Source: Candidatus Zixiibacteriota bacterium (GTDB lineage Bacteria; Desulfobacterota; Binatia; UBA9968). Taken from it: a DNA stretch of 64,000 bases. The notes beneath the pieces were generated by a model. It made no database searches and had not been told where the DNA came from. It saw nothing but the letters and a program-made list of their open reading frames with translations. The stretch covers positions 1 through 64,000 of the forward strand of contig DATLYW010000030.1 of assembly GCA_035574315.1 (NCBI GenBank). Direction: 5' to 3'. Of this stretch, positions 1 through 64,000 are shown in pieces (position 1 is the first letter of the stretch; each line of letters starts with the position of its first letter). A program made the position numbers and the translations under genes.

Positions 1-1
1 G

Positions 2-673
2 CGGGCGGCTTTCGAGCTGCCGCCGCCCGCCCCGCCGCGCGCGGAGCGGAAGATCTACCTGGTGGACCGTCCGGGCTCGGTGCAAACGACTCTGATGGCG
101 GGGAACATCGCCGTCGATCGACGCAGCGATGATTACATTCCGCTGCTGGTGATGAATCAGATCATCGGCGGCGGACCGGCGGGACGATTGTTTCTCAACC
201 TGCGCGAGGAAAAAGGCTACACCTACGGCGCCTACAGCAGCCTGGCGGCGCTGGAATATCCGGGCCCGTGGAGCGTGGCCGCGGACGTCAGGACCGAGGT
301 CACCGGCGGCGCGCTTGGAGAGATCCTGAAGGAGATCGAGCGGATGCGGGAAGCCCGCGTGAGCGAAGCGGAGCTGGCCGCCGCCAAGCGAACGCTGACC
401 GCAGGTTTCGCGCTGGCGCTGGAGCAGCCGGCCCGAGTCCTCGGTTTTGCGGTGGCCCGCCATCTGTACGGCCTTCCCGAGGACTACTGGGAGCGCTATC
501 CCGAGCTGATCGCGGCTGTGACCGCGGACGATGTCCAGCGGGTGGCGCGCCGGTACCTGGACCCGAACGCGCTCCAGGTCGTGGCCGTCGGCGACGGGGA
601 AAAGATCAAGGAAGTGCTGGAGAAGTTCGGGCCGGTGGAGGTTTACGACAGCAACGGCTCGCGGACACGCTGA
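2..673 (+). CDS. M16 family zinc peptidase homologue, C-terminal part (5' truncated by window edge)
   Basis: The reading frame is open from the first bases of the window and stops at 673, so only the C-terminal ~220 residues are present. The segment begins just before IYLVDRPGSVQ, the usual start of the second M16 lobe, and carries the conserved LREEKGYTYGAYS loop in which Arg and Tyr contact substrate in processing-peptidase-like enzymes. A HXXEH zinc site is not in this part; in the family it lies in the N-terminal lobe or in a partner subunit encoded upstream. A GTG at 62 is not the true start because homology continues upstream of it. Whether the whole protein is an active peptidase or a non-catalytic partner cannot be judged here. 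Confidence 0.88.
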   Translation, partial: RAAFELPPPAPPRAERKIYLVDRPGSVQTTLMAGNIAVDRRSDDYIPLLVMNQIIGGGPAGRLFLNLREEKGYTYGAYSSLAALEYPGPWSVAADVRTEVTGGALGEILKEIERMREARVSEAELAAAKRTLTAGFALALEQPARVLGFAVARHLYGLPEDYWERYPELIAAVTADDVQRVARRYLDPNALQVVAVGDGEKIKEVLEKFGPVEVYDSNGSRTR

Positions 674-901
674 GCTCGAGACTCCGCGAGCCGGCGGAGG
701 CGAGCGCAAGCGGAGGGAGCGCCGCCGGTTCCATTGGCCCGGGGAAATTGCGCTCCCCCGACCCTTTGGGCCCTCGGCGTGGTACCGCGACAGCGGTCCT
801 TTACGCAGCGACGTTTTTCTAGTAACAGCTACAGAGCCGCGTAAAACAGAGCCCGACGGACTGTCCGGCGCGCGGCCATCACGAACAGCGAGGTTAAAGC
901 C

Positions 902-1918
902 ATGCGCGGCACGTTGCGATTCTGGTTCCTGATCACGTACCTGGCGGCGCTGGGGAGCGCCGCCTCCTCGCCGGCTCAGCCTTCCAGGCTGTCGCGTCTC
1001 CGTCTGGCGGTTTCCACGGCAACGCCGCACAACACGCCGCTTTGGGTGGCGAAGGACAGGAGAATCTTTGAAAAATACGGCGTGGACGTCCAGATGATTT
1101 TCGTCATGGGAGGCACCCTGGTGAGCCAGATGCTCGCCTCCGGCGAGATCCAGGTCGCGGCGAACGCCCCCGCGGCGTTGCTCGGCCTCGTTGCCGGCGG
1201 CGAGAAGATCTCGATGTTCCTCGGGATCAGCAACACCTCCCCCTTCACGCTCGTGAGCCAGCCGCACATCAAGACGGCCGCCGCTCTCAAGGGAAAGCGC
1301 ATCGGCACGGCTCGGTTCGGCGGCTCGTCGCATATCTCGGCGTTGATCGCTCTGGACCATCTGGGCCTCGATCTCAAACGCGACAAGATCGTCTTGCTCC
1401 AGACCGGGCTCGATCCCGAGCGCGTGGCCGCGCTGGAGCAAAAGGGTCTCGACGCGGCGATGCTGCAGCGGCTGGCGACGAAGACGATGCTCGCCAAGGG
1501 CTATACGCAGCTGCTCAACCTGACGCAGGCGAAAATTCCGTACCAGAACACCGTGCTCGCCGCCCGGCGCGACTACATGGCGAGCCACGCGCAGGTTTTC
1601 GACGGCTTTCTGCGGGCGCTGGTCGAGGGTTACGCGTACGTCTTCAACAAGGAAAACAAGCAGGCGGTCAAAGAGGTGCTGGCCAAAAATCTCAGGCTGC
1701 CGAACGCGGACGCCGCGGAGGATTTCTACCTCGAGGCCCTCGACGAGATGGACCGCAAGCCGTACCCGACGCTCGAAGGTACCCGCACGGTGATCAAGTA
1801 CGTCGCCGAGCAGAACCCGAAGGTCGCCTCCGTGAAGCCGGAGCAGATCGTCGATCCGAGCTGGCTCAAGAAGCTCGAGGCGGAAGGATTTTTCGACAAG
1901 GTCTATCGGGGCAATTGA
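902..1918 (+). CDS. ABC transporter substrate-binding protein, NMT1/THI5-like (SsuA/TauA type)
   Basis: Exported periplasmic binding protein of 338 residues. A signal peptide is visible (hydrophobic stretch FLITYLAALGSAASS, cleavage near PAQP). The mature part starts with a beta strand (LRLAVSTATPHNTPLW) followed by KDRRIFEKYGVDVQ, a pattern typical of NMT1/SsuA-like proteins that bind sulfonates, pyrimidine precursors or nitriles. GAGG lies upstream of the ATG. No permease or ATPase gene is adjacent, so this is an orphan binding protein as far as the window shows. Many such orphans occur in TctC-rich and NMT1-rich genomes. The ligand cannot be predicted from sequence alone. Confidence 0.85.
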   Translation: MRGTLRFWFLITYLAALGSAASSPAQPSRLSRLRLAVSTATPHNTPLWVAKDRRIFEKYGVDVQMIFVMGGTLVSQMLASGEIQVAANAPAALLGLVAGGEKISMFLGISNTSPFTLVSQPHIKTAAALKGKRIGTARFGGSSHISALIALDHLGLDLKRDKIVLLQTGLDPERVAALEQKGLDAAMLQRLATKTMLAKGYTQLLNLTQAKIPYQNTVLAARRDYMASHAQVFDGFLRALVEGYAYVFNKENKQAVKEVLAKNLRLPNADAAEDFYLEALDEMDRKPYPTLEGTRTVIKYVAEQNPKVASVKPEQIVDPSWLKKLEAEGFFDKVYRGN

Positions 1919-2086
1919 CCGAAGCTCACCGGCTTTTTTACGCAATTCAGGACTTGCCGGTCTGGCCCGGCGTTCAGGGTTGCCAGGCCTCGCCATCTCC
2001 GGCCGGCCGCCCCGCGGCGGCATTCGTTGCACCCCGCGCTTGCGCGGACGGTTGCGCGGCGGACGATATTTTGGGAAAAGAGCGCC

Positions 2087-4318
2087 ATGACGGATTTCCG
2101 GGTAGTCGGATCGCCCGTTCATCGTGCCGACGGAGCGGACAAGGTGTCGGGACGGGCTGTGTACGCGGCGGACGTAAGCTTGCCGGGAATGCTGTGGGCC
2201 AAAATTCTGCGTTCCCCCCATGCGCACGCGCGGATCGCGCGGATCGACGTGAGCAAGGCGGCGCGCGCGCGGGGCGTGCGTGCCGTCGTGACCGGAGCCG
2301 ACGTCAAGGGTTCTTACGTCGGCAAGCAGATCCGCGACATGCCTGTCCTCTGCTGGGATGTCGTTCGCTTCGTCGGCGACCGGGTGGCCGCCGTCGCGGC
2401 GGAAAGCGCGGATGCGGCGGAAGAAGCGTTGCGTCTTATCGAGGTCGATTACGAAGAGCTGCCCGCGGTGTTCGATCCCCTGGAGGCGATGAAGGACGGT
2501 GCGCCGCGGATTCACGAGAGCGCGGGGAGGTACGAGGGTGTGCCGCGGGACAAGCTGGCGGACGACGTTCGCAACGGGCTCACCCGGCTCGCGTGGCGCA
2601 AGGGTGACGTCGAGGAAGGATTCCGCCGCGCCGATCTCGTCCTGGAGCACTCCTTTTCTATCCCGGCGCGCCACCAGGGCTACATCGAGCCGCACGCCTG
2701 CCTGGTGGCGGCGGGAGGGAAACGGATCCAGGTGTGGACGTCGGCGAAAAATCCTTTCGGCGTCCGCTCGCAGCTCGCGAAGGCGGTGAGCGTTCCCGAA
2801 GAGCGGATCGTCGTCCATCCGGTGGCGGTCGGCGGAGATTTCGGAGGAAAGGGCGACGCGGTCGACCTGCCGATCGCCTACCATCTTTCGCTGCGTGCGG
2901 GCCGCCCGGTCAAGATCGTGGTGAGCTACGCCGAGGAGCTCGCCGCAGGCAATCCGGCGCATCCTACGTTCGTCACCGTGCGGAGCGGGGTGACCCGGGA
3001 CGGCCGCATCCTGGCGCGGTCGTTGCGCGCGGTGCACGCGAGCGGCGCCTACGGTGCGCTGAAGGCGAACGCGTCGCTCGCTACGTGGCACTACGTCGGC
3101 GTGCCGTATCGTGTGGAGCACTCCTCGTTCGAGTTTCTCCAGGTCTACACCAACACGGTGCCCGGAGGCTATTACCGGAGCCCGGGAGCCGTGGCGACCG
3201 TATTTGCGATCGAAAGCCACACGGACTTGATCGCTCGCGAACTGGGAATCGACCCGGCGGAATTTCGTCTTCGAAATCTGCTCGGCGAGGGTGAGGAAGA
3301 CGCCGTCGGCCACCGGCTGTGCAACGTGCGCTTCCGCGAAGTTCTCCGGGCCGCCCTGGATGCGGCCGGGTGGAGTGCGCCGAAACCGGGTCCCCATTGG
3401 GGACGAGGCATCGCGATCTCCGGCCGTCACATCGGCGGCGGCGACACCGGCGTGGTCCTTACCGCGGAGAGCGACGGGACGCTGACGGTCGTGAGCCCGA
3501 CCATCGATCAGGGCGCGGGGACGCACACCGTTCTGCGCCAGCTGGTTGCGGAAGCGATGCATGTGGCCGTCGATCGCGTCCGGGTGGTCGTCGAGGATAC
3601 CGACGCAAGTCCGCGGGACAGCGGGGTCAGGGCGAGCCGGGTGACTTACGTGGCCGGACAGGCGGTGCTGGAAGCGTGCGCTCGCCTTCGCGAAGAGCTC
3701 CTCCGCCGGGCGGCCGATACGCTCGAGTGCGCCGTCGGCGATCTCGAGATGGTGGACGGGGAGTTCCGGCTGCGCCAGGATCCCGGACAGCGAGTCACGT
3801 TGCGCCGCCTCGTCGCGCGCAGCGGGGGGCCTCTCAGCGCGTCGGCTCACCGGGACTACCCTTATCCGGACGACGTAAGCTACGTCTGCGCGCAGGTGGC
3901 CGAGGTCGAAGTCGATGGGGAAACCGGCGCCGTGCGCGCCGCGCGGATCGTGAGCGCCCACGATGTCGGGACCGTGATCAATCCGGTGACGCACCAGGGT
4001 CAGATCGACGGGGCCGCAGTCATGGGCCTGGGGCAGGGCCTGATGGAGGAGCTGAAGATCTCCGACGGAAGGGTCGCCAACGCCAATCTCGGCGACTACA
4101 AGCTGCCGACGATCGCGGATATCCCCGTGCTGAAGACCGTTCTGGTCGAATCACCGGGGGGCGTGGGACCCTTCGAGGCGAAACCGATCGGCGAGTTTGC
4201 CAACAACGGCCCTCCCGCGGCGCTGGCCAACGCGGTCGCCGATGCGGTCGGCGTGCGTCTTTTCGAGCTGCCGCTCGCCGCGGAGAAAATCTACCGGGCG
4301 CTGCGAAAAGGGCTCTGA
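2087..4318 (+). CDS. xanthine dehydrogenase-family molybdopterin-binding (large) subunit, orphan
   Basis: Protein of 743 residues that binds the molybdenum cofactor and would hydroxylate or dehydrogenate an aromatic, heterocyclic or CoA-linked substrate. The N-terminal a/b-hammerhead domain is recognised by VSGRAVYAADVSLPGM. The cofactor-binding region has VGGDFGGKGDA, and the C-terminus has KPIGEFANNGPPAA, where the Glu matches the catalytic glutamate of the family. The CO-dehydrogenase form I active-site loop (AYRCSFR) is absent; the equivalent segment reads GGYYRSPGAV. The start at 2087 gives MTDFRVVGSPVHRADG; an in-frame upstream start at 2027 lacks homology. No FAD or 2Fe-2S subunit gene is next to it, unlike the complete set at 9.2-12.9 kb. 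Confidence 0.88.
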   Translation: MTDFRVVGSPVHRADGADKVSGRAVYAADVSLPGMLWAKILRSPHAHARIARIDVSKAARARGVRAVVTGADVKGSYVGKQIRDMPVLCWDVVRFVGDRVAAVAAESADAAEEALRLIEVDYEELPAVFDPLEAMKDGAPRIHESAGRYEGVPRDKLADDVRNGLTRLAWRKGDVEEGFRRADLVLEHSFSIPARHQGYIEPHACLVAAGGKRIQVWTSAKNPFGVRSQLAKAVSVPEERIVVHPVAVGGDFGGKGDAVDLPIAYHLSLRAGRPVKIVVSYAEELAAGNPAHPTFVTVRSGVTRDGRILARSLRAVHASGAYGALKANASLATWHYVGVPYRVEHSSFEFLQVYTNTVPGGYYRSPGAVATVFAIESHTDLIARELGIDPAEFRLRNLLGEGEEDAVGHRLCNVRFREVLRAALDAAGWSAPKPGPHWGRGIAISGRHIGGGDTGVVLTAESDGTLTVVSPTIDQGAGTHTVLRQLVAEAMHVAVDRVRVVVEDTDASPRDSGVRASRVTYVAGQAVLEACARLREELLRRAADTLECAVGDLEMVDGEFRLRQDPGQRVTLRRLVARSGGPLSASAHRDYPYPDDVSYVCAQVAEVEVDGETGAVRAARIVSAHDVGTVINPVTHQGQIDGAAVMGLGQGLMEELKISDGRVANANLGDYKLPTIADIPVLKTVLVESPGGVGPFEAKPIGEFANNGPPAALANAVADAVGVRLFELPLAAEKIYRALRKGL

Positions 4319-4354
4319 AAAGCCCGTCGCGCAGGCCGGGGGCGGGGAGGCGAA

Positions 4355-5080
4355 ATGCGCTACGAGCTCTACTACTGGCCGGAGATCCAGGGACGGGGCG
4401 AGTTCGTCAGGCTGGCGCTCGAGGACGCGGGTGCGGACTACGTCGATGTCGCCCGTCTTTCGGGGCGCGGCCGTGGGGTTGCGGCGTTGATGCGCTTTCT
4501 CGAGGGTCGCTCCGTAAAGCATCCGCCGTTCGCGCCGCCGTTTCTCAGGGCGGGCCGGTTGTTGATCGCCCAGACCGCGAATATTTTGTTCTATCTCGGG
4601 CCGAGGCTCGGCCTTGCGCCAACGAGCGAAGCCGGCCGGCTGTGGGCGCACCAGCTGCAGCTCACGATCGCCGACTGGATCGAGGAGATCCACAGCACGC
4701 ACCATCCGGTTTCCGGCGGGCTTTACTACGAGGATCAGAAACGCGAGGCGAAACGCCGAGCGGAGTATTTCAGGGCGGAACGACTGCCCAAATTTCTTCG
4801 CTATTTCGATGAGATCCTGCGGCGAGGCCCGAAGGGAAGCGCTTATCTTTTCGGGCGGCCGGCCTCGTACGTCGATCTTTCGCTGTTCCAGATGATCGCG
4901 GGACTGCGCTATGCGTTTCCGCGCGCAATGAAACGACTCGAAGGTACCCACCCGAGGCTTGTGGCGCTTCACGACCGGGTGGCGGGGCGCCCGCGACTTT
5001 CGGCCTACCTTTTCTCGCCGCGGCGCCTGCCTTTCAATCAGGAAGACATCTTCCGGTACTACCCCGAACTCGATGGTTGA
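4355..5080 (+). CDS. glutathione S-transferase family protein
   Basis: Protein of 241 residues with a thioredoxin-like N-terminus (YELYYWPEIQGRGEFVRLAL) followed by an all-helical C-terminal domain. The opening motif with an early Tyr and a Gly-Arg-x-Glu turn resembles sigma/mu-like GSTs, where that Tyr activates glutathione thiol. The cis-Pro/substrate-loop region reads KHPPFAPPFL. The gene follows the Mo-hydroxylase large subunit by 36 bases with GGGGAGG upstream of ATG, so the two are probably cotranscribed. A role in detoxification or as a GSH-dependent partner in aromatic degradation is inference. Substrate unknown. Confidence 0.85.
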   Translation: MRYELYYWPEIQGRGEFVRLALEDAGADYVDVARLSGRGRGVAALMRFLEGRSVKHPPFAPPFLRAGRLLIAQTANILFYLGPRLGLAPTSEAGRLWAHQLQLTIADWIEEIHSTHHPVSGGLYYEDQKREAKRRAEYFRAERLPKFLRYFDEILRRGPKGSAYLFGRPASYVDLSLFQMIAGLRYAFPRAMKRLEGTHPRLVALHDRVAGRPRLSAYLFSPRRLPFNQEDIFRYYPELDG

Positions 5081-5552
5081 AGCCCGCGAAGCAGTTCAAA
5101 GTCCCGGGCCAGTTTCGACGAACCACCTCCACCCGCCGATGAGCCCTTCGCAAGACGGCAAGGCCTTTCCGCGAGCGCCGCACTGTGCGCGCGGGTATCA
5201 AATTTCGTCATGTTCCGTGCACGATTCGTCCCGCAATCGCCCCCGGGCGGAGAGAAGCACGCGAAGGCGGCAAAATTTGTGCTTTACCTACGCCGGGTTT
5301 TTCGGACGCGAGCGCAGAAAGCCACATGGCACGGGTGTTGCGTCTCCAACGGGTAGATTCGGGCCGCTGCGAGATCACTGGAGAGGCAGGGCGACCGCCA
5401 TGAACGAGTTCCTACTGCTTGCGTTTGTAATGATCTATTTCGCGATTTCCTATCGCCCGGCTTCGAGAGAAACCGGAAGCCCGCGGGCGCGCGGGCAAAG
5501 ATGGTTTCGCCGCGCAGTCAGGCGAGGCTGAAAGGCCGAGCGTTCGATCCTG
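5081..5552. other. 472-base spacer between convergent genes; possible tiny ORF only
   Basis: No gene with recognisable homology lies here. The only candidate is 5400-5531 on the plus strand (listed separately). I see no clear intrinsic terminator; the stretch near 5490 is GC-rich (gcccgcgggcgcgcgggc) and could fold but has no T-run. Confidence 0.5.
5400..5531 (+). CDS. possible 43-residue small membrane protein
   Basis: The ATG at 5400 opens 43 codons beginning MNEFLLLAFVMIYFAISY, one hydrophobic segment, followed by a basic tail rich in Arg (RRAVRRG). A short upstream frame (5325-5403) ends with its TGA overlapping this ATG, which would allow translational coupling. There is no good Shine-Dalgarno at normal distance (GGAG is about 15 bases away) and no recognisable family. 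It may be chance coding in GC-rich DNA. Confidence 0.25.
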   Translation: MNEFLLLAFVMIYFAISYRPASRETGSPRARGQRWFRRAVRRG

Positions 5553-6596
5553 CTAGGACTTCAGGAGGGGCATCACGCGTGTTGCGAATAGCTCGAGCGA
5601 GCGGATCACCTGCGCGTGGCCGAGCCCGCCGAAACTGAAAATTCCCACCAGGCTGTCCGGCCGCGCGGTCTCGATCATCGCGCGCGCCTTTTCCGCCACC
5701 GTTTTCGGGCTGCCGATCAGGGACACACCCCATTCGTCGAGTCTCGCCGCGGTAAGACCGCCGGGATAATAGGGAAAACGCTCCGTAAAGCGAGGCAGGT
5801 CGGCGGCCTCCACCGGGTCGCGGCTCCAGAGGTTGTCCGTGGCCAGCTGCCAGAACCGAACGATTTCGGGAAGAGCCTCGGCCCAGGCCTGCTCGTCGGT
5901 TTCGGCGACGTAGATGTCGCGGACGAGAACGGCGTCGCCGCCCCCGGGAGGATTGCCGAGCGCCGCGCGCTCGGCCCGGTAAGCTGCGATGGCGCGCGCA
6001 CAGTTGGCGAGCGGCTGGCGCGAGAGCGCGAGGTTCCAGCCGCGGCGCGCGACCATGGCCGGGCTGTCCGGAGAGGTGGCGCCGTAATAGACGGGCGGAT
6101 GCGGCCGCTGGATCGGGCGGGGGCGGCAGGAGGCGTCGATGTATCTCCAGGCCGAGCCTTCGTGCGTGAACGATTCTTCCCTCCAGGCCCGCAACAGGAT
6201 CTCGACGCCTTCCTCGAAACGCGCCTGCGCGGTTTCGCGGTCGAGCCCGTGCTTTAGATCGTCGCGGGGGACGCCGCGGCCGACGCCGACATTCAATCTC
6301 CCCCCGGTCAGGATATCCAGAATCGCGCACTCTTCCGCGAGGCGCATCGGATCGCAGAGCGGAAGCACATTGACCAGCGCGCCCATTCGGAGTCGACGCG
6401 TGCGGTGGGCCAGGGCCGCGATGATGAGATTGGGGGACGCAATCTGTCCGTAGTCCGAATGGTGATGCTCGGCAAACCAGGCTTCGTCGAAGCCCAACCG
6501 TTCGCTCAGCTCGATTTGCTCGAGCAGCTCTTCGAAGCTGCGGGCCTCGGGCACCCACGGCCGCGCCTGATTATAGCTGAACGTGCCGAATCTCAT
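5553..6596 (-). CDS. luciferase-like monooxygenase (LLM class flavin-dependent oxidoreductase)
   Basis: Protein of 347 residues with the TIM-barrel signature of bacterial-luciferase-like enzymes: MRFGTFSYNQARPWVPEARS at the N-terminus, LGFDEAWFAEHH, and the GGRLNVGVGRGVPRDDL segment that holds the flavin phosphate. These enzymes use reduced FMN or F420 to oxidise small organic substrates. The start at 6596 is preferred over an in-frame ATG 21 bases upstream because homology begins at MRFGTFSY. The gene is divergent from the glycosyltransferase at 6788 and convergent with the GST gene. Cofactor and substrate cannot be assigned from sequence alone. Confidence 0.88.
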   Translation of the reverse strand: MRFGTFSYNQARPWVPEARSFEELLEQIELSERLGFDEAWFAEHHHSDYGQIASPNLIIAALAHRTRRLRMGALVNVLPLCDPMRLAEECAILDILTGGRLNVGVGRGVPRDDLKHGLDRETAQARFEEGVEILLRAWREESFTHEGSAWRYIDASCRPRPIQRPHPPVYYGATSPDSPAMVARRGWNLALSRQPLANCARAIAAYRAERAALGNPPGGGDAVLVRDIYVAETDEQAWAEALPEIVRFWQLATDNLWSRDPVEAADLPRFTERFPYYPGGLTAARLDEWGVSLIGSPKTVAEKARAMIETARPDSLVGIFSFGGLGHAQVIRSLELFATRVMPLLKS

Positions 6597-6678
6597 CGTT
6601 CGTCCGCCAAATCGCACATCACGAGCCGAGCGAGCTTAGCACAAACGCTCGCCGGAGCGCCAGCCGGACGCTGTCGGC

Positions 6679-6706
6679 TTGACATCTCCCGGGCCGTTGT
6701 TAAATT
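6679..6706 (+). promoter_or_regulatory. sigma70-type promoter for the GT4 gene
   Basis: TTGACA at 6679-6684, a 16-base spacer, then TAAATT at 6701-6706. Transcription would begin near 6713, giving a leader of about 75 bases before the ATG at 6788. Assigned by consensus match only. Confidence 0.55.
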
Positions 6707-6787
6707 TTTTTTCGCTGCACGTTCCGCTCCGCCGGGTCGGTGCGCCGACGCGATTGTTTGAAAATCGGGAAGAGGTTGGAGGACGGT

Positions 6788-7891
6788 ATGCGGATCGGAA
6801 TCATCGCGCCTCTCGAAATGCGAGTGCCGCCGGTGGGGTACGGCGGAACCGAGCTGGTGGTCAGCCTGCTCACCGAAGAGCTGGTGAAGAACGGTCATCA
6901 GGTCACCCTGTTCGCAAGCGGTGACTCCGTTACCCGGGCGAAGCTCGAATCGGTCTGTCCGGCCTTCCTGCGCGGCTCCGGCAGGGACAAAGCGATCCTG
7001 AACCTGCTCAACGTCGCGTCCTGCCTGGAGCGGGCGCGGGAATTCGACATCATTCACAATCACACGTTCGTCGAAGGCATGGCGACGGCCGGGCTGGTGA
7101 AGACGCCGGTGCTGACGACGCTGCACGGCAATCTCAACGGCGACGGCCTGCTGCTGTTCGAGCGCTACGCGGGCTGGTACAACACGATCAGCCATGCCTG
7201 CAAGGCCCGGCTGCCGCACAAGGAAAGGTTCGCGGGGGTGATCTACAACGCGATCGACGTTCCGTCGTACCCCTTCAACGGGGCGCGGCGGGCCGATCAT
7301 CTGCTTTTCCTCAGCCGGATGAGCGTCGAAAAAGGACCGCACCTCGCGATCGAGATCGCCCGGCGCACCGGTCGCAGGCTCGTTCTCGCGGGCAACGTCG
7401 ACACCGTCGACGAGGAGTTCTTCAAGCGCGAGGTGATGCCTCGGGTCGACGGCGACCAGATCCGCTACGTCGGCGAGGCCGACTACGCGCGCAAGCGCGA
7501 GCTAATGGCGGAGGCGTGCTGTCTGCTCGCTCCGATCACGTGGCCCGAGCCGTTCGGCTTGTTCATGATCGAAGCGATGGCGTGCGGAACACCGGTGATC
7601 GCCTTTCGCCGCGGCGCGGCTCCCGAGGTGGTGCGGGACGGGGAAACCGGGTTCATCGTGGACGATCTCGACGCGATGGCGCGTGCGATCGATCGGGTCC
7701 CGGAGATCGCTCCGGAAAGGTGCCGCGCCCACGTACAAGCACACTTCGACGCGCCGCAGATGGCCGCCGCATACGCGGCAGCCTACGAGCGCATCCTGTC
7801 ACTACAGCCGCGACCCTCGATACGGCCGGCGGGAATCTCGAGCGGCGAGCGTAAGAGCCCGGGAACGGCATCCCCCCAGCTGGCGGCGTGA
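6788..7891 (+). CDS. glycosyltransferase family 4 (GT-B) protein
   Basis: Protein of 367 residues. The N-terminal Rossmann half starts [20 protein letters not shown], a GT4 acceptor-side pattern with a Gly-rich loop. The C-terminal donor half has [20 protein letters not shown] and the E-x7-E nucleotide-sugar motif [14 protein letters not shown]. Such enzymes transfer sugars from nucleotide-sugar donors to lipids, polysaccharides or small acceptors in the cytoplasm. The ATG at 6788 is chosen because GGAGG precedes it at good spacing and homology starts there. No other glycan genes are nearby, so the product may be a soluble glycoside or storage sugar; that is inference. Confidence 0.9.
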
Positions 7892-8116
7892 AAATTTTAC
7901 GTGCCGCAGGCGCAAGGGCGAAGCCAGCGGGCAGGTTTCGTTGCTGTCCGGCGCCGGGTTTGCCGAGAATTCCCTTTTTTTCCTCGACTTCCGCGGCCTT
8001 CCCGTTGGCACGATCGTTGCGTTCCGCATCCGGTGATGCGCGGGACGCAGCCCCGCGTCCAAATCACCGGCGACCGACCCGAGAAGGCGGCCGCAAAGGA
8101 GAGAAGGAGAAAGACG

Positions 8117-8500
8117 ATGAGGCGTGTCGTACGGTTTGCGAGCCTGGCGGCGGTACTGCTCGGGGGTTCGCTCAGCGTGTTCGCGGATGACTATCGCCCG
8201 TACTGGCGGCTGGAGCGCCGGGATGCGTGGCGCGAGGAGTGGCGGGAGTGGCACGAGGAAAGGCGCCGCCTTGTGGGACGATGGTACCTGGAAGGACGGC
8301 GCGACAAGCCGTGCGTGATTTTCATGACGCGGGACGGGCTGCAGGCGCGCAACGAGCGCGGTGACGTGAGCCTGCTGGCCATGAACGGGCCGAACCTCGT
8401 CCACGCGGTCGATTGGGAAGGGGGATTGCGCGGCAGGGTTCGAGGCAACCGTATCGTGTGGGCGAACGGCACCACGTGGAGGCGATATCCCGGCCGCTGA
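8117..8500 (+). CDS. exported Arg/Trp-rich protein of unknown function
   Basis: Protein of 127 residues with a clear signal peptide (MRRVVRFASLAAVLLGGSLS, cleavage near VFA-DD). The mature N-terminus is very rich in Arg, Trp and Glu (for example WREEWREWHEERRR). This is followed by a small beta-rich domain with GRWYLEGRRDKPC, NERGDVSLLAMNG and RIVWANGTTWRR, reminiscent of small extracytoplasmic beta-barrel modules that sense or bind ligand. AGGAGAAGGAGA lies upstream of the ATG. It has a single Cys. I do not recognise the family. It stands alone between the glycosyltransferase and a convergent membrane-protein gene. Confidence 0.75.
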   Translation: MRRVVRFASLAAVLLGGSLSVFADDYRPYWRLERRDAWREEWREWHEERRRLVGRWYLEGRRDKPCVIFMTRDGLQARNERGDVSLLAMNGPNLVHAVDWEGGLRGRVRGNRIVWANGTTWRRYPGR

Positions 8501-8530
8501 CCCGCCGGGAGCCGGCCCGGAAATCCGCAG

Positions 8531-9127
8531 TCAGAAGGAACCCGCAGGCGGAGCGACGGCCTCGAGCAAGAGGTGCGTCGGGAGGTAGACGAGCAGCGGA
8601 ACGCCGATCAGCAGGAAGACCAAGTACAAGGGCGCAGGCATGAGTTTCCTCGGAGGATTTCCCGGCCCGAAGGCCCAGTTGATGTTCTTCGACGGGCTCG
8701 TGAAGAAGTAACAGACGATCATTACCAGCCAGAAGAGCAGGGTCTGCGCGATCAAGGCGCGGGCGTCATATCCCCAACGATAAACCGCCCCCAGAAGCAC
8801 GAAGGGGAGCGGGACGTGAAACAACGACAGGCCGCGGAAGAAACGCGGTTCGGCCGGATCGAACATGTACGCGGCAATACCGATCGGGCTCTTGCCGCTG
8901 ACGGCCCGGACGAGGAAATCCGCGATCCAGATCAGCTCGAACACGACAACCGACAACGCCTGGGTGCTCGCCAGCAGCGGGCTCTCCAGCCACAACGCCG
9001 CGAGGCCGAGCAACAGCGCAAGGTCGGAAAACCAGAGGAAATTCGACGGACCGTAGCGCGTCCAATAGGCGGGCACCAGGACGCACACGAACAGCGAATA
9101 GAAAATCTTCAACAGAAGAAAAGCCAT
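8531..9127 (-). CDS. polytopic membrane protein of unknown function
   Basis: Protein of 198 residues with about six hydrophobic segments: LLLKIFYSLFVCVLVPAY, FSDLALLLGLAALW, TQALSVVVFELIWIADFLV, LFHVPLPFVLLGAVY, ALIAQTLLFWLVMIVCYFF and PLYLVFLLIGVPLLVYLPTH. A polar loop with SPSKNINWAFGPGNPPRK is likely conserved in its family. No transporter or enzyme signature is visible. The gene converges with the exported-protein gene, with 30 bases between them, and diverges from the Mo-hydroxylase operon. Function unknown. Confidence 0.75.
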   Translation of the reverse strand: MAFLLLKIFYSLFVCVLVPAYWTRYGPSNFLWFSDLALLLGLAALWLESPLLASTQALSVVVFELIWIADFLVRAVSGKSPIGIAAYMFDPAEPRFFRGLSLFHVPLPFVLLGAVYRWGYDARALIAQTLLFWLVMIVCYFFTSPSKNINWAFGPGNPPRKLMPAPLYLVFLLIGVPLLVYLPTHLLLEAVAPPAGSF

Positions 9128-9150
9128 CGACGACGTCCAGCCCGCACTCT

Positions 9151-9180
9151 TGCCATCGAAGATCGACTTAGGCTATGACG
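9151..9180 (+). promoter_or_regulatory. possible promoter of the Mo-hydroxylase operon
   Basis: TTGCCA at 9151-9156, an 18-base spacer and TATGAC at 9175-9180 precede the FAD-subunit start at 9224 by about 40 bases. The match to consensus is 5/6 and 4/6, so this is tentative. Confidence 0.35.
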
Positions 9181-9223
9181 GTTTTCGAACGGAATGCAAT
9201 CGCCACAGGGAGAAGGGGGCGGC

Positions 9224-10096
9224 ATGGAATATTTCGAGCCCAGAACGATCGGTGACGCGCTGGCGGTGCTCGCACGTTACGGCGAGCGGGCCCGGGTGAT
9301 CGCGGGCGGGACCGACGTCATGGTCGATATGAAGTACAAGGAAGAGCCCGAATGCCTGGTGAACATCAAGCGGATCTCGGGACTCCGTGAGATTCGGGAA
9401 AACGGAGGCAGCGTGAGCGTGGGGCCGCTGGCGACGATCCGGCAGCTGGAGGCCAACCCGTCGGTGCGAGCTCGGCTGCCGGTGCTGTGGGACGCGTGCC
9501 GGCAGTTCGCCTCGCTGCAGATTCGCAACACCGCCACGATCGGGGGCAATGTCTGTAGAGCGTCGCCTTCGGGCGAGACGCTGGCGCCCCTGCTGGTCCT
9601 CGAGGCGCTGGGCACGCTCGCGTTTCCCGAGGGGGAGAGGAGAGAGCCATTGAGAGGATTCTTTCACGGGCCGGGGCGGACGAGCCTCGGCGGCAGCGGC
9701 TTGCTCACTAAAATCGAGATTCCGTATCCGAAAGACGGCAGCGCGGGCGTTTACCTGAAGCACGCGGTGCGCGGCCCGATGGACATCGCCGTCGTCGGGG
9801 TCGCGGTGCTGCTGGTTCCGGACGAGGCCGGGGACACGGTGGCGGAAGCGCGGATCGGGTTGGGAGCGGTGGCACCGACCCCGATTCGCGCGAGTGGGGC
9901 GGAAGAGGCGCTGCGCGGCAGGCCGCTGACCGCTGCGCTCGCCGCGGAGGCGGCGGGCATGGCCGCCGCCGAGGCGAGCCCGATCAGCGATCAGCGTGCC
10001 AGCGCGGAGTATCGCCGTTGGATCGTGGAGACACTGGTGCGCCGGGGCCTGGAGCAGGCCTGGCGGAAAGCGACGGGCAAGGAGGTGGCGCGATGA
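9224..10096 (+). CDS. xanthine dehydrogenase-family FAD-binding (medium) subunit
   Basis: Protein of 290 residues that carries electrons through FAD in a three-subunit molybdenum hydroxylase. It shows the two FAD loops of the family: RVIAGGTDVMVDMKYK and TIGGNVCRASPSGETLAPLL. The C-terminal CODH_FAD_C domain contains the ARIGLGAVAPTPIRA strand. The start at 9224 (MEYFEPRTIGDAL) has GGAGAAGGGGG upstream; an earlier ATG at 9194 adds only a low-homology tail. The stop overlaps the start of the 2Fe-2S gene (ATGA), the first link of a medium-small-large operon. Confidence 0.93.
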   Translation: MEYFEPRTIGDALAVLARYGERARVIAGGTDVMVDMKYKEEPECLVNIKRISGLREIRENGGSVSVGPLATIRQLEANPSVRARLPVLWDACRQFASLQIRNTATIGGNVCRASPSGETLAPLLVLEALGTLAFPEGERREPLRGFFHGPGRTSLGGSGLLTKIEIPYPKDGSAGVYLKHAVRGPMDIAVVGVAVLLVPDEAGDTVAEARIGLGAVAPTPIRASGAEEALRGRPLTAALAAEAAGMAAAEASPISDQRASAEYRRWIVETLVRRGLEQAWRKATGKEVAR

Positions 10097-10569
10097 AGCT
10101 CACGGTCGGCTTGACGGTGAACGGCAAGAGCGAAACCGCGGAGATCGAGCCGGCGGCGTCCCTGCTCGAGCTGCTGCGCGACGGGCTCGGACTCAAGGGA
10201 ACGAAGCTCTGCTGCAACACCGGAGAATGCGGCGCGTGCACGGTGCTCCTCGACGGGAAGCCCGTGAATTCGTGCGTCACCCTGGCGGCCGACGCGGCCG
10301 GCGCGGAGGTCACCACGATCGAGGGGCTGGCGGACGGCGACCGGCTCCACCCGATCCAGCAGGCCTTCATCGATACCGCCGCCGTGCAATGCGGCTACTG
10401 CACGCCCGGCTTCATCCTGTCGGTCAAAGCGCTGCTCGACCGCACCAGAAAACCGACGATGGAAGAGATCGAGGAAGCGGTTTCCGGCAACATTTGCCGC
10501 TGCACCGGCTACGCGAAGATCGTGGACGCGATTGTTCTCGCGGCCCGGCGGATGGAAGAAAGGGGCTGA
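10093..10569 (+). CDS. xanthine dehydrogenase-family 2Fe-2S (small) subunit
   Basis: Protein of 158 residues with both iron-sulfur sites of the family. The plant-ferredoxin-like cluster is CCNTGECGACTVLLDG (residues ~37-52). The all-helical second cluster has CGYCTPGF and NICRCTGYAKI. It passes electrons between the Mo centre and FAD. The ATG overlaps the stop of the FAD subunit gene and the stop is 2 bases from the next start, so the three genes are one transcript. The length is standard for the family. Confidence 0.95.
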   Translation: MKLTVGLTVNGKSETAEIEPAASLLELLRDGLGLKGTKLCCNTGECGACTVLLDGKPVNSCVTLAADAAGAEVTTIEGLADGDRLHPIQQAFIDTAAVQCGYCTPGFILSVKALLDRTRKPTMEEIEEAVSGNICRCTGYAKIVDAIVLAARRMEERG

Positions 10570-10571
10570 CC

Positions 10572-12857
10572 ATGGCGAAGGCGGAATACAGCGTGCTGGG
10601 AAGAAACATCCCGCGCTTCGGGGGCGTCGAGCGGGTCACCGGCGCGGGAATCTACGGCATCGATCTGGAGCTCAGGAATGCGCTTCACGGCGGCATCCTG
10701 CGCAGCCGTTACGCCCACGCGAAGATCCTCTCCATTGACACCCGGGCGGCCAAAGCGGTTCCGGGAGTGCATGCCGTGGTCACGGGCGCGGATGCGCCGG
10801 ACGTGCGCTACGGGCGCACGTACATCGATCGCTACATGCTTGCCAGGCACAAGGTCCGTTACATGGGAGACCCGGTGGCCGCCGTCGCCGCCGAGAGCCC
10901 GGCGGCCGTCAGGGAAGCGCTCAAGAAGATCGAGGTCGTTTACGAGCCGCTTCCCGTGGTGCTCGATCCGGAGGAAGCAATGCGGCCGGAAGCGCCCACG
11001 CTGCACGAGGACATGCCGCTGCCCAAGAATCTCCCGCCGGACGCCGGAGTGAAGAACGTGTGCAGTTTTTCCAGGGTGCTCGTGGGCGACCCGGATAAGG
11101 CGATGGCGGAAGCGGACGTGGTGGTCGAAGAAGCCTACGAGACGCAGATGATCCACCCGCAGTACCTCGAGCCGCGGATCGCGGCGGCGCAGGTGGAGCC
11201 CGACGGGAGAATCACGGTTTGGGCGAACGCTCAGGCGCCGTTCAGCGTGCGCAGCGACGTCGCCCGGCTGCTGGCAGTCCCGCTCAACCGGGTGCGGATT
11301 CTCTCGACCGAGCTCGGCGGCGGCTTCGGCGGCAAGGCGAGCGGGATCACTTCGGGGGCGGCGATCGAGCCGATCTGCGCGCTGCTCGCGGTCAAGTCGA
11401 AGCGTCCAGTGATGATCGTCCTCGACAAAGCGGAGGAAACGGTCTCCACGACGATCCGTTCGGCGGCGCGGATGTATCTCAAGACCGGCGTGAAGAAAGA
11501 CGGGACGATCGTGGCGCGCATCGGGAAGGTGATTTTCGACGCGGGCGCGTATTCAGGGTTCGGAGCCATGGCGGGGGCGCGTTGCACGAGCATGCTCGGC
11601 GGGTGGTACCTCATGCCGAACTGCCGCATCGACGGCTACGTCGTGTACACGAACAAACAGGTCTGCGGTCCGGTCCGCGGGCCCGGAGGCCCGCAGGCTG
11701 CATTCGCCGTCGAATCGCACATGGACTCGATCGCCGCGCGGCTCGGAATGGATCCGGTCGAGTTCCGCCTGAAAAACTGCCCCGAGCCGGGCGACGGGAT
11801 CGTGGGAGTGCCGAAGCTGCGCGACGTCTCTCTGGGCGAAACGATCCGCCTGGCGGCGGAACGAATCGGATGGGGCAAGGTCAAGCTCGAGAAGAACCAG
11901 GGCATCGGGATCGCCACGGGCTCCTGGATCGAGAGCGCGGGGCCCGGTGGGGGCGCCGTGGTCAAGGTGAACGAGGATGGATCGGTCACCGTTCACATCG
12001 GCAAGATCGACATGGGAACCGCGCCGCGATTCGGCATCCCGCTGATCGTGGCCGAAGAGCTGGGGGTGCCGGTCGAGGACGTCACGGTAGTCAACGTCGA
12101 TACGGACGCGAGCCCGTGGGACGCCGGCACCGTGGGAAGCCGGGCCATCCTGGTTTCGGGAACAGCGGCGCGGCTTGCCGCCATCGACGCCCGCAACCAG
12201 CTCCTGAGACTGGCCGCGACTCAGCTCGAAGCGAATCCGGAAGATCTGGAAATCAAGGACAAGCAGATCCGCGTCAAGGGAACCCCGACCAAGTCCGTTT
12301 CGCTCGCGGCGGTGGTCACCGCCGCGCACAACGTCATCGGGGAGGTGATCGGGCGGGGCTATTTCGACAACAAGGCGATGGAGGCGGCGGAAAAGGAGCG
12401 GGGCAGCTCGCAGCCGTTTACCACGCATGCCTGTATCGTCGAGGTCGACCCGGAGACGGGGAAGGTGAAGATCCTGAGATACGTGGCCGTGCACGATATC
12501 GGTTTTCCCATCCACCCGGCTGCGGTCGAAGGGCAAATCGAGGGCGCGGCGGCGATGGGGATCGGACAGGCGCTTTGCGAGCAGGTGGTGTTCGACGAAA
12601 ACGGCAGGACTCTCAACCCCTCGTTCGTCGATTATCTCATGCCGACCATCAACATGATGCCGCGCATCGAGACGGTGCTCGTGCCCGGCTATCCCGGGGC
12701 CGGGCCATACGGGGCCAAGGGGGCCGGGGAAATCGGTTGCGTTCCGCCGATGGCCGCCATAGCCAACGCCATCTACAACGCCACCGGCGTGCGCATCCGG
12801 AAGGTTCCCTTGAGTCCGGAAAACGTGCTGCGGGCGCTGCGGCAGGCCCGGCCCTGA
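10572..12857 (+). CDS. xanthine dehydrogenase-family molybdopterin-binding (large) subunit
   Basis: Catalytic subunit of 761 residues that completes the medium-small-large operon. The N-terminal hammerhead domain has VTGAGIYGIDLELRNALHGG. The cofactor region has LGGGFGGKASGITSG. The C-terminal GAKGAGEIGCVPPMAAIANA includes the catalytic Glu. The active-site loop reads CGPVRGPGGPQAAFAVE, so it is neither the AYRCSFR of aerobic CO dehydrogenase nor clearly the purine type. The likely substrate is an aromatic, N-heterocyclic or acyl-CoA compound. The start at 10572 (MAKAEYSVLGRNIPR) follows the small-subunit stop by 2 bases. The large subunit at 2.1 kb is a distant paralogue. Confidence 0.93.
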   Translation: MAKAEYSVLGRNIPRFGGVERVTGAGIYGIDLELRNALHGGILRSRYAHAKILSIDTRAAKAVPGVHAVVTGADAPDVRYGRTYIDRYMLARHKVRYMGDPVAAVAAESPAAVREALKKIEVVYEPLPVVLDPEEAMRPEAPTLHEDMPLPKNLPPDAGVKNVCSFSRVLVGDPDKAMAEADVVVEEAYETQMIHPQYLEPRIAAAQVEPDGRITVWANAQAPFSVRSDVARLLAVPLNRVRILSTELGGGFGGKASGITSGAAIEPICALLAVKSKRPVMIVLDKAEETVSTTIRSAARMYLKTGVKKDGTIVARIGKVIFDAGAYSGFGAMAGARCTSMLGGWYLMPNCRIDGYVVYTNKQVCGPVRGPGGPQAAFAVESHMDSIAARLGMDPVEFRLKNCPEPGDGIVGVPKLRDVSLGETIRLAAERIGWGKVKLEKNQGIGIATGSWIESAGPGGGAVVKVNEDGSVTVHIGKIDMGTAPRFGIPLIVAEELGVPVEDVTVVNVDTDASPWDAGTVGSRAILVSGTAARLAAIDARNQLLRLAATQLEANPEDLEIKDKQIRVKGTPTKSVSLAAVVTAAHNVIGEVIGRGYFDNKAMEAAEKERGSSQPFTTHACIVEVDPETGKVKILRYVAVHDIGFPIHPAAVEGQIEGAAAMGIGQALCEQVVFDENGRTLNPSFVDYLMPTINMMPRIETVLVPGYPGAGPYGAKGAGEIGCVPPMAAIANAIYNATGVRIRKVPLSPENVLRALRQARP

Positions 12858-12871
12858 CGCGGGGCGGAGGT

Positions 12872-13945
12872 TCAGAGGGGCGGCGCCTTCACGACCACCC
12901 GCGAGTCGATGGCGGCGATGCTGGGGCAGCCGCATTTCGCCATCGTAATCTCGATTTCCTCGCGCAGGATTTCCAGAACCCGGCGAACGCCGTGCTCGCC
13001 GCCGGCCGCCAGGCCCCAGAAGAGCGGTCGGCCGATCAGAACCGCCTTTGCCCCGAGCGCCAGCGCCTTGACGACGTCGCCGCCGCGGCGGATTCCGCCG
13101 TCGAGGAGGATTTCGGTCCGCCCGGCCGACGCGGCAACGGCCTCCGAAAGCACCTCGATCGTCGCCAGCGTGTTGTCGAGGTGACGGCCGCCGTGGTTGG
13201 AGACGATCACGGCGTCGGCGCCGGCCTCGGCGCAAAGCGCCGCGTCCTCTGCCGTCATGATCCCCTTGGCCACCACCGGCAGCCTGGCGATCGACTTGAT
13301 CCATTCCAGGTCTTTCCAGGTGGCCGCCGGGTCGGCTCCTTCTCCCGAGCCCCGGCGGCCTGCGTGCGAGGCCTGTGACGGATCGACTTTCGGGTAGTTG
13401 ACGCCGCGCGTTCTGCGGTAGCCGTTGCGGAGGTCGCGCTCGCGTTTTGGCGGCCACTGTGAATCAAGGGTGACGACGATGGCCTCGTAGCCGGCCCGGC
13501 TTGCCCGCTCGATCCATTCCTCGGTCAGCCTTCGGTCTCGAAACGGGTAAAGCTGCATCCAGAGGTGGCCGGAGGCGGCGCGGGCGACCTCTTCGAAGCT
13601 GATGCTGGCGTTGGCGCTCATTACGAAGATGGTTCCGGCCGCGGCGGCCGCACGGTAGGTGGCGATCTCCCCCTCGGGGTGGGCTCTCCTGTGCGCTCCG
13701 CAGGGAGCGATCAACACGGGGATCTCGACGCGGGTTCCGAGAACGGTGGTGGAGAGATCGAGGGCGCTCACGTCGCGAAGGACGCGCGGCCGCAACGCCC
13801 AGGATTGATAGGCCCGGCGGTTGCGCTCGACGCTGAGCTCGTCGGTTGCGCCGCCGGCGATGTAGTCGAACTCCTCGCGGGGCAGCCGCTCCTTGGCGAG
13901 CGCTTCGAATTCGAAGAGATTGACCGGTCCGCCGCCGTTCGTCAT
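12872..13945 (-). CDS. FMN-dependent alpha-hydroxy acid oxidase/dehydrogenase
   Basis: Protein of 357 residues of the glycolate oxidase/lactate dehydrogenase/mandelate dehydrogenase family. These TIM-barrel enzymes oxidise 2-hydroxy acids to 2-oxo acids using FMN. Visible signatures are DYIAGGATDELSVERNR, the active-site SNHGGRHLDNTLATI (His is the catalytic base), and the phosphate-binding LLDGGIRRGGDVVKALALGA with AVLIGRPLFWGL. The start at 13945 has GGAGGGGC just upstream, whereas an ATG 27 bases earlier has none. It converges with the Mo-hydroxylase operon. Substrate (lactate, glycolate, hydroxymandelate) cannot be decided here. Confidence 0.9.
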   Translation of the reverse strand: MTNGGGPVNLFEFEALAKERLPREEFDYIAGGATDELSVERNRRAYQSWALRPRVLRDVSALDLSTTVLGTRVEIPVLIAPCGAHRRAHPEGEIATYRAAAAAGTIFVMSANASISFEEVARAASGHLWMQLYPFRDRRLTEEWIERASRAGYEAIVVTLDSQWPPKRERDLRNGYRRTRGVNYPKVDPSQASHAGRRGSGEGADPAATWKDLEWIKSIARLPVVAKGIMTAEDAALCAEAGADAVIVSNHGGRHLDNTLATIEVLSEAVAASAGRTEILLDGGIRRGGDVVKALALGAKAVLIGRPLFWGLAAGGEHGVRRVLEILREEIEITMAKCGCPSIAAIDSRVVVKAPPL

Positions 13946-13991
13946 TTGCCCCTCCCCCCGCGACGCCTGCAAGGGCGGTGCTCCCGGAACT

Positions 13992-16589
13992 CTAGTCCTT
14001 CAGGATGATCCCGACCTTGCGCAGCCGCCGCTTCCACTGGGCGCGTCTTTCGATACCCTGCCAGACCGTGATCTCGTGCCTGGCGAGCTCCGTCCGCTTC
14101 TGTTTGAGCTCGGCTTCGAGCCGCTCGATCTTGCCGTCCCGGGTTTTGAGCTGCTCTTCCATCTTCCGCAGCGCGTTCTCCAGACCCCGGATCTTGGCCA
14201 GACTCTCCTCCAGCTCTTGGGCCATCTCGCCGTGCTGCTCCGGCAGATCGGCCCGACCGACACCGTCCGTCGGCGCAGGAGTGCGATCCATCCGGGCCAG
14301 CTCGGCTCGAAGCGAGTCGACCTCGGAGCGCAACCGCTCGACCTCGTTGTCGCGGTCCCGGAGCAGGCTTTGCTGCTCGCCCGACCGCTGCTCGAGAGCC
14401 TCGACGGTCCGGTTGAGGCTGGCTTGCAGCTCACGGATGGTCGAATCCTTGGCCTGGAGAAGCTGCTTGGTCTTGGCAAGCTCTTCGCCGAGCCAGGTCT
14501 CGATCTCCTCCTTTGCCGATCCCATCTTGCTCAACTGCGATTTGAGCGCCTCCAGCTCCGCGTCGCGGTCGCGCAGATGCGCGTCTTTTTCGTCGAGCCG
14601 GTGCTCGAGCTCACGGAGCCTGGACGTGAGGCTTTCCTGCAGCTCCTTGAGCGCAGTCTCGCGGGCCTGAAGCGCCGTGCTTTTCTTCTGCAGCTCCTGC
14701 CTCAGCACGGTTTCAGCCTGCTCGCTCCCCGAGGAGATTTCCGAAAGCCGGCGGGTCAGGTGGTCGACCTCGGAACGGAGCGCCTCGAGCTCGGCGCTGC
14801 GGGCTTGCAAAAGTTCCTGTTTCTCGGCCAGCTGGCTTTCCAGGGCGCTCAGCCTCGCGGTGTAATCCGCCTCCAGCTCCCTGACGGCGTGTCCCTTGGC
14901 TGCCAGCGCTTCCCGTTCCTTGCGCAGGGCCTCGGCCATGGTTTGCTCGGCCCGCTCCCGCGCCGCCTGCGCCTCCGCCAGGCTGCTCACCTTGGCCTGC
15001 AGCGCTTCGACCTCGGCGTCGCGCAGCCGGAGCAGCTCCTGCTTGTCGCCGAGCTGGCGTTCGAGCGCCTGCAGGCGGTGGCCGAGCTGCTTCAGCTCGC
15101 TGTCGCGCGCCTGAAGCGCCTCGGTCCGGCTCCGCAGCTCCTCGCGCAGCTGAATCTCGCTCTGCTGCCGCGCCGATCCAGTCTCGTTGAGCTGCTCGGT
15201 CAGGTTCCGCACCTGGGACCGAAGCGATTGCAGCTCCGCGGTCCGCCGCTCCAGCGCATCGTCTTTTTCGCTCAGGCGTTGCTCGAAATCGCGCGTCGCC
15301 AGATCAAGCTGCTTCTCCAGCTCCTTGATCGCCGTGTCCCTCGCCCTGAGCAGGCTGGCGTTCTTGCTCCGCTCCTCGTGAAGCGCGGTTTCCACGCTTG
15401 CCTTCGCGATCTCGATCTCGTCGAGGCGGCGGCGCAACGATTCCGTTTCCGCCGTCCGGGTATGGAGCAGCTTGTCCTTGTCGGATAACTGGCTTTCGAG
15501 AGCACGGACCGTTCCGGCGAGGCTCTTCTCCAGCTCCCTGATCGTCGAATCCTTCGCGTGGAGGAGCTCGGCCTGGGTTCTGAGCTGCTCCTCGAGCGAG
15601 CGCTCGGCGCGCTCTCTGGCCCGGTCGGTTTCGTCGAGGCGCCGCTTGAGCGAGTTCATTTCAGCGCTCAGCGCCTCGAGCTCCCCGCCGCGCGCGGCCA
15701 GGAGATCGTCCTTTTCCCTGGCCTCGGTTCGGAGGCTTTCGATCTCCGCGGTGAGCCGCTGCTCGAGCTCTCTCAACGCGGCGTCCTTGGCAAGCGAGGC
15801 TTCCCTCTCCCGGCGCAGCTCTTCGGCCAGCGAGCTTTCCGCCTGGGTTCTCGCAGCGTCGAGATTGGCGAGCCGCGCTTTCACCGTCTCGAGTTCGCGA
15901 TCGCGCTCGAGCAGGAGTTTGTCCTTGACGCCGAGCTGCGCCTCCAGGGCGCGAATCCTGCCGCTGAGGTTGCGCTCGATCTGGGCGATGGCGGAATCCT
16001 TGCTCTGGAGCAGCTCGGTCTTCTTGCGGATCTCTTCGCGGAGGGCCGCTGTCTCCTGAGCGGTGGCGCCAGACACCTGTCCCGGCGCCGCCGGCACGCC
16101 CGGGGACTGGGCGCGTAGGCTCTTCAGCTCGCGTTCCCGCGCCTTGAGGAGCTTGTCGCTTTCGGCCAGCTGACGTTCGAGGATCAACAGGCGGCTCAGG
16201 CCGGCTTCGAGATCCTTCACTGCGGCTTCCTTGGCCTGGCGGGCGTGTTTTTCCTTCCAGAGCGCGTCCTGAAGCGAAGATTCCAGCTCGGCACGCGCAA
16301 CCTCCATCTGGACCAGGCGCTCTCGAAACGCCCTCAGCTCCGCGTTGGTGAGCGACCTGAAAACGACTCCCATCATGATGATGGCGAGGATCGAGATCGC
16401 GCCGTACCACAGGCTGTTCGCGTCGGCGAAGGTCTCGGTGCTCTCGGCGAAGATTTGCGTGGGCTTCTTGGAGAGCAGGATCTGAAAGCGCCGCAGGGAT
16501 TCGTCGTCGCGCCCGTAGATGAAAATCACGGCGCCCAGACCGAGCGTCGCGACGAGCATGAGGATCAGGAATTTGTGTCTCGCCGGCAT
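13992..16589 (-). CDS. large repeat-built coiled-coil protein with N-terminal membrane anchor
   Basis: Protein of 865 residues. Two hydrophobic segments lie near the N-terminus (about residues 6-25, FLILMLVATLGLGAVIFIY, and 62-78, YGAISILAIIMMGVVF), with a short polar loop between them that would face the periplasm. The rest is almost entirely heptad coiled coil and would be cytoplasmic. From residue 116 to 769 it is made of about nine related repeats with the core AKDSTIRELEKSL...ALESQL.DKD.LL. A basic C-terminus (QWKRRLRKVGIILKD) ends the protein. No enzymatic domain is visible. Similar proteins serve as scaffolds, cell-pole or signalling organisers, but a role here is unknown. It has its own promoter and a weak ribosome site. 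Confidence 0.85.
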   Translation of the reverse strand: MPARHKFLILMLVATLGLGAVIFIYGRDDESLRRFQILLSKKPTQIFAESTETFADANSLWYGAISILAIIMMGVVFRSLTNAELRAFRERLVQMEVARAELESSLQDALWKEKHARQAKEAAVKDLEAGLSRLLILERQLAESDKLLKARERELKSLRAQSPGVPAAPGQVSGATAQETAALREEIRKKTELLQSKDSAIAQIERNLSGRIRALEAQLGVKDKLLLERDRELETVKARLANLDAARTQAESSLAEELRREREASLAKDAALRELEQRLTAEIESLRTEAREKDDLLAARGGELEALSAEMNSLKRRLDETDRARERAERSLEEQLRTQAELLHAKDSTIRELEKSLAGTVRALESQLSDKDKLLHTRTAETESLRRRLDEIEIAKASVETALHEERSKNASLLRARDTAIKELEKQLDLATRDFEQRLSEKDDALERRTAELQSLRSQVRNLTEQLNETGSARQQSEIQLREELRSRTEALQARDSELKQLGHRLQALERQLGDKQELLRLRDAEVEALQAKVSSLAEAQAARERAEQTMAEALRKEREALAAKGHAVRELEADYTARLSALESQLAEKQELLQARSAELEALRSEVDHLTRRLSEISSGSEQAETVLRQELQKKSTALQARETALKELQESLTSRLRELEHRLDEKDAHLRDRDAELEALKSQLSKMGSAKEEIETWLGEELAKTKQLLQAKDSTIRELQASLNRTVEALEQRSGEQQSLLRDRDNEVERLRSEVDSLRAELARMDRTPAPTDGVGRADLPEQHGEMAQELEESLAKIRGLENALRKMEEQLKTRDGKIERLEAELKQKRTELARHEITVWQGIERRAQWKRRLRKVGIILKD
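14283..16244 (-). repeat. tandem protein-level repeats (alternating ~71 and ~78 residues) in the coiled-coil gene
   Basis: Hand alignment on the recurrent start (LLQAKDSTIRELE and variants) gives units at residues 116, 193, 264, 342, 413, 491, 561, 639 and 710. Unit lengths are 77, 71, 78, 71, 78, 70, 78, 71 and a last partial unit of about 60. The long and short units differ by one heptad. The repeats have diverged in sequence, so this is old duplication rather than recent slippage. Confidence 0.8.
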
Positions 16590-16613
16590 AGCAAATCTCA
16601 GGGAAATCGCATT

Positions 16614-16642
16614 ATTCTACGACAAAATCGAGAATTTGCCAA
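16614..16642 (-). promoter_or_regulatory. sigma70-type promoter of the coiled-coil gene
   Basis: Read on the minus strand: TTGGCA (16642-16637), a 17-base spacer, TAGAAT (16619-16614). Both boxes match consensus at 5 of 6 positions. Transcription would start near 16607, leaving a leader of about 18 bases before the ATG at 16589. The area is locally AT-rich against a GC-rich background. Confidence 0.65.
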
Positions 16643-16875
16643 AAAGAGTTGTCGGCCGACGGTTCAAGAAACTGTTCTTCCCGCCCGAATCGCAGGAAAA
16701 TCGGCTGCCGTCGCAGCCCGCAAACGGCGCTCAAGGGCCCGGCGCCGAGGCGTCGCCGGGTTTCCCGCGATTTCGTAGCCGTTCTCTCTCGGGCCCGCAC
16801 GATCCCTCTTTTCCATCCCGCTTCCCGCTCCGCGCGGTACTTTTCCGACCCTCTGCGGCGGCATCGCCGGCGCCT

Positions 16876-17217
16876 TCACGCGCCGCAGGGTTGTCCCGGA
16901 TGCCCGGCGAAGAAATCAAAGGTTCTGGCCTGCGGCGCGGCCGCGTCCTGCGGGCGATACTCGGGCGAGCGGGTCCCGCAAACGGGCGCGGTGAGTCGGC
17001 CCGTCGTCGGTGCATCCAGGGGGTCGGGATGAAAGAGGTCAGGGGCGGCGGCGTAACCCTCGGGGGAGATCATCCGAGCGATCTGCAGGAACTCGTCCGC
17101 TGCGCTCTGGCCCTGAGCCACGATCACGGCCGGGGCCGGAGGGAGACGGCCGGGCAGGCCTGTGTCGACCCGCATCGTCGAGCCGCCGACTGTGCCGCGC
17201 TCCCGGGACTCGCTCAT
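16876..17217 (-). CDS. hypothetical protein, 113 residues
   Basis: I do not recognise this gene. The ATG at 17217 is preceded by GGAG at about 8 bases (ggagaaaccag), and nearly all third codon positions are G or C, as in the neighbouring real genes. The product starts MSESRERGTVGGSTMRVDTG, has a central stretch QSAADEFLQIARMISPEGY, and is Pro/Ala-rich after that with two Cys near the C-terminus. There is no signal peptide or membrane segment. It lies between the coiled-coil gene and the divergent cyclodeaminase gene. It may be real but lineage-specific. Confidence 0.45.
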   Translation of the reverse strand: MSESRERGTVGGSTMRVDTGLPGRLPPAPAVIVAQGQSAADEFLQIARMISPEGYAAAPDLFHPDPLDAPTTGRLTAPVCGTRSPEYRPQDAAAPQARTFDFFAGHPGQPCGA

Positions 17218-17332
17218 CTGGTTTCTCCGTCCGCTCTCTTGCCGCGGACGGCTTGCCCGCCGCGAGCATAAACAGAATCGGCCGGGCGGGTCAAACGCGC
17301 GGGCGGCTTGACGGGAAGCCGCTGCCGTTGAT

Positions 17333-18445
17333 ATGGCAGCGGCTATGTTGATACTGAGCAACGAGGAGATCGATTCTTTTCTCTCCATTCACGCTTGCAT
17401 CGAGGCGCTGGAGAAGGCCTACCGGAGCTGGGATCAGGGCAAAGCCGCCAACCGGCCCCGGACAGACCTCGTCCTGCCGGCCGCGACGGAGTCCGGGGTC
17501 TACGCTTTCAAGTCGATGGAGGCCGGGCTGGACGACCCGCCGATCGTCGCGCTGCGTGTCAACTCCGACATCATCCGCTGGCGGAAGCAGGGAGACCGGG
17601 TGGTAAAAACCAAGATTCCCGCGGCCCCGGGCGATCGTTACGTGGGCCTGGTGATCCTCTTCTCGACGGTAACCGGGGAACCGCTGGCGATGTTCCCCGA
17701 CGGCGTGGTGCAGAGGATGCGGGTGGCGGCGAGCAGCGCGCTCGCCGCGCGCTATCTCGCCCCCGCCGACGCCCGGACGCTCGCGCTCTTCGGCTCGGGG
17801 TGGCAGGCGGGAAGCCATCTTCCCGCCCTGTGCGCCGTCCGGCCGCTCTCGACGGTTCGCGTCTACAGCCCCACGAAAAGCCACCGCGAAGCGTTCGTAG
17901 CGGAGATGGCGGCCAAGGTCTCCGCCGAGGTGCGGCCAGCGGAGAGCCCCCAGGAGGCGGTCCGCGATGCGGACATCATCGCGTGCACCACCAATTCCTT
18001 GACACGAGTCGCCAGCCCGGACTGGGTTCGCCCGGGAATTCATCTCACCTGCGTGCGCGTGCCCGAGCTGGGGGACGAAGTCATCCGAAGGGTGGACCGG
18101 CTGGTGATCCACTCGCGCAGATACGCTCCGACCAACTATGTCGCCGGTTTCGGCGACGAAGGAATCGAAGCCCACGACGCGATCGACATAATCGAGAAAG
18201 GGCCGGCCGCCGCCACGGCGGCCGCAGAGCGGCCGTTCTGGCTGTCGGCGCCCGAGCTCAAGGATCTCGTGGCCGGGCGGGTGGCCGGGCGGGAGCGCGC
18301 CAGCGAATCGACCTGTTTCTTGAACAACATCGGCATGGGCCTGCAATTCGCGGCCGTGGGCGCAGCGGTCCTGGCCGAGGCGAAGGCGAGAGGCATCGGA
18401 CACGAGATACCGACCGACTGGTTCCTCGAAAGCGTTCACCCTTGA
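17333..18445 (+). CDS. ornithine cyclodeaminase / mu-crystallin family protein
   Basis: Protein of 370 residues that would use NAD(P)H or NAD+ on an amino acid or imino acid. The family fold is shown by the N-terminal MLILSNEEIDSFLSIHACIE, the substrate region GVYAFKSMEAG, the dinucleotide-binding LALFGSGWQAGSHLPAL and the ADIIACTTNS strand. Members include ornithine cyclodeaminase, alanine dehydrogenase, ketimine reductase and siderophore enzymes, so the exact reaction is open. Two ATGs are possible (17333 and 17345); homology begins at the second. TTGACG at ~17308 lies 17 bases before a poor -10 that overlaps the first ATG, so the later start would give a nearly leaderless message. Confidence 0.88.
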   Translation: MAAAMLILSNEEIDSFLSIHACIEALEKAYRSWDQGKAANRPRTDLVLPAATESGVYAFKSMEAGLDDPPIVALRVNSDIIRWRKQGDRVVKTKIPAAPGDRYVGLVILFSTVTGEPLAMFPDGVVQRMRVAASSALAARYLAPADARTLALFGSGWQAGSHLPALCAVRPLSTVRVYSPTKSHREAFVAEMAAKVSAEVRPAESPQEAVRDADIIACTTNSLTRVASPDWVRPGIHLTCVRVPELGDEVIRRVDRLVIHSRRYAPTNYVAGFGDEGIEAHDAIDIIEKGPAAATAAAERPFWLSAPELKDLVAGRVAGRERASESTCFLNNIGMGLQFAAVGAAVLAEAKARGIGHEIPTDWFLESVHP

Positions 18446-18496
18446 CGCGAGCCCACCGGAACTTTCAATCCGCCGCTTCGCGGGTCAAACCGAAAG

Positions 18497-19323
18497 CTAT
18501 TCCTGGCGGGGCTTGCCGCGGTAGAGCTTGCGGGCGCTGCGAAGGTGGGCGATGGCGTCGGCTTTTTTCCCGAGCGACTCGAGCAGGAGGCCGAGGTTGT
18601 AGTGCGCGTCGGCGAAACGCGGGTCGAGACGGATCGCCTCACGGTAGGCCGCGGCCGCGTCGTTCGGTCGGCGCATGTCCTCGAAGAGCACGCCGAGATT
18701 GAACCGCGGGACCGGATCGTCCGGCGCGCACCGGGCCGCCGCGCCGTAGTGCGTCTCTGCCTTCCGCCACTCTCCGGAGTCGTGATACAGCTTGCCGAGA
18801 TTCAGGTGGGCCTCGGCCATCTCGGGATCGATATCCAGGGCCCGCCGGTAGGCCCGGCGCGCCTCCGCAGCCGAGGTCGCCTCCAGCTCGACGCCGAGAC
18901 GGAACCAATCGTCGGCATCGAGCGTCCTTCGGACGCCCCCCGGGCCCGGGCGGGCCAGGCTGAGCTTTTTCGCCACGCTCTGGACGTCGAAGTTCAACAG
19001 CAGCTGGCCGGAATCCGGCTGCCAGCGGGAGCCGCCGTCGGAAACCACGATCCGGCGCCCGTCGGCGACGATCTTCAGCCGGGAGAGGTGACGAGCTTCA
19101 GGAAGCTGGCGCTTGAGCGAGGCGAGCATCCGAACGAGTGTCCGCGCGGGCACCTGCGACTGAAGCTCCTTGGTGGTCTTCAGGAGAAGCAGGTCTTGGA
19201 ACGTGAAGCGGAACCGCCTTCCGGGCCCGCGCCCGGGAGAGAGAAAACCGCGGTGGACCCAGGACCGGATGCGGCTGCCCGGGAGGTTGAGAATCCGAGC
19301 CGCGTCCCCGGTGCTGAAGAGCT

Positions 19324-19327
<4 letters not shown>
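18497..19327 (-). CDS. MerR-type DNA-binding domain fused to TPR repeats
   Basis: Protein of 276 residues. Residues ~1-75 are a MerR-like winged helix (KLFSTGDAARILNLPGSRIR, then WVHRGFLSPGRGPGRRFRFT). A linker with a beta-rich segment (RLKIVADGRRIVVSDGG) follows. From ~150 to the end there are tetratricopeptide repeats (DPEMAEAHLNLGKLYHDSGE, DPRFADAHYNLGLLLESLGK). The ATG overlaps the stop of the Ku gene (ATGA), so the two are translated together. This suggests a regulator or adaptor tied to the Ku system. The mercury or drug effector domain of classical MerR proteins is missing, replaced by protein-binding repeats. Confidence 0.85.
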
Positions 19328-21403
<2,076 letters not shown>

Positions 21404-21446
21404 TCGCTCCGGCCTCGGAGACGGCAGGCTCTCCGAGGGGCGGACT

Positions 21447-22076
21447 GTGAAGATCGTCAGGGAAGGTTACCGTTTCGTCGTGGCGGCCGCCGCGGCGGCG
21501 CTGGTTGCGGCCTGGGCCGGCTGGCCGTTCGCCGCCGGAACCGCGGCCGTCGCAGCGCTGTTCTTTGCCTGGTTTTTTCGTGATCCGGAACGGGTGACGC
21601 CGCCGGGCGATGACCTGATCGTGGCGCCGGCGGACGGCCGGGTGGTGAGCGTGGTCGAGGTGCGTGAGATGCCGTTTCTGGAGGAGGCCGGGCGGCGGGT
21701 GAGCATTTTTATGTCGCCTCTGGACGTGCACGTGAACCGGATGCCGGTAGCCGGGACGGTTGAAGAGGTGCGCTACAGGCCCGGGAAATTTCTCGCCGCC
21801 TACCGGGACAGCGCGGTGGAGGAGAACGAGCAGAACGCGATGACGGTCGTCAGCCGCTCGGGACGGAAGGTCGGGGTGGTGCAGGTCGCCGGGCTGGTGG
21901 CCCGGCGGATCGTGTGCCGGGTGCGGCCGGGCGACACGCTCGAGCGCGGTGAACGGTTCGGCCTGATCATGTTCGGCTCGCGCACCGATCTCTATCTGCC
22001 CCGCGGCTCCGCGGTCGAGGTCGCTGAGGGCGCGCGGGTAAAAGGCGGAGAAACAATCATCGGGAGGTTCGTATGA
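21447..22076 (+). CDS. psd: phosphatidylserine decarboxylase proenzyme
   Basis: Short-form decarboxylase of 209 residues that converts phosphatidylserine to phosphatidylethanolamine at the membrane. A hydrophobic N-terminus (YRFVVAAAAAALVAAW and GTAAVAALFFAWFF) anchors it. Self-cleavage at Gly177-Ser178 in GLIMFGSRTDLYLP would give the pyruvoyl-bearing alpha chain. The motif is FGS rather than the LGST of the long enterobacterial enzyme, as usual for the short class. The GTG at 21447 has GAGGGG upstream. Its stop overlaps the pssA start, pairing the two steps of PE synthesis in one transcript. Confidence 0.95.
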   Translation: MKIVREGYRFVVAAAAAALVAAWAGWPFAAGTAAVAALFFAWFFRDPERVTPPGDDLIVAPADGRVVSVVEVREMPFLEEAGRRVSIFMSPLDVHVNRMPVAGTVEEVRYRPGKFLAAYRDSAVEENEQNAMTVVSRSGRKVGVVQVAGLVARRIVCRVRPGDTLERGERFGLIMFGSRTDLYLPRGSAVEVAEGARVKGGETIIGRFV

Positions 22077-22918
22077 ACACGCCCGGCGGCGAGCCGATTC
22101 CGACGGGCAAGGTACGGCTGCTGCAGCGCCGGCCCCGGCCGCGGGTTCCTCTCAAGCAGAGGATGCCGGCCGAGAAGCTCAAGCGCGGTGTTTATCTGAT
22201 CCCGAACCTGTTCACCGCGGGCAACCTGATCTGCGGCTTTTTCTCGATTCTCGCCACGTTCAAGGGCGAGTATCTGCAGGCAACGCTGTACATGATCGCG
22301 GCGCACCTGCTCGACGGGGTGGACGGGCTGGCGGCCCGCATGACGAAGACTTCCAGCCAGTTCGGCATCGAGTTCGACTCGCTCGCCGACCTGGTTTCTT
22401 TCGGGGTCGCCCCGGCGGTGCTTTTTTATTTCTGGGCTCTGGTGCCGTGGGGCGCGCTGGGCTGGTTCGGGGCCTGCCTTTACGTGGTCTGCGGGGCGCT
22501 TCGCCTGTCGCGCTTCAATGTCCAGGCCCGCGGGGTGGAAAAGAGCCATTTCGTCGGCTTGCCGATCCCTGCGGCGGCCGAGATGGTGGGCGCGACCGTG
22601 GTGATGTACTACTTTCTCGGCGGGGAGGGGGCGCCGGGCAAGGCGCCGATCCTCCTGGTCACGATCTACGTTCTGGCGGCGCTGATGGTGAGCAACCTCC
22701 ATTTCTTCAGCCTGAAGCAGGCGCATCTTCAGAAGCGGTTTCCCATCTGGATGTTGGTTTCCGGGGTTTTCTTGATTATACTGTTCTTCGAGTTGCCCCA
22801 GGTCATGTATTTCACGACCTTCTTGTTATATATGTTATCCGGTCCTCTCTTATGGTGTTGGACGGCCTTCAGGCGTCGACGGGAAAAGAGAGGGGAAACG
22901 GCAGGTGCGATGCCTTAA
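22073..22918 (+). CDS. pssA: CDP-diacylglycerol--serine O-phosphatidyltransferase
   Basis: Integral membrane enzyme of 281 residues that makes phosphatidylserine from CDP-diacylglycerol and serine, the step before Psd. The CDP-alcohol phosphotransferase motif (D-G-x2-A-R-x8-G-x3-D-x3-D) is present in LLDGVDGLAARMTK followed by FGIEFDSLADLVSFG. About seven hydrophobic segments follow. The N-terminal 30 residues are basic and cytoplasmic. The ATG overlaps the psd stop. An intrinsic terminator follows 27 bases after the stop. Confidence 0.95.
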   Translation: MNTPGGEPIPTGKVRLLQRRPRPRVPLKQRMPAEKLKRGVYLIPNLFTAGNLICGFFSILATFKGEYLQATLYMIAAHLLDGVDGLAARMTKTSSQFGIEFDSLADLVSFGVAPAVLFYFWALVPWGALGWFGACLYVVCGALRLSRFNVQARGVEKSHFVGLPIPAAAEMVGATVVMYYFLGGEGAPGKAPILLVTIYVLAALMVSNLHFFSLKQAHLQKRFPIWMLVSGVFLIILFFELPQVMYFTTFLLYMLSGPLLWCWTAFRRRREKRGETAGAMP

Positions 22919-22944
22919 CTCCCCGTCTCGCGAATCATGCAAAG

Positions 22945-22980
22945 ACTCCCGTTGGCCCGGCCGCGGGAGTTTTTATTTTT
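22945..22980 (+). terminator. intrinsic terminator (or attenuator) between pssA and leuA
   Basis: ACTCCCG (22945-22951) pairs with CGGGAGT (22964-22970) around a GC-rich loop, followed by ttttattttt. It lies between pssA and leuA on the coding strand. A flanking pair GTCTC (22925-22929) and GAGAC (22981-22985) could enclose the hairpin in a larger stem. No leader peptide with leucine codons is visible, so classical attenuation is not shown. Confidence 0.7.
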
Positions 22981-23015
22981 GAGACAAGGGATACGATTCA
23001 ATGGAGGACCCGATC

Positions 23016-24584
23016 ATGGCACCTGAGACGGGAGGCAACGACTACGTAAGGATCTTCGATACGACGCTGCGCGACGGCGAGCAGTCGCCGGGCGCCAGCA
23101 TGACGGTGGAGCAGAAGCTGGTGATCGCGCGCCAGCTCGAGAAGCTGGGCGTCGACGTGATCGAGGCGGGGTTCGCCGCTTCCTCGGAGGGAGACTTCGA
23201 GGCGATCCAGAGGATTTGCAGGGAGGTCAAGCGGCCGCGGATACTGAGCCTGGCTCGGGCCCAGGAGGGCGACATCCAGCGCGCGCTCCAGTCGGTCGAG
23301 CACGCCAGGGTTCCCGGCATCCACGTCTTCATCGCCACCTCCGACATCCATCTCAAGCACAAGCTCCGGATGACGCGGGAGCAGGTGCTCGAAGCGGCGG
23401 TGAAGGCGGTGAGCTACGCCAGGCAGCACCTCGACTACATCGAATTTTCGGCCGAGGACGCGTCGCGCAGCGATCTCGAGTTCCTGATTCAGGTGTTCCG
23501 GGAGGTGATCCGCGCGGGCGCAAGCACGATCAACGTCCCCGACACCACGGGCTACGCGATCCCGGCGGAATTCGGCGCTCTGGTGGGCAACCTGATCGAG
23601 CGGACGGCGGGGGCGGAACGGGTGACGTGGAGCGCGCACTGCCACAACGATCTCGGCCTGGCCGTTGCCAACTCGCTCGCGGCGGTCGCTGCCGGAGCCC
23701 GGCAGGTCGAATGCACGATCAACGGGATCGGGGAGCGCGCCGGCAACACTTCCCTGGAGGAAGTGGTGATGGCGCTGAGGACGCGGAAGAACTACCTCAA
23801 CGTCGATACGAGGATCGTCACCGAGCAGATCTATCCGACGTCGCGGCTGGTCTCGCAGGTGACCGGAATCCCGATTCCCATCAACAAGCCCATCGTGGGC
23901 GACAACGCTTTCGCGCACGAGGCCGGCATCCATCAGGACGGGGTGCTGAAGCACAAGCAGACCTACGAGATCATGACGCCCGAGTCGATCGGCATTCCCG
24001 GTAACCGTCTGGTGATGGGCAAGCATTCCGGACGGCATGCCTTCGACGAGCGGCTGAAGCACCTGGGGTTTCACCTGAGCAAGGACGACATGAACCGGGC
24101 GTTCGTGCGGTTCAAGCAGCTCGCCGACAAGAAGAAGCACGTCTACGACGAGGACATCGAGGCGATCATCGCCGAGGAGATCCTGCGGGTTCCCGGGCAG
24201 CCTGACCGTTACGAGCTCTTGTACCTGAACGTCCACTCCAGCTCCGACGGCGTGCCGTCGGCGACCGTGAAGCTGCGCGTCGCCGGCGAGGAGCGCATGG
24301 ACTACGCTTCCGGCGACGGCCTGGTGGACGCCTGCTACAAGGCGATCGCCAAGATCACCGGCTCGAACTCGCAGCTGGTGCGCTACAGCGTCAACGCGAT
24401 TACCGGGGGAGCCGACGCCCAGGGAGGGGTTTCCTGCATCATCGAGGACGACGGGATGCGGGTCTCCGGGCAGGGGGCCCACACCGACATCATCATGGCC
24501 AGCGCCCTGGCGTACATCAACGCGCTCAACAAGCTGGAGGGCCGACGGCGCTACCGGCAGCTGGTGGAGAGAGAGGGACCATGA
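23016..24584 (+). CDS. leuA: 2-isopropylmalate synthase
   Basis: Enzyme of 522 residues that condenses acetyl-CoA with 2-oxoisovalerate, the first step of leucine synthesis. The TIM-barrel catalytic domain opens with [18 protein letters not shown] and has the metal-binding HxH in [33 protein letters not shown] follows. The C-terminal LeuA dimer domain (from ~390) carries leucine feedback control in the family. The ATG at 23016 is preferred to that at 23001: the upstream one overlaps GGAGG, which sits 8 bases before 23016. The stop overlaps the leuB start. Confidence 0.97.
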
Positions 24585-25672
24585 ACTACAAGATCGCGGT
24601 GCTGCCCGGAGACGGCATCGGCCCCGAGGTCATGCGCGAGGGGACCGAAGTGCTCAGGCAGACGGCCGATCTCTACGGCTTCACCGTTTCGCTGGAGGAG
24701 GGGATCGTGGGCGGGGCCTCGATCGACGCCTTCGGCAAGCCGCTCACGGATTCCGTGCTGCGGCTGGCGAAGCAGAGCGACGCGGTCCTGCTGGGCGCCA
24801 TGGGAGGGCCCAAGTGGGACGGCCTGGACTACTCCGTGCGCCCCGAACGGGCGCTGCTGGCCCTGCGCCAGGAGCTCGGCCTGTTCGCCAATCTGCGGCC
24901 GGTGAAGCTCTTTTCCGCCCTGGCGGCGGCGTCGACGTTGAAGCGTGAGGTCGTCGAAGGAACCGATCTTCTGGTGGTGCGCGAGCTCACCGGAGGAATC
25001 TATTTCGGGCAGCCCAAGGGGATCACCCGCCTGCCGGACGGCACTGAGCGCGGCGTGAACACAGAGGTCTACACGACTCCGGAGATCGAGAGGATCGCGC
25101 GGGTGGCTTTCGAGGCCGCGCGGAAGCGGCGCGGCAAGGTGACCTCGGTCGACAAGGCGAACGTTCTCGAGGCGACCGAGTTGTGGCGCAAGGTCGTGAC
25201 GCGCGTTCACGCGGAGGGCGGTTACGGCGACGTGCGGCTCGAGCACATGCTGGTGGACAATTGCGCGATGCAGCTGATTCGCGACCCGCGACAGTTCGAC
25301 GTGCTGGTGACGACCAACATGTTCGGGGATATTCTGAGCGACGAGGCGGCGATGCTCACCGGCTCGATCGGCATGCTGCCGTCGGCCAGTGTCGGAGGCA
25401 GCGTCGGAATGTACGAGCCGGTGCACGGGACCGCACCGGACATCGCCGGCCAGGACAAGGCGAATCCGCTGGCGACGATCCTGTCGGTAGCCCTCATGTT
25501 GCGCCACTCTCTCGGCCAGACCCAGGCGGCCGAGCGAGTCGAGCGCGCCGTGGAGGCGGTGCTCGACGCGGGCTATCGGACCCTGGACATCCAGGAAAAG
25601 GACTGCCGGCCGGTCGGCTGCCGGGAGATGGGCCGCCTGGTGCGGGAGCGCATCGCGCGGCTCGAAGGATAG
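24581..25672 (+). CDS. leuB: 3-isopropylmalate dehydrogenase
   Basis: Enzyme of 363 residues that oxidatively decarboxylates 3-isopropylmalate with NAD+ to the leucine keto acid. Family marks are [16 protein letters not shown], the substrate loop [27 protein letters not shown], and the metal/cofactor region [20 protein letters not shown]. The ATG overlaps the leuA stop (ATGA). Length is normal. Catalytic Lys and Tyr regions ([17 protein letters not shown] and [10 protein letters not shown]) are intact. Confidence 0.96.
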
Positions 25673-25676
25673 AGGC

Positions 25677-26699
25677 GTGAAGAAGCAAAGCTACAACGTG
25701 GCGGTGGTGGGGGCGACGGGGGCCGTGGGCGAGCAGATGCGCGAGGTCCTCGAGGAGCGTCAGTTCCCGGTGGGGCGTTTGCGCCTGCTGGCCTCGGAGC
25801 GGTCGGCCGGGCAGAAGCTCGAGTTCGGCGGGAGCAAGGTGACGGTGGAGGTCCTGCAGGAGAGCTCCTTCGAGGGGATCGACATCGCCCTGTTCTCGGC
25901 CGGCGGCAGCGTGAGCGCCAGGTTCGCGCCCGCGGCGGTGGCGGCGGGCAGCGTGGTCATCGACAACACCGCTTTCTTCAGGATGGAGCCCGACATTCCG
26001 CTGGTGGTGCCTGAGGTGAACGCGGCCGAGATCGCCCGCTACAGGGCCCGTGGCATTATCGCCAACCCGAATTGCTCGACGATCCAGATGGTCGTCGCGC
26101 TCAAGCCGATTCACGAGGCGGCGCGGATCAAGAGGGTCGTGGTGTCGACCTATCAGTCGGTCTCGGGCGCGGGCCGCAGGGCGATGGAGGAGCTGAGCGG
26201 ACAGGTCACGGCGCTCTACAACGGACGGGAGCTGACCAAGGAGAAGTTTCCCCACCAGATCGCCTTCAACTGCATTCCGCAGATCGACGTCTTTCTCCCC
26301 GGCGGCTATACCAAGGAAGAGATGAAGCTCATCAACGAGACCCGGAAGATCCTCGGCGAGCCGTCGCTGCCGGTGACCGCCACGGCGGTGCGGGTGCCGG
26401 TGTTCTGCGGCCATTCGGAGTCGGTCAACGTGGAGACCGAAAGGAAGCTCACCGCCGGCGACGTGCGCGCGCTGCTGCGGGAGGCTCCGGGGATCATCGT
26501 CTGCGACGAGCCCGATCGGAGCGTTTACCCGATGCCGATCGACGCGACCGGCAAGGACGCGACCTTCGTCGGGCGGATCCGCGAGGACAATTCGGTTCCC
26601 AACGGCATCAATCTGTGGATCGTCGCCGACAACCTGCGCAAGGGGGCGGCGTTGAACGCCGTTCAGATCGCCGAGATCCTGATTCGCGACTACCTCTAG
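25677..26699 (+). CDS. asd: aspartate-semialdehyde dehydrogenase
   Basis: Enzyme of 340 residues that reduces aspartyl phosphate to the semialdehyde with NADPH, the branch to lysine/diaminopimelate, threonine and methionine. NADP binding is in YNVAVVGATGAVGEQMREVL. The nucleophile is Cys133 in IANPNCSTIQMVVAL, and the active-site His lies in RVPVFCGHSESVNVE. It starts with GTG 4 bases after the leuB stop, as in Geobacter-type leu operons. Length and residues are standard. Confidence 0.96.
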   Translation: MKKQSYNVAVVGATGAVGEQMREVLEERQFPVGRLRLLASERSAGQKLEFGGSKVTVEVLQESSFEGIDIALFSAGGSVSARFAPAAVAAGSVVIDNTAFFRMEPDIPLVVPEVNAAEIARYRARGIIANPNCSTIQMVVALKPIHEAARIKRVVVSTYQSVSGAGRRAMEELSGQVTALYNGRELTKEKFPHQIAFNCIPQIDVFLPGGYTKEEMKLINETRKILGEPSLPVTATAVRVPVFCGHSESVNVETERKLTAGDVRALLREAPGIIVCDEPDRSVYPMPIDATGKDATFVGRIREDNSVPNGINLWIVADNLRKGAALNAVQIAEILIRDYL

Positions 26700-26727
26700 A
26701 TTTTCCGGCGGGGCGGCCGGCGGCGCC

Positions 26728-27459
26728 GTGAACATCAAGTTGACGCTGGAGTACGACGGGACCAACTACCACGGCTGGCAATTGCAACCCAATGGAGTCA
26801 GCGTCCAGGCGGTCGTGGAGAAGGCCGTCGCGACCTTCCTCGGGGCCCCGGCGCGGGTCACGGCCGCGGGGCGGACCGACGCGGGCGTGCACGCGCTCGG
26901 TCAGGTCGCCAATTTCGTAACCGACCGCAATCCCGATCTCGGCAAGCTGCAGAAGGGCCTGAACGCCCTCACCCCGCGCGACATCGTGATTCGCGAGGTG
27001 GAGCACGTCCCGGACTCGTTCGACGCCCGGCGCGACGCCCGGAGCCGCGAGTACCGCTACCGGATCTGGAACCGCCCGTGGCCGTCGCCCTTCGAGTGCC
27101 GCTACGCCTGGCACGTGCACGACCCGCTCGACCTCGAGCCGATGCGCGAGGCGATTGCGGCGCTCGAGGGGGAGCACGATTTCTCTTCCTTCCAGGCGGC
27201 GGGCTGCGAGGCGGCGCATGCGGTGCGGCGCATCTTCTCCAATTCCCTGGAGCGGGAGGACGGGGTTGTGGTTTACAGGGTCGAGGCGACCGCCTTTCTC
27301 CGGCACATGGTCCGCAACATCGTGGGCACCCTTGTCGAGGTGGGGCGAGGAGAACGCACGCCGGCGGAATTCGTTCGGCTGCTGGAGGCGCGCGACAGGA
27401 GGAAGGCGGGGCGGACGGCGCCGGCGCATGGTCTGTTCCTGACCAGCGTCCGTTACTGA
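26728..27459 (+). CDS. truA: tRNA pseudouridine(38-40) synthase TruA
   Basis: Enzyme of 243 residues that makes pseudouridine in the anticodon stem of tRNAs. Catalytic Asp51 is in AAGRTDAGVHALGQVANF. Other conserved parts are LEYDGTNYHGWQLQPNG at the start and FLRHMVRNIVGTLVEVG near the C-terminus. It begins with GTG 28 bases after asd, so it is probably cotranscribed. The placement downstream of asd is common in Desulfobacterota-like genomes. Confidence 0.96.
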   Translation: MNIKLTLEYDGTNYHGWQLQPNGVSVQAVVEKAVATFLGAPARVTAAGRTDAGVHALGQVANFVTDRNPDLGKLQKGLNALTPRDIVIREVEHVPDSFDARRDARSREYRYRIWNRPWPSPFECRYAWHVHDPLDLEPMREAIAALEGEHDFSSFQAAGCEAAHAVRRIFSNSLEREDGVVVYRVEATAFLRHMVRNIVGTLVEVGRGERTPAEFVRLLEARDRRKAGRTAPAHGLFLTSVRY

Positions 27460-27538
27460 ACCGGGCCGGACCGCGGAAAGGGGCGGGCGCTCCATCCCTC
27501 CCCGAACGCGACGATGCAACGACAGGAGGGCAGGCGAG

Positions 27539-28450
27539 ATGATACCGGCGCACGACAATTTTTACGACATCTACTCCAAGGCGAGAAAGCTCAAGATCCG
27601 CTGGCCGAACGGCGCGCGGATGGCGGTCGCTCTCGCGGGCAACCTGGAGGCGTGGACGGAGACCCCCGATCCGAAACACCGCCGGACGCGGCACGTCGGG
27701 GGATCCAATCCCATCAAGGAAGACGACGTCAAGTCGCCGTACGACTGCCGCACGGCGAGCGAAAATGACTACGGCGGTCGAACCGGCGTCTGGCGCATCT
27801 TGCGTATCCTGGACAAGCATGGAGTCAAGGCTTCGTTCAACGTCAACGCGCTTTGCGTCCTGCGCTACCCGGAGGCGGTCAAGGCGGTTCACGAGCGAGG
27901 CCACGAGATTGTCGGCCACTCCTACGCCGAGGACGTTCAGCTCGTTCACCTCTCGCCGGAGGAGGAGCGCGAAGAGATCCGCACGTGCGTCAAGATGTTT
28001 CAGGACTTCCTGGGCGTGCGGATCACGGGCTGGCTGACGTCCGGGATGCGCCATACGGAGCGCACGCTGGCCATTCTGGCCGACGAGGGATTTCTCTGGC
28101 ATGGCGACGCGGTGAACGACGACAATCCCTATCCGGTCGAGATCGCCGGCAAGACGATGCTCGTGATCCCCTACAAGAACGCGATCAGCGGCCTGAACGA
28201 CACCGGCATGTACCGGCGAGGGCTCACGGCGCGGGACCTGTTCAACTCGTTCAAAGACGAGTTCGATCTGCTGTACGAAGAATCGGCGACGGAGCCGAAG
28301 ATGTTGACGATGGCGATGCACTGCCAGATGGCGTTTCCGGCCACCGGGAAGGTCTACGACGAGGCGATCCAGTACGCCAAGAGCTTTCCCGGCGTCTGGT
28401 TCGCGCGCCGGGACGAAATCGCCCGCTGGGTGATGGCCGAGTGCCTGTGA
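27539..28450 (+). CDS. CE4 (polysaccharide deacetylase/PuuE-like) fold hydrolase with altered metal site
   Basis: Protein of 303 residues with the NodB barrel pattern ([20 protein letters not shown], then [20 protein letters not shown]). The usual first metal Asp (T-F-D-D) is replaced: the strand reads [12 protein letters not shown]. The H-x3-H motif is reduced to HSYAE, so a zinc site is unlikely in the usual form. This resembles the metal-free allantoinase PuuE branch of CE4 and points to amide or ureide hydrolysis rather than chitin deacetylation (inference). It sits between truA and leuC within the amino acid cluster. A second CE4 gene at 53.3 kb keeps the metal ligands. Confidence 0.8.
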
Positions 28451-28571
28451 GGGCGGGCTCGCGCCGGGGCGCCGGGGGGCGCGTAAGCGTGCGATTTGGA
28501 GAGGGTTCCGGCCCGGACGCCTCTTGAAGTTGCGGGTGCGGGCCGATATGATCCCGCTGGGAGTTTCTTCG

Positions 28572-29978
28572 ATGGCGGACAGCTCGGGCAAGACGCTCTA
28601 CGACAAGATCTGGGAATCGCACACCGTCGGCATTCTGCCCACCGGGCAGACGCAGCTCTTCATCGGTCTTCATCTGATTCACGAGATCACGACCGCGCCG
28701 GCGTTCGACATGCTCCGGGAACGAGGGATGGACGTGGCGTTTCCCGAGCGGACCTTCGCCACCGTCGACCACATCGTTCCGACCGACGTCCGGCGCCGCC
28801 CCTTCGCCGACGCCGAGGCCGAAGAGCTCACGCGGGCCCTGGAGCGGAACGTGCGCGAGTTCGGCGTCGAATTTTTCGGCCTCGACAGCCCGCACCAGGG
28901 AATCGTCCACGTCATCGGTCCCCAGCTGGGGCTCACGCAACCCGGAATGACGCTCGCCTGCGGCGACAGCCACACGAGCACCCATGGCGCCTTCGGAACG
29001 CTGGCGTTCGGCATCGGCACGAGCCAGGTGCGCGACGTGCTGGCGACGCAAACGCTGGCGATGGACCGGCTCAAGGTGCGCCGCATCAACGTCACCGGGT
29101 CGCTGGGACACGGCGTTTACGCCAAGGACGTGATCCTCAACATCATTCGCCGCCTGGGGGTAAGCGGCGGCAAGGGCTTCGCCTACGAGTACGGCGGCGA
29201 GGTGATCGACCGCATGACGATGGAAGAGCGGATGACCGTGTGCAACATGAGCATCGAGGGCGGAGCGCTGGTGGGCTACGTCAACCCCGATCAAACGACC
29301 TTTGATTTCCTCAAGGGGCGGCGCTACGTCCCCACGGGCGAGGCGTTCGTGAGGGCGGTGCGCTACTGGCAGTCGATCGCTTCCGACCCCGATGCGCATT
29401 ACGACGACGTCGTGACCTTTGCCGGAGCGGAGATCGAGCCGACCGTGACGTGGGGGATCAATCCCGGGCAGGCGGTGGGGATCTCGGAGAAGCTTCCGGA
29501 GCCGGAATCGTTGGCGGATCCCGACGGGGCGCGGAAGGCCTACGAGCATATGGGATGGCGGCCGGGAACCGCGATCCTGGGGACGCCGATCGACGTGGCT
29601 TTCATCGGCTCGTGCACCAATTCCCGGTTGGCGGACCTGCGCGCCGCCGCGCGCGTCGCCCGCGGGCGAAAGGTCAAACCAGGTGTTCGGGCGCTGGTAG
29701 TTCCTGGATCGGCGGAGGTCAAGAAGCTGGCGGAGCAGGAGGGGCTGCACGAGATCTTTCGCGAGGCTGGCTTCGAATGGCGCGAGGCGGGTTGCTCGAT
29801 GTGCCTGGCGATGAACCCCGACCGGCTGAACGGCCGCGAGGTCTGCGCGTCGTCGTCCAACCGCAACTTCATCGGTCGCCAGGGAAGTCCCGGCGGGCGC
29901 ACCTTGCTCATGAGCCCGGCGATGGTGGCGGCGGCGGCGTTGAACGGCAAAGTGGTTGACGTCCGGGATTATGTCTAG
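28572..29978 (+). CDS. leuC: 3-isopropylmalate dehydratase large subunit
   Basis: Aconitase-family subunit of 468 residues that carries the 4Fe-4S cluster and isomerises isopropylmalate with LeuD. Cluster ligands are a Cys in [12 protein letters not shown] and the pair in [13 protein letters not shown]. Substrate motifs [19 protein letters not shown] and [18 protein letters not shown] are present. The ATG at 28572 ([14 protein letters not shown]) has GGGAG about 9 bases upstream and starts at the homology boundary; earlier in-frame codons add a poor tail. It is separated from leuA-leuB by asd, truA and a CE4 gene. Confidence 0.96.
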
Positions 29979-29991
29979 AGAGGCCGGAGGA

Positions 29992-30606
29992 ATGAGCGGC
30001 ATCGTCAAGGTCACGCGGATCGAGGGGACGGCCGTCGCGGTGCGGGGCAACGACATCGACACCGACCGGATCATTCCGGCCCGGTATCTCAAGGAAGTGA
30101 CGTTCGCGCGGATGGGCGAGTACCCGTTCTTCGACGAGCGTTTCGACGCCGACGGACGTCCCAAGCCTCACCCGTTCAACGATCCCCGGCACAAGGGCGC
30201 CTCGATCCTGCTGGTGAACAAGAACTTCGGCTGCGGCTCGTCGCGCGAGCACGCGCCGCAGGCCCTGCATCGGTTCGGCATCCAGGCGATCGTCGGGGAG
30301 TCGTTCGCCGCGATTTTTGCGGGCAACTGCACGATGATCGGCGTGCCTACCGTGACCGTGTCGCACGACGAGATCGAGCGGATGATGGCGGCGGCGGAGC
30401 GGAACCCGCAAACGCGGTTCACGGTCGACCTCGAGTCCAAGGTCGTCCTTTTCGGAGAGCAGCGGGTCGCGCTTGATCTGCCGGAGACCTTTCGCAGAGC
30501 GCTCACGAGCGGTTCCTGGGATTCGACGGCTTTGCTGCGCGCCAATCTCGAAGCGGTGAGGAAGACCGCGTCGAAGCTTCCGTACCTGACCGGATTCACG
30601 GCGTGA
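29992..30606 (+). CDS. leuD: 3-isopropylmalate dehydratase small subunit
   Basis: Partner of LeuC, 204 residues, forming the swivel domain of the isomerase. Signatures are GNDIDTDRIIPARYL and LLVNKNFGCGSSREHAPQAL. Two starts are possible: 29971 (overlapping the leuC stop) and 29992 (MSGIVKVTRIEG). GGAGG lies only 1 base before the second, but AGAGG lies 8 bases before it; homology favours the second. The product is standard in length for the class with a ~30-residue N-terminal strand. Confidence 0.94.
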   Translation: MSGIVKVTRIEGTAVAVRGNDIDTDRIIPARYLKEVTFARMGEYPFFDERFDADGRPKPHPFNDPRHKGASILLVNKNFGCGSSREHAPQALHRFGIQAIVGESFAAIFAGNCTMIGVPTVTVSHDEIERMMAAAERNPQTRFTVDLESKVVLFGEQRVALDLPETFRRALTSGSWDSTALLRANLEAVRKTASKLPYLTGFTA

Positions 30607-30728
30607 GACGCCTTCGACCCTGATTCTCCAGGGCTCGCTGACCTCGTGGGACGCCCGGATCACCCGGGAGCGGAGGTCGAGGCGGTGCGCGGGGCGGTAC
30701 TGCAAGGACGGTATCGAGGAGGAAAAGC

Positions 30729-31031
30729 GTGGCCGACAAGTGGGACGAGCGGAAAAAAGCCAAGGAAGACGAGTACTTCATCAAGAAAGAGCGAGAGCTG
30801 CTCGAAAAGCTGAAACAGAAGCAGGCGCAAACGAAGGCGGAAGCCGACCCGCCAGGCCGGATGCGCTGTCCGAAATGCGGCGAGCGGTTGAAGGAGCGAA
30901 GCTTTCAAAAAATCCTGATCGATCAGTGCTCGGGCTGCGGCGGCATCTGGCTCGATGCCGGAGAGCTGGAGCAGGTGGCCGGTCGCGAGGAAGAGAGTTG
31001 GCTGGGCAAGTTCTGGAAAAGGAGTCGGTGA
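30729..31031 (+). CDS. small zinc-ribbon protein (zf-TFIIB family)
   Basis: Protein of 100 residues. The first ~40 are a charged helix (WDERKKAKEDEYFIKKEREL then LEKLKQKQ). Then a zinc ribbon follows with RCPKCGERL and CSGCGGIWLDAGELEQV, the consensus of the zf-TFIIB family (PF13453). The GTG at 30729 has GAGGAGG at ideal spacing. The function of the family is unknown; the ribbon may bind nucleic acid or protein. It lies 32 bases before the exported methyltransferase homologue. Confidence 0.85.
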   Translation: MADKWDERKKAKEDEYFIKKERELLEKLKQKQAQTKAEADPPGRMRCPKCGERLKERSFQKILIDQCSGCGGIWLDAGELEQVAGREEESWLGKFWKRSR

Positions 31032-31062
31032 TCCGCCCGAGCGCGGCGAGGAGGCTGCAAAG

Positions 31063-31668
31063 ATGAACCGCTTTTACCGTCTTGTATCCGCCGGGGTGCT
31101 GGGTCTTTTCCTGGCCGGGAGCTTCGCTCTCACGGCCACATTGCCGGTACGCGCTCAGAGCGGGGATCAGGAAGGAAAAATCGTCCCTTACGTCCCCACT
31201 CCTCAAGAAGTCGTCGAGCGCATGCTGGAGCTGGCGGGAGTCAAGAAGGGCGACGTGGTTTACGATCTCGGGTCGGGCGACGGCAGGATCGTGGTCACCG
31301 CGGCCAAGAAATACGGGGTGAGAGCGGTCGGCTTCGAGATCGACCCGGAACGGATCAAGGAGTCGCAGGAGAACATCAGGAAGGCGGGGGTCGGTCATCT
31401 CGTCGAGATCCGCCGGCAGGACATCAGGACCGTCGACCTTTCGCAGGCCTCGGTGTTGACGATGTATCTGCTGCCCGAAGTGAACCTGATGATCCGGCCC
31501 AACATCTGGAAGCAGATGAAGCCCGGGTCGCGCGTGGTGTCGCACGACTTCGACATGGGGGACTGGAAGCCGCTGAAGACGGAGCACATCAAGGACCGAT
31601 CGGGTTGGGACCACACGCTCTATCTCTGGCATGTCGCGGAGAGTGACAAAACGCGCGACCCCCGCTAG
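31063..31668 (+). CDS. SAM-dependent methyltransferase homologue with a signal peptide
   Basis: Protein of 201 residues. Residues ~1-32 form a classical signal peptide (RLVSAGVLGLFLAGSFALTA, cleavage near VRAQS). The rest is a class I methyltransferase domain: motif I VVYDLGSGDGRIVVTAAKKY, the acidic residue in VGFEIDPERI, and a post-motif with SVLTMYLLPEVN. Export is odd because S-adenosylmethionine is cytoplasmic. The mature part may be membrane-tethered, or bind another ligand. The start at 31063 has GGAGG upstream and is the only one giving the signal peptide directly. It lies between the zinc-ribbon gene and cstA. Confidence 0.85.
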   Translation: MNRFYRLVSAGVLGLFLAGSFALTATLPVRAQSGDQEGKIVPYVPTPQEVVERMLELAGVKKGDVVYDLGSGDGRIVVTAAKKYGVRAVGFEIDPERIKESQENIRKAGVGHLVEIRRQDIRTVDLSQASVLTMYLLPEVNLMIRPNIWKQMKPGSRVVSHDFDMGDWKPLKTEHIKDRSGWDHTLYLWHVAESDKTRDPR

Positions 31669-31704
31669 CGGCCCGTTCGCCGTTTGCGGCTCGAGGAAAC
31701 GATC

Positions 31705-33498
31705 ATGAATGCGCTGATCGCGGTCGTTTTGGGGATCCTGACGGTCTACCTTACCTATACCCGGTACGCCCGCCGGATCGACCGCAACGTGATCCGCTCC
31801 GATCCGAAGAGGGCCACGCCGGCGGTCCTCTACATGGACGGAGTCGACTTCATGCCGACCAACCGTAACATCCTGTTCGGGTACCACTTCAAGTCGATCG
31901 CGGCGGCGGGGCCGATCGTCGGGGCGATCGTGGCGGCGACGCTGTGGGGCTGGCTGCCGGCGATGGTGTGGTTGATCCTGGGTGTGGCGTTCATGGGCTG
32001 GGTGAGCGATTACAGCGCGATCGTGCTCTCGGTCCGCAACGAAGGCCACAGCCTCTCCGCCGTGGCCCATCGGCTGATCTCGCCGCGCACGCGCACGGTG
32101 CTTTTCCTGTTCATCTTTTTCTATCTGCTGCTGGTGGCGGGGGCTTTCGTCGGGATCATGGCGGCGGTCATGGAGTCGCAGCCGCGCACGCATCTCGGAA
32201 TGATCCTGCTCGTGGCGATGGGGCTGTTGCTGGGGCAGATGCTCTACCGCTGGAGGGTGGGCTTGTTGCCCGCGACGCTCGTGACGGTGGGGGTGACGCT
32301 GCTGGCGATCCTGACCGGCCAGTACAGCGAGGGGGCGTTTCGAGGTCTGAACGAAGGACTCAACGCGCTTACCGGCGGGGCGCCCCTGGTGACCTACTTC
32401 GATCCGATGCGGGCCGGTTTCAAGGGAGGGGAGGCCGCCATCAAGCCGAGCCTGCTGTTCTGGGCCCTCGCGATCTCCGCCTTCTGCTATGCCGGATCGA
32501 TCCTGCCCATCTGGCGGCTGGCGCAGCCGGTCGTGTACGTGGGCTTCTGGATCACGGCGATGGCGATGCTGCTCGGGCTCGGCGGCGCCGCCGTGGGGAC
32601 CTTCACCCGGCCGGAGGCCGCCTACTTTGCCATTCCCGCGTTCAAGGGCTGGAGCCCGCAGCTGGGACCCGCCGGCGTGATGCCGCTCTGGCCGATGCTG
32701 TTCGTGACGATCGCTTGCGGCGCGATCTCGGGGTGGCATGCTCTGTTCGGCACGGTCGGCACGGCGCGGCAGATCGAGAACGAGGCGGACATGCTCCCGG
32801 TGGGCGCCGGCTCTATGCTGGCCGAGTTTCTCCTGGGTCTGCTGGCGCTCCTCGCCGTATCGGTGGGCTCCAAGGGGTCGCCGGACGCCGCTTTCGCCGA
32901 CGGGCTCGGGGGGTTCATCAGCGTCTGGGGCGTGCCGCGCGATTACGCGGTCTCGCTCGCCTTTGCGGCCTTCATCGTCATCGTGCTGGTGGTGACGCAG
33001 CTCCTGTTCCGGGTGATGCGCGTGACGCTCACGGAGTGGCTCGGGGAGATCCTGCCGCCGCTGCGCAACCAGCACGTCGCCTCGCTGCTGTCGATCGCGC
33101 TCGCCATCGTGCTCGTGCTGACGGGGACCTGGATCTACCTATGGCAGCTCTTCGGTGCGGCCAATCAGCTGATGGCGGCGCTCTCGCTCCTGCTCGTGAC
33201 CGTATGGCTGGTTTCGGTCGGCAAGCAATGGCTGTACGCCGGGCTGCCGATGATCGCGATGTACGTGACCACGGTCGCCTCGATCGGGGTGACGGCGTAC
33301 AACCTCTATTTCAACGTCTACCGGCCGAACATGGAGGCGGGGCGGGCGTTGCCGGCCGTCGGGTCGGGCCTGATGATCGTGGTGGCCGTGTTGCTGATAG
33401 CGGCGGCGCTGCTGATCGGCTTGGACGGCGCCAGAGCCTTCGTGCGCCACTTCAAGAGGCCGGCGCCTTCGGCCGAACCCGTGGCGGCGAGGTCGTGA
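31705..33498 (+). CDS. cstA: carbon starvation protein A (CstA) family transporter
   Basis: Polytopic inner-membrane transporter of 597 residues. CstA/BtsT proteins take up pyruvate or peptides during nutrient stress. The family signature near the N-terminus reads GVDFMPTNRNILFGYHFKSI then AAAGPIVGAIVAATLWGW; about 15 more hydrophobic segments follow, ending with a basic tail. ATG at 31705 has GAGGAAA upstream; an in-frame ATG 21 bases before has no ribosome site. The enterobacterial YbdD/YjiX partner is absent; two unrelated small proteins follow instead, spaced by 14 and 19 bases, then two ArsA-like ATPases. Confidence 0.93.
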   Translation: MNALIAVVLGILTVYLTYTRYARRIDRNVIRSDPKRATPAVLYMDGVDFMPTNRNILFGYHFKSIAAAGPIVGAIVAATLWGWLPAMVWLILGVAFMGWVSDYSAIVLSVRNEGHSLSAVAHRLISPRTRTVLFLFIFFYLLLVAGAFVGIMAAVMESQPRTHLGMILLVAMGLLLGQMLYRWRVGLLPATLVTVGVTLLAILTGQYSEGAFRGLNEGLNALTGGAPLVTYFDPMRAGFKGGEAAIKPSLLFWALAISAFCYAGSILPIWRLAQPVVYVGFWITAMAMLLGLGGAAVGTFTRPEAAYFAIPAFKGWSPQLGPAGVMPLWPMLFVTIACGAISGWHALFGTVGTARQIENEADMLPVGAGSMLAEFLLGLLALLAVSVGSKGSPDAAFADGLGGFISVWGVPRDYAVSLAFAAFIVIVLVVTQLLFRVMRVTLTEWLGEILPPLRNQHVASLLSIALAIVLVLTGTWIYLWQLFGAANQLMAALSLLLVTVWLVSVGKQWLYAGLPMIAMYVTTVASIGVTAYNLYFNVYRPNMEAGRALPAVGSGLMIVVAVLLIAAALLIGLDGARAFVRHFKRPAPSAEPVAARS

Positions 33499-33512
33499 GG
33501 CGGAGAGCGCCG

Positions 33513-33803
33513 ATGGCGGACGGAAAACGGAAGGACGCGGAGCGCTGGCGGGGGCTCAAGGATTTCGTGTACGGCCTTTGCGGCTACGAGTTCGCGCGGC
33601 ACGCGCTGCGCATGAAGCACGACGCGGAATCCGTGTTCTTCGTTCTCACCGTGGGAGACTGGATCGGCCTGCCGGTGGTGCCACCGGTCTATTCGCTGCG
33701 CCTGCTGCCCTACATCGTCCCGAGGATCGCCGTCTGGAAGCGGCAGATGGCGCGCCCGACGGAGTTCTGGGAGCGGGACGAATACGATCTACACGGCGTT
33801 TAG
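33513..33803 (+). CDS. small hydrophobic protein A of unknown family (paralogue of the next gene)
   Basis: Protein of 96 residues. Residues 1-35 are polar (KDFVYGLCGYEFARHALRMK). A hydrophobic segment (SVFFVLTVGDWIGLPVVPPV) and YSLRLLPYIVPRIAVWKR follow, then an acidic tail (WERDEYDLHGV). Alignment with the next gene shows the shared frame LKD-VYG-x4-E-x2-RHA-R, GD-x2-G-P-x2-PP-YSLRLLPY-x2-P-x-I-x2-WKR-x-M. It has a central membrane segment and a short C-terminal tail and could be a membrane partner or client of the ATPases downstream. No known family recognised. Confidence 0.8.
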   Translation: MADGKRKDAERWRGLKDFVYGLCGYEFARHALRMKHDAESVFFVLTVGDWIGLPVVPPVYSLRLLPYIVPRIAVWKRQMARPTEFWERDEYDLHGV

Positions 33804-33822
33804 GACGGCGGAGGGAGGCGGA

Positions 33823-34092
33823 ATGCCCGAGCACGAGAAGAAGGGCGGTTTTTTTCAGGCGCTCAAGGACATCGTTTACGGAATGTCCTCGCACGAGATG
33901 ACCCGGCATGCGGTGCGCAGCCGGGCGAGCATGGAACATCTCTTCATCCTCATCACCATGGGGGATCTGCTCGGCGTGCCGATCCTCCCGCCCTATTATT
34001 CGCTGCGCTTGCTTCCGTACGTGACGCCGCAGATCAGCACCTGGAAGCGGCGCATGCTCAGGGAGCGGGACATCACCGACACCCTCGGATAG
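33823..34092 (+). CDS. small hydrophobic protein B of unknown family (paralogue of the previous gene)
   Basis: Protein of 89 residues, clearly homologous to the preceding gene: KDIVYGMSSHEMTRHAVRSR, then the hydrophobic LFILITMGDLLGVPILPPYY and SLRLLPYVTPQISTWKRRML. The N-terminus is charged (MPEHEKKGGFF) and the C-terminal tail is short (RERDITDTLG). The duplicated pair sits directly before two paralogous ATPases, so the operon has a two-plus-two structure. GGAGGCGG precedes the ATG at 33823. I do not know this family; it shows no enzymatic motif. Confidence 0.8.
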   Translation: MPEHEKKGGFFQALKDIVYGMSSHEMTRHAVRSRASMEHLFILITMGDLLGVPILPPYYSLRLLPYVTPQISTWKRRMLRERDITDTLG

Positions 34093-34100
34093 CGGCGTTT

Positions 34101-35081
34101 ATGTCCCTTCGCGACCTGTTCACGCGCCATCCCGAGCGCCGCTACATCATGTTCGGCGGAAAAGGCGGGTTGGGGAAGACCACGCTGTCGGCCGCATGCG
34201 CCTACTGGCTGGCGCGCCAGGGCAAACGGGTGCTCGTGTTCTCGGTGGATCCGCAGGCGAGCCTCTCGGACATCTTTCAGCGGGACATCTTCGGCCAGGG
34301 CCCGGTGCGGATCATGGAGAACCTCTGGGCGCAGGAGGTCGACGCCGACAAGCGCATCCAGGCCTATCAGGACGAGATCCGGCAGAAGATCCTCGACATG
34401 TACGGCTTCGAGCGGGTGCCCGAAGAGATCGACAGCTACATCGCGTCGGCGTCGGCGGAGCCGGCGATGGAGGAGAGCGCGATTTTCGACGCGGTGGTCG
34501 ACATCATCGTTGAGGGCGATTACGACTACTACATCTACGATCTCGTTCCCCTGGGACACGCGCTCTATTACCTCTCGATGGCGAAGGTCTACGACGAGTG
34601 GATCAACAAGATCACCAAGCTACGGGAGGAGATGGGCGAGTACGACCGGGTGGCCGCGACGCTTCGGCGCCAGGAAACCTCCGAGGAGGATCGGGTTCTC
34701 GCCGAGCTCCGCTATATCAAAGGGCGGATCAACGTCTCGTCGAGCATCCTCACGGACCGGGAGCGGACCGCGTTCTTCTTCGTGCTGGTGCCCGAGGAGA
34801 TGATCATCCTGGACACGCGCAAGGCCGCGGAGCTGTTCGCGCGCTTCGACGTGCCGATCGCCGGATACATCGTGAACCGCGTTCTACCTCCCCATCTGCG
34901 TGACGGGAAGATTCCCGCCTATCTCAGGAACCGCATCGAGCTGCAGGAAAAGTATCTCGGAGAGATCCGCTCGACCCTGGGGAAGCAGATTCTCGCCTAC
35001 GTTCCCGAGATGGAACGGGACATCGCGGGACTGCCGATGATCGAGCGGCTGGCGGAGCGGCTTTTCGAGGCGGGGAAGTGA
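34101..35081 (+). CDS. ArsA/Get3-type ATPase 1 (switch I Asp kept, switch II altered)
   Basis: Protein of 326 residues of the SIMIBI ArsA/Get3 branch. The deviant Walker A is MFGGKGGLGKTTLSAA (Lys21 and Lys26). Switch I reads VFSVDPQASLSDIF with the catalytic Asp at position 50, equivalent to Asp57 of yeast Get3. Switch II, usually D-T-A-P-T-G-H, is here YDLVPLGHALYYL (Asp147). The Cys-x2-Cys zinc motif of eukaryotic Get3 and the Cys triad of arsenite ArsA are absent, so arsenite extrusion is unlikely. The stop overlaps the GTG of the second ATPase. A role in handling hydrophobic segments, such as the two small proteins upstream, is inference. Confidence 0.88.
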   Translation: MSLRDLFTRHPERRYIMFGGKGGLGKTTLSAACAYWLARQGKRVLVFSVDPQASLSDIFQRDIFGQGPVRIMENLWAQEVDADKRIQAYQDEIRQKILDMYGFERVPEEIDSYIASASAEPAMEESAIFDAVVDIIVEGDYDYYIYDLVPLGHALYYLSMAKVYDEWINKITKLREEMGEYDRVAATLRRQETSEEDRVLAELRYIKGRINVSSSILTDRERTAFFFVLVPEEMIILDTRKAAELFARFDVPIAGYIVNRVLPPHLRDGKIPAYLRNRIELQEKYLGEIRSTLGKQILAYVPEMERDIAGLPMIERLAERLFEAGK

Positions 35082-36052
35082 ATCCGATCACGGTATCGAT
35101 GTCCGACTACGTCCGCGCCCACCCCGGGCTCAAGTACGTGTTTTTCGGAGGCAAGGGCGGCGTCGGCAAGACCTCGCTCGCCGGGTCGGCGGCGCTCTGG
35201 CTCGCGCGGCAGGGGAGGCGGACGCTGCTCGCCTCGACCAATCCCGTCCACAGCCTGTCCGGGCTGCTCGACCGGCCCGTCTTCGGTGCCCCCACCGCGG
35301 TGGCGGACAACTTCTGGGCCTACGAGATCGACACCCGGGAGACCATCGAGCGGTCGAAAAAGGAGATCCGGGAAAAGATCCAGTGGTTCCTCAAGTTCGC
35401 CGACATCAGCGTCAAGGCGGACGAGTTCGTGGAATCCGCGACGATGAACCCCGCCTTCGAGGAATCCGCCATGTTCGAGAACATGGTGGACCTGATGCTG
35501 AAGGACGACTACGACGTCTACGTCTTCGACACCGCGCCCACCGCCAACGCGCGCCGACTCCTCGGCATGTCGAAGGTCTACTCGCTCTGGGTCGACAAGA
35601 TGCTGAAGTCGAGGGAGGAGGCTCGCACGCTGCGCGAGATGCTGTCGTTCAGCAAGAAGAAGGAAGAAGATCCGCTCATGAGCTATCTGCTGCGGTTCCG
35701 CGACCGGATGGCGCAGGCGCGGGAGCGTCTCGCCGATCCGCAGAAGACCGCGTTCTTCTTCGTCACGCTCGCCGAGGCGCTGCCGATCGCCGTGATCTCC
35801 AGGTTTATCGGATGGTTTCGGGATTTCGGGATCCCGGTCGGCGGCGTGATCGTCAACATGCTGCTCGACCGCAGCGCCCTCGGCGACGACGTTCCTGAGT
35901 TCGTCCTCAATCGCGTCCAGATGCAGGAAGACTACCTCGCAACCATCTGGCGGAAGTTCGACGGCGAGGTGCGCGCGGTGCTCCCGCTCTTCGATCGAGA
36001 GCTCCGCGGCATCGCGATGCTCGACGAAGCGGCCCGCCGGTTGATGGCCTGA
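35078..36052 (+). CDS. ArsA/Get3-type ATPase 2 with Asp-to-Asn change at the catalytic switch I position
   Basis: Protein of 324 residues, paralogous to the gene before it. Walker A is FFGGKGGVGKTSLAGS (Lys26, Lys31). Switch I reads LLASTNPVHSLSGLL: codon AAT at 35240-35242 gives Asn55 where Get3/ArsA have the catalytic Asp (STDPAH). The same substitution in yeast Get3 (D57N) is the well-known hydrolysis-deficient form. Switch II is almost canonical (FDTAPTANARRLL, Asp151). No CxxC zinc motif. It starts with GTG in GTGA overlap with gene 1; an ATG 21 bases on is possible. The two paralogues have complementary changes, suggesting a heterodimer with one hydrolytic site. Confidence 0.88.
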   Translation: MNPITVSMSDYVRAHPGLKYVFFGGKGGVGKTSLAGSAALWLARQGRRTLLASTNPVHSLSGLLDRPVFGAPTAVADNFWAYEIDTRETIERSKKEIREKIQWFLKFADISVKADEFVESATMNPAFEESAMFENMVDLMLKDDYDVYVFDTAPTANARRLLGMSKVYSLWVDKMLKSREEARTLREMLSFSKKKEEDPLMSYLLRFRDRMAQARERLADPQKTAFFFVTLAEALPIAVISRFIGWFRDFGIPVGGVIVNMLLDRSALGDDVPEFVLNRVQMQEDYLATIWRKFDGEVRAVLPLFDRELRGIAMLDEAARRLMA

Positions 36053-36342
36053 CCCTTTCGCGGACGGCTTGAGGTCACCCCCCGGAAAATCGCCCGATCT
36101 CCGTCTTCAATCCCGCCCGCGCTGGCCAGCGACCGGGCTTTGTGAAAACCGATGCCGGGCGTGACAATTTTGGTCAGCGGGCGGCTGATTCGCTACTTTT
36201 CGGTAAACCCCGGCCCACTGCCCTCGCTTCCCGGTTCGCTCCAATAATCCCGATAGCTCCCGGATTGGGTCGTTTCCGCCTCCGGGCTCTCTGGCACGTT
36301 TTCTGCCATGCGCGAGCGCCAAACGCTTAGGAGGTGCTTTTT

Positions 36343-36555
36343 ATGGACGATATATTGACTGCGTCGCAGGTGGCCAAGCTGCTGCAGATCCACCCGCGCA
36401 CGGTCTACAAACTGGTCCGGCAGGGCGTGATCCCGGGTAGAAAGTTCGGCGGCGGGTGGCGCTTCAGCCGCAACGACATCGTCAGCCTGCTGTCGTCGGA
36501 CCACGGGAAAAAGACCGGGCTCGGGCAGCACGGGGAAGCAAAACCGGCCGGGTAA
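36343..36555 (+). CDS. small MerR/excisionase-type helix-turn-helix protein (BldC-like)
   Basis: Protein of 70 residues, essentially a single winged helix: ILTASQVAKLLQIHPRTVYK, then LVRQGVIPGRKFGGGWRFSRNDI. This is the excisionase/BldC-like family of small DNA-binding proteins. AGGAGG at 36329-36334 lies 8 bases before the ATG. It precedes the periplasmic-binding-protein/sensor-kinase pair by 51 bases and may regulate it. No integrase or phage gene is nearby, so an excisionase role is unlikely. Confidence 0.85.
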   Translation: MDDILTASQVAKLLQIHPRTVYKLVRQGVIPGRKFGGGWRFSRNDIVSLLSSDHGKKTGLGQHGEAKPAG

Positions 36556-36606
36556 GCGCGGCGGGGTCGGCTCGCCGCCACGTTTCGACGTAAGGAGGGG
36601 AAAGCC

Positions 36607-37565
36607 GTGAAGTTCCACATCGTTGCGCTCTCCGGGCTGCTGCTTCTGCAGGCGGTCCCGGCGGCCGCTCAAAAGACGGTTCGTATCGTGTCGGTCAGCA
36701 CGTCCGATCAGTTCAACGACGCGTTCAGCGGGTTTAAGAAAAGAATGGAAGAGCTCGGGTACCGCGAAGGCCGGGAGGTGGTTTATGAGCTGCGGGCGGC
36801 CCGGGGCGGCGAGGGGGTGGTTCACGAAGTGGCCCGGCGGCTGGTGGAGGAAAAGGTCGACATGATCCTCACCTCGTCGACGACCTCGACCGTGGCCGTC
36901 GCCAAGGCGACCGCCGGCACGCACATCCCGGTGATCTTCCTCAGCGCGGGCAACCCGCAAAAGCTGGTCAAGAGCTTCGCCGGTTCCGGCACCAATCTCG
37001 CCGGCATCAGCTCCGGGACGCTGGAGATCACCGGCAAGCGCTTCGAGCTGCTCAGAGACCTGGTGCCGGGAGCGAAGCGCGTCGCCAATTTCACCAACCC
37101 CCGGGGGGTCAATCACCAGTCGAGCACGGCGGAGGTTCGCGAGGCGGCCAGGAAGCTCGGCTTCCTTCTCTTCGACATTCCGGTGACCAGCCGGAGCGAG
37201 ATCGGGCTGCAGGCGCCGACGGTGACGCGCCGGAAGTTCGACGCGATCTTCACGCCGCCCGACGTCATGGTGACCGAAGCGATCGAGATCATCGTGGAGC
37301 AGTCCTACCGGGAGAAGCTCCCGCTGATGACTTCCCTGCTGGCAAACGTGAGAAGAGGCTGTCTGGCGACCTATGGAGCCAACTACTTCGCGCTGGGCGA
37401 ACAGGGAGCGGGGATCGCCCACAAGATCCTCAAAGGAGCAAAACCCTCGGATCTTCCGATCGAGCAGCCGATGAAATTTCATCTGGCGCTCAACCTCAAG
37501 GCGGCCAAAGCCATCGGGCTGACGGTTCCGCGGGAGATTCTTCTGAGGGCGGATGAAGTGATCGA

Positions 37566-37569
<4 letters not shown>
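36607..37569 (+). CDS. ABC-type periplasmic binding protein (ABC_sub_bind, PF04392 family)
   Basis: Exported protein of 320 residues. The signal peptide (IVALSGLLLLQAVPAAAQ) is followed by KTVRIVSVSTSDQFNDAFSG and the two-lobe pattern of the family: MEELGYREGREVVYELRAAR, DMILTSSTTSTVAVAKA, then GAKRVANFTNPRGVNH. The GTG start at 36607 follows AAGGAGGGG. Its stop overlaps the start of a sensor kinase, and no permease or ATPase gene is nearby, so it may present its ligand to the kinase rather than to a transporter. Confidence 0.88.
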
Positions 37570-40496
<2,927 letters not shown>

Positions 40497-40502
40497 CGCG
40501 AC

Positions 40503-40549
40503 GCGCCGGTCCCGGACGGCGGCCCGGTCCCGGGGGCCGGGAGCGGCGC
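40503..40549. terminator. long GC-rich hairpin between convergent genes
   Basis: GCGCCGGTCCCGG (40503-40515) pairs with CCGGGAGCGGCGC (40537-40549), 13 pairs with one mismatch, around a GC-rich inner loop that can itself pair. No T-run follows on either side. It lies just after the kinase stop and before the stop of the convergent reductase gene, so it may block transcription from both directions. Confidence 0.45.
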
Positions 40550-40562
40550 GGCAGGCGGCCGA

Positions 40563-41459
40563 TCAAAGTTCCGCGAGAGCGCGGGCGATGCGGTTACGCC
40601 CGCGTGCATCCGGGAGCGGCGGTGTCCCGGCGCGCAGGTTCTCGAGCAGGTGATCGCTTCTTCGAGTCGCCGGGATGGCGCAGGTGACCGCGGGGTGGGA
40701 GACCACGAACTTGAGAAACAGCTGCGCCCAGGTCCTGCAACCGTACTCGGCCGTCCAGGGGGGCAGCGGCACTCCGCGCACGCGGTCGAACAGGGCCGCC
40801 TGGGCGAAAGGGCGGTTGACCAGCACCGCCACGGCGCGATCCACGGCAAGAGGGAGCAAACGGCGCTCGGCGGCGCGTTCGGCGACCGAGTAGTTGACCT
40901 GCAAGAAATCCAGCTCCTCGGCGCGCAGCACGCGCTCGAGTTCTCCATAAGCGCTCTCGCTGTAGTGCGTCACGCCGATGTAGCGGACCCGGCCCTGCTC
41001 TTTCCAGCGCCGGAGGGTCGCGAGGTGAGTGCGCCAGTCGACCAGGTTGTGCACCTGCATCAGATCGACCGTCCCGACTCGCAACCGGCGCAGGGATTCC
41101 TCCATCTGGCGGATCCCCGCCTCGCGGCCGCTCGTCCACACTTTCGTCGCGATGAACAGTCGGGGGCGGACGGCCAGCTCCGCCGCAAGCGCTCCCAGGA
41201 CGGTTTCCGCACGCCCGTACATGGGGGAGGAATCGACCACGGCGCCCCCGTGCTCCACGAAGAGGCGGAGCACCTCCCGCAGAGGGCCACGTTCCGCCTC
41301 GGCGGCTCCGACGTCGAAGGTCTGCCAGGTGCCGAGGCCGATGACCGGCAAGCGTTCGCCCGTCCGCGGTACCGGACGCATCACGATCGGGCTCGCGTCG
41401 CCTCCGAACGCCGCGAGAGCGGCAGCCGAGGCGAAGCGAATGAAATTCCGGCGCGACAT
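40563..41459 (-). CDS. aldo/keto reductase with a Tat signal
   Basis: Protein of 298 residues. The N-terminus MSRRNFIRFASAAALAAFGG is a twin-arginine signal, so the folded enzyme is probably exported. The barrel follows: RLPVIGLGTWQTFDVG, the catalytic Asp and Tyr in AVVDSSPMYGRAE, Lys in LFIATKVW and His in LMQVHNL, then RVRYIGVTHYSESAYGEL. These enzymes reduce carbonyls with NADPH; an exported NADPH enzyme is unusual but known among Tat-linked relatives. The start at 41459 is preferred because it places the RR motif at the N-terminus. It lies downstream of the amidase gene, 65 bases away. Confidence 0.85.
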   Translation of the reverse strand: MSRRNFIRFASAAALAAFGGDASPIVMRPVPRTGERLPVIGLGTWQTFDVGAAEAERGPLREVLRLFVEHGGAVVDSSPMYGRAETVLGALAAELAVRPRLFIATKVWTSGREAGIRQMEESLRRLRVGTVDLMQVHNLVDWRTHLATLRRWKEQGRVRYIGVTHYSESAYGELERVLRAEELDFLQVNYSVAERAAERRLLPLAVDRAVAVLVNRPFAQAALFDRVRGVPLPPWTAEYGCRTWAQLFLKFVVSHPAVTCAIPATRRSDHLLENLRAGTPPLPDARGRNRIARALAEL

Positions 41460-41524
41460 CGCGGGAGGGTCCGTTCCCCGACAGCTCATGCTCGCCTGCG
41501 CGGGCGCCCGCGCCCTGGGACGCG

Positions 41525-43012
41525 CTACATCGGGGTGGTGCTCGCGGGGGGCCGGCGGTGGCGCGTGGCCTGCTCGTAGCTGTAAGCCAGGCGGATCATC
41601 CGGCCGTCGTCGTACGGGCGGCCGAGAAAAGTGATGCCGGCCGGCAGGCGGTCGCTCGTGAAACCCGCCGGCACGACCACCGAAGGGACGAAGACCAGAA
41701 AGGTGTTGAGGTGCGGCGCGCCCTTCTGGTCGACGAACGGGGGATTGACGCCGTCGCGGATCAGCGTGGGCTGATGCTCCACCGCCTTGTGCACGATCGC
41801 GTCGAGGCGGTGATCGGCCATCGCCTTCAGCAGGCTGGTCAGCAGCTCTTCGCGCGCCTTGAGGTACTCGTAGTGCGCGGCGGGATCGGGTTTTCGTTTC
41901 CAGCGCTCCTGCGATCCTTTGACCACTTTCGAGAACTCCGGCGATTGCGCCACCGCTTCGCGCGACGGGTAGGGCGAGCGGCCGCTTCTGCCGAAATAGG
42001 TCTTGAAGGACTCTTCCTCCTCGGCGAAGCTGACGGCGCGTTTCGCCAGCAGCTCGTTGAGCCTCGGAATCGAGATCGGGTCGACGATCTCGGCTCCGGC
42101 CTCCCGGAGCTCGCCCACGGCGCGCGCGAAGACTTCGTCCACCCTGGCGAAATCCTCCGACTGCGGCTCGGTGTGGAAGCCCATCGGCTCGCGCAGGATT
42201 CCGATCCGGGCGCCCTTCAGGCCGGCCGGGTCGAGGAATTGCGCGAAGGTTTCGGGGACGTGGGCGGCGCCGCGGGCAGTGAGCGGATCCTCGGGGTCAT
42301 AGCCGACCATCGCGTCGAGCAGCTTCGCCAGGTCGGCTACGGTGCGCGCCATCGGGCCGAGCGAGCCGTTGACCGACGGCCAGCCCGCGAAGACGCCGGA
42401 GCGGCTGACCAGCCCGGCGGTGGGCCTCATGCCGGCAACGCAGTTCCAGATCGCGGGCCGGCGGATCGAGGCGAAGCCCTCCTGGCCGACCGCAACGGTG
42501 CAGTAATTCGCCGAGACGCTCACCGCCGAGCCGCCGGACGAGCCTCCGGCGGTGCGCTCGAGGTCGTAGGGGTTGCGTGTCGAGCCGAACAGCGAGCCGT
42601 GCGTGTCGCCGCCGCCGAGCTCTCCGAGCGTCGCCTTGGCGAGAATGACGGCTCCGGCCCGTTTGAGCCTGTCCACGACGAAACAGTCGCGGTCCGGGAA
42701 ATAGTCCTTGAAGAGGACCGATCCCAACGTGGTGGGCAGGCCACGGACATCGGCCTGGTCCTTGACGACGATCGGGATGCCATGCAGCGGCCCGACGAAT
42801 CCGGAAGCTCGAAAAGCGGTATCGAGACGCTCCGCCTCTGCGAGCGCTCCGGGGTTGATCGTGATGATCGCGTTGAGCGCCGGCCCCTGTTTGTCGTAGC
42901 GGTCGATGCGGTCGAGGTAGAGCTCCACCAGGCGCTTGGCGGTGAGTGCGCCCGAGCGGTACGCCGCGTGGATGTCGTCGATGGTGGTCTCGAGAACGTT
43001 GAAGTCAGCCAT
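41525..43012 (-). CDS. amidase signature family protein with a divergent nucleophile loop
   Basis: Protein of 495 residues of the Ser-cisSer-Lys amidase family. Lys84 lies in HGIPIVVKDQADVRG, and the cis-Ser in RTAGGSSGGSAVSVS (158/159). The nucleophile loop, usually GTDTGGSIRIPA, reads GQEGFASIRRPA, keeping Ser182 but losing the Asp and the Gly-Gly. Activity may persist with changed specificity. Related enzymes hydrolyse amides, nitrile-derived amides or allophanate. It lies on the same strand as the prp genes, 171 bases after the prpB-like gene, and may share their transcript. Substrate unknown. Confidence 0.88.
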   Translation of the reverse strand: MADFNVLETTIDDIHAAYRSGALTAKRLVELYLDRIDRYDKQGPALNAIITINPGALAEAERLDTAFRASGFVGPLHGIPIVVKDQADVRGLPTTLGSVLFKDYFPDRDCFVVDRLKRAGAVILAKATLGELGGGDTHGSLFGSTRNPYDLERTAGGSSGGSAVSVSANYCTVAVGQEGFASIRRPAIWNCVAGMRPTAGLVSRSGVFAGWPSVNGSLGPMARTVADLAKLLDAMVGYDPEDPLTARGAAHVPETFAQFLDPAGLKGARIGILREPMGFHTEPQSEDFARVDEVFARAVGELREAGAEIVDPISIPRLNELLAKRAVSFAEEEESFKTYFGRSGRSPYPSREAVAQSPEFSKVVKGSQERWKRKPDPAAHYEYLKAREELLTSLLKAMADHRLDAIVHKAVEHQPTLIRDGVNPPFVDQKGAPHLNTFLVFVPSVVVPAGFTSDRLPAGITFLGRPYDDGRMIRLAYSYEQATRHRRPPASTTPM

Positions 43013-43183
43013 GTGCCTCTCGTCGCGCAGCAGCCGGTCCGGCCGAACGAAAGAGCCGGCGCAGGCACCGCACCGGAAAACCGCCGGCGCCGCGGCCTTT
43101 GCTGGCGAGCCTATGGCAGGCGAAAGCGCCCGTCAAGGCCGCCCCTGGGCCGGCCGCGGTTCCGCCCGGCGGGCGGGCGCGAA

Positions 43184-44068
43184 TCACGACGGGGCCCCCT
43201 GCTTCTCCGGCAGGTACGCGCGTTCGAGCTTTTGCCAGTCCTCGAGCCCGACGATCCGGTCGCGCTCCTTGAACGAGGCAAGCGCATCGTCCATCGATTC
43301 GGTGGTGCCTTCCCGCCTGAGCAGCTCGAGCACCCGCCGCATCGCGTGGATGGCCGCGCGTTGTGTTTCGGACGGGTAGATGGCGATCCGGTAACCCATC
43401 GCTTCCAGCCGCCGGGCGGGCAGCATCGGGGTCTTCCCGCCTTTGAAGACGTTGACCAGCAGGGGGATGCCGGGAAGCCGCCGGGGAATCTCCTCCAGCT
43501 CCTGCTCCGATTGCGGCGCCTCGACGAAGATCGCGTCGGCACCGGCTTCCGCAAAGGCCCGCGCACGCGCGATCGCATCCTCGAACCCGTGCACGGCCCG
43601 CGCGTCGGTGCGGGCGATGATGCAAAAATCGGGGTCGCTGCGCGCGGCCAGCGCCGCTTCCACCTTCTTGCGCATTTCGGCGAGCGAAACGACTTCCTTG
43701 CCCTCCAGATGGCCGCAGCGCTTGGGCGTGATCTGATCCTCGATGTGGATGGCGGCCACTCCCGCCCGCTCGTATTCGCGGACGGTGCGGACGAGATTGA
43801 CCGCGTTGCCGTAGCCCGTGTCCGCATCGGCGATGACCGGGAGGTCGACCGAGGCGGCCACCAGGGCGGCGCGCTCGATTATCTCGGACATCGTGATCAG
43901 GCCGATGTCCGGAAACCCCATGCTCCTGGCCACCGCGCCGCCGCTGAAGTAGACGGCCTCGAAGCCGGCTTGCTGAACGAGACGGGCGGAAAGGCCGTCG
44001 AAGCAGCCGGGCGCCACGAGCAGCCGGTTGCGGCGAAGGAGATTGCGCAAAGTCTGGCGTGGGTTCAT
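43184..44068 (-). CDS. prpB: isocitrate lyase/PEP mutase family, probable 2-methylisocitrate lyase
   Basis: TIM-barrel lyase of 294 residues. It shows the family motifs LLVAPGCFDGLSARLVQQAG, PVIADADTGYGNAVNLVRTV, and IHIEDQITPKRCGHLEGK, where the Cys in KRCGH is the catalytic residue of isocitrate and methylisocitrate lyases. Position just after prpD and prpC homologues supports cleavage of 2-methylisocitrate to pyruvate and succinate, the last step of the methylcitrate cycle. Related families (dimethylmalate, oxaloacetate or phosphonate enzymes) cannot be fully excluded by sequence alone. The gap to prpD is 22 bases. Confidence 0.8.
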   Translation of the reverse strand: MNPRQTLRNLLRRNRLLVAPGCFDGLSARLVQQAGFEAVYFSGGAVARSMGFPDIGLITMSEIIERAALVAASVDLPVIADADTGYGNAVNLVRTVREYERAGVAAIHIEDQITPKRCGHLEGKEVVSLAEMRKKVEAALAARSDPDFCIIARTDARAVHGFEDAIARARAFAEAGADAIFVEAPQSEQELEEIPRRLPGIPLLVNVFKGGKTPMLPARRLEAMGYRIAIYPSETQRAAIHAMRRVLELLRREGTTESMDDALASFKERDRIVGLEDWQKLERAYLPEKQGAPS

Positions 44069-44090
44069 CGTCCACCTCTTCTCGAGCGGT

Positions 44091-45533
44091 TCATGGCGGT
44101 CCGTCGAGCGCGAAGAGATCCACGAAGCGATCGACCGGCGTTTCCTCTAGCCTGTCGGAGGCCGCGCAGAGCTCCAGGATCGCCCCGCATCGTTCCCGCG
44201 GAAGCCGGGATTCCAGATTGGCCGCGAATTTCCGCAGCAGCAGAGGGATGCCTTCGCTACGGCGCCGGCGGTGGCCGATCGGATACTCGACGACGACGTT
44301 GGCGGTTTTCGAGCCGTCCTTGAAGAAGACCTGGACCGCGTTGGCGATCGAGCGCTTGTCGGGATCGAGATAGTCGCGCGAGTAGCGCGGCTCCTCGACG
44401 ACGACCATCTTCGCCCGCAAGGCGTCGATGCGCGGGTCGGCCGCGACGCGGTCCTGGTAGTGGTCCGCGGTCAGCTCGCCGAAGATCAGGCCCACCGCCG
44501 TCATGTACTGCAGGCAATGATCGCGATCGGCGGGATTGTGGAGCGGTCCGGGCTTGTCGATGATCCGGATTGCGGACTCCTGGGTCGTGATCACGACGCG
44601 CTCGACCTCGTCGAGGCGATGGCTCACCTCGCCGTGGAGCTGGAGCGCGCATTCGACGGCGGTTTGCGCGTGGAATTCGGCGGGGAAGGAGATCTTGAAG
44701 AGCACGTTTTCCATCACGTAGGAGCCGAACGGGCGGGGAAGGACGAAGCTCTTGCCGCGGAACAGGACGTCGTAGAAGCCCCAGGTCCGCGCCGACAGCG
44801 CCGAGGGGTAGCCGATCTCGCCCTGGAGCGCGAGGAGCGCCAGGCGGACGCCGCGCGACGTCGCGTCGCCCGCGGCCCAGGACTTGCGCGGTCCGGTATT
44901 GGGGGCGTGGCGGTAGAGCCGCAGGCTGCCGCCGTCGGCCCACGCGTTGGAGACCGCGCTCACGATCTGGTCGCGAGTGCCGCCGAGCAGTGCGGTCGCG
45001 ACGGCCGTCGTCGCCAGCCGCACCAGGAGAACGTGGTCCAGCCCGACGCGGTTGAAGCTGTTCTCGAGCGCCAGGACGCCCTGGATCTCGTGCGCCTTGA
45101 TCATCGCCCGGAGGACGTCGCGCACCACCAGCCGGCCGCCGCGCGCCCGGTTGAGGTAGTCGGCGACCATGAGGATGCCGCCGAGGTTGTCGGACGGATG
45201 GCCCCACTCGGCCGCGAGCCAGGTGTCGTTGAAATCGAGCCAGCGGATCATCGTGCCGAGATTGAAAGCGGCTTGAACCGGGTCGAGGCGCCAGGGGGTG
45301 CCCGGAACGCGAGCTCCGTTCGGCAGAAACGCGCCCGGAACGACCGGCCCGAGATGCTTCGTGCACTCGGGATAGCGAAGCGCCAGCAGGGCGCAGCCGA
45401 GCGAGTCCATCAGGCAGTAGCGTGCGGTCTCGTAAGCCTCGCGGCTCTCGGGCACGTAACCGGCCGCGTAGTCGGCGATCTCGACCATCAGCGGATCGGG
45501 AGCGGGGCGGCTCTCGGGAGCGGCGTCGTTCAT
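44091..45533 (-). CDS. prpD: MmgE/PrpD family protein, probable 2-methylcitrate dehydratase
   Basis: Protein of 480 residues. The family pattern includes [20 protein letters not shown], the active-site region [20 protein letters not shown] with [16 protein letters not shown], and [11 protein letters not shown]. PrpD dehydrates 2-methylcitrate to 2-methylaconitate. It lies between the citrate synthase homologue (34 bases upstream) and the prpB-like gene. The order prpC-prpD-prpB supports a methylcitrate cycle for propionyl-CoA. No acnD/prpF pair is visible. Confidence 0.88.
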
Positions 45534-45566
45534 GGGCCTGACGAAGCGGCGCGGCCGGCGTTCCTT

Positions 45567-46691
45567 TCACGCGCCGCGGCGGGAAAGCGGGACGAACGGC
45601 CTGGATTCGGGCCCGATGTACTCGGCATTGGGCCGGATCAGCCGATTGTCCGCGCGCTGCTCGAAGATGTGCGCGGCCCAGCCGGTGATACGCGCGATCA
45701 CGAAAAGCGGCGTGAAGAACTGCGTCGGGATGCCGCAGAAGCGGTAAGCCGAGGCACTGTAGAAGTCGAGATTGGGAAACAGGTTCTTCTCCCGACGCAT
45801 CACCTGTTCGATCCGCTCCGACACGGGATAGAGCCGTTCGTCGCCGCACGCGCTCGCCAGCCGTTGCGCCCAGCGCTTGATCACGTCGGAACGGGGATCG
45901 CGGACCTTGTAAACGCGATGTCCGAAGCCCATGACCAGCTTTTTCTCCCGGATCATCTGGAGCACCGCGCGCTCCGCCTCGTCGGGCGACGAGAAGCGTT
46001 CGATCAGCTCCATCGCGGCTTCGTTGGCGCCCCCGTGCAGCGGACCCCGCAGAGCGCCGATCGCGCCGGTGACCGCGGAGTAAAAGTCGGCGAGCGTGGA
46101 GGTGATCGTGCGGGCCGTGAAGGTCGAAGCGTTGAACTCGTGCTCGGCGTAGAGGATCAGCGAGACGTCCACGGCGCGCCGGGTGAGCTCGTCGGGCTTT
46201 CGGCGGTGGAGCAGATGGAGGAAGTGGCCCGCGGTGCTGTCGTCGTCGGTTTCCGTTTCGATGCGCTCGCCGCGGACGGCGAAGTGATGCCAGTAAAGGA
46301 GCATGGAAGAGAAGCAGGCGGTCAGGCGGTTGGCAATCGCGATCTGGTCGCGGTCGGGGCCTTCGGGCTCCATCGCGCCGAGCGCCGAGCAACCGGTGCG
46401 CATCACGTCCATCGGGTGGGCCGAGGCGGGAATCTGCTCGAGCACGGTCTTGAGCGGCGCGGGAAGGGCGCGCAGCGCGATCAGGTTTTTTTGGTACTCG
46501 GCGAGCGCACGCGCGTCGGGCAGCCTGCCGTAGATCAGAAGATAGGCGACCTCCTCGAAGCTGGCGTGCTCCGCGAGGTCGTAGATCGAGTAGCCGCGGT
46601 AGCTCAGCCCCGTTCCTTCCTTCTCCACGGTGGCGACCGCCGTCCGCCCCGCGATCACGCCCTCCAGCCCTCCGCTTTTCTGGCTTGCCAT
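45567..46691 (-). CDS. prpC: citrate synthase family, probable 2-methylcitrate synthase
   Basis: Protein of 374 residues, the short form typical of 2-methylcitrate and type I dimeric citrate synthases. It shows TGLSYRGYSIYDLAEHASFE, the catalytic His region LHGGANEAAMELIE, FGHRVYKVRDPRSDVIK and the catalytic Asp region NLDFYSASAYRFCGIPTQFF. It condenses propionyl-CoA (or acetyl-CoA) with oxaloacetate. The methylcitrate role is inferred from the adjacent prpD and prpB-like genes and the divergent acrylyl-CoA reductase. The start at 46691 has GGAGGG 5 bases upstream; the open frame upstream has no homology. Confidence 0.88.
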   Translation of the reverse strand: MASQKSGGLEGVIAGRTAVATVEKEGTGLSYRGYSIYDLAEHASFEEVAYLLIYGRLPDARALAEYQKNLIALRALPAPLKTVLEQIPASAHPMDVMRTGCSALGAMEPEGPDRDQIAIANRLTACFSSMLLYWHHFAVRGERIETETDDDSTAGHFLHLLHRRKPDELTRRAVDVSLILYAEHEFNASTFTARTITSTLADFYSAVTGAIGALRGPLHGGANEAAMELIERFSSPDEAERAVLQMIREKKLVMGFGHRVYKVRDPRSDVIKRWAQRLASACGDERLYPVSERIEQVMRREKNLFPNLDFYSASAYRFCGIPTQFFTPLFVIARITGWAAHIFEQRADNRLIRPNAEYIGPESRPFVPLSRRGA

Positions 46692-46893
46692 GGAACCCTC
46701 CGCGGCTTGCCGCGCAGCACGCCTGGAAGCGTCGCGCGTCCTCGTGCCGGGACCGGGCGACGCCGACGCCTCCGAAACACCATCTACTCTTGACATAGTT
46801 CGATGAATTTGGGAAGTGCAGCTTACGCCCGCGGCCCGAAGCGGCGGCTGTCCGCGGACGCGCCGGAGGAAAACAACAACAGGAGCTTCGAAA

Positions 46894-47898
46894 ATGGCGT
46901 TGCCGCAGAGTTTCAAGGCGATGGTGGTCTCGGAGACCGCCGACAAGAGGTTCGTGCGGGAGATCAAGGAACGCGCTATCGACGACCTTCCGGCCGGAGA
47001 GCTGCTGATCGAGGTGCGCTACTCCTCGCTCAACTACAAGGACGCGCTATCAGCCACCGGCAACCGCGGCGTGACGAAAAACTATCCGCACACCCCGGGA
47101 ATCGATGCGGCCGGCGTCGTCGTTCGCTCGTCCACCCGGGAGTTCGCGCCCGGGGACGAAGTGATCGTGACCGGTTACGACCTCGGGATGAACACGCCCG
47201 GCGGCTTCGGGCAGTACATCAGCGTCCCCGCCGCCTGGGCGGTGAGGTCGCCGCGCGGATTGAGCCTGCGCGACAGCATGGCCTACGGCACCGCCGGGCT
47301 GACCGCGGCGCTCTGCGTCATACGATTGACGGCGTCCGGATTGGCCAGGGACGCGGGCGAGGTTCTCGTCACCGGGGCGACGGGAGGGGTCGGGAGCATG
47401 GCCGTCGGGATTCTCGGCAAGCTCGGGTTCAACGTCGTCGCCGCGACCGGCAAAGCCGACGCGAAAGATTTCCTCGCCTCCCTCGGCGCCAGGGCGGTCG
47501 TTTCGCGGGAAGAGGTCGACGACCGCTCGGGCAGGCCGCTGCAAAAAGAACGCTGGGCGGGCGTGGTCGACACGGTCGGCGGCAACATTCTCGCCACGGC
47601 CGTCAAGTCGACGCGTTACGGCGGGCTGGTGGCGGCGTGCGGCAACGCGATGTCGGCCGAGCTGAGCCTGACCGTCTATCCTTTCATCCTCAGGGGTGTG
47701 AGCCTGCTGGGAGTCGATTCGGTCCAGATCCCGATGAGCACGCGCCAGCGCGTCTGGCAGAAGCTCGCGGGCGAGTGGAAGCTGGATCTGTCCACTCCCC
47801 TGATCTCCGAGCGCTCGCTCGAGGAGCTCAGCCCCGAGATCGACCGGATCCTGAAGGGCGAGATGCAGGGACGGGTGGTGGTGCGCGTGGGAGCGTGA
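46894..47898 (+). CDS. acuI: acrylyl-CoA reductase-like MDR oxidoreductase (YhdH/AcuI family)
   Basis: Zinc-independent medium-chain reductase of 334 residues. The family is recognised by SSLNYKDALSATGNRGVTKN, PHTPGIDAAGVV, the NADPH loop VLVTGATGGVGSMAVGIL, and the C-terminal FILRGVSLLGVDSVQIPM. AcuI/YhdH reduces acryloyl-CoA to propionyl-CoA with NADPH. It is divergent from prpC, so its product could feed the methylcitrate cycle across the shared promoter region. AGGAG lies about 8 bases before the ATG at 46894. Other YhdH relatives reduce quinones, so the substrate is inferred. Confidence 0.9.
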   Translation: MALPQSFKAMVVSETADKRFVREIKERAIDDLPAGELLIEVRYSSLNYKDALSATGNRGVTKNYPHTPGIDAAGVVVRSSTREFAPGDEVIVTGYDLGMNTPGGFGQYISVPAAWAVRSPRGLSLRDSMAYGTAGLTAALCVIRLTASGLARDAGEVLVTGATGGVGSMAVGILGKLGFNVVAATGKADAKDFLASLGARAVVSREEVDDRSGRPLQKERWAGVVDTVGGNILATAVKSTRYGGLVAACGNAMSAELSLTVYPFILRGVSLLGVDSVQIPMSTRQRVWQKLAGEWKLDLSTPLISERSLEELSPEIDRILKGEMQGRVVVRVGA

Positions 47899-47945
47899 CC
47901 CCGGGGAACGACCCGATCGACGCGGGTCGCGAGTGGAGGCCGGCC

Positions 47946-50342
47946 ATGGCAGCGGAGGCGAAGGAAGGCGCGCTGGACCACCTGCGCGTGGTCGAGATCG
48001 GCGATCTTCCCGCTGCGTACGCGACGCGGCTTCTCGGCGACCTCGGGGCGGACGTCGTCAAAGTCGAGCCCCCGGGCGGCGACCCGAGCCGCCGCCTGCC
48101 GCCGTTCGCCGGCGGGATCGAGCATCCGGAGCGCAGCCTCGCTTTCATCAACGCGAATACCAATAAGCGCAGCATCGTTCTCGACCCCGCGGGAGCGGCG
48201 CGGGACCGCGAGCTGCTGGAGCTGCTGCTTGCGTCGGCGCACGTCTTCATCGAAGCGACGCCCGCGGGTTTTCTGGAAAGCTTCGGCCTGACGGACGAGC
48301 GCCTCGGCGAGATCGCGCCGGCGCTGGTGACGGTTTCCATCAGCCCGTTCGGCCGCACCGGTCCTTACCGCACCTACAAAGGGAGCGACGCAATCGCCAA
48401 CGCCAGCGGCGGTTTCCTGTTCGGCCAGGGGGACGACACGAAAGGGCAGTGCACCGCGCCCTGCCATCTGGCCTACCAGCTCGCGGCGTGCGTGGCGGCC
48501 GCTCTGGCTCTCGCGGGAGTGCGGCACGCGCGGCGGAGCGGAGCGGGGCAGCGGATCGACGTCTCGTTGCAGGAAGCGCTGACCTTCACGAACAGCAGCT
48601 CGGTGGCTCGCTACAGCCGCGAGAACCGCCTGGAACGGCGGCCGGGGAGCAGACACTACGGCGGCGCGGGGACCAACATCTATCGCTGCAAGGACGGACG
48701 CTACGTCCATTTCACGACCAACATGCCGCACATGTGGCGCGAGTTCGCGCAGAACTGGCTGGGCGATCCGGAGCTGGCGCGGCCGGAGTGGGAGAGCGCG
48801 CGCCACCGCGAGGCCCATGCGGAGAGGGTGGGGCGGGCGTTCGCCGAATTCATCGCGCGCTTCACGGCGGAGGAATTCTGCAACGAGGCGCAGCGGCGCC
48901 ACCTGGCGGCGGCCCCGCTCAACACCGTGGGAGAGTTCGTGGCGTGCGAGCAACTGCGGGCGCGCGGCTGGCTGCAGGAGATCGAGCACCCGGTGATCGG
49001 CCGCTACACCGCGCCGGGATTTCCCATGAGGCTTTCCCTCACGCCGATGCGGATCCGCCGCCCGGCGCCCCTTCTCGACCAGCACCGCGCCGAGATCGCC
49101 GGGGAGCTCGAAGGTCGGCTGTCCGGCCGGCCGCCGCGGGCCGCCCACGCGGAGGGGGCGCGGCGGCCGATGCTCGAGGGTCTGCGGATGGCCGATCTCA
49201 CGCAACAGTATGCCGGCCCGCTCGGCACGGAGATGCTGGCGTACTACGGCATGGAGGTGATCAAGATTGAATCGGCGGTCGTCCCGAGCAAGGACCGCGA
49301 GGCGGCGGTGCACGCCGATATGAACCGTTGCAAGCTCGGCTGCACGATCAACCTGCGTCACCCGGAGGGCAAGGAGCTGTTCCGCAGTCTGATCGCCCGG
49401 TCGGACGCGGTGGTGGACAACTTCAGCGCGGGGGTGCTCGAGCGGCTGGGCTTCGGATTCGAGGAGCTGCAGAGGATCAACCCGGGAATCGTGCAGGCGG
49501 TGATGCCGGGCTGGGGCCTCGAGGGCCCGCTCAGGTCCTGGGTCGCGTGGGGATGGCAGCTGCTGGCCTACACCGGAGTGATGCGGCTGTGGGGGTACCC
49601 CGACTCGCCGATGGAGAGCCGCTGCAAGATCGCCTGGCCCGACCGGGTCGCCGCCGCGACGATGATGCTCGGAGTGCTCGCGGCGCTCGAGTATCGCGAC
49701 CGAACGGGCCGGGGCCAGTTCGTGGAGGCGGCGATGCTGGAAGCGCAGGGGGCGATGCTCGGGCCCGCGGTTCTCGACTACACGGTCAACGGCCGGGAGT
49801 GGGAGGCCGCCGGCTATGGCGAGGTTCTCGGGGAACCGTATGCGCCCTACGGCTGCTATCCCTGCAGGGGCGAGGACCAGTGGATCATCATCGCCTGCGC
49901 CGGCGACCGGGAATGGCAAAGCATGGCGCGATTGATCGGCGAGCCGTGGGCGGCGAGCGAGAAGCTGGCGACTCATGCGGGGCGGAAGGAGCTTCGCGAC
50001 GAGCTGGACCGCGAGCTGTCGCGTTGGACCCGGCGGCTGACGCCGCGGCAGGCGTTCCGCCTGCTGCAGGAAGCCGGCGTCGCGGCCGGCATACCGATGT
50101 CCGGCGAGGATCTCTTCTACGACATCCACCTGCGGGCGAGAGGCCACATCGTCGAGACGGAGGCTCGACCCTGGGGAAAGATCGTGCACCATGGCCTTCC
50201 CGGAATTCCGTCGCTGTCGCGCGCCGACGCGGCGCGACCCGCGCCGTGGATCGGAGCCGACAACGACTACGTCTTCGGCGTCGTTCTGGGTTTGGGGCAT
50301 GAAAGGATCGCCGAGCTCACGGAGGCCGGAGCGATCCGGTGA
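47946..50342 (+). CDS. fused two-domain CaiB/BaiF CoA-transferase; first domain lacks the catalytic Asp
   Basis: Protein of 798 residues made of two class III CoA-transferase domains. Domain 1 runs ~1-395 (LRVVEIGDLPAAYATRLLGD, NANTNKRSIVLDP), domain 2 from ~408 (LRMADLTQQYAGPLGTEML). The catalytic Asp (Asp169 of formyl-CoA transferase) aligns with Asp566 in WPDRVAAATMMLGVLAALEY of domain 2, but with His174 (CHLAYQLAACV) in domain 1. The protein thus has one active site built in a single chain. DMSP CoA-transferase/lyase DddD has the same fused layout with the Asp in the second half. It follows acuI by 47 bases. Substrate unknown. Confidence 0.88.
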   Translation: MAAEAKEGALDHLRVVEIGDLPAAYATRLLGDLGADVVKVEPPGGDPSRRLPPFAGGIEHPERSLAFINANTNKRSIVLDPAGAARDRELLELLLASAHVFIEATPAGFLESFGLTDERLGEIAPALVTVSISPFGRTGPYRTYKGSDAIANASGGFLFGQGDDTKGQCTAPCHLAYQLAACVAAALALAGVRHARRSGAGQRIDVSLQEALTFTNSSSVARYSRENRLERRPGSRHYGGAGTNIYRCKDGRYVHFTTNMPHMWREFAQNWLGDPELARPEWESARHREAHAERVGRAFAEFIARFTAEEFCNEAQRRHLAAAPLNTVGEFVACEQLRARGWLQEIEHPVIGRYTAPGFPMRLSLTPMRIRRPAPLLDQHRAEIAGELEGRLSGRPPRAAHAEGARRPMLEGLRMADLTQQYAGPLGTEMLAYYGMEVIKIESAVVPSKDREAAVHADMNRCKLGCTINLRHPEGKELFRSLIARSDAVVDNFSAGVLERLGFGFEELQRINPGIVQAVMPGWGLEGPLRSWVAWGWQLLAYTGVMRLWGYPDSPMESRCKIAWPDRVAAATMMLGVLAALEYRDRTGRGQFVEAAMLEAQGAMLGPAVLDYTVNGREWEAAGYGEVLGEPYAPYGCYPCRGEDQWIIIACAGDREWQSMARLIGEPWAASEKLATHAGRKELRDELDRELSRWTRRLTPRQAFRLLQEAGVAAGIPMSGEDLFYDIHLRARGHIVETEARPWGKIVHHGLPGIPSLSRADAARPAPWIGADNDYVFGVVLGLGHERIAELTEAGAIR

Positions 50343-50367
50343 GCCTCGGCGGCTGAGGGATGGAGGA

Positions 50368-51012
50368 ATGGCGCTGGCGCAAAGCAAGGTGGTGGCGAAG
50401 AACTCGGGGGCGGCGTTTGCCGTCAGGAAGGGACAGCTGCTGCGCGTTGCGGGCCGAAGCATCGTCGACCTCGTGGCTTTCAACCTGCACGATGTCCGCG
50501 AGCGCTTCGATCAGGCGAGGACCAAGACCAACCAGGCGAAGATCTTCATCAGCACCGGGGATGTGCTCTATTCGAAACGAAACAACCCGATGCTGAGGAT
50601 CGTGCGGGACACCTTTACCGGGGGTCGACACGATCTGCAAAAAGGCATGTGCAGCCGCAGGCGCTTCGAGATGGTCGCCAGCGGCGCGTCGCTGAGGGTG
50701 TTCGCGGAGGGAGTCGACATCAACCCCAAAGCCCCGGAGGAGCTCCCGGATCACGGATGCTGGGAGAACCTGAGCGAAGCGCTGAGGCCTTGGAACATCG
50801 ATCCCGACGACGTGCCGAGCCCGTTCAATCTGTTTCAATGCATGCGCATCGATCCCGACACCGGAGCCATGTACGACACGCTCGTGCGCCCGAAAGAGGA
50901 AGCATGCGTCGATTTTCGGGCGGAGATGGATTGCCTGGTCGCCGTCAGCGCCTGCCCCGAATCCGGGCGCGGAGGTGCAATCCGGATCGAGATCCACGAC
51001 GGCGAGCCTTAA
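50368..51012 (+). CDS. DUF1989 (urea carboxylase-associated) family protein
   Basis: Protein of 214 residues. The pattern AVRKGQLLRVAGRSIVDLVA followed by KIFISTGDVLYSKRNNPMLR and HDLQKGMCSRRRFEM is that of DUF1989, found next to urea carboxylase and in aminomethyl-transfer-like proteins. Three Cys-containing loops, including GCWENLSEAL near 130, are typical of the family. The family's biochemical role is not established. It lies 25 bases after the CoA-transferase gene, probably in the same transcript. GGAGG sits just before the ATG at 50368. No urea carboxylase is nearby. Confidence 0.85.
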   Translation: MALAQSKVVAKNSGAAFAVRKGQLLRVAGRSIVDLVAFNLHDVRERFDQARTKTNQAKIFISTGDVLYSKRNNPMLRIVRDTFTGGRHDLQKGMCSRRRFEMVASGASLRVFAEGVDINPKAPEELPDHGCWENLSEALRPWNIDPDDVPSPFNLFQCMRIDPDTGAMYDTLVRPKEEACVDFRAEMDCLVAVSACPESGRGGAIRIEIHDGEP

Positions 51013-51022
51013 CCCCCCTGCC

Positions 51023-51844
51023 TCAGCTCCTGACCTCGAATTCCAGCAGGCGGCGCGGCGCTTTATGGTAGGCCTCGAGCGCCGCCTCTTCGGTTTTCTC
51101 CGGAACCGGGAGGATCAGCCGGGCGCGCGCGGCGACGCGGAGCGGCGAGAGGTCGAACGGATAAGGGTCGACACGGACCGCGTCGGGGCCGTGGGGAATC
51201 AGCCGGAGCTCGACCTCTTCCCGGGTCTCGTACGCCACGCGAACGGGAGCGATGGCGTATTCCTTGAATCGGCCGTCGGCGTCGCGACCGTCGCAGCAAA
51301 AGTAGAGGGACAGCAGATCGAAGATCTGGAGGGCGCGATAATTGTACGCGAGCTCGTCGTCGAAGGCGGCCCTGCCCGCGGCGAGCCCGCGCCGGATCTG
51401 CTCCTGGCGGGACTCGAGTTCCTTCTTGGCCGCCAGCACGGCGGGGCTTCGCTCCCGAACGCGGCCGGCCGGCCTGGTGAAGACGTTGTAGCGGTTTTCC
51501 CACAGGCCGCTGCGGTGCATGGAAACCAGGAGGCCGGCATACGGGTCGCGGGAGCCGACCCATTCGACGTTCTTCATGTAACCCTTGAGCTCCACCGGCT
51601 CGAAGAGCGGGTTGTCTTCACGAAAAGCGTAGGGCCGGCCTTTCTCGACATGGACCGGAGGGTTGCCTTCCCACTCCCGGTAGCCGCTGTCGTGATAGAG
51701 CGTGGCGAGGATCATGGTCGAGTAAGGTCTCAGCCGGGAGAAGCGCTCGTTTCCCCAGTGAGCGGCGAATTGCGCCGCCAGCTCGGCGTGATCCTCCTGG
51801 GTGCTCACGATCACGCTTCCGTCTTTCAGCTCGCGTACGACCAT
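51023..51844 (-). CDS. DUF3891 family protein
   Basis: Protein of 273 residues. The N-terminus MVVRELKDGSVIVSTQEDHA and the segment ATLYHDSGYREWEGNPPVH are characteristic of DUF3891. Its pattern of His and Asp (QEDH, YHDSG, and FDLLSLYFCCDGRD later) resembles an HD-type metal site, so a hydrolase is possible, but the family has no known activity. It converges with the DUF1989 gene (10-base gap) and lies downstream of the double-VOC gene, 43 bases away. Confidence 0.82.
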   Translation of the reverse strand: MVVRELKDGSVIVSTQEDHAELAAQFAAHWGNERFSRLRPYSTMILATLYHDSGYREWEGNPPVHVEKGRPYAFREDNPLFEPVELKGYMKNVEWVGSRDPYAGLLVSMHRSGLWENRYNVFTRPAGRVRERSPAVLAAKKELESRQEQIRRGLAAGRAAFDDELAYNYRALQIFDLLSLYFCCDGRDADGRFKEYAIAPVRVAYETREEVELRLIPHGPDAVRVDPYPFDLSPLRVAARARLILPVPEKTEEAALEAYHKAPRRLLEFEVRS

Positions 51845-51887
51845 CGTTTGCTCCTTTTCGTGGCTCGAGCCGCTTTACGCCTCGCCC

Positions 51888-53108
51888 TCAACCCCAGGGG
51901 CCGAGAAACGGTTCACCGACATAAGCGTCCGGGTCGTTCTCCAGGACCTCGGGCCATTTTTCGAACGGGAGCGGCTCGCGCCGCCGGACGGGCCGGGGTC
52001 TACCGTCCCAGCCGATCTGCTCCATCGCGTAGTAGAGCCGGATGCAATGGCCGTCGGGATCGAGTACGTGGGCGTAGTCGATTCCGGGATGAAGCTCCGG
52101 CGGAAAGATGTCGAGCACCTCAACCCCGTGCTCCTTCAGGAACATTACGGCGTGGCGGAGCTGCCGGTAGCTGGCCAGCTGTAGCCCGAGCGCCGCACAG
52201 GTCGAGTGCGCGGAGAGCCCGAGCCGGGCCCGCAGGTCCAGGGGAAGGAGGGCGAGCGAGTGATGCTCGGTGTTGCACCGGAGGAAGAGACACCGGTTGC
52301 CCTGAAACGTCGTCTCTTCGGTGAGAGTGAAACCGAGCGTTCGTCGGTAGAAGGCTTCGGCCGCGTCGAGGTTCGATACGAACAAGGTCACGGGTCCGAT
52401 CCTGACGACCTTGAAGGGGCGCGGCAAAAGGACGCCGTCGACGTCGTAGCGTGGGGGCAGCGCCTCCACGTGGCGCTGCCCGGAAAAAAGGTCGACTCCG
52501 TTCGCCAGCGCCTCCTGAACTTCCTGCTGCTCGCCCGGCTGCGGCAGCGCCGGCGCCTCGCGGAAGCCGCGGTGGTAAAGGGCACGCGGCTTGCTGTGGC
52601 CGCTCCAGCCGATCTGCTCGATGCCGTAGTACAGCTCGTTCAGGTGGCCTTCGGGATCGTAGGCGTACACATGCCAGTTCGAGCCCGGCATGTCGCGTCC
52701 GGACCGGTCCACGGCAAAGCCGTTGCGTGCGAGCCAGCCGGCGCCGTCCACGACCTCCCGCAGGCTTCCGACCTGCCAGGTGATCTGGTTGACGGTGACG
52801 CCCGGCTTGCCGCCGCGCCCGAGAGCCTCGCGCACGCGCTGGTTGAAGAGGACGAGTGCGTGATGGTCCGTGCCGTAGCGAGTGAAATAGCCTCGCGGAT
52901 CTCCGAGGCCGTCGAGCTGGCCGGAGCGCGCGGCGCGGCCGGTATAGTCGATCACGTCCGAAACCCGAAATCCCAGCAGGTTGACGTAGAAGTCGACGCC
53001 CTCGTCCATGCGGGTGAGATTGAAGCCGAAGTGACCGAGGCGCCGGATCTTGAACGGCCTGTCGAGAAGAACGCCTCCGACGTTGAACCTTTCGCCGGCC
53101 GAGTGCAT
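51888..53108 (-). CDS. double-VOC (glyoxalase/extradiol dioxygenase fold) protein
   Basis: Protein of 406 residues with two vicinal-oxygen-chelate modules. Half 1 keeps a possible 2-His-1-Glu metal triad: LGHFGFNLTRMDEGVDFY, GTDHHALVLFNQR and GHLNELYYGIEQIGW. Half 2 has lost two of them: RIGPVTLFVSNLDAAEAFY (His to Pro or Val) and GHCIRLYYAMEQIGW (Glu to Arg), keeping TEHHSLALL. In classical type I extradiol dioxygenases the C-terminal half is the active one, so this is reversed. A ring-cleaving dioxygenase or a lyase role is possible. The ATG at 53108 has GGAGG upstream. Confidence 0.85.
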   Translation of the reverse strand: MHSAGERFNVGGVLLDRPFKIRRLGHFGFNLTRMDEGVDFYVNLLGFRVSDVIDYTGRAARSGQLDGLGDPRGYFTRYGTDHHALVLFNQRVREALGRGGKPGVTVNQITWQVGSLREVVDGAGWLARNGFAVDRSGRDMPGSNWHVYAYDPEGHLNELYYGIEQIGWSGHSKPRALYHRGFREAPALPQPGEQQEVQEALANGVDLFSGQRHVEALPPRYDVDGVLLPRPFKVVRIGPVTLFVSNLDAAEAFYRRTLGFTLTEETTFQGNRCLFLRCNTEHHSLALLPLDLRARLGLSAHSTCAALGLQLASYRQLRHAVMFLKEHGVEVLDIFPPELHPGIDYAHVLDPDGHCIRLYYAMEQIGWDGRPRPVRRREPLPFEKWPEVLENDPDAYVGEPFLGPWG

Positions 53109-53190
53109 GTGACCTCCGAGAGAGGCTCGCTCCGCATCCGGCGGCAGCGCTGGAGGAAAAGAACAGGCGAGAGCCGCCGTCCGTCTTTCC

Positions 53191-53219
53191 CGTATACACC
53201 GTTTGTCCCGGAGCGACAA
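53191..53219 (-). promoter_or_regulatory. possible promoter and operator of the double-VOC gene
   Basis: On the minus strand TTGTCG (53219-53214), a 17-base spacer and TATACG (53196-53191) form a 4/6 plus 4/6 promoter. The inverted repeat TTGTC-7-GACAA (53203-53219) overlaps the -35 region and could be an operator, shared with the divergent CE4 gene. Confidence 0.35.
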
Positions 53220-53325
53220 CCGCGCCGGGCGGATCGCGGTTGCAGCGGGGGGCCGGAAGGGATAAAAGGAGGGGGCCGCCCCGGCGCGGAAGCGGGGCGA
53301 ACTGCGTTGAAGCGGGAGGCGAATC

Positions 53326-54174
53326 ATGGAAATTCGGGACTTTCATGCTCAGCGGGAAATCTTCTGGCCGGGCGGCGCGCGCGTAGCGGTGTTTCTGACC
53401 TTCGACTTCCAGGGCGGCGAGGACGTCCGCCCCGATCGCGACGGCAAGATCAATCACGAGGAATACACCCAGGCGGAATACGGACCCAAGACCGGCATCT
53501 GGCGCGTGTTGCGGATTCTGGCGACGCACCGGGTCAGGGCGACCTTCCTGACCTGCGGCGGCATCGCGGAGCGGTATCCCGAGGCCGTGGCGGCGATCGC
53601 CGCCGATGGGCACGAGGTGGGCGGCCACGGCTACCATCACGAGGTGGCGCGCGATCTCAGCAAGGAAGAGGAGCGCGAGGTCATCCGGCGCACGACGGAG
53701 ATGAACGCCAGCCGCGCGGGGAAGCGTCCGGTCGGATGGCGCTCATGCACACAGAGCCCGAACAGCATCGAGCTGTTGATGGAGCACGGCTACCTGTGGA
53801 ACAGCAATTCCTTCTCCTACGATCTTCCGTTCGTGTGGGAGGGCGACGGCAAGAAGCTCGTCGAGCTGCCGCGGCAGCCCTTCGGCGACGGCCGCCTCTA
53901 CGGCCACAGGGATTCGGGGAATCCCGCCGACGCGCTGGCGGTGTGGAAGGCGATGTTCGATCAGTTCTACGATGAGTCCGCTCTCGCTCCGACGTTCTGC
54001 CCGTTCCAGTTCCACCCTTACATCTCGAGCCGGCCCGGCCGCGCCCGGGCGCTGAGCGAATTGATCGGCTACATGAAGGCGCACGCGGGCGTGTGGTTCG
54101 CGACCGGAAGCGAGATCGCGAACTGGTGGCTCGAGCAGGGCTTTTCGGAGAAGCGCGTCACCAAAGTCGCGTAG
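53326..54174 (+). CDS. CE4 polysaccharide deacetylase/PuuE-like hydrolase with intact metal ligands
   Basis: Protein of 282 residues. The NodB barrel is shown by ARVAVFLTFDFQGGEDVR (first Asp), the H-x3-H motif in GHEVGGHGYHHEVARDL, and IWRVLRILATHRVRATFLT. Unlike the CE4 gene at 27.5 kb all three metal ligands are present. Similar cytoplasmic CE4 proteins act on ureides or amides. It is divergent from the double-VOC gene, with GGGAGG before ATG. No signal peptide is visible, so action on cell-wall polymers is unlikely. Substrate unknown. Confidence 0.87.
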   Translation: MEIRDFHAQREIFWPGGARVAVFLTFDFQGGEDVRPDRDGKINHEEYTQAEYGPKTGIWRVLRILATHRVRATFLTCGGIAERYPEAVAAIAADGHEVGGHGYHHEVARDLSKEEEREVIRRTTEMNASRAGKRPVGWRSCTQSPNSIELLMEHGYLWNSNSFSYDLPFVWEGDGKKLVELPRQPFGDGRLYGHRDSGNPADALAVWKAMFDQFYDESALAPTFCPFQFHPYISSRPGRARALSELIGYMKAHAGVWFATGSEIANWWLEQGFSEKRVTKVA

Positions 54175-54215
54175 GAAGGCCAGGCGGGGGGCGCCCTCGC
54201 GGAAACGCCGGGAAG

Positions 54216-54749
54216 TCAACTCCGGAAAAGAAAGCGGAGCTTCTTTCGCAGCCCGCGGCCCATTCTCTTTTTCGCCTCGAACCAGAAGCGCAAGAGCAGG
54301 TTGCGCGACAGCCAGGCGAACGGGGTCGAGGTGCTGATCCAGCGGTGGTTGAACTCGAAATCCGACCGGTACTTCCTGATCTGCAGGGTCTTGCCGAATT
54401 TTCGTTTGAAGATCGCCTTGACGCTCAGGGCGTTGCGCGATTCGACGAAGACGGTGATCGTCTCGATCGGCAGCAGATCGCGCATCCGCGAGATCTTTTG
54501 CGCCAGCGCTTCCTCGTTGCGGGCGACGACGGTAACGGTATTGGCCAGCAGCTCGGGGTCCGCGAGCCGTTGCGTCACGAGCTCGCGGCGCAGGTCGACC
54601 TCCTGGGCGTCATCTTCGTAGGCCGCGACGACGAAGTAGGTCTTGTGCTTGGACGTGTGCATGGATTTCTGCCACCAGTCGAGCGCTTTTTCGAGGCCGA
54701 GCAGCGAGGCGCGCGAGAGTTTTTGGCCGTTGAGGCAGCCATAGGGCAT
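54216..54749 (-). CDS. DUF218/YdcF-like protein, start uncertain
   Basis: Protein of 177 residues from the ATG at 54749. Segments TYFVVAAYEDDAQEVDLRRE, ITVFVESRNALSVKAIFKRK and a basic, partly hydrophobic C-terminus (LSRNLLLRFWFEAKKRMGRG) resemble YdcF-type proteins, but the match is weak. In-frame translation upstream of the ATG continues with LISSIVILAMPYGCLNG, which looks like the first strand of the fold, yet there is no ATG, GTG or TTG before the stop. AAGGAGG lies at proper spacing from an ATC at 54773. The gene may use a rare start or have lost its N-terminus. Confidence 0.55.
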   Translation of the reverse strand: MPYGCLNGQKLSRASLLGLEKALDWWQKSMHTSKHKTYFVVAAYEDDAQEVDLRRELVTQRLADPELLANTVTVVARNEEALAQKISRMRDLLPIETITVFVESRNALSVKAIFKRKFGKTLQIRKYRSDFEFNHRWISTSTPFAWLSRNLLLRFWFEAKKRMGRGLRKKLRFLFRS

Positions 54750-55089
54750 GGCCAGGATGACAATCGACGAGATAAGCCAGTCCTCCTTGTTGCGAGTTTC
54801 GGACGGGGATTAGGGTTCCGTGGTCCGTGCCTCGGCGGGTTTGCCCGCCGACCCGAGACCGCGGCAGGCATCGCCGGAATCGGGCCGGTCGGGCCACCTC
54901 TCGCTCCTGTGGCCGAGGCTGCGTCCCGAACGGGCAACGACGATCCTTTTCACCAAACTCCTCCAGTGCTTCGACCGGAGTTCCCCAACAGTTAGCATAA
55001 TGCCGACCGCAAGGCGAACCGAATTCGAGGATAAACGGGCGATTCCGCCCGTTCTGCCGCCGGCAAGGGCGAAAGGGGTTCTCGCCGTC

Positions 55090-56607
55090 TCAGTTGCGAG
55101 TGGGCACCGGGGAGATGGCCCGCGCTCTCGCGCGGCGGCGCCAGCGGGTCAGGACGGGCAGCACGAAGAAGAACAGTGCGAGGGCCGTGATCGCTCCGGC
55201 GATCGGCCGGACGAAGAAGATCGCCAGCGAGCCCTGCGACATGATCAGGCTCTGGCGCAGCGCGTTCTCGGACATGTCTCCGAGCACCAGGGCCAGCACC
55301 AGCGGAGCGAGCGGATAATCGAGCTTCTTGAAGACGTAGCCCATGACGCCGAAGATGAGCATGTACCAGATGTCGATCATGCTGTTATGGACCGCGTACG
55401 AGCCGATGGCGCAAACGACGATGATGAGCGGTGTCAGGATGGCGAACGGGATGCGCAGGATTGCGGCGAAAAACGGCACGAAGGCGAGCACCATGATGAC
55501 GCCGATCACGTTTCCGGTGTACATGCTGGCGATCAGGCCCCAGACGAAGTCGGGATTGTCGATGAAGAGCATAGGACCGGGCTGGAGGCCCCAGATAATG
55601 AGCCCTCCCAGCATGACCGCGGCCGTCGGCGAGCCGGGGATGCCGAGCGTGATCATCGGCAGGATGGCGGCCACGCCGGCCGCGTGGGCGGCGGTCTCGG
55701 GCGCCACGATTCCCTCGATCTCCCCCTTGCCGAAGCGCTCGGGGTTCCTGGAAAAGCGCTTCGCGAAGGCATAGCTCATGAACGAGGCCGGAGTGGCGCC
55801 TCCCGGCTTGAAGCCCATCCAGAAGCCGATGATCGAGCCGCGCACGAACGTGCGATAGTATCGCGGCAACACCTTCCAGGTTTCGAGCACCGCGCGCGGG
55901 TTCATCGTGGTCCTGGCGCCCTGGAAGCGAAGGCCTTCCTCGACGCTGAGGAGGATCTCCCCGATGCCGAACAGTCCGATCACGGCAACGATGAAGTCGA
56001 AACCTTTCATCAGATCGGTGAAGCCGAAGGTGAGCCGGAGCTGTCCCGTGACGATGTCCAGGCCGACAGTCGAAAGGATGAAGCCGATCAGGATCGATGC
56101 CAGGGACTTGAGCGGGTTCTCGCCGCCGAGGCCGACGAAGCTCGAGAAGGTGAGCAGCTGGATGGCGAAGAATTCGGGCGGCCCGAACTTGAGCGCCACC
56201 TCGGCCAGGAGCGGGGCGAAGAAGGTGATCAGGACGATGGAGAACAGAGCGCCGACGAACGAAGAGGTGAACGCGGCGGTCAGCGCCTGGTCGCCATGGC
56301 CGGCCTTTGCCATCGGATACCCGTCGAAGGTCGTCGCCACGGACCACGGCTCGCCGGGAATGTTGAACAGCACCGAGGTGATGGCGCCGCCGAAGAGCGC
56401 TCCCCAGTAGATGCAGGTGAGCAGGATGATGGCGGAGGTCGGGGGCATGGTGAACGTGAGCGGGAGGAGGATTGCCACTCCGTTGGCTCCCCCGAGACCC
56501 GGAAGAACGCCGATGATCGTGCCCAGCAGGATGCCGATCACCGCGATCAGGATATTGGTCGGCGTAATCGCGATCTGGAAGCCGAGAAGCAGGTTGTCGA
56601 GTCCCAC
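55090..56607 (-). CDS. tctA: tripartite tricarboxylate transporter permease TctA
   Basis: Large membrane subunit of 505 residues with about 11-12 hydrophobic segments. The family signatures are IGVLPGLGGANGVAILLPLT and GALFGGAITSVLFNIPGEPW, the duplicated substrate-path motif. It moves a tri- or dicarboxylate using the proton or sodium gradient with TctB and a TctC binding protein. It lies 3 bases after tctB; gene order tctC-tctB-tctA is standard. Substrate not predictable. Confidence 0.95.
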   Translation of the reverse strand: MGLDNLLLGFQIAITPTNILIAVIGILLGTIIGVLPGLGGANGVAILLPLTFTMPPTSAIILLTCIYWGALFGGAITSVLFNIPGEPWSVATTFDGYPMAKAGHGDQALTAAFTSSFVGALFSIVLITFFAPLLAEVALKFGPPEFFAIQLLTFSSFVGLGGENPLKSLASILIGFILSTVGLDIVTGQLRLTFGFTDLMKGFDFIVAVIGLFGIGEILLSVEEGLRFQGARTTMNPRAVLETWKVLPRYYRTFVRGSIIGFWMGFKPGGATPASFMSYAFAKRFSRNPERFGKGEIEGIVAPETAAHAAGVAAILPMITLGIPGSPTAAVMLGGLIIWGLQPGPMLFIDNPDFVWGLIASMYTGNVIGVIMVLAFVPFFAAILRIPFAILTPLIIVVCAIGSYAVHNSMIDIWYMLIFGVMGYVFKKLDYPLAPLVLALVLGDMSENALRQSLIMSQGSLAIFFVRPIAGAITALALFFFVLPVLTRWRRRARARAISPVPTRN

Positions 56608-56610
56608 GGG

Positions 56611-57090
56611 TCAGTATCCGAACCACGCTTCCACGGGTCCCTTGGGCATGGGGACGAGGAACCATGTCTCGAAGATGAGAAATGTGATGAACGGAATCGT
56701 AAGGGAGAGCGCAACGACCGCCCGCCAGCCGTGGCCGCCGACCCAGCGCATATAAAAGCCGAGGTAGAGTCCCCCGGCGACGTACAGTCCGAGGCCGCTC
56801 CAGGGCCCGGGAGGGTCGGTAACCACGATAAAGGCCGCGAGCGGTCCGAGGACCTTGAGCACGGGAATGAACCGCTCGCGGCTGACGAACGGCTTCGTCG
56901 CTCGACGAAAGAGCGCCTGCAGGAACAGCGCGGCGCTCACGGCGGCCAGGAGCGCCGCAAGCCAGAAGGGGAAAAAGCCGCTCAACGGCCCTTCGTCGCC
57001 CCAGCCGATGCCCAGGCGGAGAGCATCGTACATCACGACAACGCTGAGCAGGATCAGCAGGGCCGAAGTGACGAGATCGGCGGTGCGCAT
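56611..57090 (-). CDS. tctB: tripartite tricarboxylate transporter small membrane subunit TctB
   Basis: Protein of 159 residues with four hydrophobic segments (LVTSALLILLSVVVMYDALR, FFPFWLAALLAAVSAALFLQ, VLGPLAAFIVV and the last near FITFLIFETWFLV). Such small subunits pair with TctA. The genes on either side are tctC and tctA, at 1 and 3 bases distance, so all three are one operon. Sequence conservation in this family is low; the call rests on size, topology and position. Confidence 0.9.
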   Translation of the reverse strand: MRTADLVTSALLILLSVVVMYDALRLGIGWGDEGPLSGFFPFWLAALLAAVSAALFLQALFRRATKPFVSRERFIPVLKVLGPLAAFIVVTDPPGPWSGLGLYVAGGLYLGFYMRWVGGHGWRAVVALSLTIPFITFLIFETWFLVPMPKGPVEAWFGY

Positions 57091-57091
57091 G

Positions 57092-58078
57092 CTACTTGTG
57101 CAGCAGTCCTCCCTTTTCCATCAGCTCCCTGTGGAGCTTTTCGTTCGCTTCGACCCACTTGACATACTCGGCGCCGGTGGCAAAAGCGGGCTTGAGCGCG
57201 CCCTTGCTGAGATATCCCTTGAAATCCGGCGTGTCATATGCCTTGCGCAGGAAACCGATGTACCACTCCACCGCTTCTTTGGGCATCCCCGGCGGCCCGA
57301 AGATACCGCGCAGCATGTTGTACGAGATATCCGCGCCGAGCGCTTCCTTGATCGTCGGAATGTCGTGCCATTCCTTGTCGGGAATGCGCTCGGGATCGAA
57401 TACCGCCAGCGGCCGGACGCGGCCGGCTTTCCAGTTGCTCACGCATTCCGCGGGGTTGTTGACCGTCGAATCGACGTGCTTTCCCACCAGATTGGTGCAG
57501 ACCTCGCCGCCGCCCTTGAACGGCACGTAGGTGAACTTCACGCCCTGGCTCTGCTCGAGCAGGACCGTGATGATCTGGTCCTCCTGCTTCGAGCCGGTCC
57601 CCCCCATCTTCATGCCCGGCTTCTGCTTCACCGCGGCGATGTACTCCCTGGCGGTCTTGTACGGGGTCTCGGCGTTCACCCAGAGGATGAAGCGGTCGAG
57701 GGCGAGACGCGCGATGGGCGTAAAGTCGCGCCAGCTGAAGGGGGTTCCCGTCGCGAGCGGGGTGGTGAAGAGGTTCGAGAGAGTGATGATGATGGTGTGG
57801 GCGTCGCCCTTCTTTTCCTTGACGTGGAGGAAACCTTCGGCACCGGCGCCGCCGGACTTGTTGACGACGATGAAGGGCCGGGGAGAGAGCTTGTACTTGT
57901 CGTTGATGCCGGCGATGAGCCGCGCCATCTGATCGGCGCCTCCTCCGGTTCCCGCCGGGATGACGAACTCGATCGGTTTGGTGGGTTCCCAGGCCTGAGC
58001 CGGAGCTACGCCGAGAACCCGTCCCACGAGGACAGTCCCCAGGATGAGCGAGAAAGAGCGAGCGACATTGTTAGTCAT
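57092..58078 (-). CDS. tctC: tripartite tricarboxylate transporter binding protein TctC
   Basis: Exported binding protein of 328 residues. The signal peptide (SLILGTVLVGRVLGVAPAQA) is followed by WEPTKPIEFVIPAGTGGGAD with the Gly-Gly phosphate-like carboxylate loop, and SPRPFIVVNKSGGAGAEGFL. The central segment with GTGSKQEDQIITVLLEQ fits TctC/Bug proteins, which bind organic acids. It is the first gene of tctC-tctB-tctA. A TTGACA box (58218-58213 on the minus strand) lies upstream but its -10 is poorly spaced. Ligand unknown. Confidence 0.94.
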   Translation of the reverse strand: MTNNVARSFSLILGTVLVGRVLGVAPAQAWEPTKPIEFVIPAGTGGGADQMARLIAGINDKYKLSPRPFIVVNKSGGAGAEGFLHVKEKKGDAHTIIITLSNLFTTPLATGTPFSWRDFTPIARLALDRFILWVNAETPYKTAREYIAAVKQKPGMKMGGTGSKQEDQIITVLLEQSQGVKFTYVPFKGGGEVCTNLVGKHVDSTVNNPAECVSNWKAGRVRPLAVFDPERIPDKEWHDIPTIKEALGADISYNMLRGIFGPPGMPKEAVEWYIGFLRKAYDTPDFKGYLSKGALKPAFATGAEYVKWVEANEKLHRELMEKGGLLHK

Positions 58079-58264
58079 GGGAGCCTCCCTTGAATCTCAT
58101 CGACCCACGGAATCGCTTCCGAACCCTGCGACCGCTCACCGCACGACGGATACCTACATAAACCGCCTCCTGTCTCTGACTTTGTTGGCTCGGTTATCAC
58201 ACGGCGCGCGTTTGTCAAGGGGTGGCAACGCTGGCCGGCCTGGCACCCTTACACCGATTTTCGC

Positions 58265-59536
58265 TCAAAGAAGAGGGAAGTATTCCTTGAACGCCGTGAC
58301 CATCAGGCTGGCGAGCCGCTCGTTGTAGCTCTCCACGTGGCCGTAATGGGTGAGGCGGGGGACGACCACCAGCCGCAGCGCCTCGGCATAGGGGGCGAAG
58401 CGCTTGAAAGCGTAGACTTCGCGGCGAAACTCGAGCCCCTTTTCTCCGCCTTCGACCCAGTGACCCTTGTCTCGCTCGCCGACGATGTGAAGCATTTTCT
58501 TGCCGCGGAGCCGAGCGAGATCGGCTTTGAAAGTGACGAACAGCTCGTCGTCCGGCAGGGCGGAAATCCGCCGGACCTCAGGGAGCAGGACATCGTGGGC
58601 GCTGTGCTCGATGTCCTGGAGGTAAGGCTTGAACTGCGGCCGGCGGTGATTTTCCAGCTCGAACCAGCGCTCGGCGGTACCCCAGGGCTGGTTGGGTCCC
58701 ACGTAGCCGCTCTTGACGTAGCCCGCCGGAGAGCGGCGGCTGAGTCCGGCGATCTCGCGAAACGGCGCGGCGCGCTCTTCCGGCGACTTTTCCGCCCAGG
58801 CGAGGTCCCACTGCTTGCGCAGCCAGGCCGGCATGCCGGTCCCGAATCCCAGCCCGCCGACGAGCGGGTTTCTGAGGCCGTACTGCTCCATCAGATAGAA
58901 GTACTCGCCCCCGGTCGAATGCCCCCATATGAAGAGCTTGAGCCCCGGCAGCACCTGCTCGATCAGCGCCTTGACGGCCTCGATGCACATGCGGAAGGTG
59001 TACACGGAGAGGCGGTTTCGGAGCTCTTCGTCCCCGGGCCGCTCGCCGATAACGAATTCCGGGCGCCGATCCGGAATCGCCGGCCACGGCCTTCGGCTGT
59101 AGTGGCCGGGAAGAGAAACAGCGAGCACGGGAATGCCGAGCGAAGCCATGTGCTGGGCGATGCCGGCGCGGGACGCGGCTGGATCGACCTTGGTGAGGTC
59201 GAGATAGGCCTCGGGGCCGTCAGGGGTGAAGAGGAACTCGTACTCGTTCGCCGCGCCGCCGTGGATCATCACCACCGCAAGCCCGTCGATGGAAGCTCTG
59301 GCCGGCTCGAGGAGCCGGCCATGGATGTCCCACCGAAAAAGCTCGCCGGGCCTGGCGGGGTTCGGGTAGCGGTCGATCCACGTCTGGACCTCCCTTACGG
59401 AAAAGGTCGTGCGGGGAAACGGGTCGGGAAAGAGCCGATAGTCCTCGAAGCTCATCGAGTAGATGAACTCGTCGTGCAATCCCCGGCCTTCTTTCAAGGC
59501 CGCAACGTAACGCTCGCCAGCGCTCCGGCTCACCAC
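58265..59536 (-). CDS. alpha/beta hydrolase
   Basis: Protein of 423 residues with an alpha/beta hydrolase core. The oxyanion region is LAVVMIHGGAANEYEFLF, the nucleophile Ser lies in FIWGHSTGGEYFYLM, and the catalytic His is likely in VVVPRLTHYGHVESYNE. There is no signal peptide. The first ~75 residues (EGRGLHDEFIYSMSFEDYRL) precede the core and may form a cap. It lies between TctC and the divergent GntR gene. Esterase, lactonase or amidase activity cannot be told apart from sequence. Confidence 0.85.
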   Translation of the reverse strand: MVSRSAGERYVAALKEGRGLHDEFIYSMSFEDYRLFPDPFPRTTFSVREVQTWIDRYPNPARPGELFRWDIHGRLLEPARASIDGLAVVMIHGGAANEYEFLFTPDGPEAYLDLTKVDPAASRAGIAQHMASLGIPVLAVSLPGHYSRRPWPAIPDRRPEFVIGERPGDEELRNRLSVYTFRMCIEAVKALIEQVLPGLKLFIWGHSTGGEYFYLMEQYGLRNPLVGGLGFGTGMPAWLRKQWDLAWAEKSPEERAAPFREIAGLSRRSPAGYVKSGYVGPNQPWGTAERWFELENHRRPQFKPYLQDIEHSAHDVLLPEVRRISALPDDELFVTFKADLARLRGKKMLHIVGERDKGHWVEGGEKGLEFRREVYAFKRFAPYAEALRLVVVPRLTHYGHVESYNERLASLMVTAFKEYFPLL

Positions 59537-59652
59537 GTCTCCTTTTCGCGATGCGGTCTCGGCAACGTATGTCCCCGGCGCGGCGGAGTGTCAAGAGAGG
59601 AGGGGGGAGAAAGGTAAGACGCCGGGGCTGCGGCGGGGGTTCCGGCGGCCCC

Positions 59653-59702
59653 TTGACACTCCGGGGCGGCTCCGGTAAGAACTGGTCAGACCAGCAGACC
59701 AG
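59653..59702 (+). promoter_or_regulatory. GntR promoter with FadR-type palindromic operator
   Basis: TTGACA at 59653-59658 lies 17 bases before a weak -10 (TAAGAA, 59676-59681). Immediately downstream is the perfect palindrome CTGGTCAGACCAG (59682-59694), which contains TGGT-CAG-ACCA, the FadR-subfamily consensus TGGTNNNACCA. An extra half-site GACCAG follows at 59697-59702. It covers the expected transcription start, so binding would repress the gntR gene and perhaps the operon. Confidence 0.75.
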
Positions 59703-59707
59703 CAGCG

Positions 59708-60427
59708 ATGCTCCGCATCATCAAGAAAACCAGGATCCACGAGGAAGTGATGAGCCAGATCCACGAGCTCATCCGGCAGGGAAAATTCAAGGCGGGCGAC
59801 CAGCTGCCGTCCGAGCGCGAGCTCGCCGAGATCTTCAAGGTGAGCCGCACCTCGGTGCGCGAGGCGCTGCGGGCGCTGGAGACGCAGGGGCTGGTCGTGA
59901 GCCGGACGGGCGCGGGAAATTTCGTCGCCGATCTTCCGGTGGAGTCGCTGGTGGCGCCGCTGGCCCGGCTTCTGGTCGAGGAAAAGAACGCGCTCGCGGA
60001 GGTTTTCGAGCTGCGCAAGCTGATCGAGCCCCATATCGCGTCGCTGGCGGCGAAGCGGGCGTCGCGGCGGGACATCGAGGAAATGAAGCGGATCCTGGAT
60101 CGACAGGCCGCCGCGGTCGACCGCGGCGAAACGGGAGTGGAGGCGGATACCGATTTCCACTTCACGATCGCCCGCGCGACCCAGAACCGCGCGCTGGAGA
60201 AGCTGGTGTCGGCCTTGATGGACGTGCTCAGCCACAGCCGCGAAGAGTCGCTGCAGACGCTCGATCGCCGGCGGGCGTCGATCGATGCGCACCGCGCGAT
60301 TGTCGCCGCTGTCGGTCGTCACGATGGCGCGGGCGCGCACCGCGCGATGCTGCGGCACATCGAGGAGGTCGAAGAAAACGTGCTTTCGGCGAAGAGATCG
60401 ACTGCCAAGAGAACCAGAGTCGCCTGA
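59708..60427 (+). CDS. GntR-family transcriptional regulator, FadR subfamily (FCD domain)
   Basis: Protein of 239 residues. Residues ~1-75 form the winged helix (IHEEVMSQIHELIRQGKFKA, QLPSERELAEIFKVSRTSVR, EALRALETQGLVVSRTGAGN). The all-helical FCD domain follows with a Asp/His metal or ligand site (DTDFHFTIARATQNRAL; AHRAIVAAV; HRAMLRHIEEV). FCD proteins respond to organic acids. The gene lies directly before the ferredoxin oxidoreductase operon (19 bases), and the operator in its own promoter suggests autoregulation and control of that operon, with oxalate or a related acid as possible inducer (inference). No Shine-Dalgarno is evident before its ATG. Confidence 0.92.
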   Translation: MLRIIKKTRIHEEVMSQIHELIRQGKFKAGDQLPSERELAEIFKVSRTSVREALRALETQGLVVSRTGAGNFVADLPVESLVAPLARLLVEEKNALAEVFELRKLIEPHIASLAAKRASRRDIEEMKRILDRQAAAVDRGETGVEADTDFHFTIARATQNRALEKLVSALMDVLSHSREESLQTLDRRRASIDAHRAIVAAVGRHDGAGAHRAMLRHIEEVEENVLSAKRSTAKRTRVA

Positions 60428-60446
60428 AGCGAAGGAGGGGCGTTTC

Positions 60447-61646
60447 ATGATCAAACGCGTGGAGGTCAACTACCGGGGCATCTTTCAGAAGAACCTGGCG
60501 AAAAAGATCGGGAGCGACATCGTGATGATCGCCAGCCGCATGGGCAAGCGGGCGTTCTCCAACGGCCGCTACAGCGACTCTCCGGAGCGCAACGGCATCC
60601 CGTGCAAGTACTTCGCCTTCGTGTCGCCCGACCTGTCCGACGAAGAGCTCGAGGCCGAGTGCGGTGCCAAGCTCGACATCGACGAGGCGGACGTCTCGAT
60701 CGTGCTGGACGACACCATGTGCAAAGGGGTAGAGCCCTGGGGCTGGCACGGGGTCCGGCCGATCAACGAAAAGGTGGTCGCGGGCGGAAGCCTGCTGGTC
60801 TTCTCGCGCAAGAGCCACGCCGAGCTGCTGAAGTTCATCGCCAGGAAACCCTACAGCTACAAGCTGGCCGTTCTCGACGGCGACGCGAGCTTCGCCGGCC
60901 TATGGGTCAACAAGGACGACCTCACCTACGAGCGGGCGCTCGGCGGGATCGCTGCGCTCGACCCCTCGGTGATCAGCATCGAGGCGGTCGAGGCGTACCT
61001 GATGGAAAAGACCAAGCAGAAGCACCGTGCGGAAGCGGCGCGTGCGGCCTACGAATCGCTGCGCCAGGAAGCGAAGCCGCCCCGGGTCAGGGAGGTCGCT
61101 CCGGGCGAGGGGAGCGAGTGGAAGCACGCGATCCCGGTATTGCCCAAATGGTTCGAGATGGCCGAGGGGGCGGTGGTTCCGGCGGTAAAGCGCGGCTTCA
61201 CGATAGGGCCCCGGGGGCAGTCGCGCAACACGATGTTCAAGCGCGGGACGACCAAATCGCAGCGTCCCGCGGTCCGTTTCGATCTCTGCACCAAGTGCAC
61301 GTTGTGCTGGGCGGAGTGTCCGGATGAGTGCTTCGATCCCACCGCGGACGGCTACTACGACATCGACTATCAGTACTGCGTCGGCTGCGGCAAGTGCGCC
61401 GAGGTCTGCCCCGTGAAGGAATGCATCGTGATGGTCGACGAGCTGCGCTTCGAGGACGACAGCAGCCCGTACGAGCACTGGAAACGGGCTCCCAAGGAAT
61501 ACATCCAGTGGGTGGAGGAGAAGAAAGGCAAAGAGCGGGTCTCCTATCCCGTCGTGACCGGCAAGGGCGTGAGCGTCACCGCCGGCGAGTTCATGCCCGA
61601 AGGCAAGATCGTGCCGGTAAGAAAGACCGAGGAGGTTGAGCTATGA
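60447..61646 (+). CDS. 2-oxoacid:ferredoxin oxidoreductase, fused gamma-delta subunit (probable oxalate oxidoreductase)
   Basis: Protein of 399 residues. Residues ~1-190 are the gamma domain (IGSDIVMIASRMGKRAFSNG). Residues ~275-330 are a bacterial ferredoxin-like delta domain with two 4Fe-4S motifs: CTKCTLCWAECPDECF from Cys281 and CVGCGKCAEVCPVKEC from Cys311. The gamma and delta chains are fused, as in the oxalate oxidoreductase of Moorella thermoacetica. It is the first of three genes in the order gamma-delta, alpha, beta, also that of the Moorella enzyme as I recall. AAGGAGGGG precedes the ATG at 60447; the stop overlaps the alpha gene. Confidence 0.88.
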   Translation: MIKRVEVNYRGIFQKNLAKKIGSDIVMIASRMGKRAFSNGRYSDSPERNGIPCKYFAFVSPDLSDEELEAECGAKLDIDEADVSIVLDDTMCKGVEPWGWHGVRPINEKVVAGGSLLVFSRKSHAELLKFIARKPYSYKLAVLDGDASFAGLWVNKDDLTYERALGGIAALDPSVISIEAVEAYLMEKTKQKHRAEAARAAYESLRQEAKPPRVREVAPGEGSEWKHAIPVLPKWFEMAEGAVVPAVKRGFTIGPRGQSRNTMFKRGTTKSQRPAVRFDLCTKCTLCWAECPDECFDPTADGYYDIDYQYCVGCGKCAEVCPVKECIVMVDELRFEDDSSPYEHWKRAPKEYIQWVEEKKGKERVSYPVVTGKGVSVTAGEFMPEGKIVPVRKTEEVEL

Positions 61647-62875
61647 GCGTAGCAGTCGCAACAGCCAGGACGGACGTCTACGAGCGCGAGGACCTCTTGA
61701 ACGGCTGCCAGGCGGTGGCGCACGGCGTGCGTCTGGCGGACGTCGACGTGATCGCGGCGTATCCGATCCGTCCCTACACCGAGGTGATGGACGCGATCTC
61801 CAAGCTGATCGCCGACGGTCAGTTCGACGCCGAGTACATCATCGCCGACAGCGAGCATTCGCAGTTCGAGATCGTCAAGCACGCGAGCTCCGTCAACGCG
61901 CGGGCGTTCGCGGGGTCGAGCGGTACGGGCTGGATGTACGGCTTCGAGGCCCTGGTGGTCACAGCGACCGATCGGCTGCCGACGTTGTTCCTGGTCGGGA
62001 ACCGGGCTCTCGACGACCCCGGAGCCTTCGGCGTGGAGCACAACGACGCGATGGCGCTGCGCGACATGGGATGGCTGCTTTGCTGGGTGACCTCGCCGCA
62101 GGAGGCGCTGGAGCACGTGCTGCTGGGGTACCGCATCGCGGAGGACAAACGGGTCCGGATGCCGATGGCGCTCGCCATGGACGGCGCCTTTCTCACGCAC
62201 TCGCAGCACATGGTGAAGATTCCGTCTCCCGAGGCGGCCAAGCGCTTCCTGCCGCCGTACGACCTGGCGGAGAGGCGCCTGCACCCGGACAACCCGATTT
62301 CGGTTGCGCCGCAGGTGAACGAGGACTGGGTCATGGAGCTGCGGCGGCAGAACTGGGAGGCGGCGAGAAGGGCACGCAGCGTGATCCAGGAGGCTTACAA
62401 GGAGTTCAACGCCATTTTCGGAGAGCGCTACACGGCGCCTTACTATTTCGACGAGTTCATGACCGACGACGCCGAGGTCGTGCTGATCGGCGTCGGGACG
62501 GTGGCCAGCCCGGGTCGCACGGCGGCGAGGCGGTTGCGCGAGAAGGGTCACAAAGTCGGCTACGTGAACCTGCGGTGGTTCCGGCCGTTCCCGACGCAGC
62601 AGCTCCGCGACTCCCTGAGCCGCTTCAAGGCGGTCGGGGTGATCGACCGCGACTTCGCCCACGGCTCGGCGGACGACGGCGGTATCGTGATGCACGAGAT
62701 CCGCTCCTGCCTCTATCCCGCCAAGAACCGTCCGGCGGTGGTGGACTTCATCGGCGGGCTGGGAGGGCGCGACCTCTCCATCGGCGACCTGCAGAAGATG
62801 TTCGAGATCACGCAGCAAGCGGCCAAGAAGGACTCCATGGACGGTCTCGTAACCTGGATCGGCCTGAGGGAGTAA
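61643..62875 (+). CDS. 2-oxoacid:ferredoxin oxidoreductase alpha subunit, probable oxalate oxidoreductase
   Basis: Protein of 410 residues, domains I and II of the PFOR family; the CoA-binding domain III is absent. The substrate loop, YPITPSS in pyruvate enzymes, reads AAYPIRPYTEVMD, placing Arg at 43 with Tyr40. A second site, GNRALDDPGAFGVEHND, gives Arg121, Asp124 and Phe129. With an offset of 12 these coincide with Tyr28, Arg31, Arg109, Asp112 and Phe117, the residues I recall from the Moorella oxalate oxidoreductase structure. Oxalate would be split to two CO2 with reduction of ferredoxin. The ATG overlaps the previous stop. Alternatives (other 2-oxoacids) are less likely. Confidence 0.85.
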   Translation: MSVAVATARTDVYEREDLLNGCQAVAHGVRLADVDVIAAYPIRPYTEVMDAISKLIADGQFDAEYIIADSEHSQFEIVKHASSVNARAFAGSSGTGWMYGFEALVVTATDRLPTLFLVGNRALDDPGAFGVEHNDAMALRDMGWLLCWVTSPQEALEHVLLGYRIAEDKRVRMPMALAMDGAFLTHSQHMVKIPSPEAAKRFLPPYDLAERRLHPDNPISVAPQVNEDWVMELRRQNWEAARRARSVIQEAYKEFNAIFGERYTAPYYFDEFMTDDAEVVLIGVGTVASPGRTAARRLREKGHKVGYVNLRWFRPFPTQQLRDSLSRFKAVGVIDRDFAHGSADDGGIVMHEIRSCLYPAKNRPAVVDFIGGLGGRDLSIGDLQKMFEITQQAAKKDSMDGLVTWIGLRE

Positions 62876-62888
62876 AGGAGGAACGGTC

Positions 62889-63884
62889 ATGTCGACGGTA
62901 CCGACAATCGATTACGAGAAGATCAAGGGAGTCAAGAACGTTCCGCTGGAAGAGCTCTACACGTCGGGTCACCGCACCTGCCAGGGCTGCGAGTCGGCTA
63001 CGACGATGCGCGGTTTCGTCAAGGCGGCCGGTCCGCGGACGGTGGTGACAGGCTCGACGGGCTGCATGTACGTGGCCAACACCTCGTACTTCACCACTCC
63101 GTGGATCGTTCCCTGGATGCACACGCAGCTCGGGGCGGGCGGCTCGTCGGCGGTCGGGATGGCGGCCGGCCTTCGCGCGCAGATGCGCAAGGGGAAGATC
63201 AAGAACGAGAAGATCAACGTCATCGCGTTCTGCGGCGACCTCGGCGGCGGCGACATGGGGATCGCGGGAATCTCGGGAGCGCTGCAGACGGATTACGATC
63301 TCCTGATCATCATGTACGACAACGAGTCGGCGGCGAACACCGACATCCAGGCGACCGGTCTGACCACGTTCGGCGCGCAAACCACCTTCACGCCTCCCGG
63401 CACCAAACATCCGATCATGCAGCGGCGCTGGAAGAAGAACGTGGCGGGAATGCTCGCCGTGGGCCACCCCACGTGTCGCTACGTGGCGACGGCGTGCGCG
63501 ACGTACCCGCCGACGGACTACCTGAACAAGGTGCGCAAAGCGCTGGCGATCGGCGGGCCGACCTTCATTCATACGTACGACCCGTGTCCGAAGGGCTGGG
63601 ACTACCATCCACGCTATTCCAACGTGCTGGGCGAGCTGGGCATTCGCTGCGGCCTCTATCCGCTTTACGAGGTCGTGGAGGGGCAGGTGATCTACACCTA
63701 CGACGCGCGCAAAAGCGGTAAAGGCCGGATCCCGGTGAAGGAATTTCTCACGAAGCAGGGGCGTTTCGAGCACCTCAAGGAAGAGCACTTCGAGTACATT
63801 CAGAAGATGGTGGACGAGATGTGGGAGGAGTGGGAGATTCCCGGCGTGGCGCCGATCAAGGGAATCCTCAAGGCGAGGATCTGA
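62889..63884 (+). CDS. 2-oxoacid:ferredoxin oxidoreductase beta subunit, TPP-binding
   Basis: Protein of 331 residues that holds thiamine diphosphate and a 4Fe-4S cluster. Cluster cysteines are likely in HRTCQGCESATTMRGF and GSTGCMYVANTS, plus a later Cys in YDPCPKGWDYHP. The TPP motif is FCGDLGGGDMGIAGISGAL with LLIIMYDNESAANTDIQAT. It follows alpha by 13 bases with AAGGAGG before the ATG at 62889 and is the last gene before the terminator. The three genes make an alpha-beta-gamma/delta heterotrimer for anaerobic or low-potential oxoacid oxidation. Confidence 0.92.
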   Translation: MSTVPTIDYEKIKGVKNVPLEELYTSGHRTCQGCESATTMRGFVKAAGPRTVVTGSTGCMYVANTSYFTTPWIVPWMHTQLGAGGSSAVGMAAGLRAQMRKGKIKNEKINVIAFCGDLGGGDMGIAGISGALQTDYDLLIIMYDNESAANTDIQATGLTTFGAQTTFTPPGTKHPIMQRRWKKNVAGMLAVGHPTCRYVATACATYPPTDYLNKVRKALAIGGPTFIHTYDPCPKGWDYHPRYSNVLGELGIRCGLYPLYEVVEGQVIYTYDARKSGKGRIPVKEFLTKQGRFEHLKEEHFEYIQKMVDEMWEEWEIPGVAPIKGILKARI

Positions 63885-63920
63885 CCGCGGCGGTTCCGCC
63901 GGACCGCGAACGTAAATCGA

Positions 63921-63952
63921 GAGGCCCCGGAAAAACCGGGGCCTCTTTTTTT
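63921..63952 (+). terminator. strong intrinsic terminator after the oxidoreductase operon
   Basis: GAGGCCCCGG (63921-63930), loop AAAAA, CCGGGGCCTC (63936-63945), then seven T. A perfect 10-pair stem with a T-run, 36 bases after the beta-subunit stop. Confidence 0.95.
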
Positions 63953-64000
63953 GCGCCCGCTGCGGCGCCGCGCTAGTATAGGCGAGCTGAATTCTCGCCC

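Follow-up and report, generated by a model that had tools for sequence, protein, structure and literature searches.

Adjacent Get3/ArsA-type ATPases with complementary active-site changes form a conserved pair in cstA operons

Two overlapping genes, A and B, in the window (the whole stretch of 64,000 nucleotides that was analysed) encode paralogous ATPases of the ArsA/Get3 family that differ in their active sites: the catalytic switch-I Asp, a residue typical of active members and dispensable for family membership, is kept in A and absent from B, where Asn is found instead, and switch II is altered in a different way in each protein. The pair lies at the end of an operon with the gene order cstA, S1, S2, A, B, i.e. 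behind a transporter gene and two genes for small CstX-like proteins. We consider it moderately probable that A and B form an obligate heterodimer with unequal ATP sites, hydrolytic in A and degenerate in B, which drives or gates CstA through CstX. The genes and motifs concerned are as follows:

31684..33498, + strand: cstA, carbon-starvation protein A family transporter (PF02554, 1.2e-102; start codon uncertain)
33513..33803, + strand: S1, first CstX/cory-CC-star-like protein, ~96 aa (NF041419, 1.2e-6, below the curated cut-off)
33823..34092, + strand: S2, second CstX/cory-CC-star-like protein, 89 aa (NF041419, 5.8e-9, below the curated cut-off)
34101..35081, + strand: A, ArsA/Get3-family ATPase, predicted hydrolysis-competent subunit, 326 aa, ATG start
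34155..34181, + strand: deviant Walker A motif of A, GGKGGLGKT, with the trans-acting signature Lys21 (invariant in the 84-85 sequences reaching the motif)
34248..34250, + strand: Asp50 of A (FSVDPQAS), equivalent of the catalytic Asp57 of yeast Get3 (86/86; 105/105 distinct sequences)
34539..34559, + strand: switch II of A, DLVPLGH, where Get3/ArsA have DTAPTGH (88/89; one DMVPLGH)
35078..36052, + strand: B, ArsA/Get3-family ATPase, predicted degenerate-site subunit, 324 aa, GTG start
35147..35173, + strand: deviant Walker A motif of B, GGKGGVGKT, with signature Lys26 (90/90)
35240..35242, + strand: Asn55 of B (AAT) in LLASTNPVHSL, replacing the catalytic Asp (122/122 distinct B sequences)
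35528..35548, + strand: switch II of B, DTAPTAN, with AN replacing the GH of Get3/ArsA (90/90)

The two reading frames overlap by 4 nt, the GTG start of B lying on the TGA of A ('GTGA'), which suggests translational coupling; an alternative start of B is the in-frame ATG at 35099, with which B would be 7 aa shorter and Asn55 would become Asn48. In Pfam/NCBIfam profile searches A matches PF02374 (4.6e-69, 233 bits) and TIGR00345 (9.2e-67, 226 bits), and so does B (PF02374, 2.4e-64, 218 bits; TIGR00345, 207 bits), all above the curated cut-offs of 24.3 bits for PF02374 and 135 bits for TIGR00345. Together with the KGGxGKT deviant Walker A motif and its signature Lys this places both proteins in the ArsA/Get3 (TRC40) family, and the original prediction of two overlapping paralogous Get3/ArsA-type ATPases holds for reading frames, coordinates and families alike. 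At the catalytic motif A and B align gap-free with Get3 of M. thermautotrophicus and M. jannaschii: where the archaeal proteins have STDPAHS, B has STNPVHS and A has SVDPQAS. The best match of B as modelled by AlphaFold (pLDDT 82) is archaeal Get3 3zq6 (E 1.8e-26, TM 0.74-0.78). When the genome was searched with B at E 1e-3, zero ArsA-family matches were obtained besides A and B. Both genes are under purifying selection (dN ~0.09-0.13 vs dS >1), and the dN/dS of ~0.1 rules out that B is a decaying duplicate.

It had been predicted that B carries Asn55 (AAT, 35240-35242) in place of the catalytic Asp, and both residue and codon are confirmed. Asn is encoded by AAC in 66 and by AAT in 56 of the 122 distinct B sequences, and its occurrence in 122/122 with two synonymous codons rules out chance or a sequencing error. 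Neither Asp nor Glu occurs at this position in any of the 122, so that the B orthologues with mostly Asp, which the original prediction had named as evidence against itself, were not found. These sets (122 B, 105 A) were chosen by the flanking motif, and the strong A or B matches outside them are all fragments that end before the motif. The remaining active-site claims proved correct as well: A retains Asp50 (105/105) and has its switch II altered to DLVPLGH (88/89; surrounding sequence YDLVPLGHALYYL), the switch II of B is near-normal in its DTAPT portion, DTAPTAN being present in 90/90 (surrounding sequence FDTAPTANARRLL), and the zinc CxxC is missing from both proteins, i.e. from all 89 A and 90 B sequences (0/179).

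A genome scan with one genome per species yielded 80 B loci, 67-83% identical, whose records bear the labels Deltaproteobacteria, Rokubacteria, Chloroflexi, Acidobacteria, Actinobacteria, Gemmatimonadetes and others, and A adjoins B in 80/80 of them; whole-genome searches added further loci. Three phyla were sampled with ~250, 200 and 250 genomes; there, B orthologues of full length (at least 500 bits) adjoin A wherever the contig continues, and A without B was not encountered in the genomes examined, assembly gaps and contig ends aside. The single candidate for an A-only genome (G012) was dismissed, an N-run breaking the contig inside A. Thus the two genes, whose frequent separation would have spoken against the original prediction, are never apart where the contig allows a judgement. 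Eight genomes of the same-phylum sample have CstX-like genes, and it is these that have A/B sequences. The correlation between the distance matrices of A and B (r=0.80) speaks for the heterodimer, although plain co-inheritance would produce it too.

Two distant Chloroflexi pairs with only ~45% identity to the window proteins have SLNPVHS in B and STDPQAS in A. In these deepest pairs the switch-II sequences are DMPPFGH (A) and DTAAVAN (B), and the gene order cstA-S-A-B is retained. Since they keep Asp and Gly-His in A and Asn and Ala-Asn in B, this combination is the durable asymmetry of the pair.

Both A and B are monophyletic in a maximum-likelihood tree (100/99 for each), and the two are joined in a single clade A+B (99/96). 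A further clade (99/96) consists of the seven single-copy ATPases from CstA-type operons; its placement near A+B has only moderate support (86/95), and several rows of the tree are long-branched. From the A, B and A+B clades it follows that A and B are sister clades that arose by one ancient duplication, and that the Asp of B was lost thereafter and before the last common ancestor of the sampled pairs. Altogether 48 alignment columns are fixed for different residues in A vs B, including the D/N position and the switch-II set. At the catalytic column Asp is found in Get3, in the CstA-linked single ATPases and in an ars-type ArsA, all of which carry DTAPTGH, and the single-copy relatives that were checked (Cytobacillus, Pseudochrobactrum and actinobacterial-sample genomes with upstream CstA fragments) keep STDPA and DTAPTGH. 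The single-ATPase operons, presumably with a homodimer containing two Asp, would be the closest single-copy counterpart of A-B. Haloarchaeal and ars-operon ArsA proteins on plasmids retain Asp and DTAPTGH and are not orthologues.

The best clue to the function of A and B is provided by cstA and the two cstX-like genes, which the original prediction had missed. Where the sequence preceding B extends for at least 5.5 kb (47 loci), CstX-like genes are present in 47/47, with two or more in 42/47; cstA is found in 42/47 and missing within ~5.5 kb upstream of B in 5/47. S2 has a very strongly conserved core, MEHLFILITMGDLLGVPILPPYYSLRLLPYV, with a mean column identity of 76% in the alignment. The two small proteins are weak yet significant matches to cory-CC-star (NF041419), with scores of 35.8 and 28.4 bits vs a cut-off of 80 bits, and the C-terminal CC is missing; they are related to cory-CC-star but lie outside the equivalog. 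Synteny with annotated plasmid genes, in the order cstA, one hypothetical gene, cory-CC-star and a single ArsA in Cytobacillus and cstA, cory-CC-star and a single ArsA in Pseudochrobactrum, assigns them to this family in the wider sense. Very probably S1 and S2 are also the CstX of Castillo and Saier, an equation based on size, position and operon content, so that cstA, cstX and an arsA homologue are united in one operon, as in the CstA-CstX-ArsA system. The CstX-like proteins contain one borderline hydrophobic stretch in the middle of the protein (Kyte-Doolittle 1.6-1.7 over 19 residues), which is weaker in the cory-CC-star relatives. The predicted structure of S2 is of low confidence (pLDDT 56) and was not used for inference, and a search of plasmids with S2 gave zero matches.

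Several further genes accompany these operons. A third CstX-like gene directly follows B in many Chloroflexi loci (e.g. L012:7012-7266, L018:6988-7296, L024:6976-7239), and the deepest pairs have a second, diverged CstX-like gene downstream on the opposite strand (L203:13239-13589 (-), L204:13770-14084 (-)). In 35 loci a CHHC (CxxC) protein of ~150 aa is encoded upstream of cstA, e.g. L016:1785-2243 (+); it is thioredoxin-like by eye, its match to Pfam DUF1525 is sub-threshold, and none was seen beside the window operon. Upstream of cstA the window encodes a SAM-dependent methyltransferase-like protein (30955-31668), of which an upstream family member is found in six of the closest loci only. 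A role in arsenic resistance was rejected: the neighbouring genes that were examined include zero ars genes, and CstA is reported never to share an operon with ars genes (PMC2963123).

The obligate heterodimer put forward in the original prediction is well motivated because B never has the Asp and is never found without A. Both sites should be able to bind ATP, since the P-loops and signature lysines are invariant. The A site would hydrolyse ATP, using Asp50 and, in trans, the signature lysine of B, while the B site would bind ATP, hydrolyse little or none of it and serve as a structural or regulatory site that keeps the dimer closed. Through the small CstX-like proteins the cycle at the A site may then be relayed to CstA, and the transporter would be energised or, as likely, gated or regulated by A-B. 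Heterodimerisation, the ATPase activities and the coupling to CstA are what we infer here, the coupling at the membrane from the operon. A could also be slow because its switch II has lost both Thr, which makes its own ATPase activity uncertain. E. coli CstA works without ArsA, and we know of no experiment showing any ArsA homologue energising a CstA. That CstA is energised by ArsA homologues, with CstX linking the two, was proposed by Castillo & Saier (2010, PMC2963123), and E. coli CstA is described as a pyruvate importer in PMC5847655.

How far the Asn of B determines its activity may be judged from related proteins. In yeast Get3, Asp57 is called essential for hydrolysis, and in the D57N variant ATP stays bound and unhydrolysed and the dimer remains closed (PMC12506534). 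By analogy, ATP may be permanently trapped in one half of A-B and hydrolysed in the other, as originally suggested. Activity is not necessarily abolished when the Asp is changed, as Nostoc Get3d, with Glu at the catalytic position, retains a lowered ATPase (PMC10248533). On the strength of that example both sites of A-B might hydrolyse, with catalysis in B by Asn or another residue and the differences merely tuning the rate, but the behaviour of Get3 D57N and the fact that B never has Asp or Glu at this position make this very improbable. Only slightly better are the prospects of B being a catalytically dead regulator, i.e. a pseudoenzyme co-expressed with an A homodimer that forms no obligate heterodimer: the Asp loss is fixed in B and A still has its P-loop, signature Lys and Asp, but A without B was never found, assembly gaps and contig ends aside, the invariant P-loop and signature Lys of B would be unexpected in a regulator without nucleotide binding, and switch II is changed as strongly in A as in B.

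Alternatively, A-B might be a Get3-like targeting factor that delivers the CstX-like proteins or CstA to the membrane, with the Asn subunit keeping the client in an ATP-locked state. The nearest solved fold is indeed archaeal Get3, the genes for CstX-like proteins with their borderline hydrophobic stretch adjoin the ATPase genes, and Asp mutants of Get3/TRC40 trap clients, TRC40 D74N being presumed ATPase-deficient and acting as a client trap (PMC6633398). A and B nevertheless lack the marks of the tail-anchor targeting proteins, the insert being weakly hydrophobic and CxxC occurring in 0/179 sequences. Tail-anchor targeting is less likely because little is left of the hydrophobic insert with which Get3 binds tail anchors: per 21 residues it contains 3-4 large hydrophobic residues in A/B vs 7-8 in archaeal Get3. 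Moreover, the hydrophobic stretch of CstX sits in the middle of the protein instead of at its C-terminal end, and the cory-CC-star relatives have a weaker one. We therefore consider a targeting factor unlikely, if the least so of the three alternatives, and favour the A-B heterodimer.

If the two sites are truly unequal, the heterodimer would be a natural counterpart to the D57N trap engineered in Get3, and one that selection has maintained from a time before the sampled pairs last shared an ancestor. The pair offers a direct handle on the division of work between the ATP sites of Get3/ArsA proteins, which is hard to study in homodimers, and makes it possible to test the old proposal that CstA transporters are powered or controlled by ArsA homologues. 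For annotators it is a reason to drop the label 'arsenic pump ATPase' for proteins of the A/B type.

One of the closest known systems is the CstA-CstX-ArsA operon of Castillo & Saier (2010, PMC2963123), which combines the identical three gene families. That study already contained the operon type, adjacent ArsA pairs in two cases (cluster 15; Pyrobaculum arsenaticum and Symbiobacterium thermophilum) and the D-to-N variation, the SXD motif of single-domain ArsA proteins varying to N only, with homodimers being suggested; the genome abbreviated Par has two CstX, as in the window (PMC2963123). Castillo & Saier did not report that N is confined to one member of the pair or that switch II of its partner is altered. 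What appears to be new is the fixation of the D/N split between the partners of every sampled pair, with opposite switch-II changes and in many phyla.

Unequal Get3-fold pairs exist elsewhere. Rv3679/Rv3680 (BagA/BagB) of M. tuberculosis are, like A/B, two Get3-fold ATPases, found in common structure entries (PDB 6bs3-6bs5), and their sites are unequal, but by other residues: Rv3680 lacks the signature Lys (GAGGVGKT) and Rv3679 has EVEG around the Asp position. Against the BagA/BagB profiles A scores 54.9 and 37.2 bits and B 49 and 29.4 bits vs cut-offs of 400 and 521, i.e. the two pairs are distant relatives only, and we know of no link of BagA/BagB to CstA/CstX. Adjacent pairs resembling BagA/BagB were seen in genomes of the same class (L095, L104, L106, L107, L108) as another, independent kind of unequal Get3-fold pair, the first gene keeping GKGG, with EVD/EMD/EVE/ELE in switch I, and the second having GSGG for GKGG, and TIDPA.

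With Get3/TRC40, A/B share fold, P-loop and signature Lys (the model of B has a TM of 0.74-0.78 to archaeal Get3); unlike A/B, Get3 forms a homodimer in which each half has the Asp, and it possesses a hydrophobic tail-anchor insert and, in most cases, CxxC. ArsA and the split ArsA pairs of ars operons resemble A/B in joining two ATPase halves with a membrane transporter, but the ars-type pair L216 has Asp and DTAPTGH in both halves. The original contrast with homodimeric Get3 and fused ArsA was too narrow, as Rv3679/Rv3680 exist and ars operons can hold two single-domain ArsA. In heterodimeric ABC exporters with a degenerate site, one site is hydrolytic and the other holds ATP. The logic is analogous, but the ATPase class is unrelated, A/B being SIMIBI proteins. 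Tentatively, A-B may be imagined as the SIMIBI counterpart of these exporters, i.e. as a widespread motor that is docked via a CstX-type pair and whose ATP drives or gates CstA.
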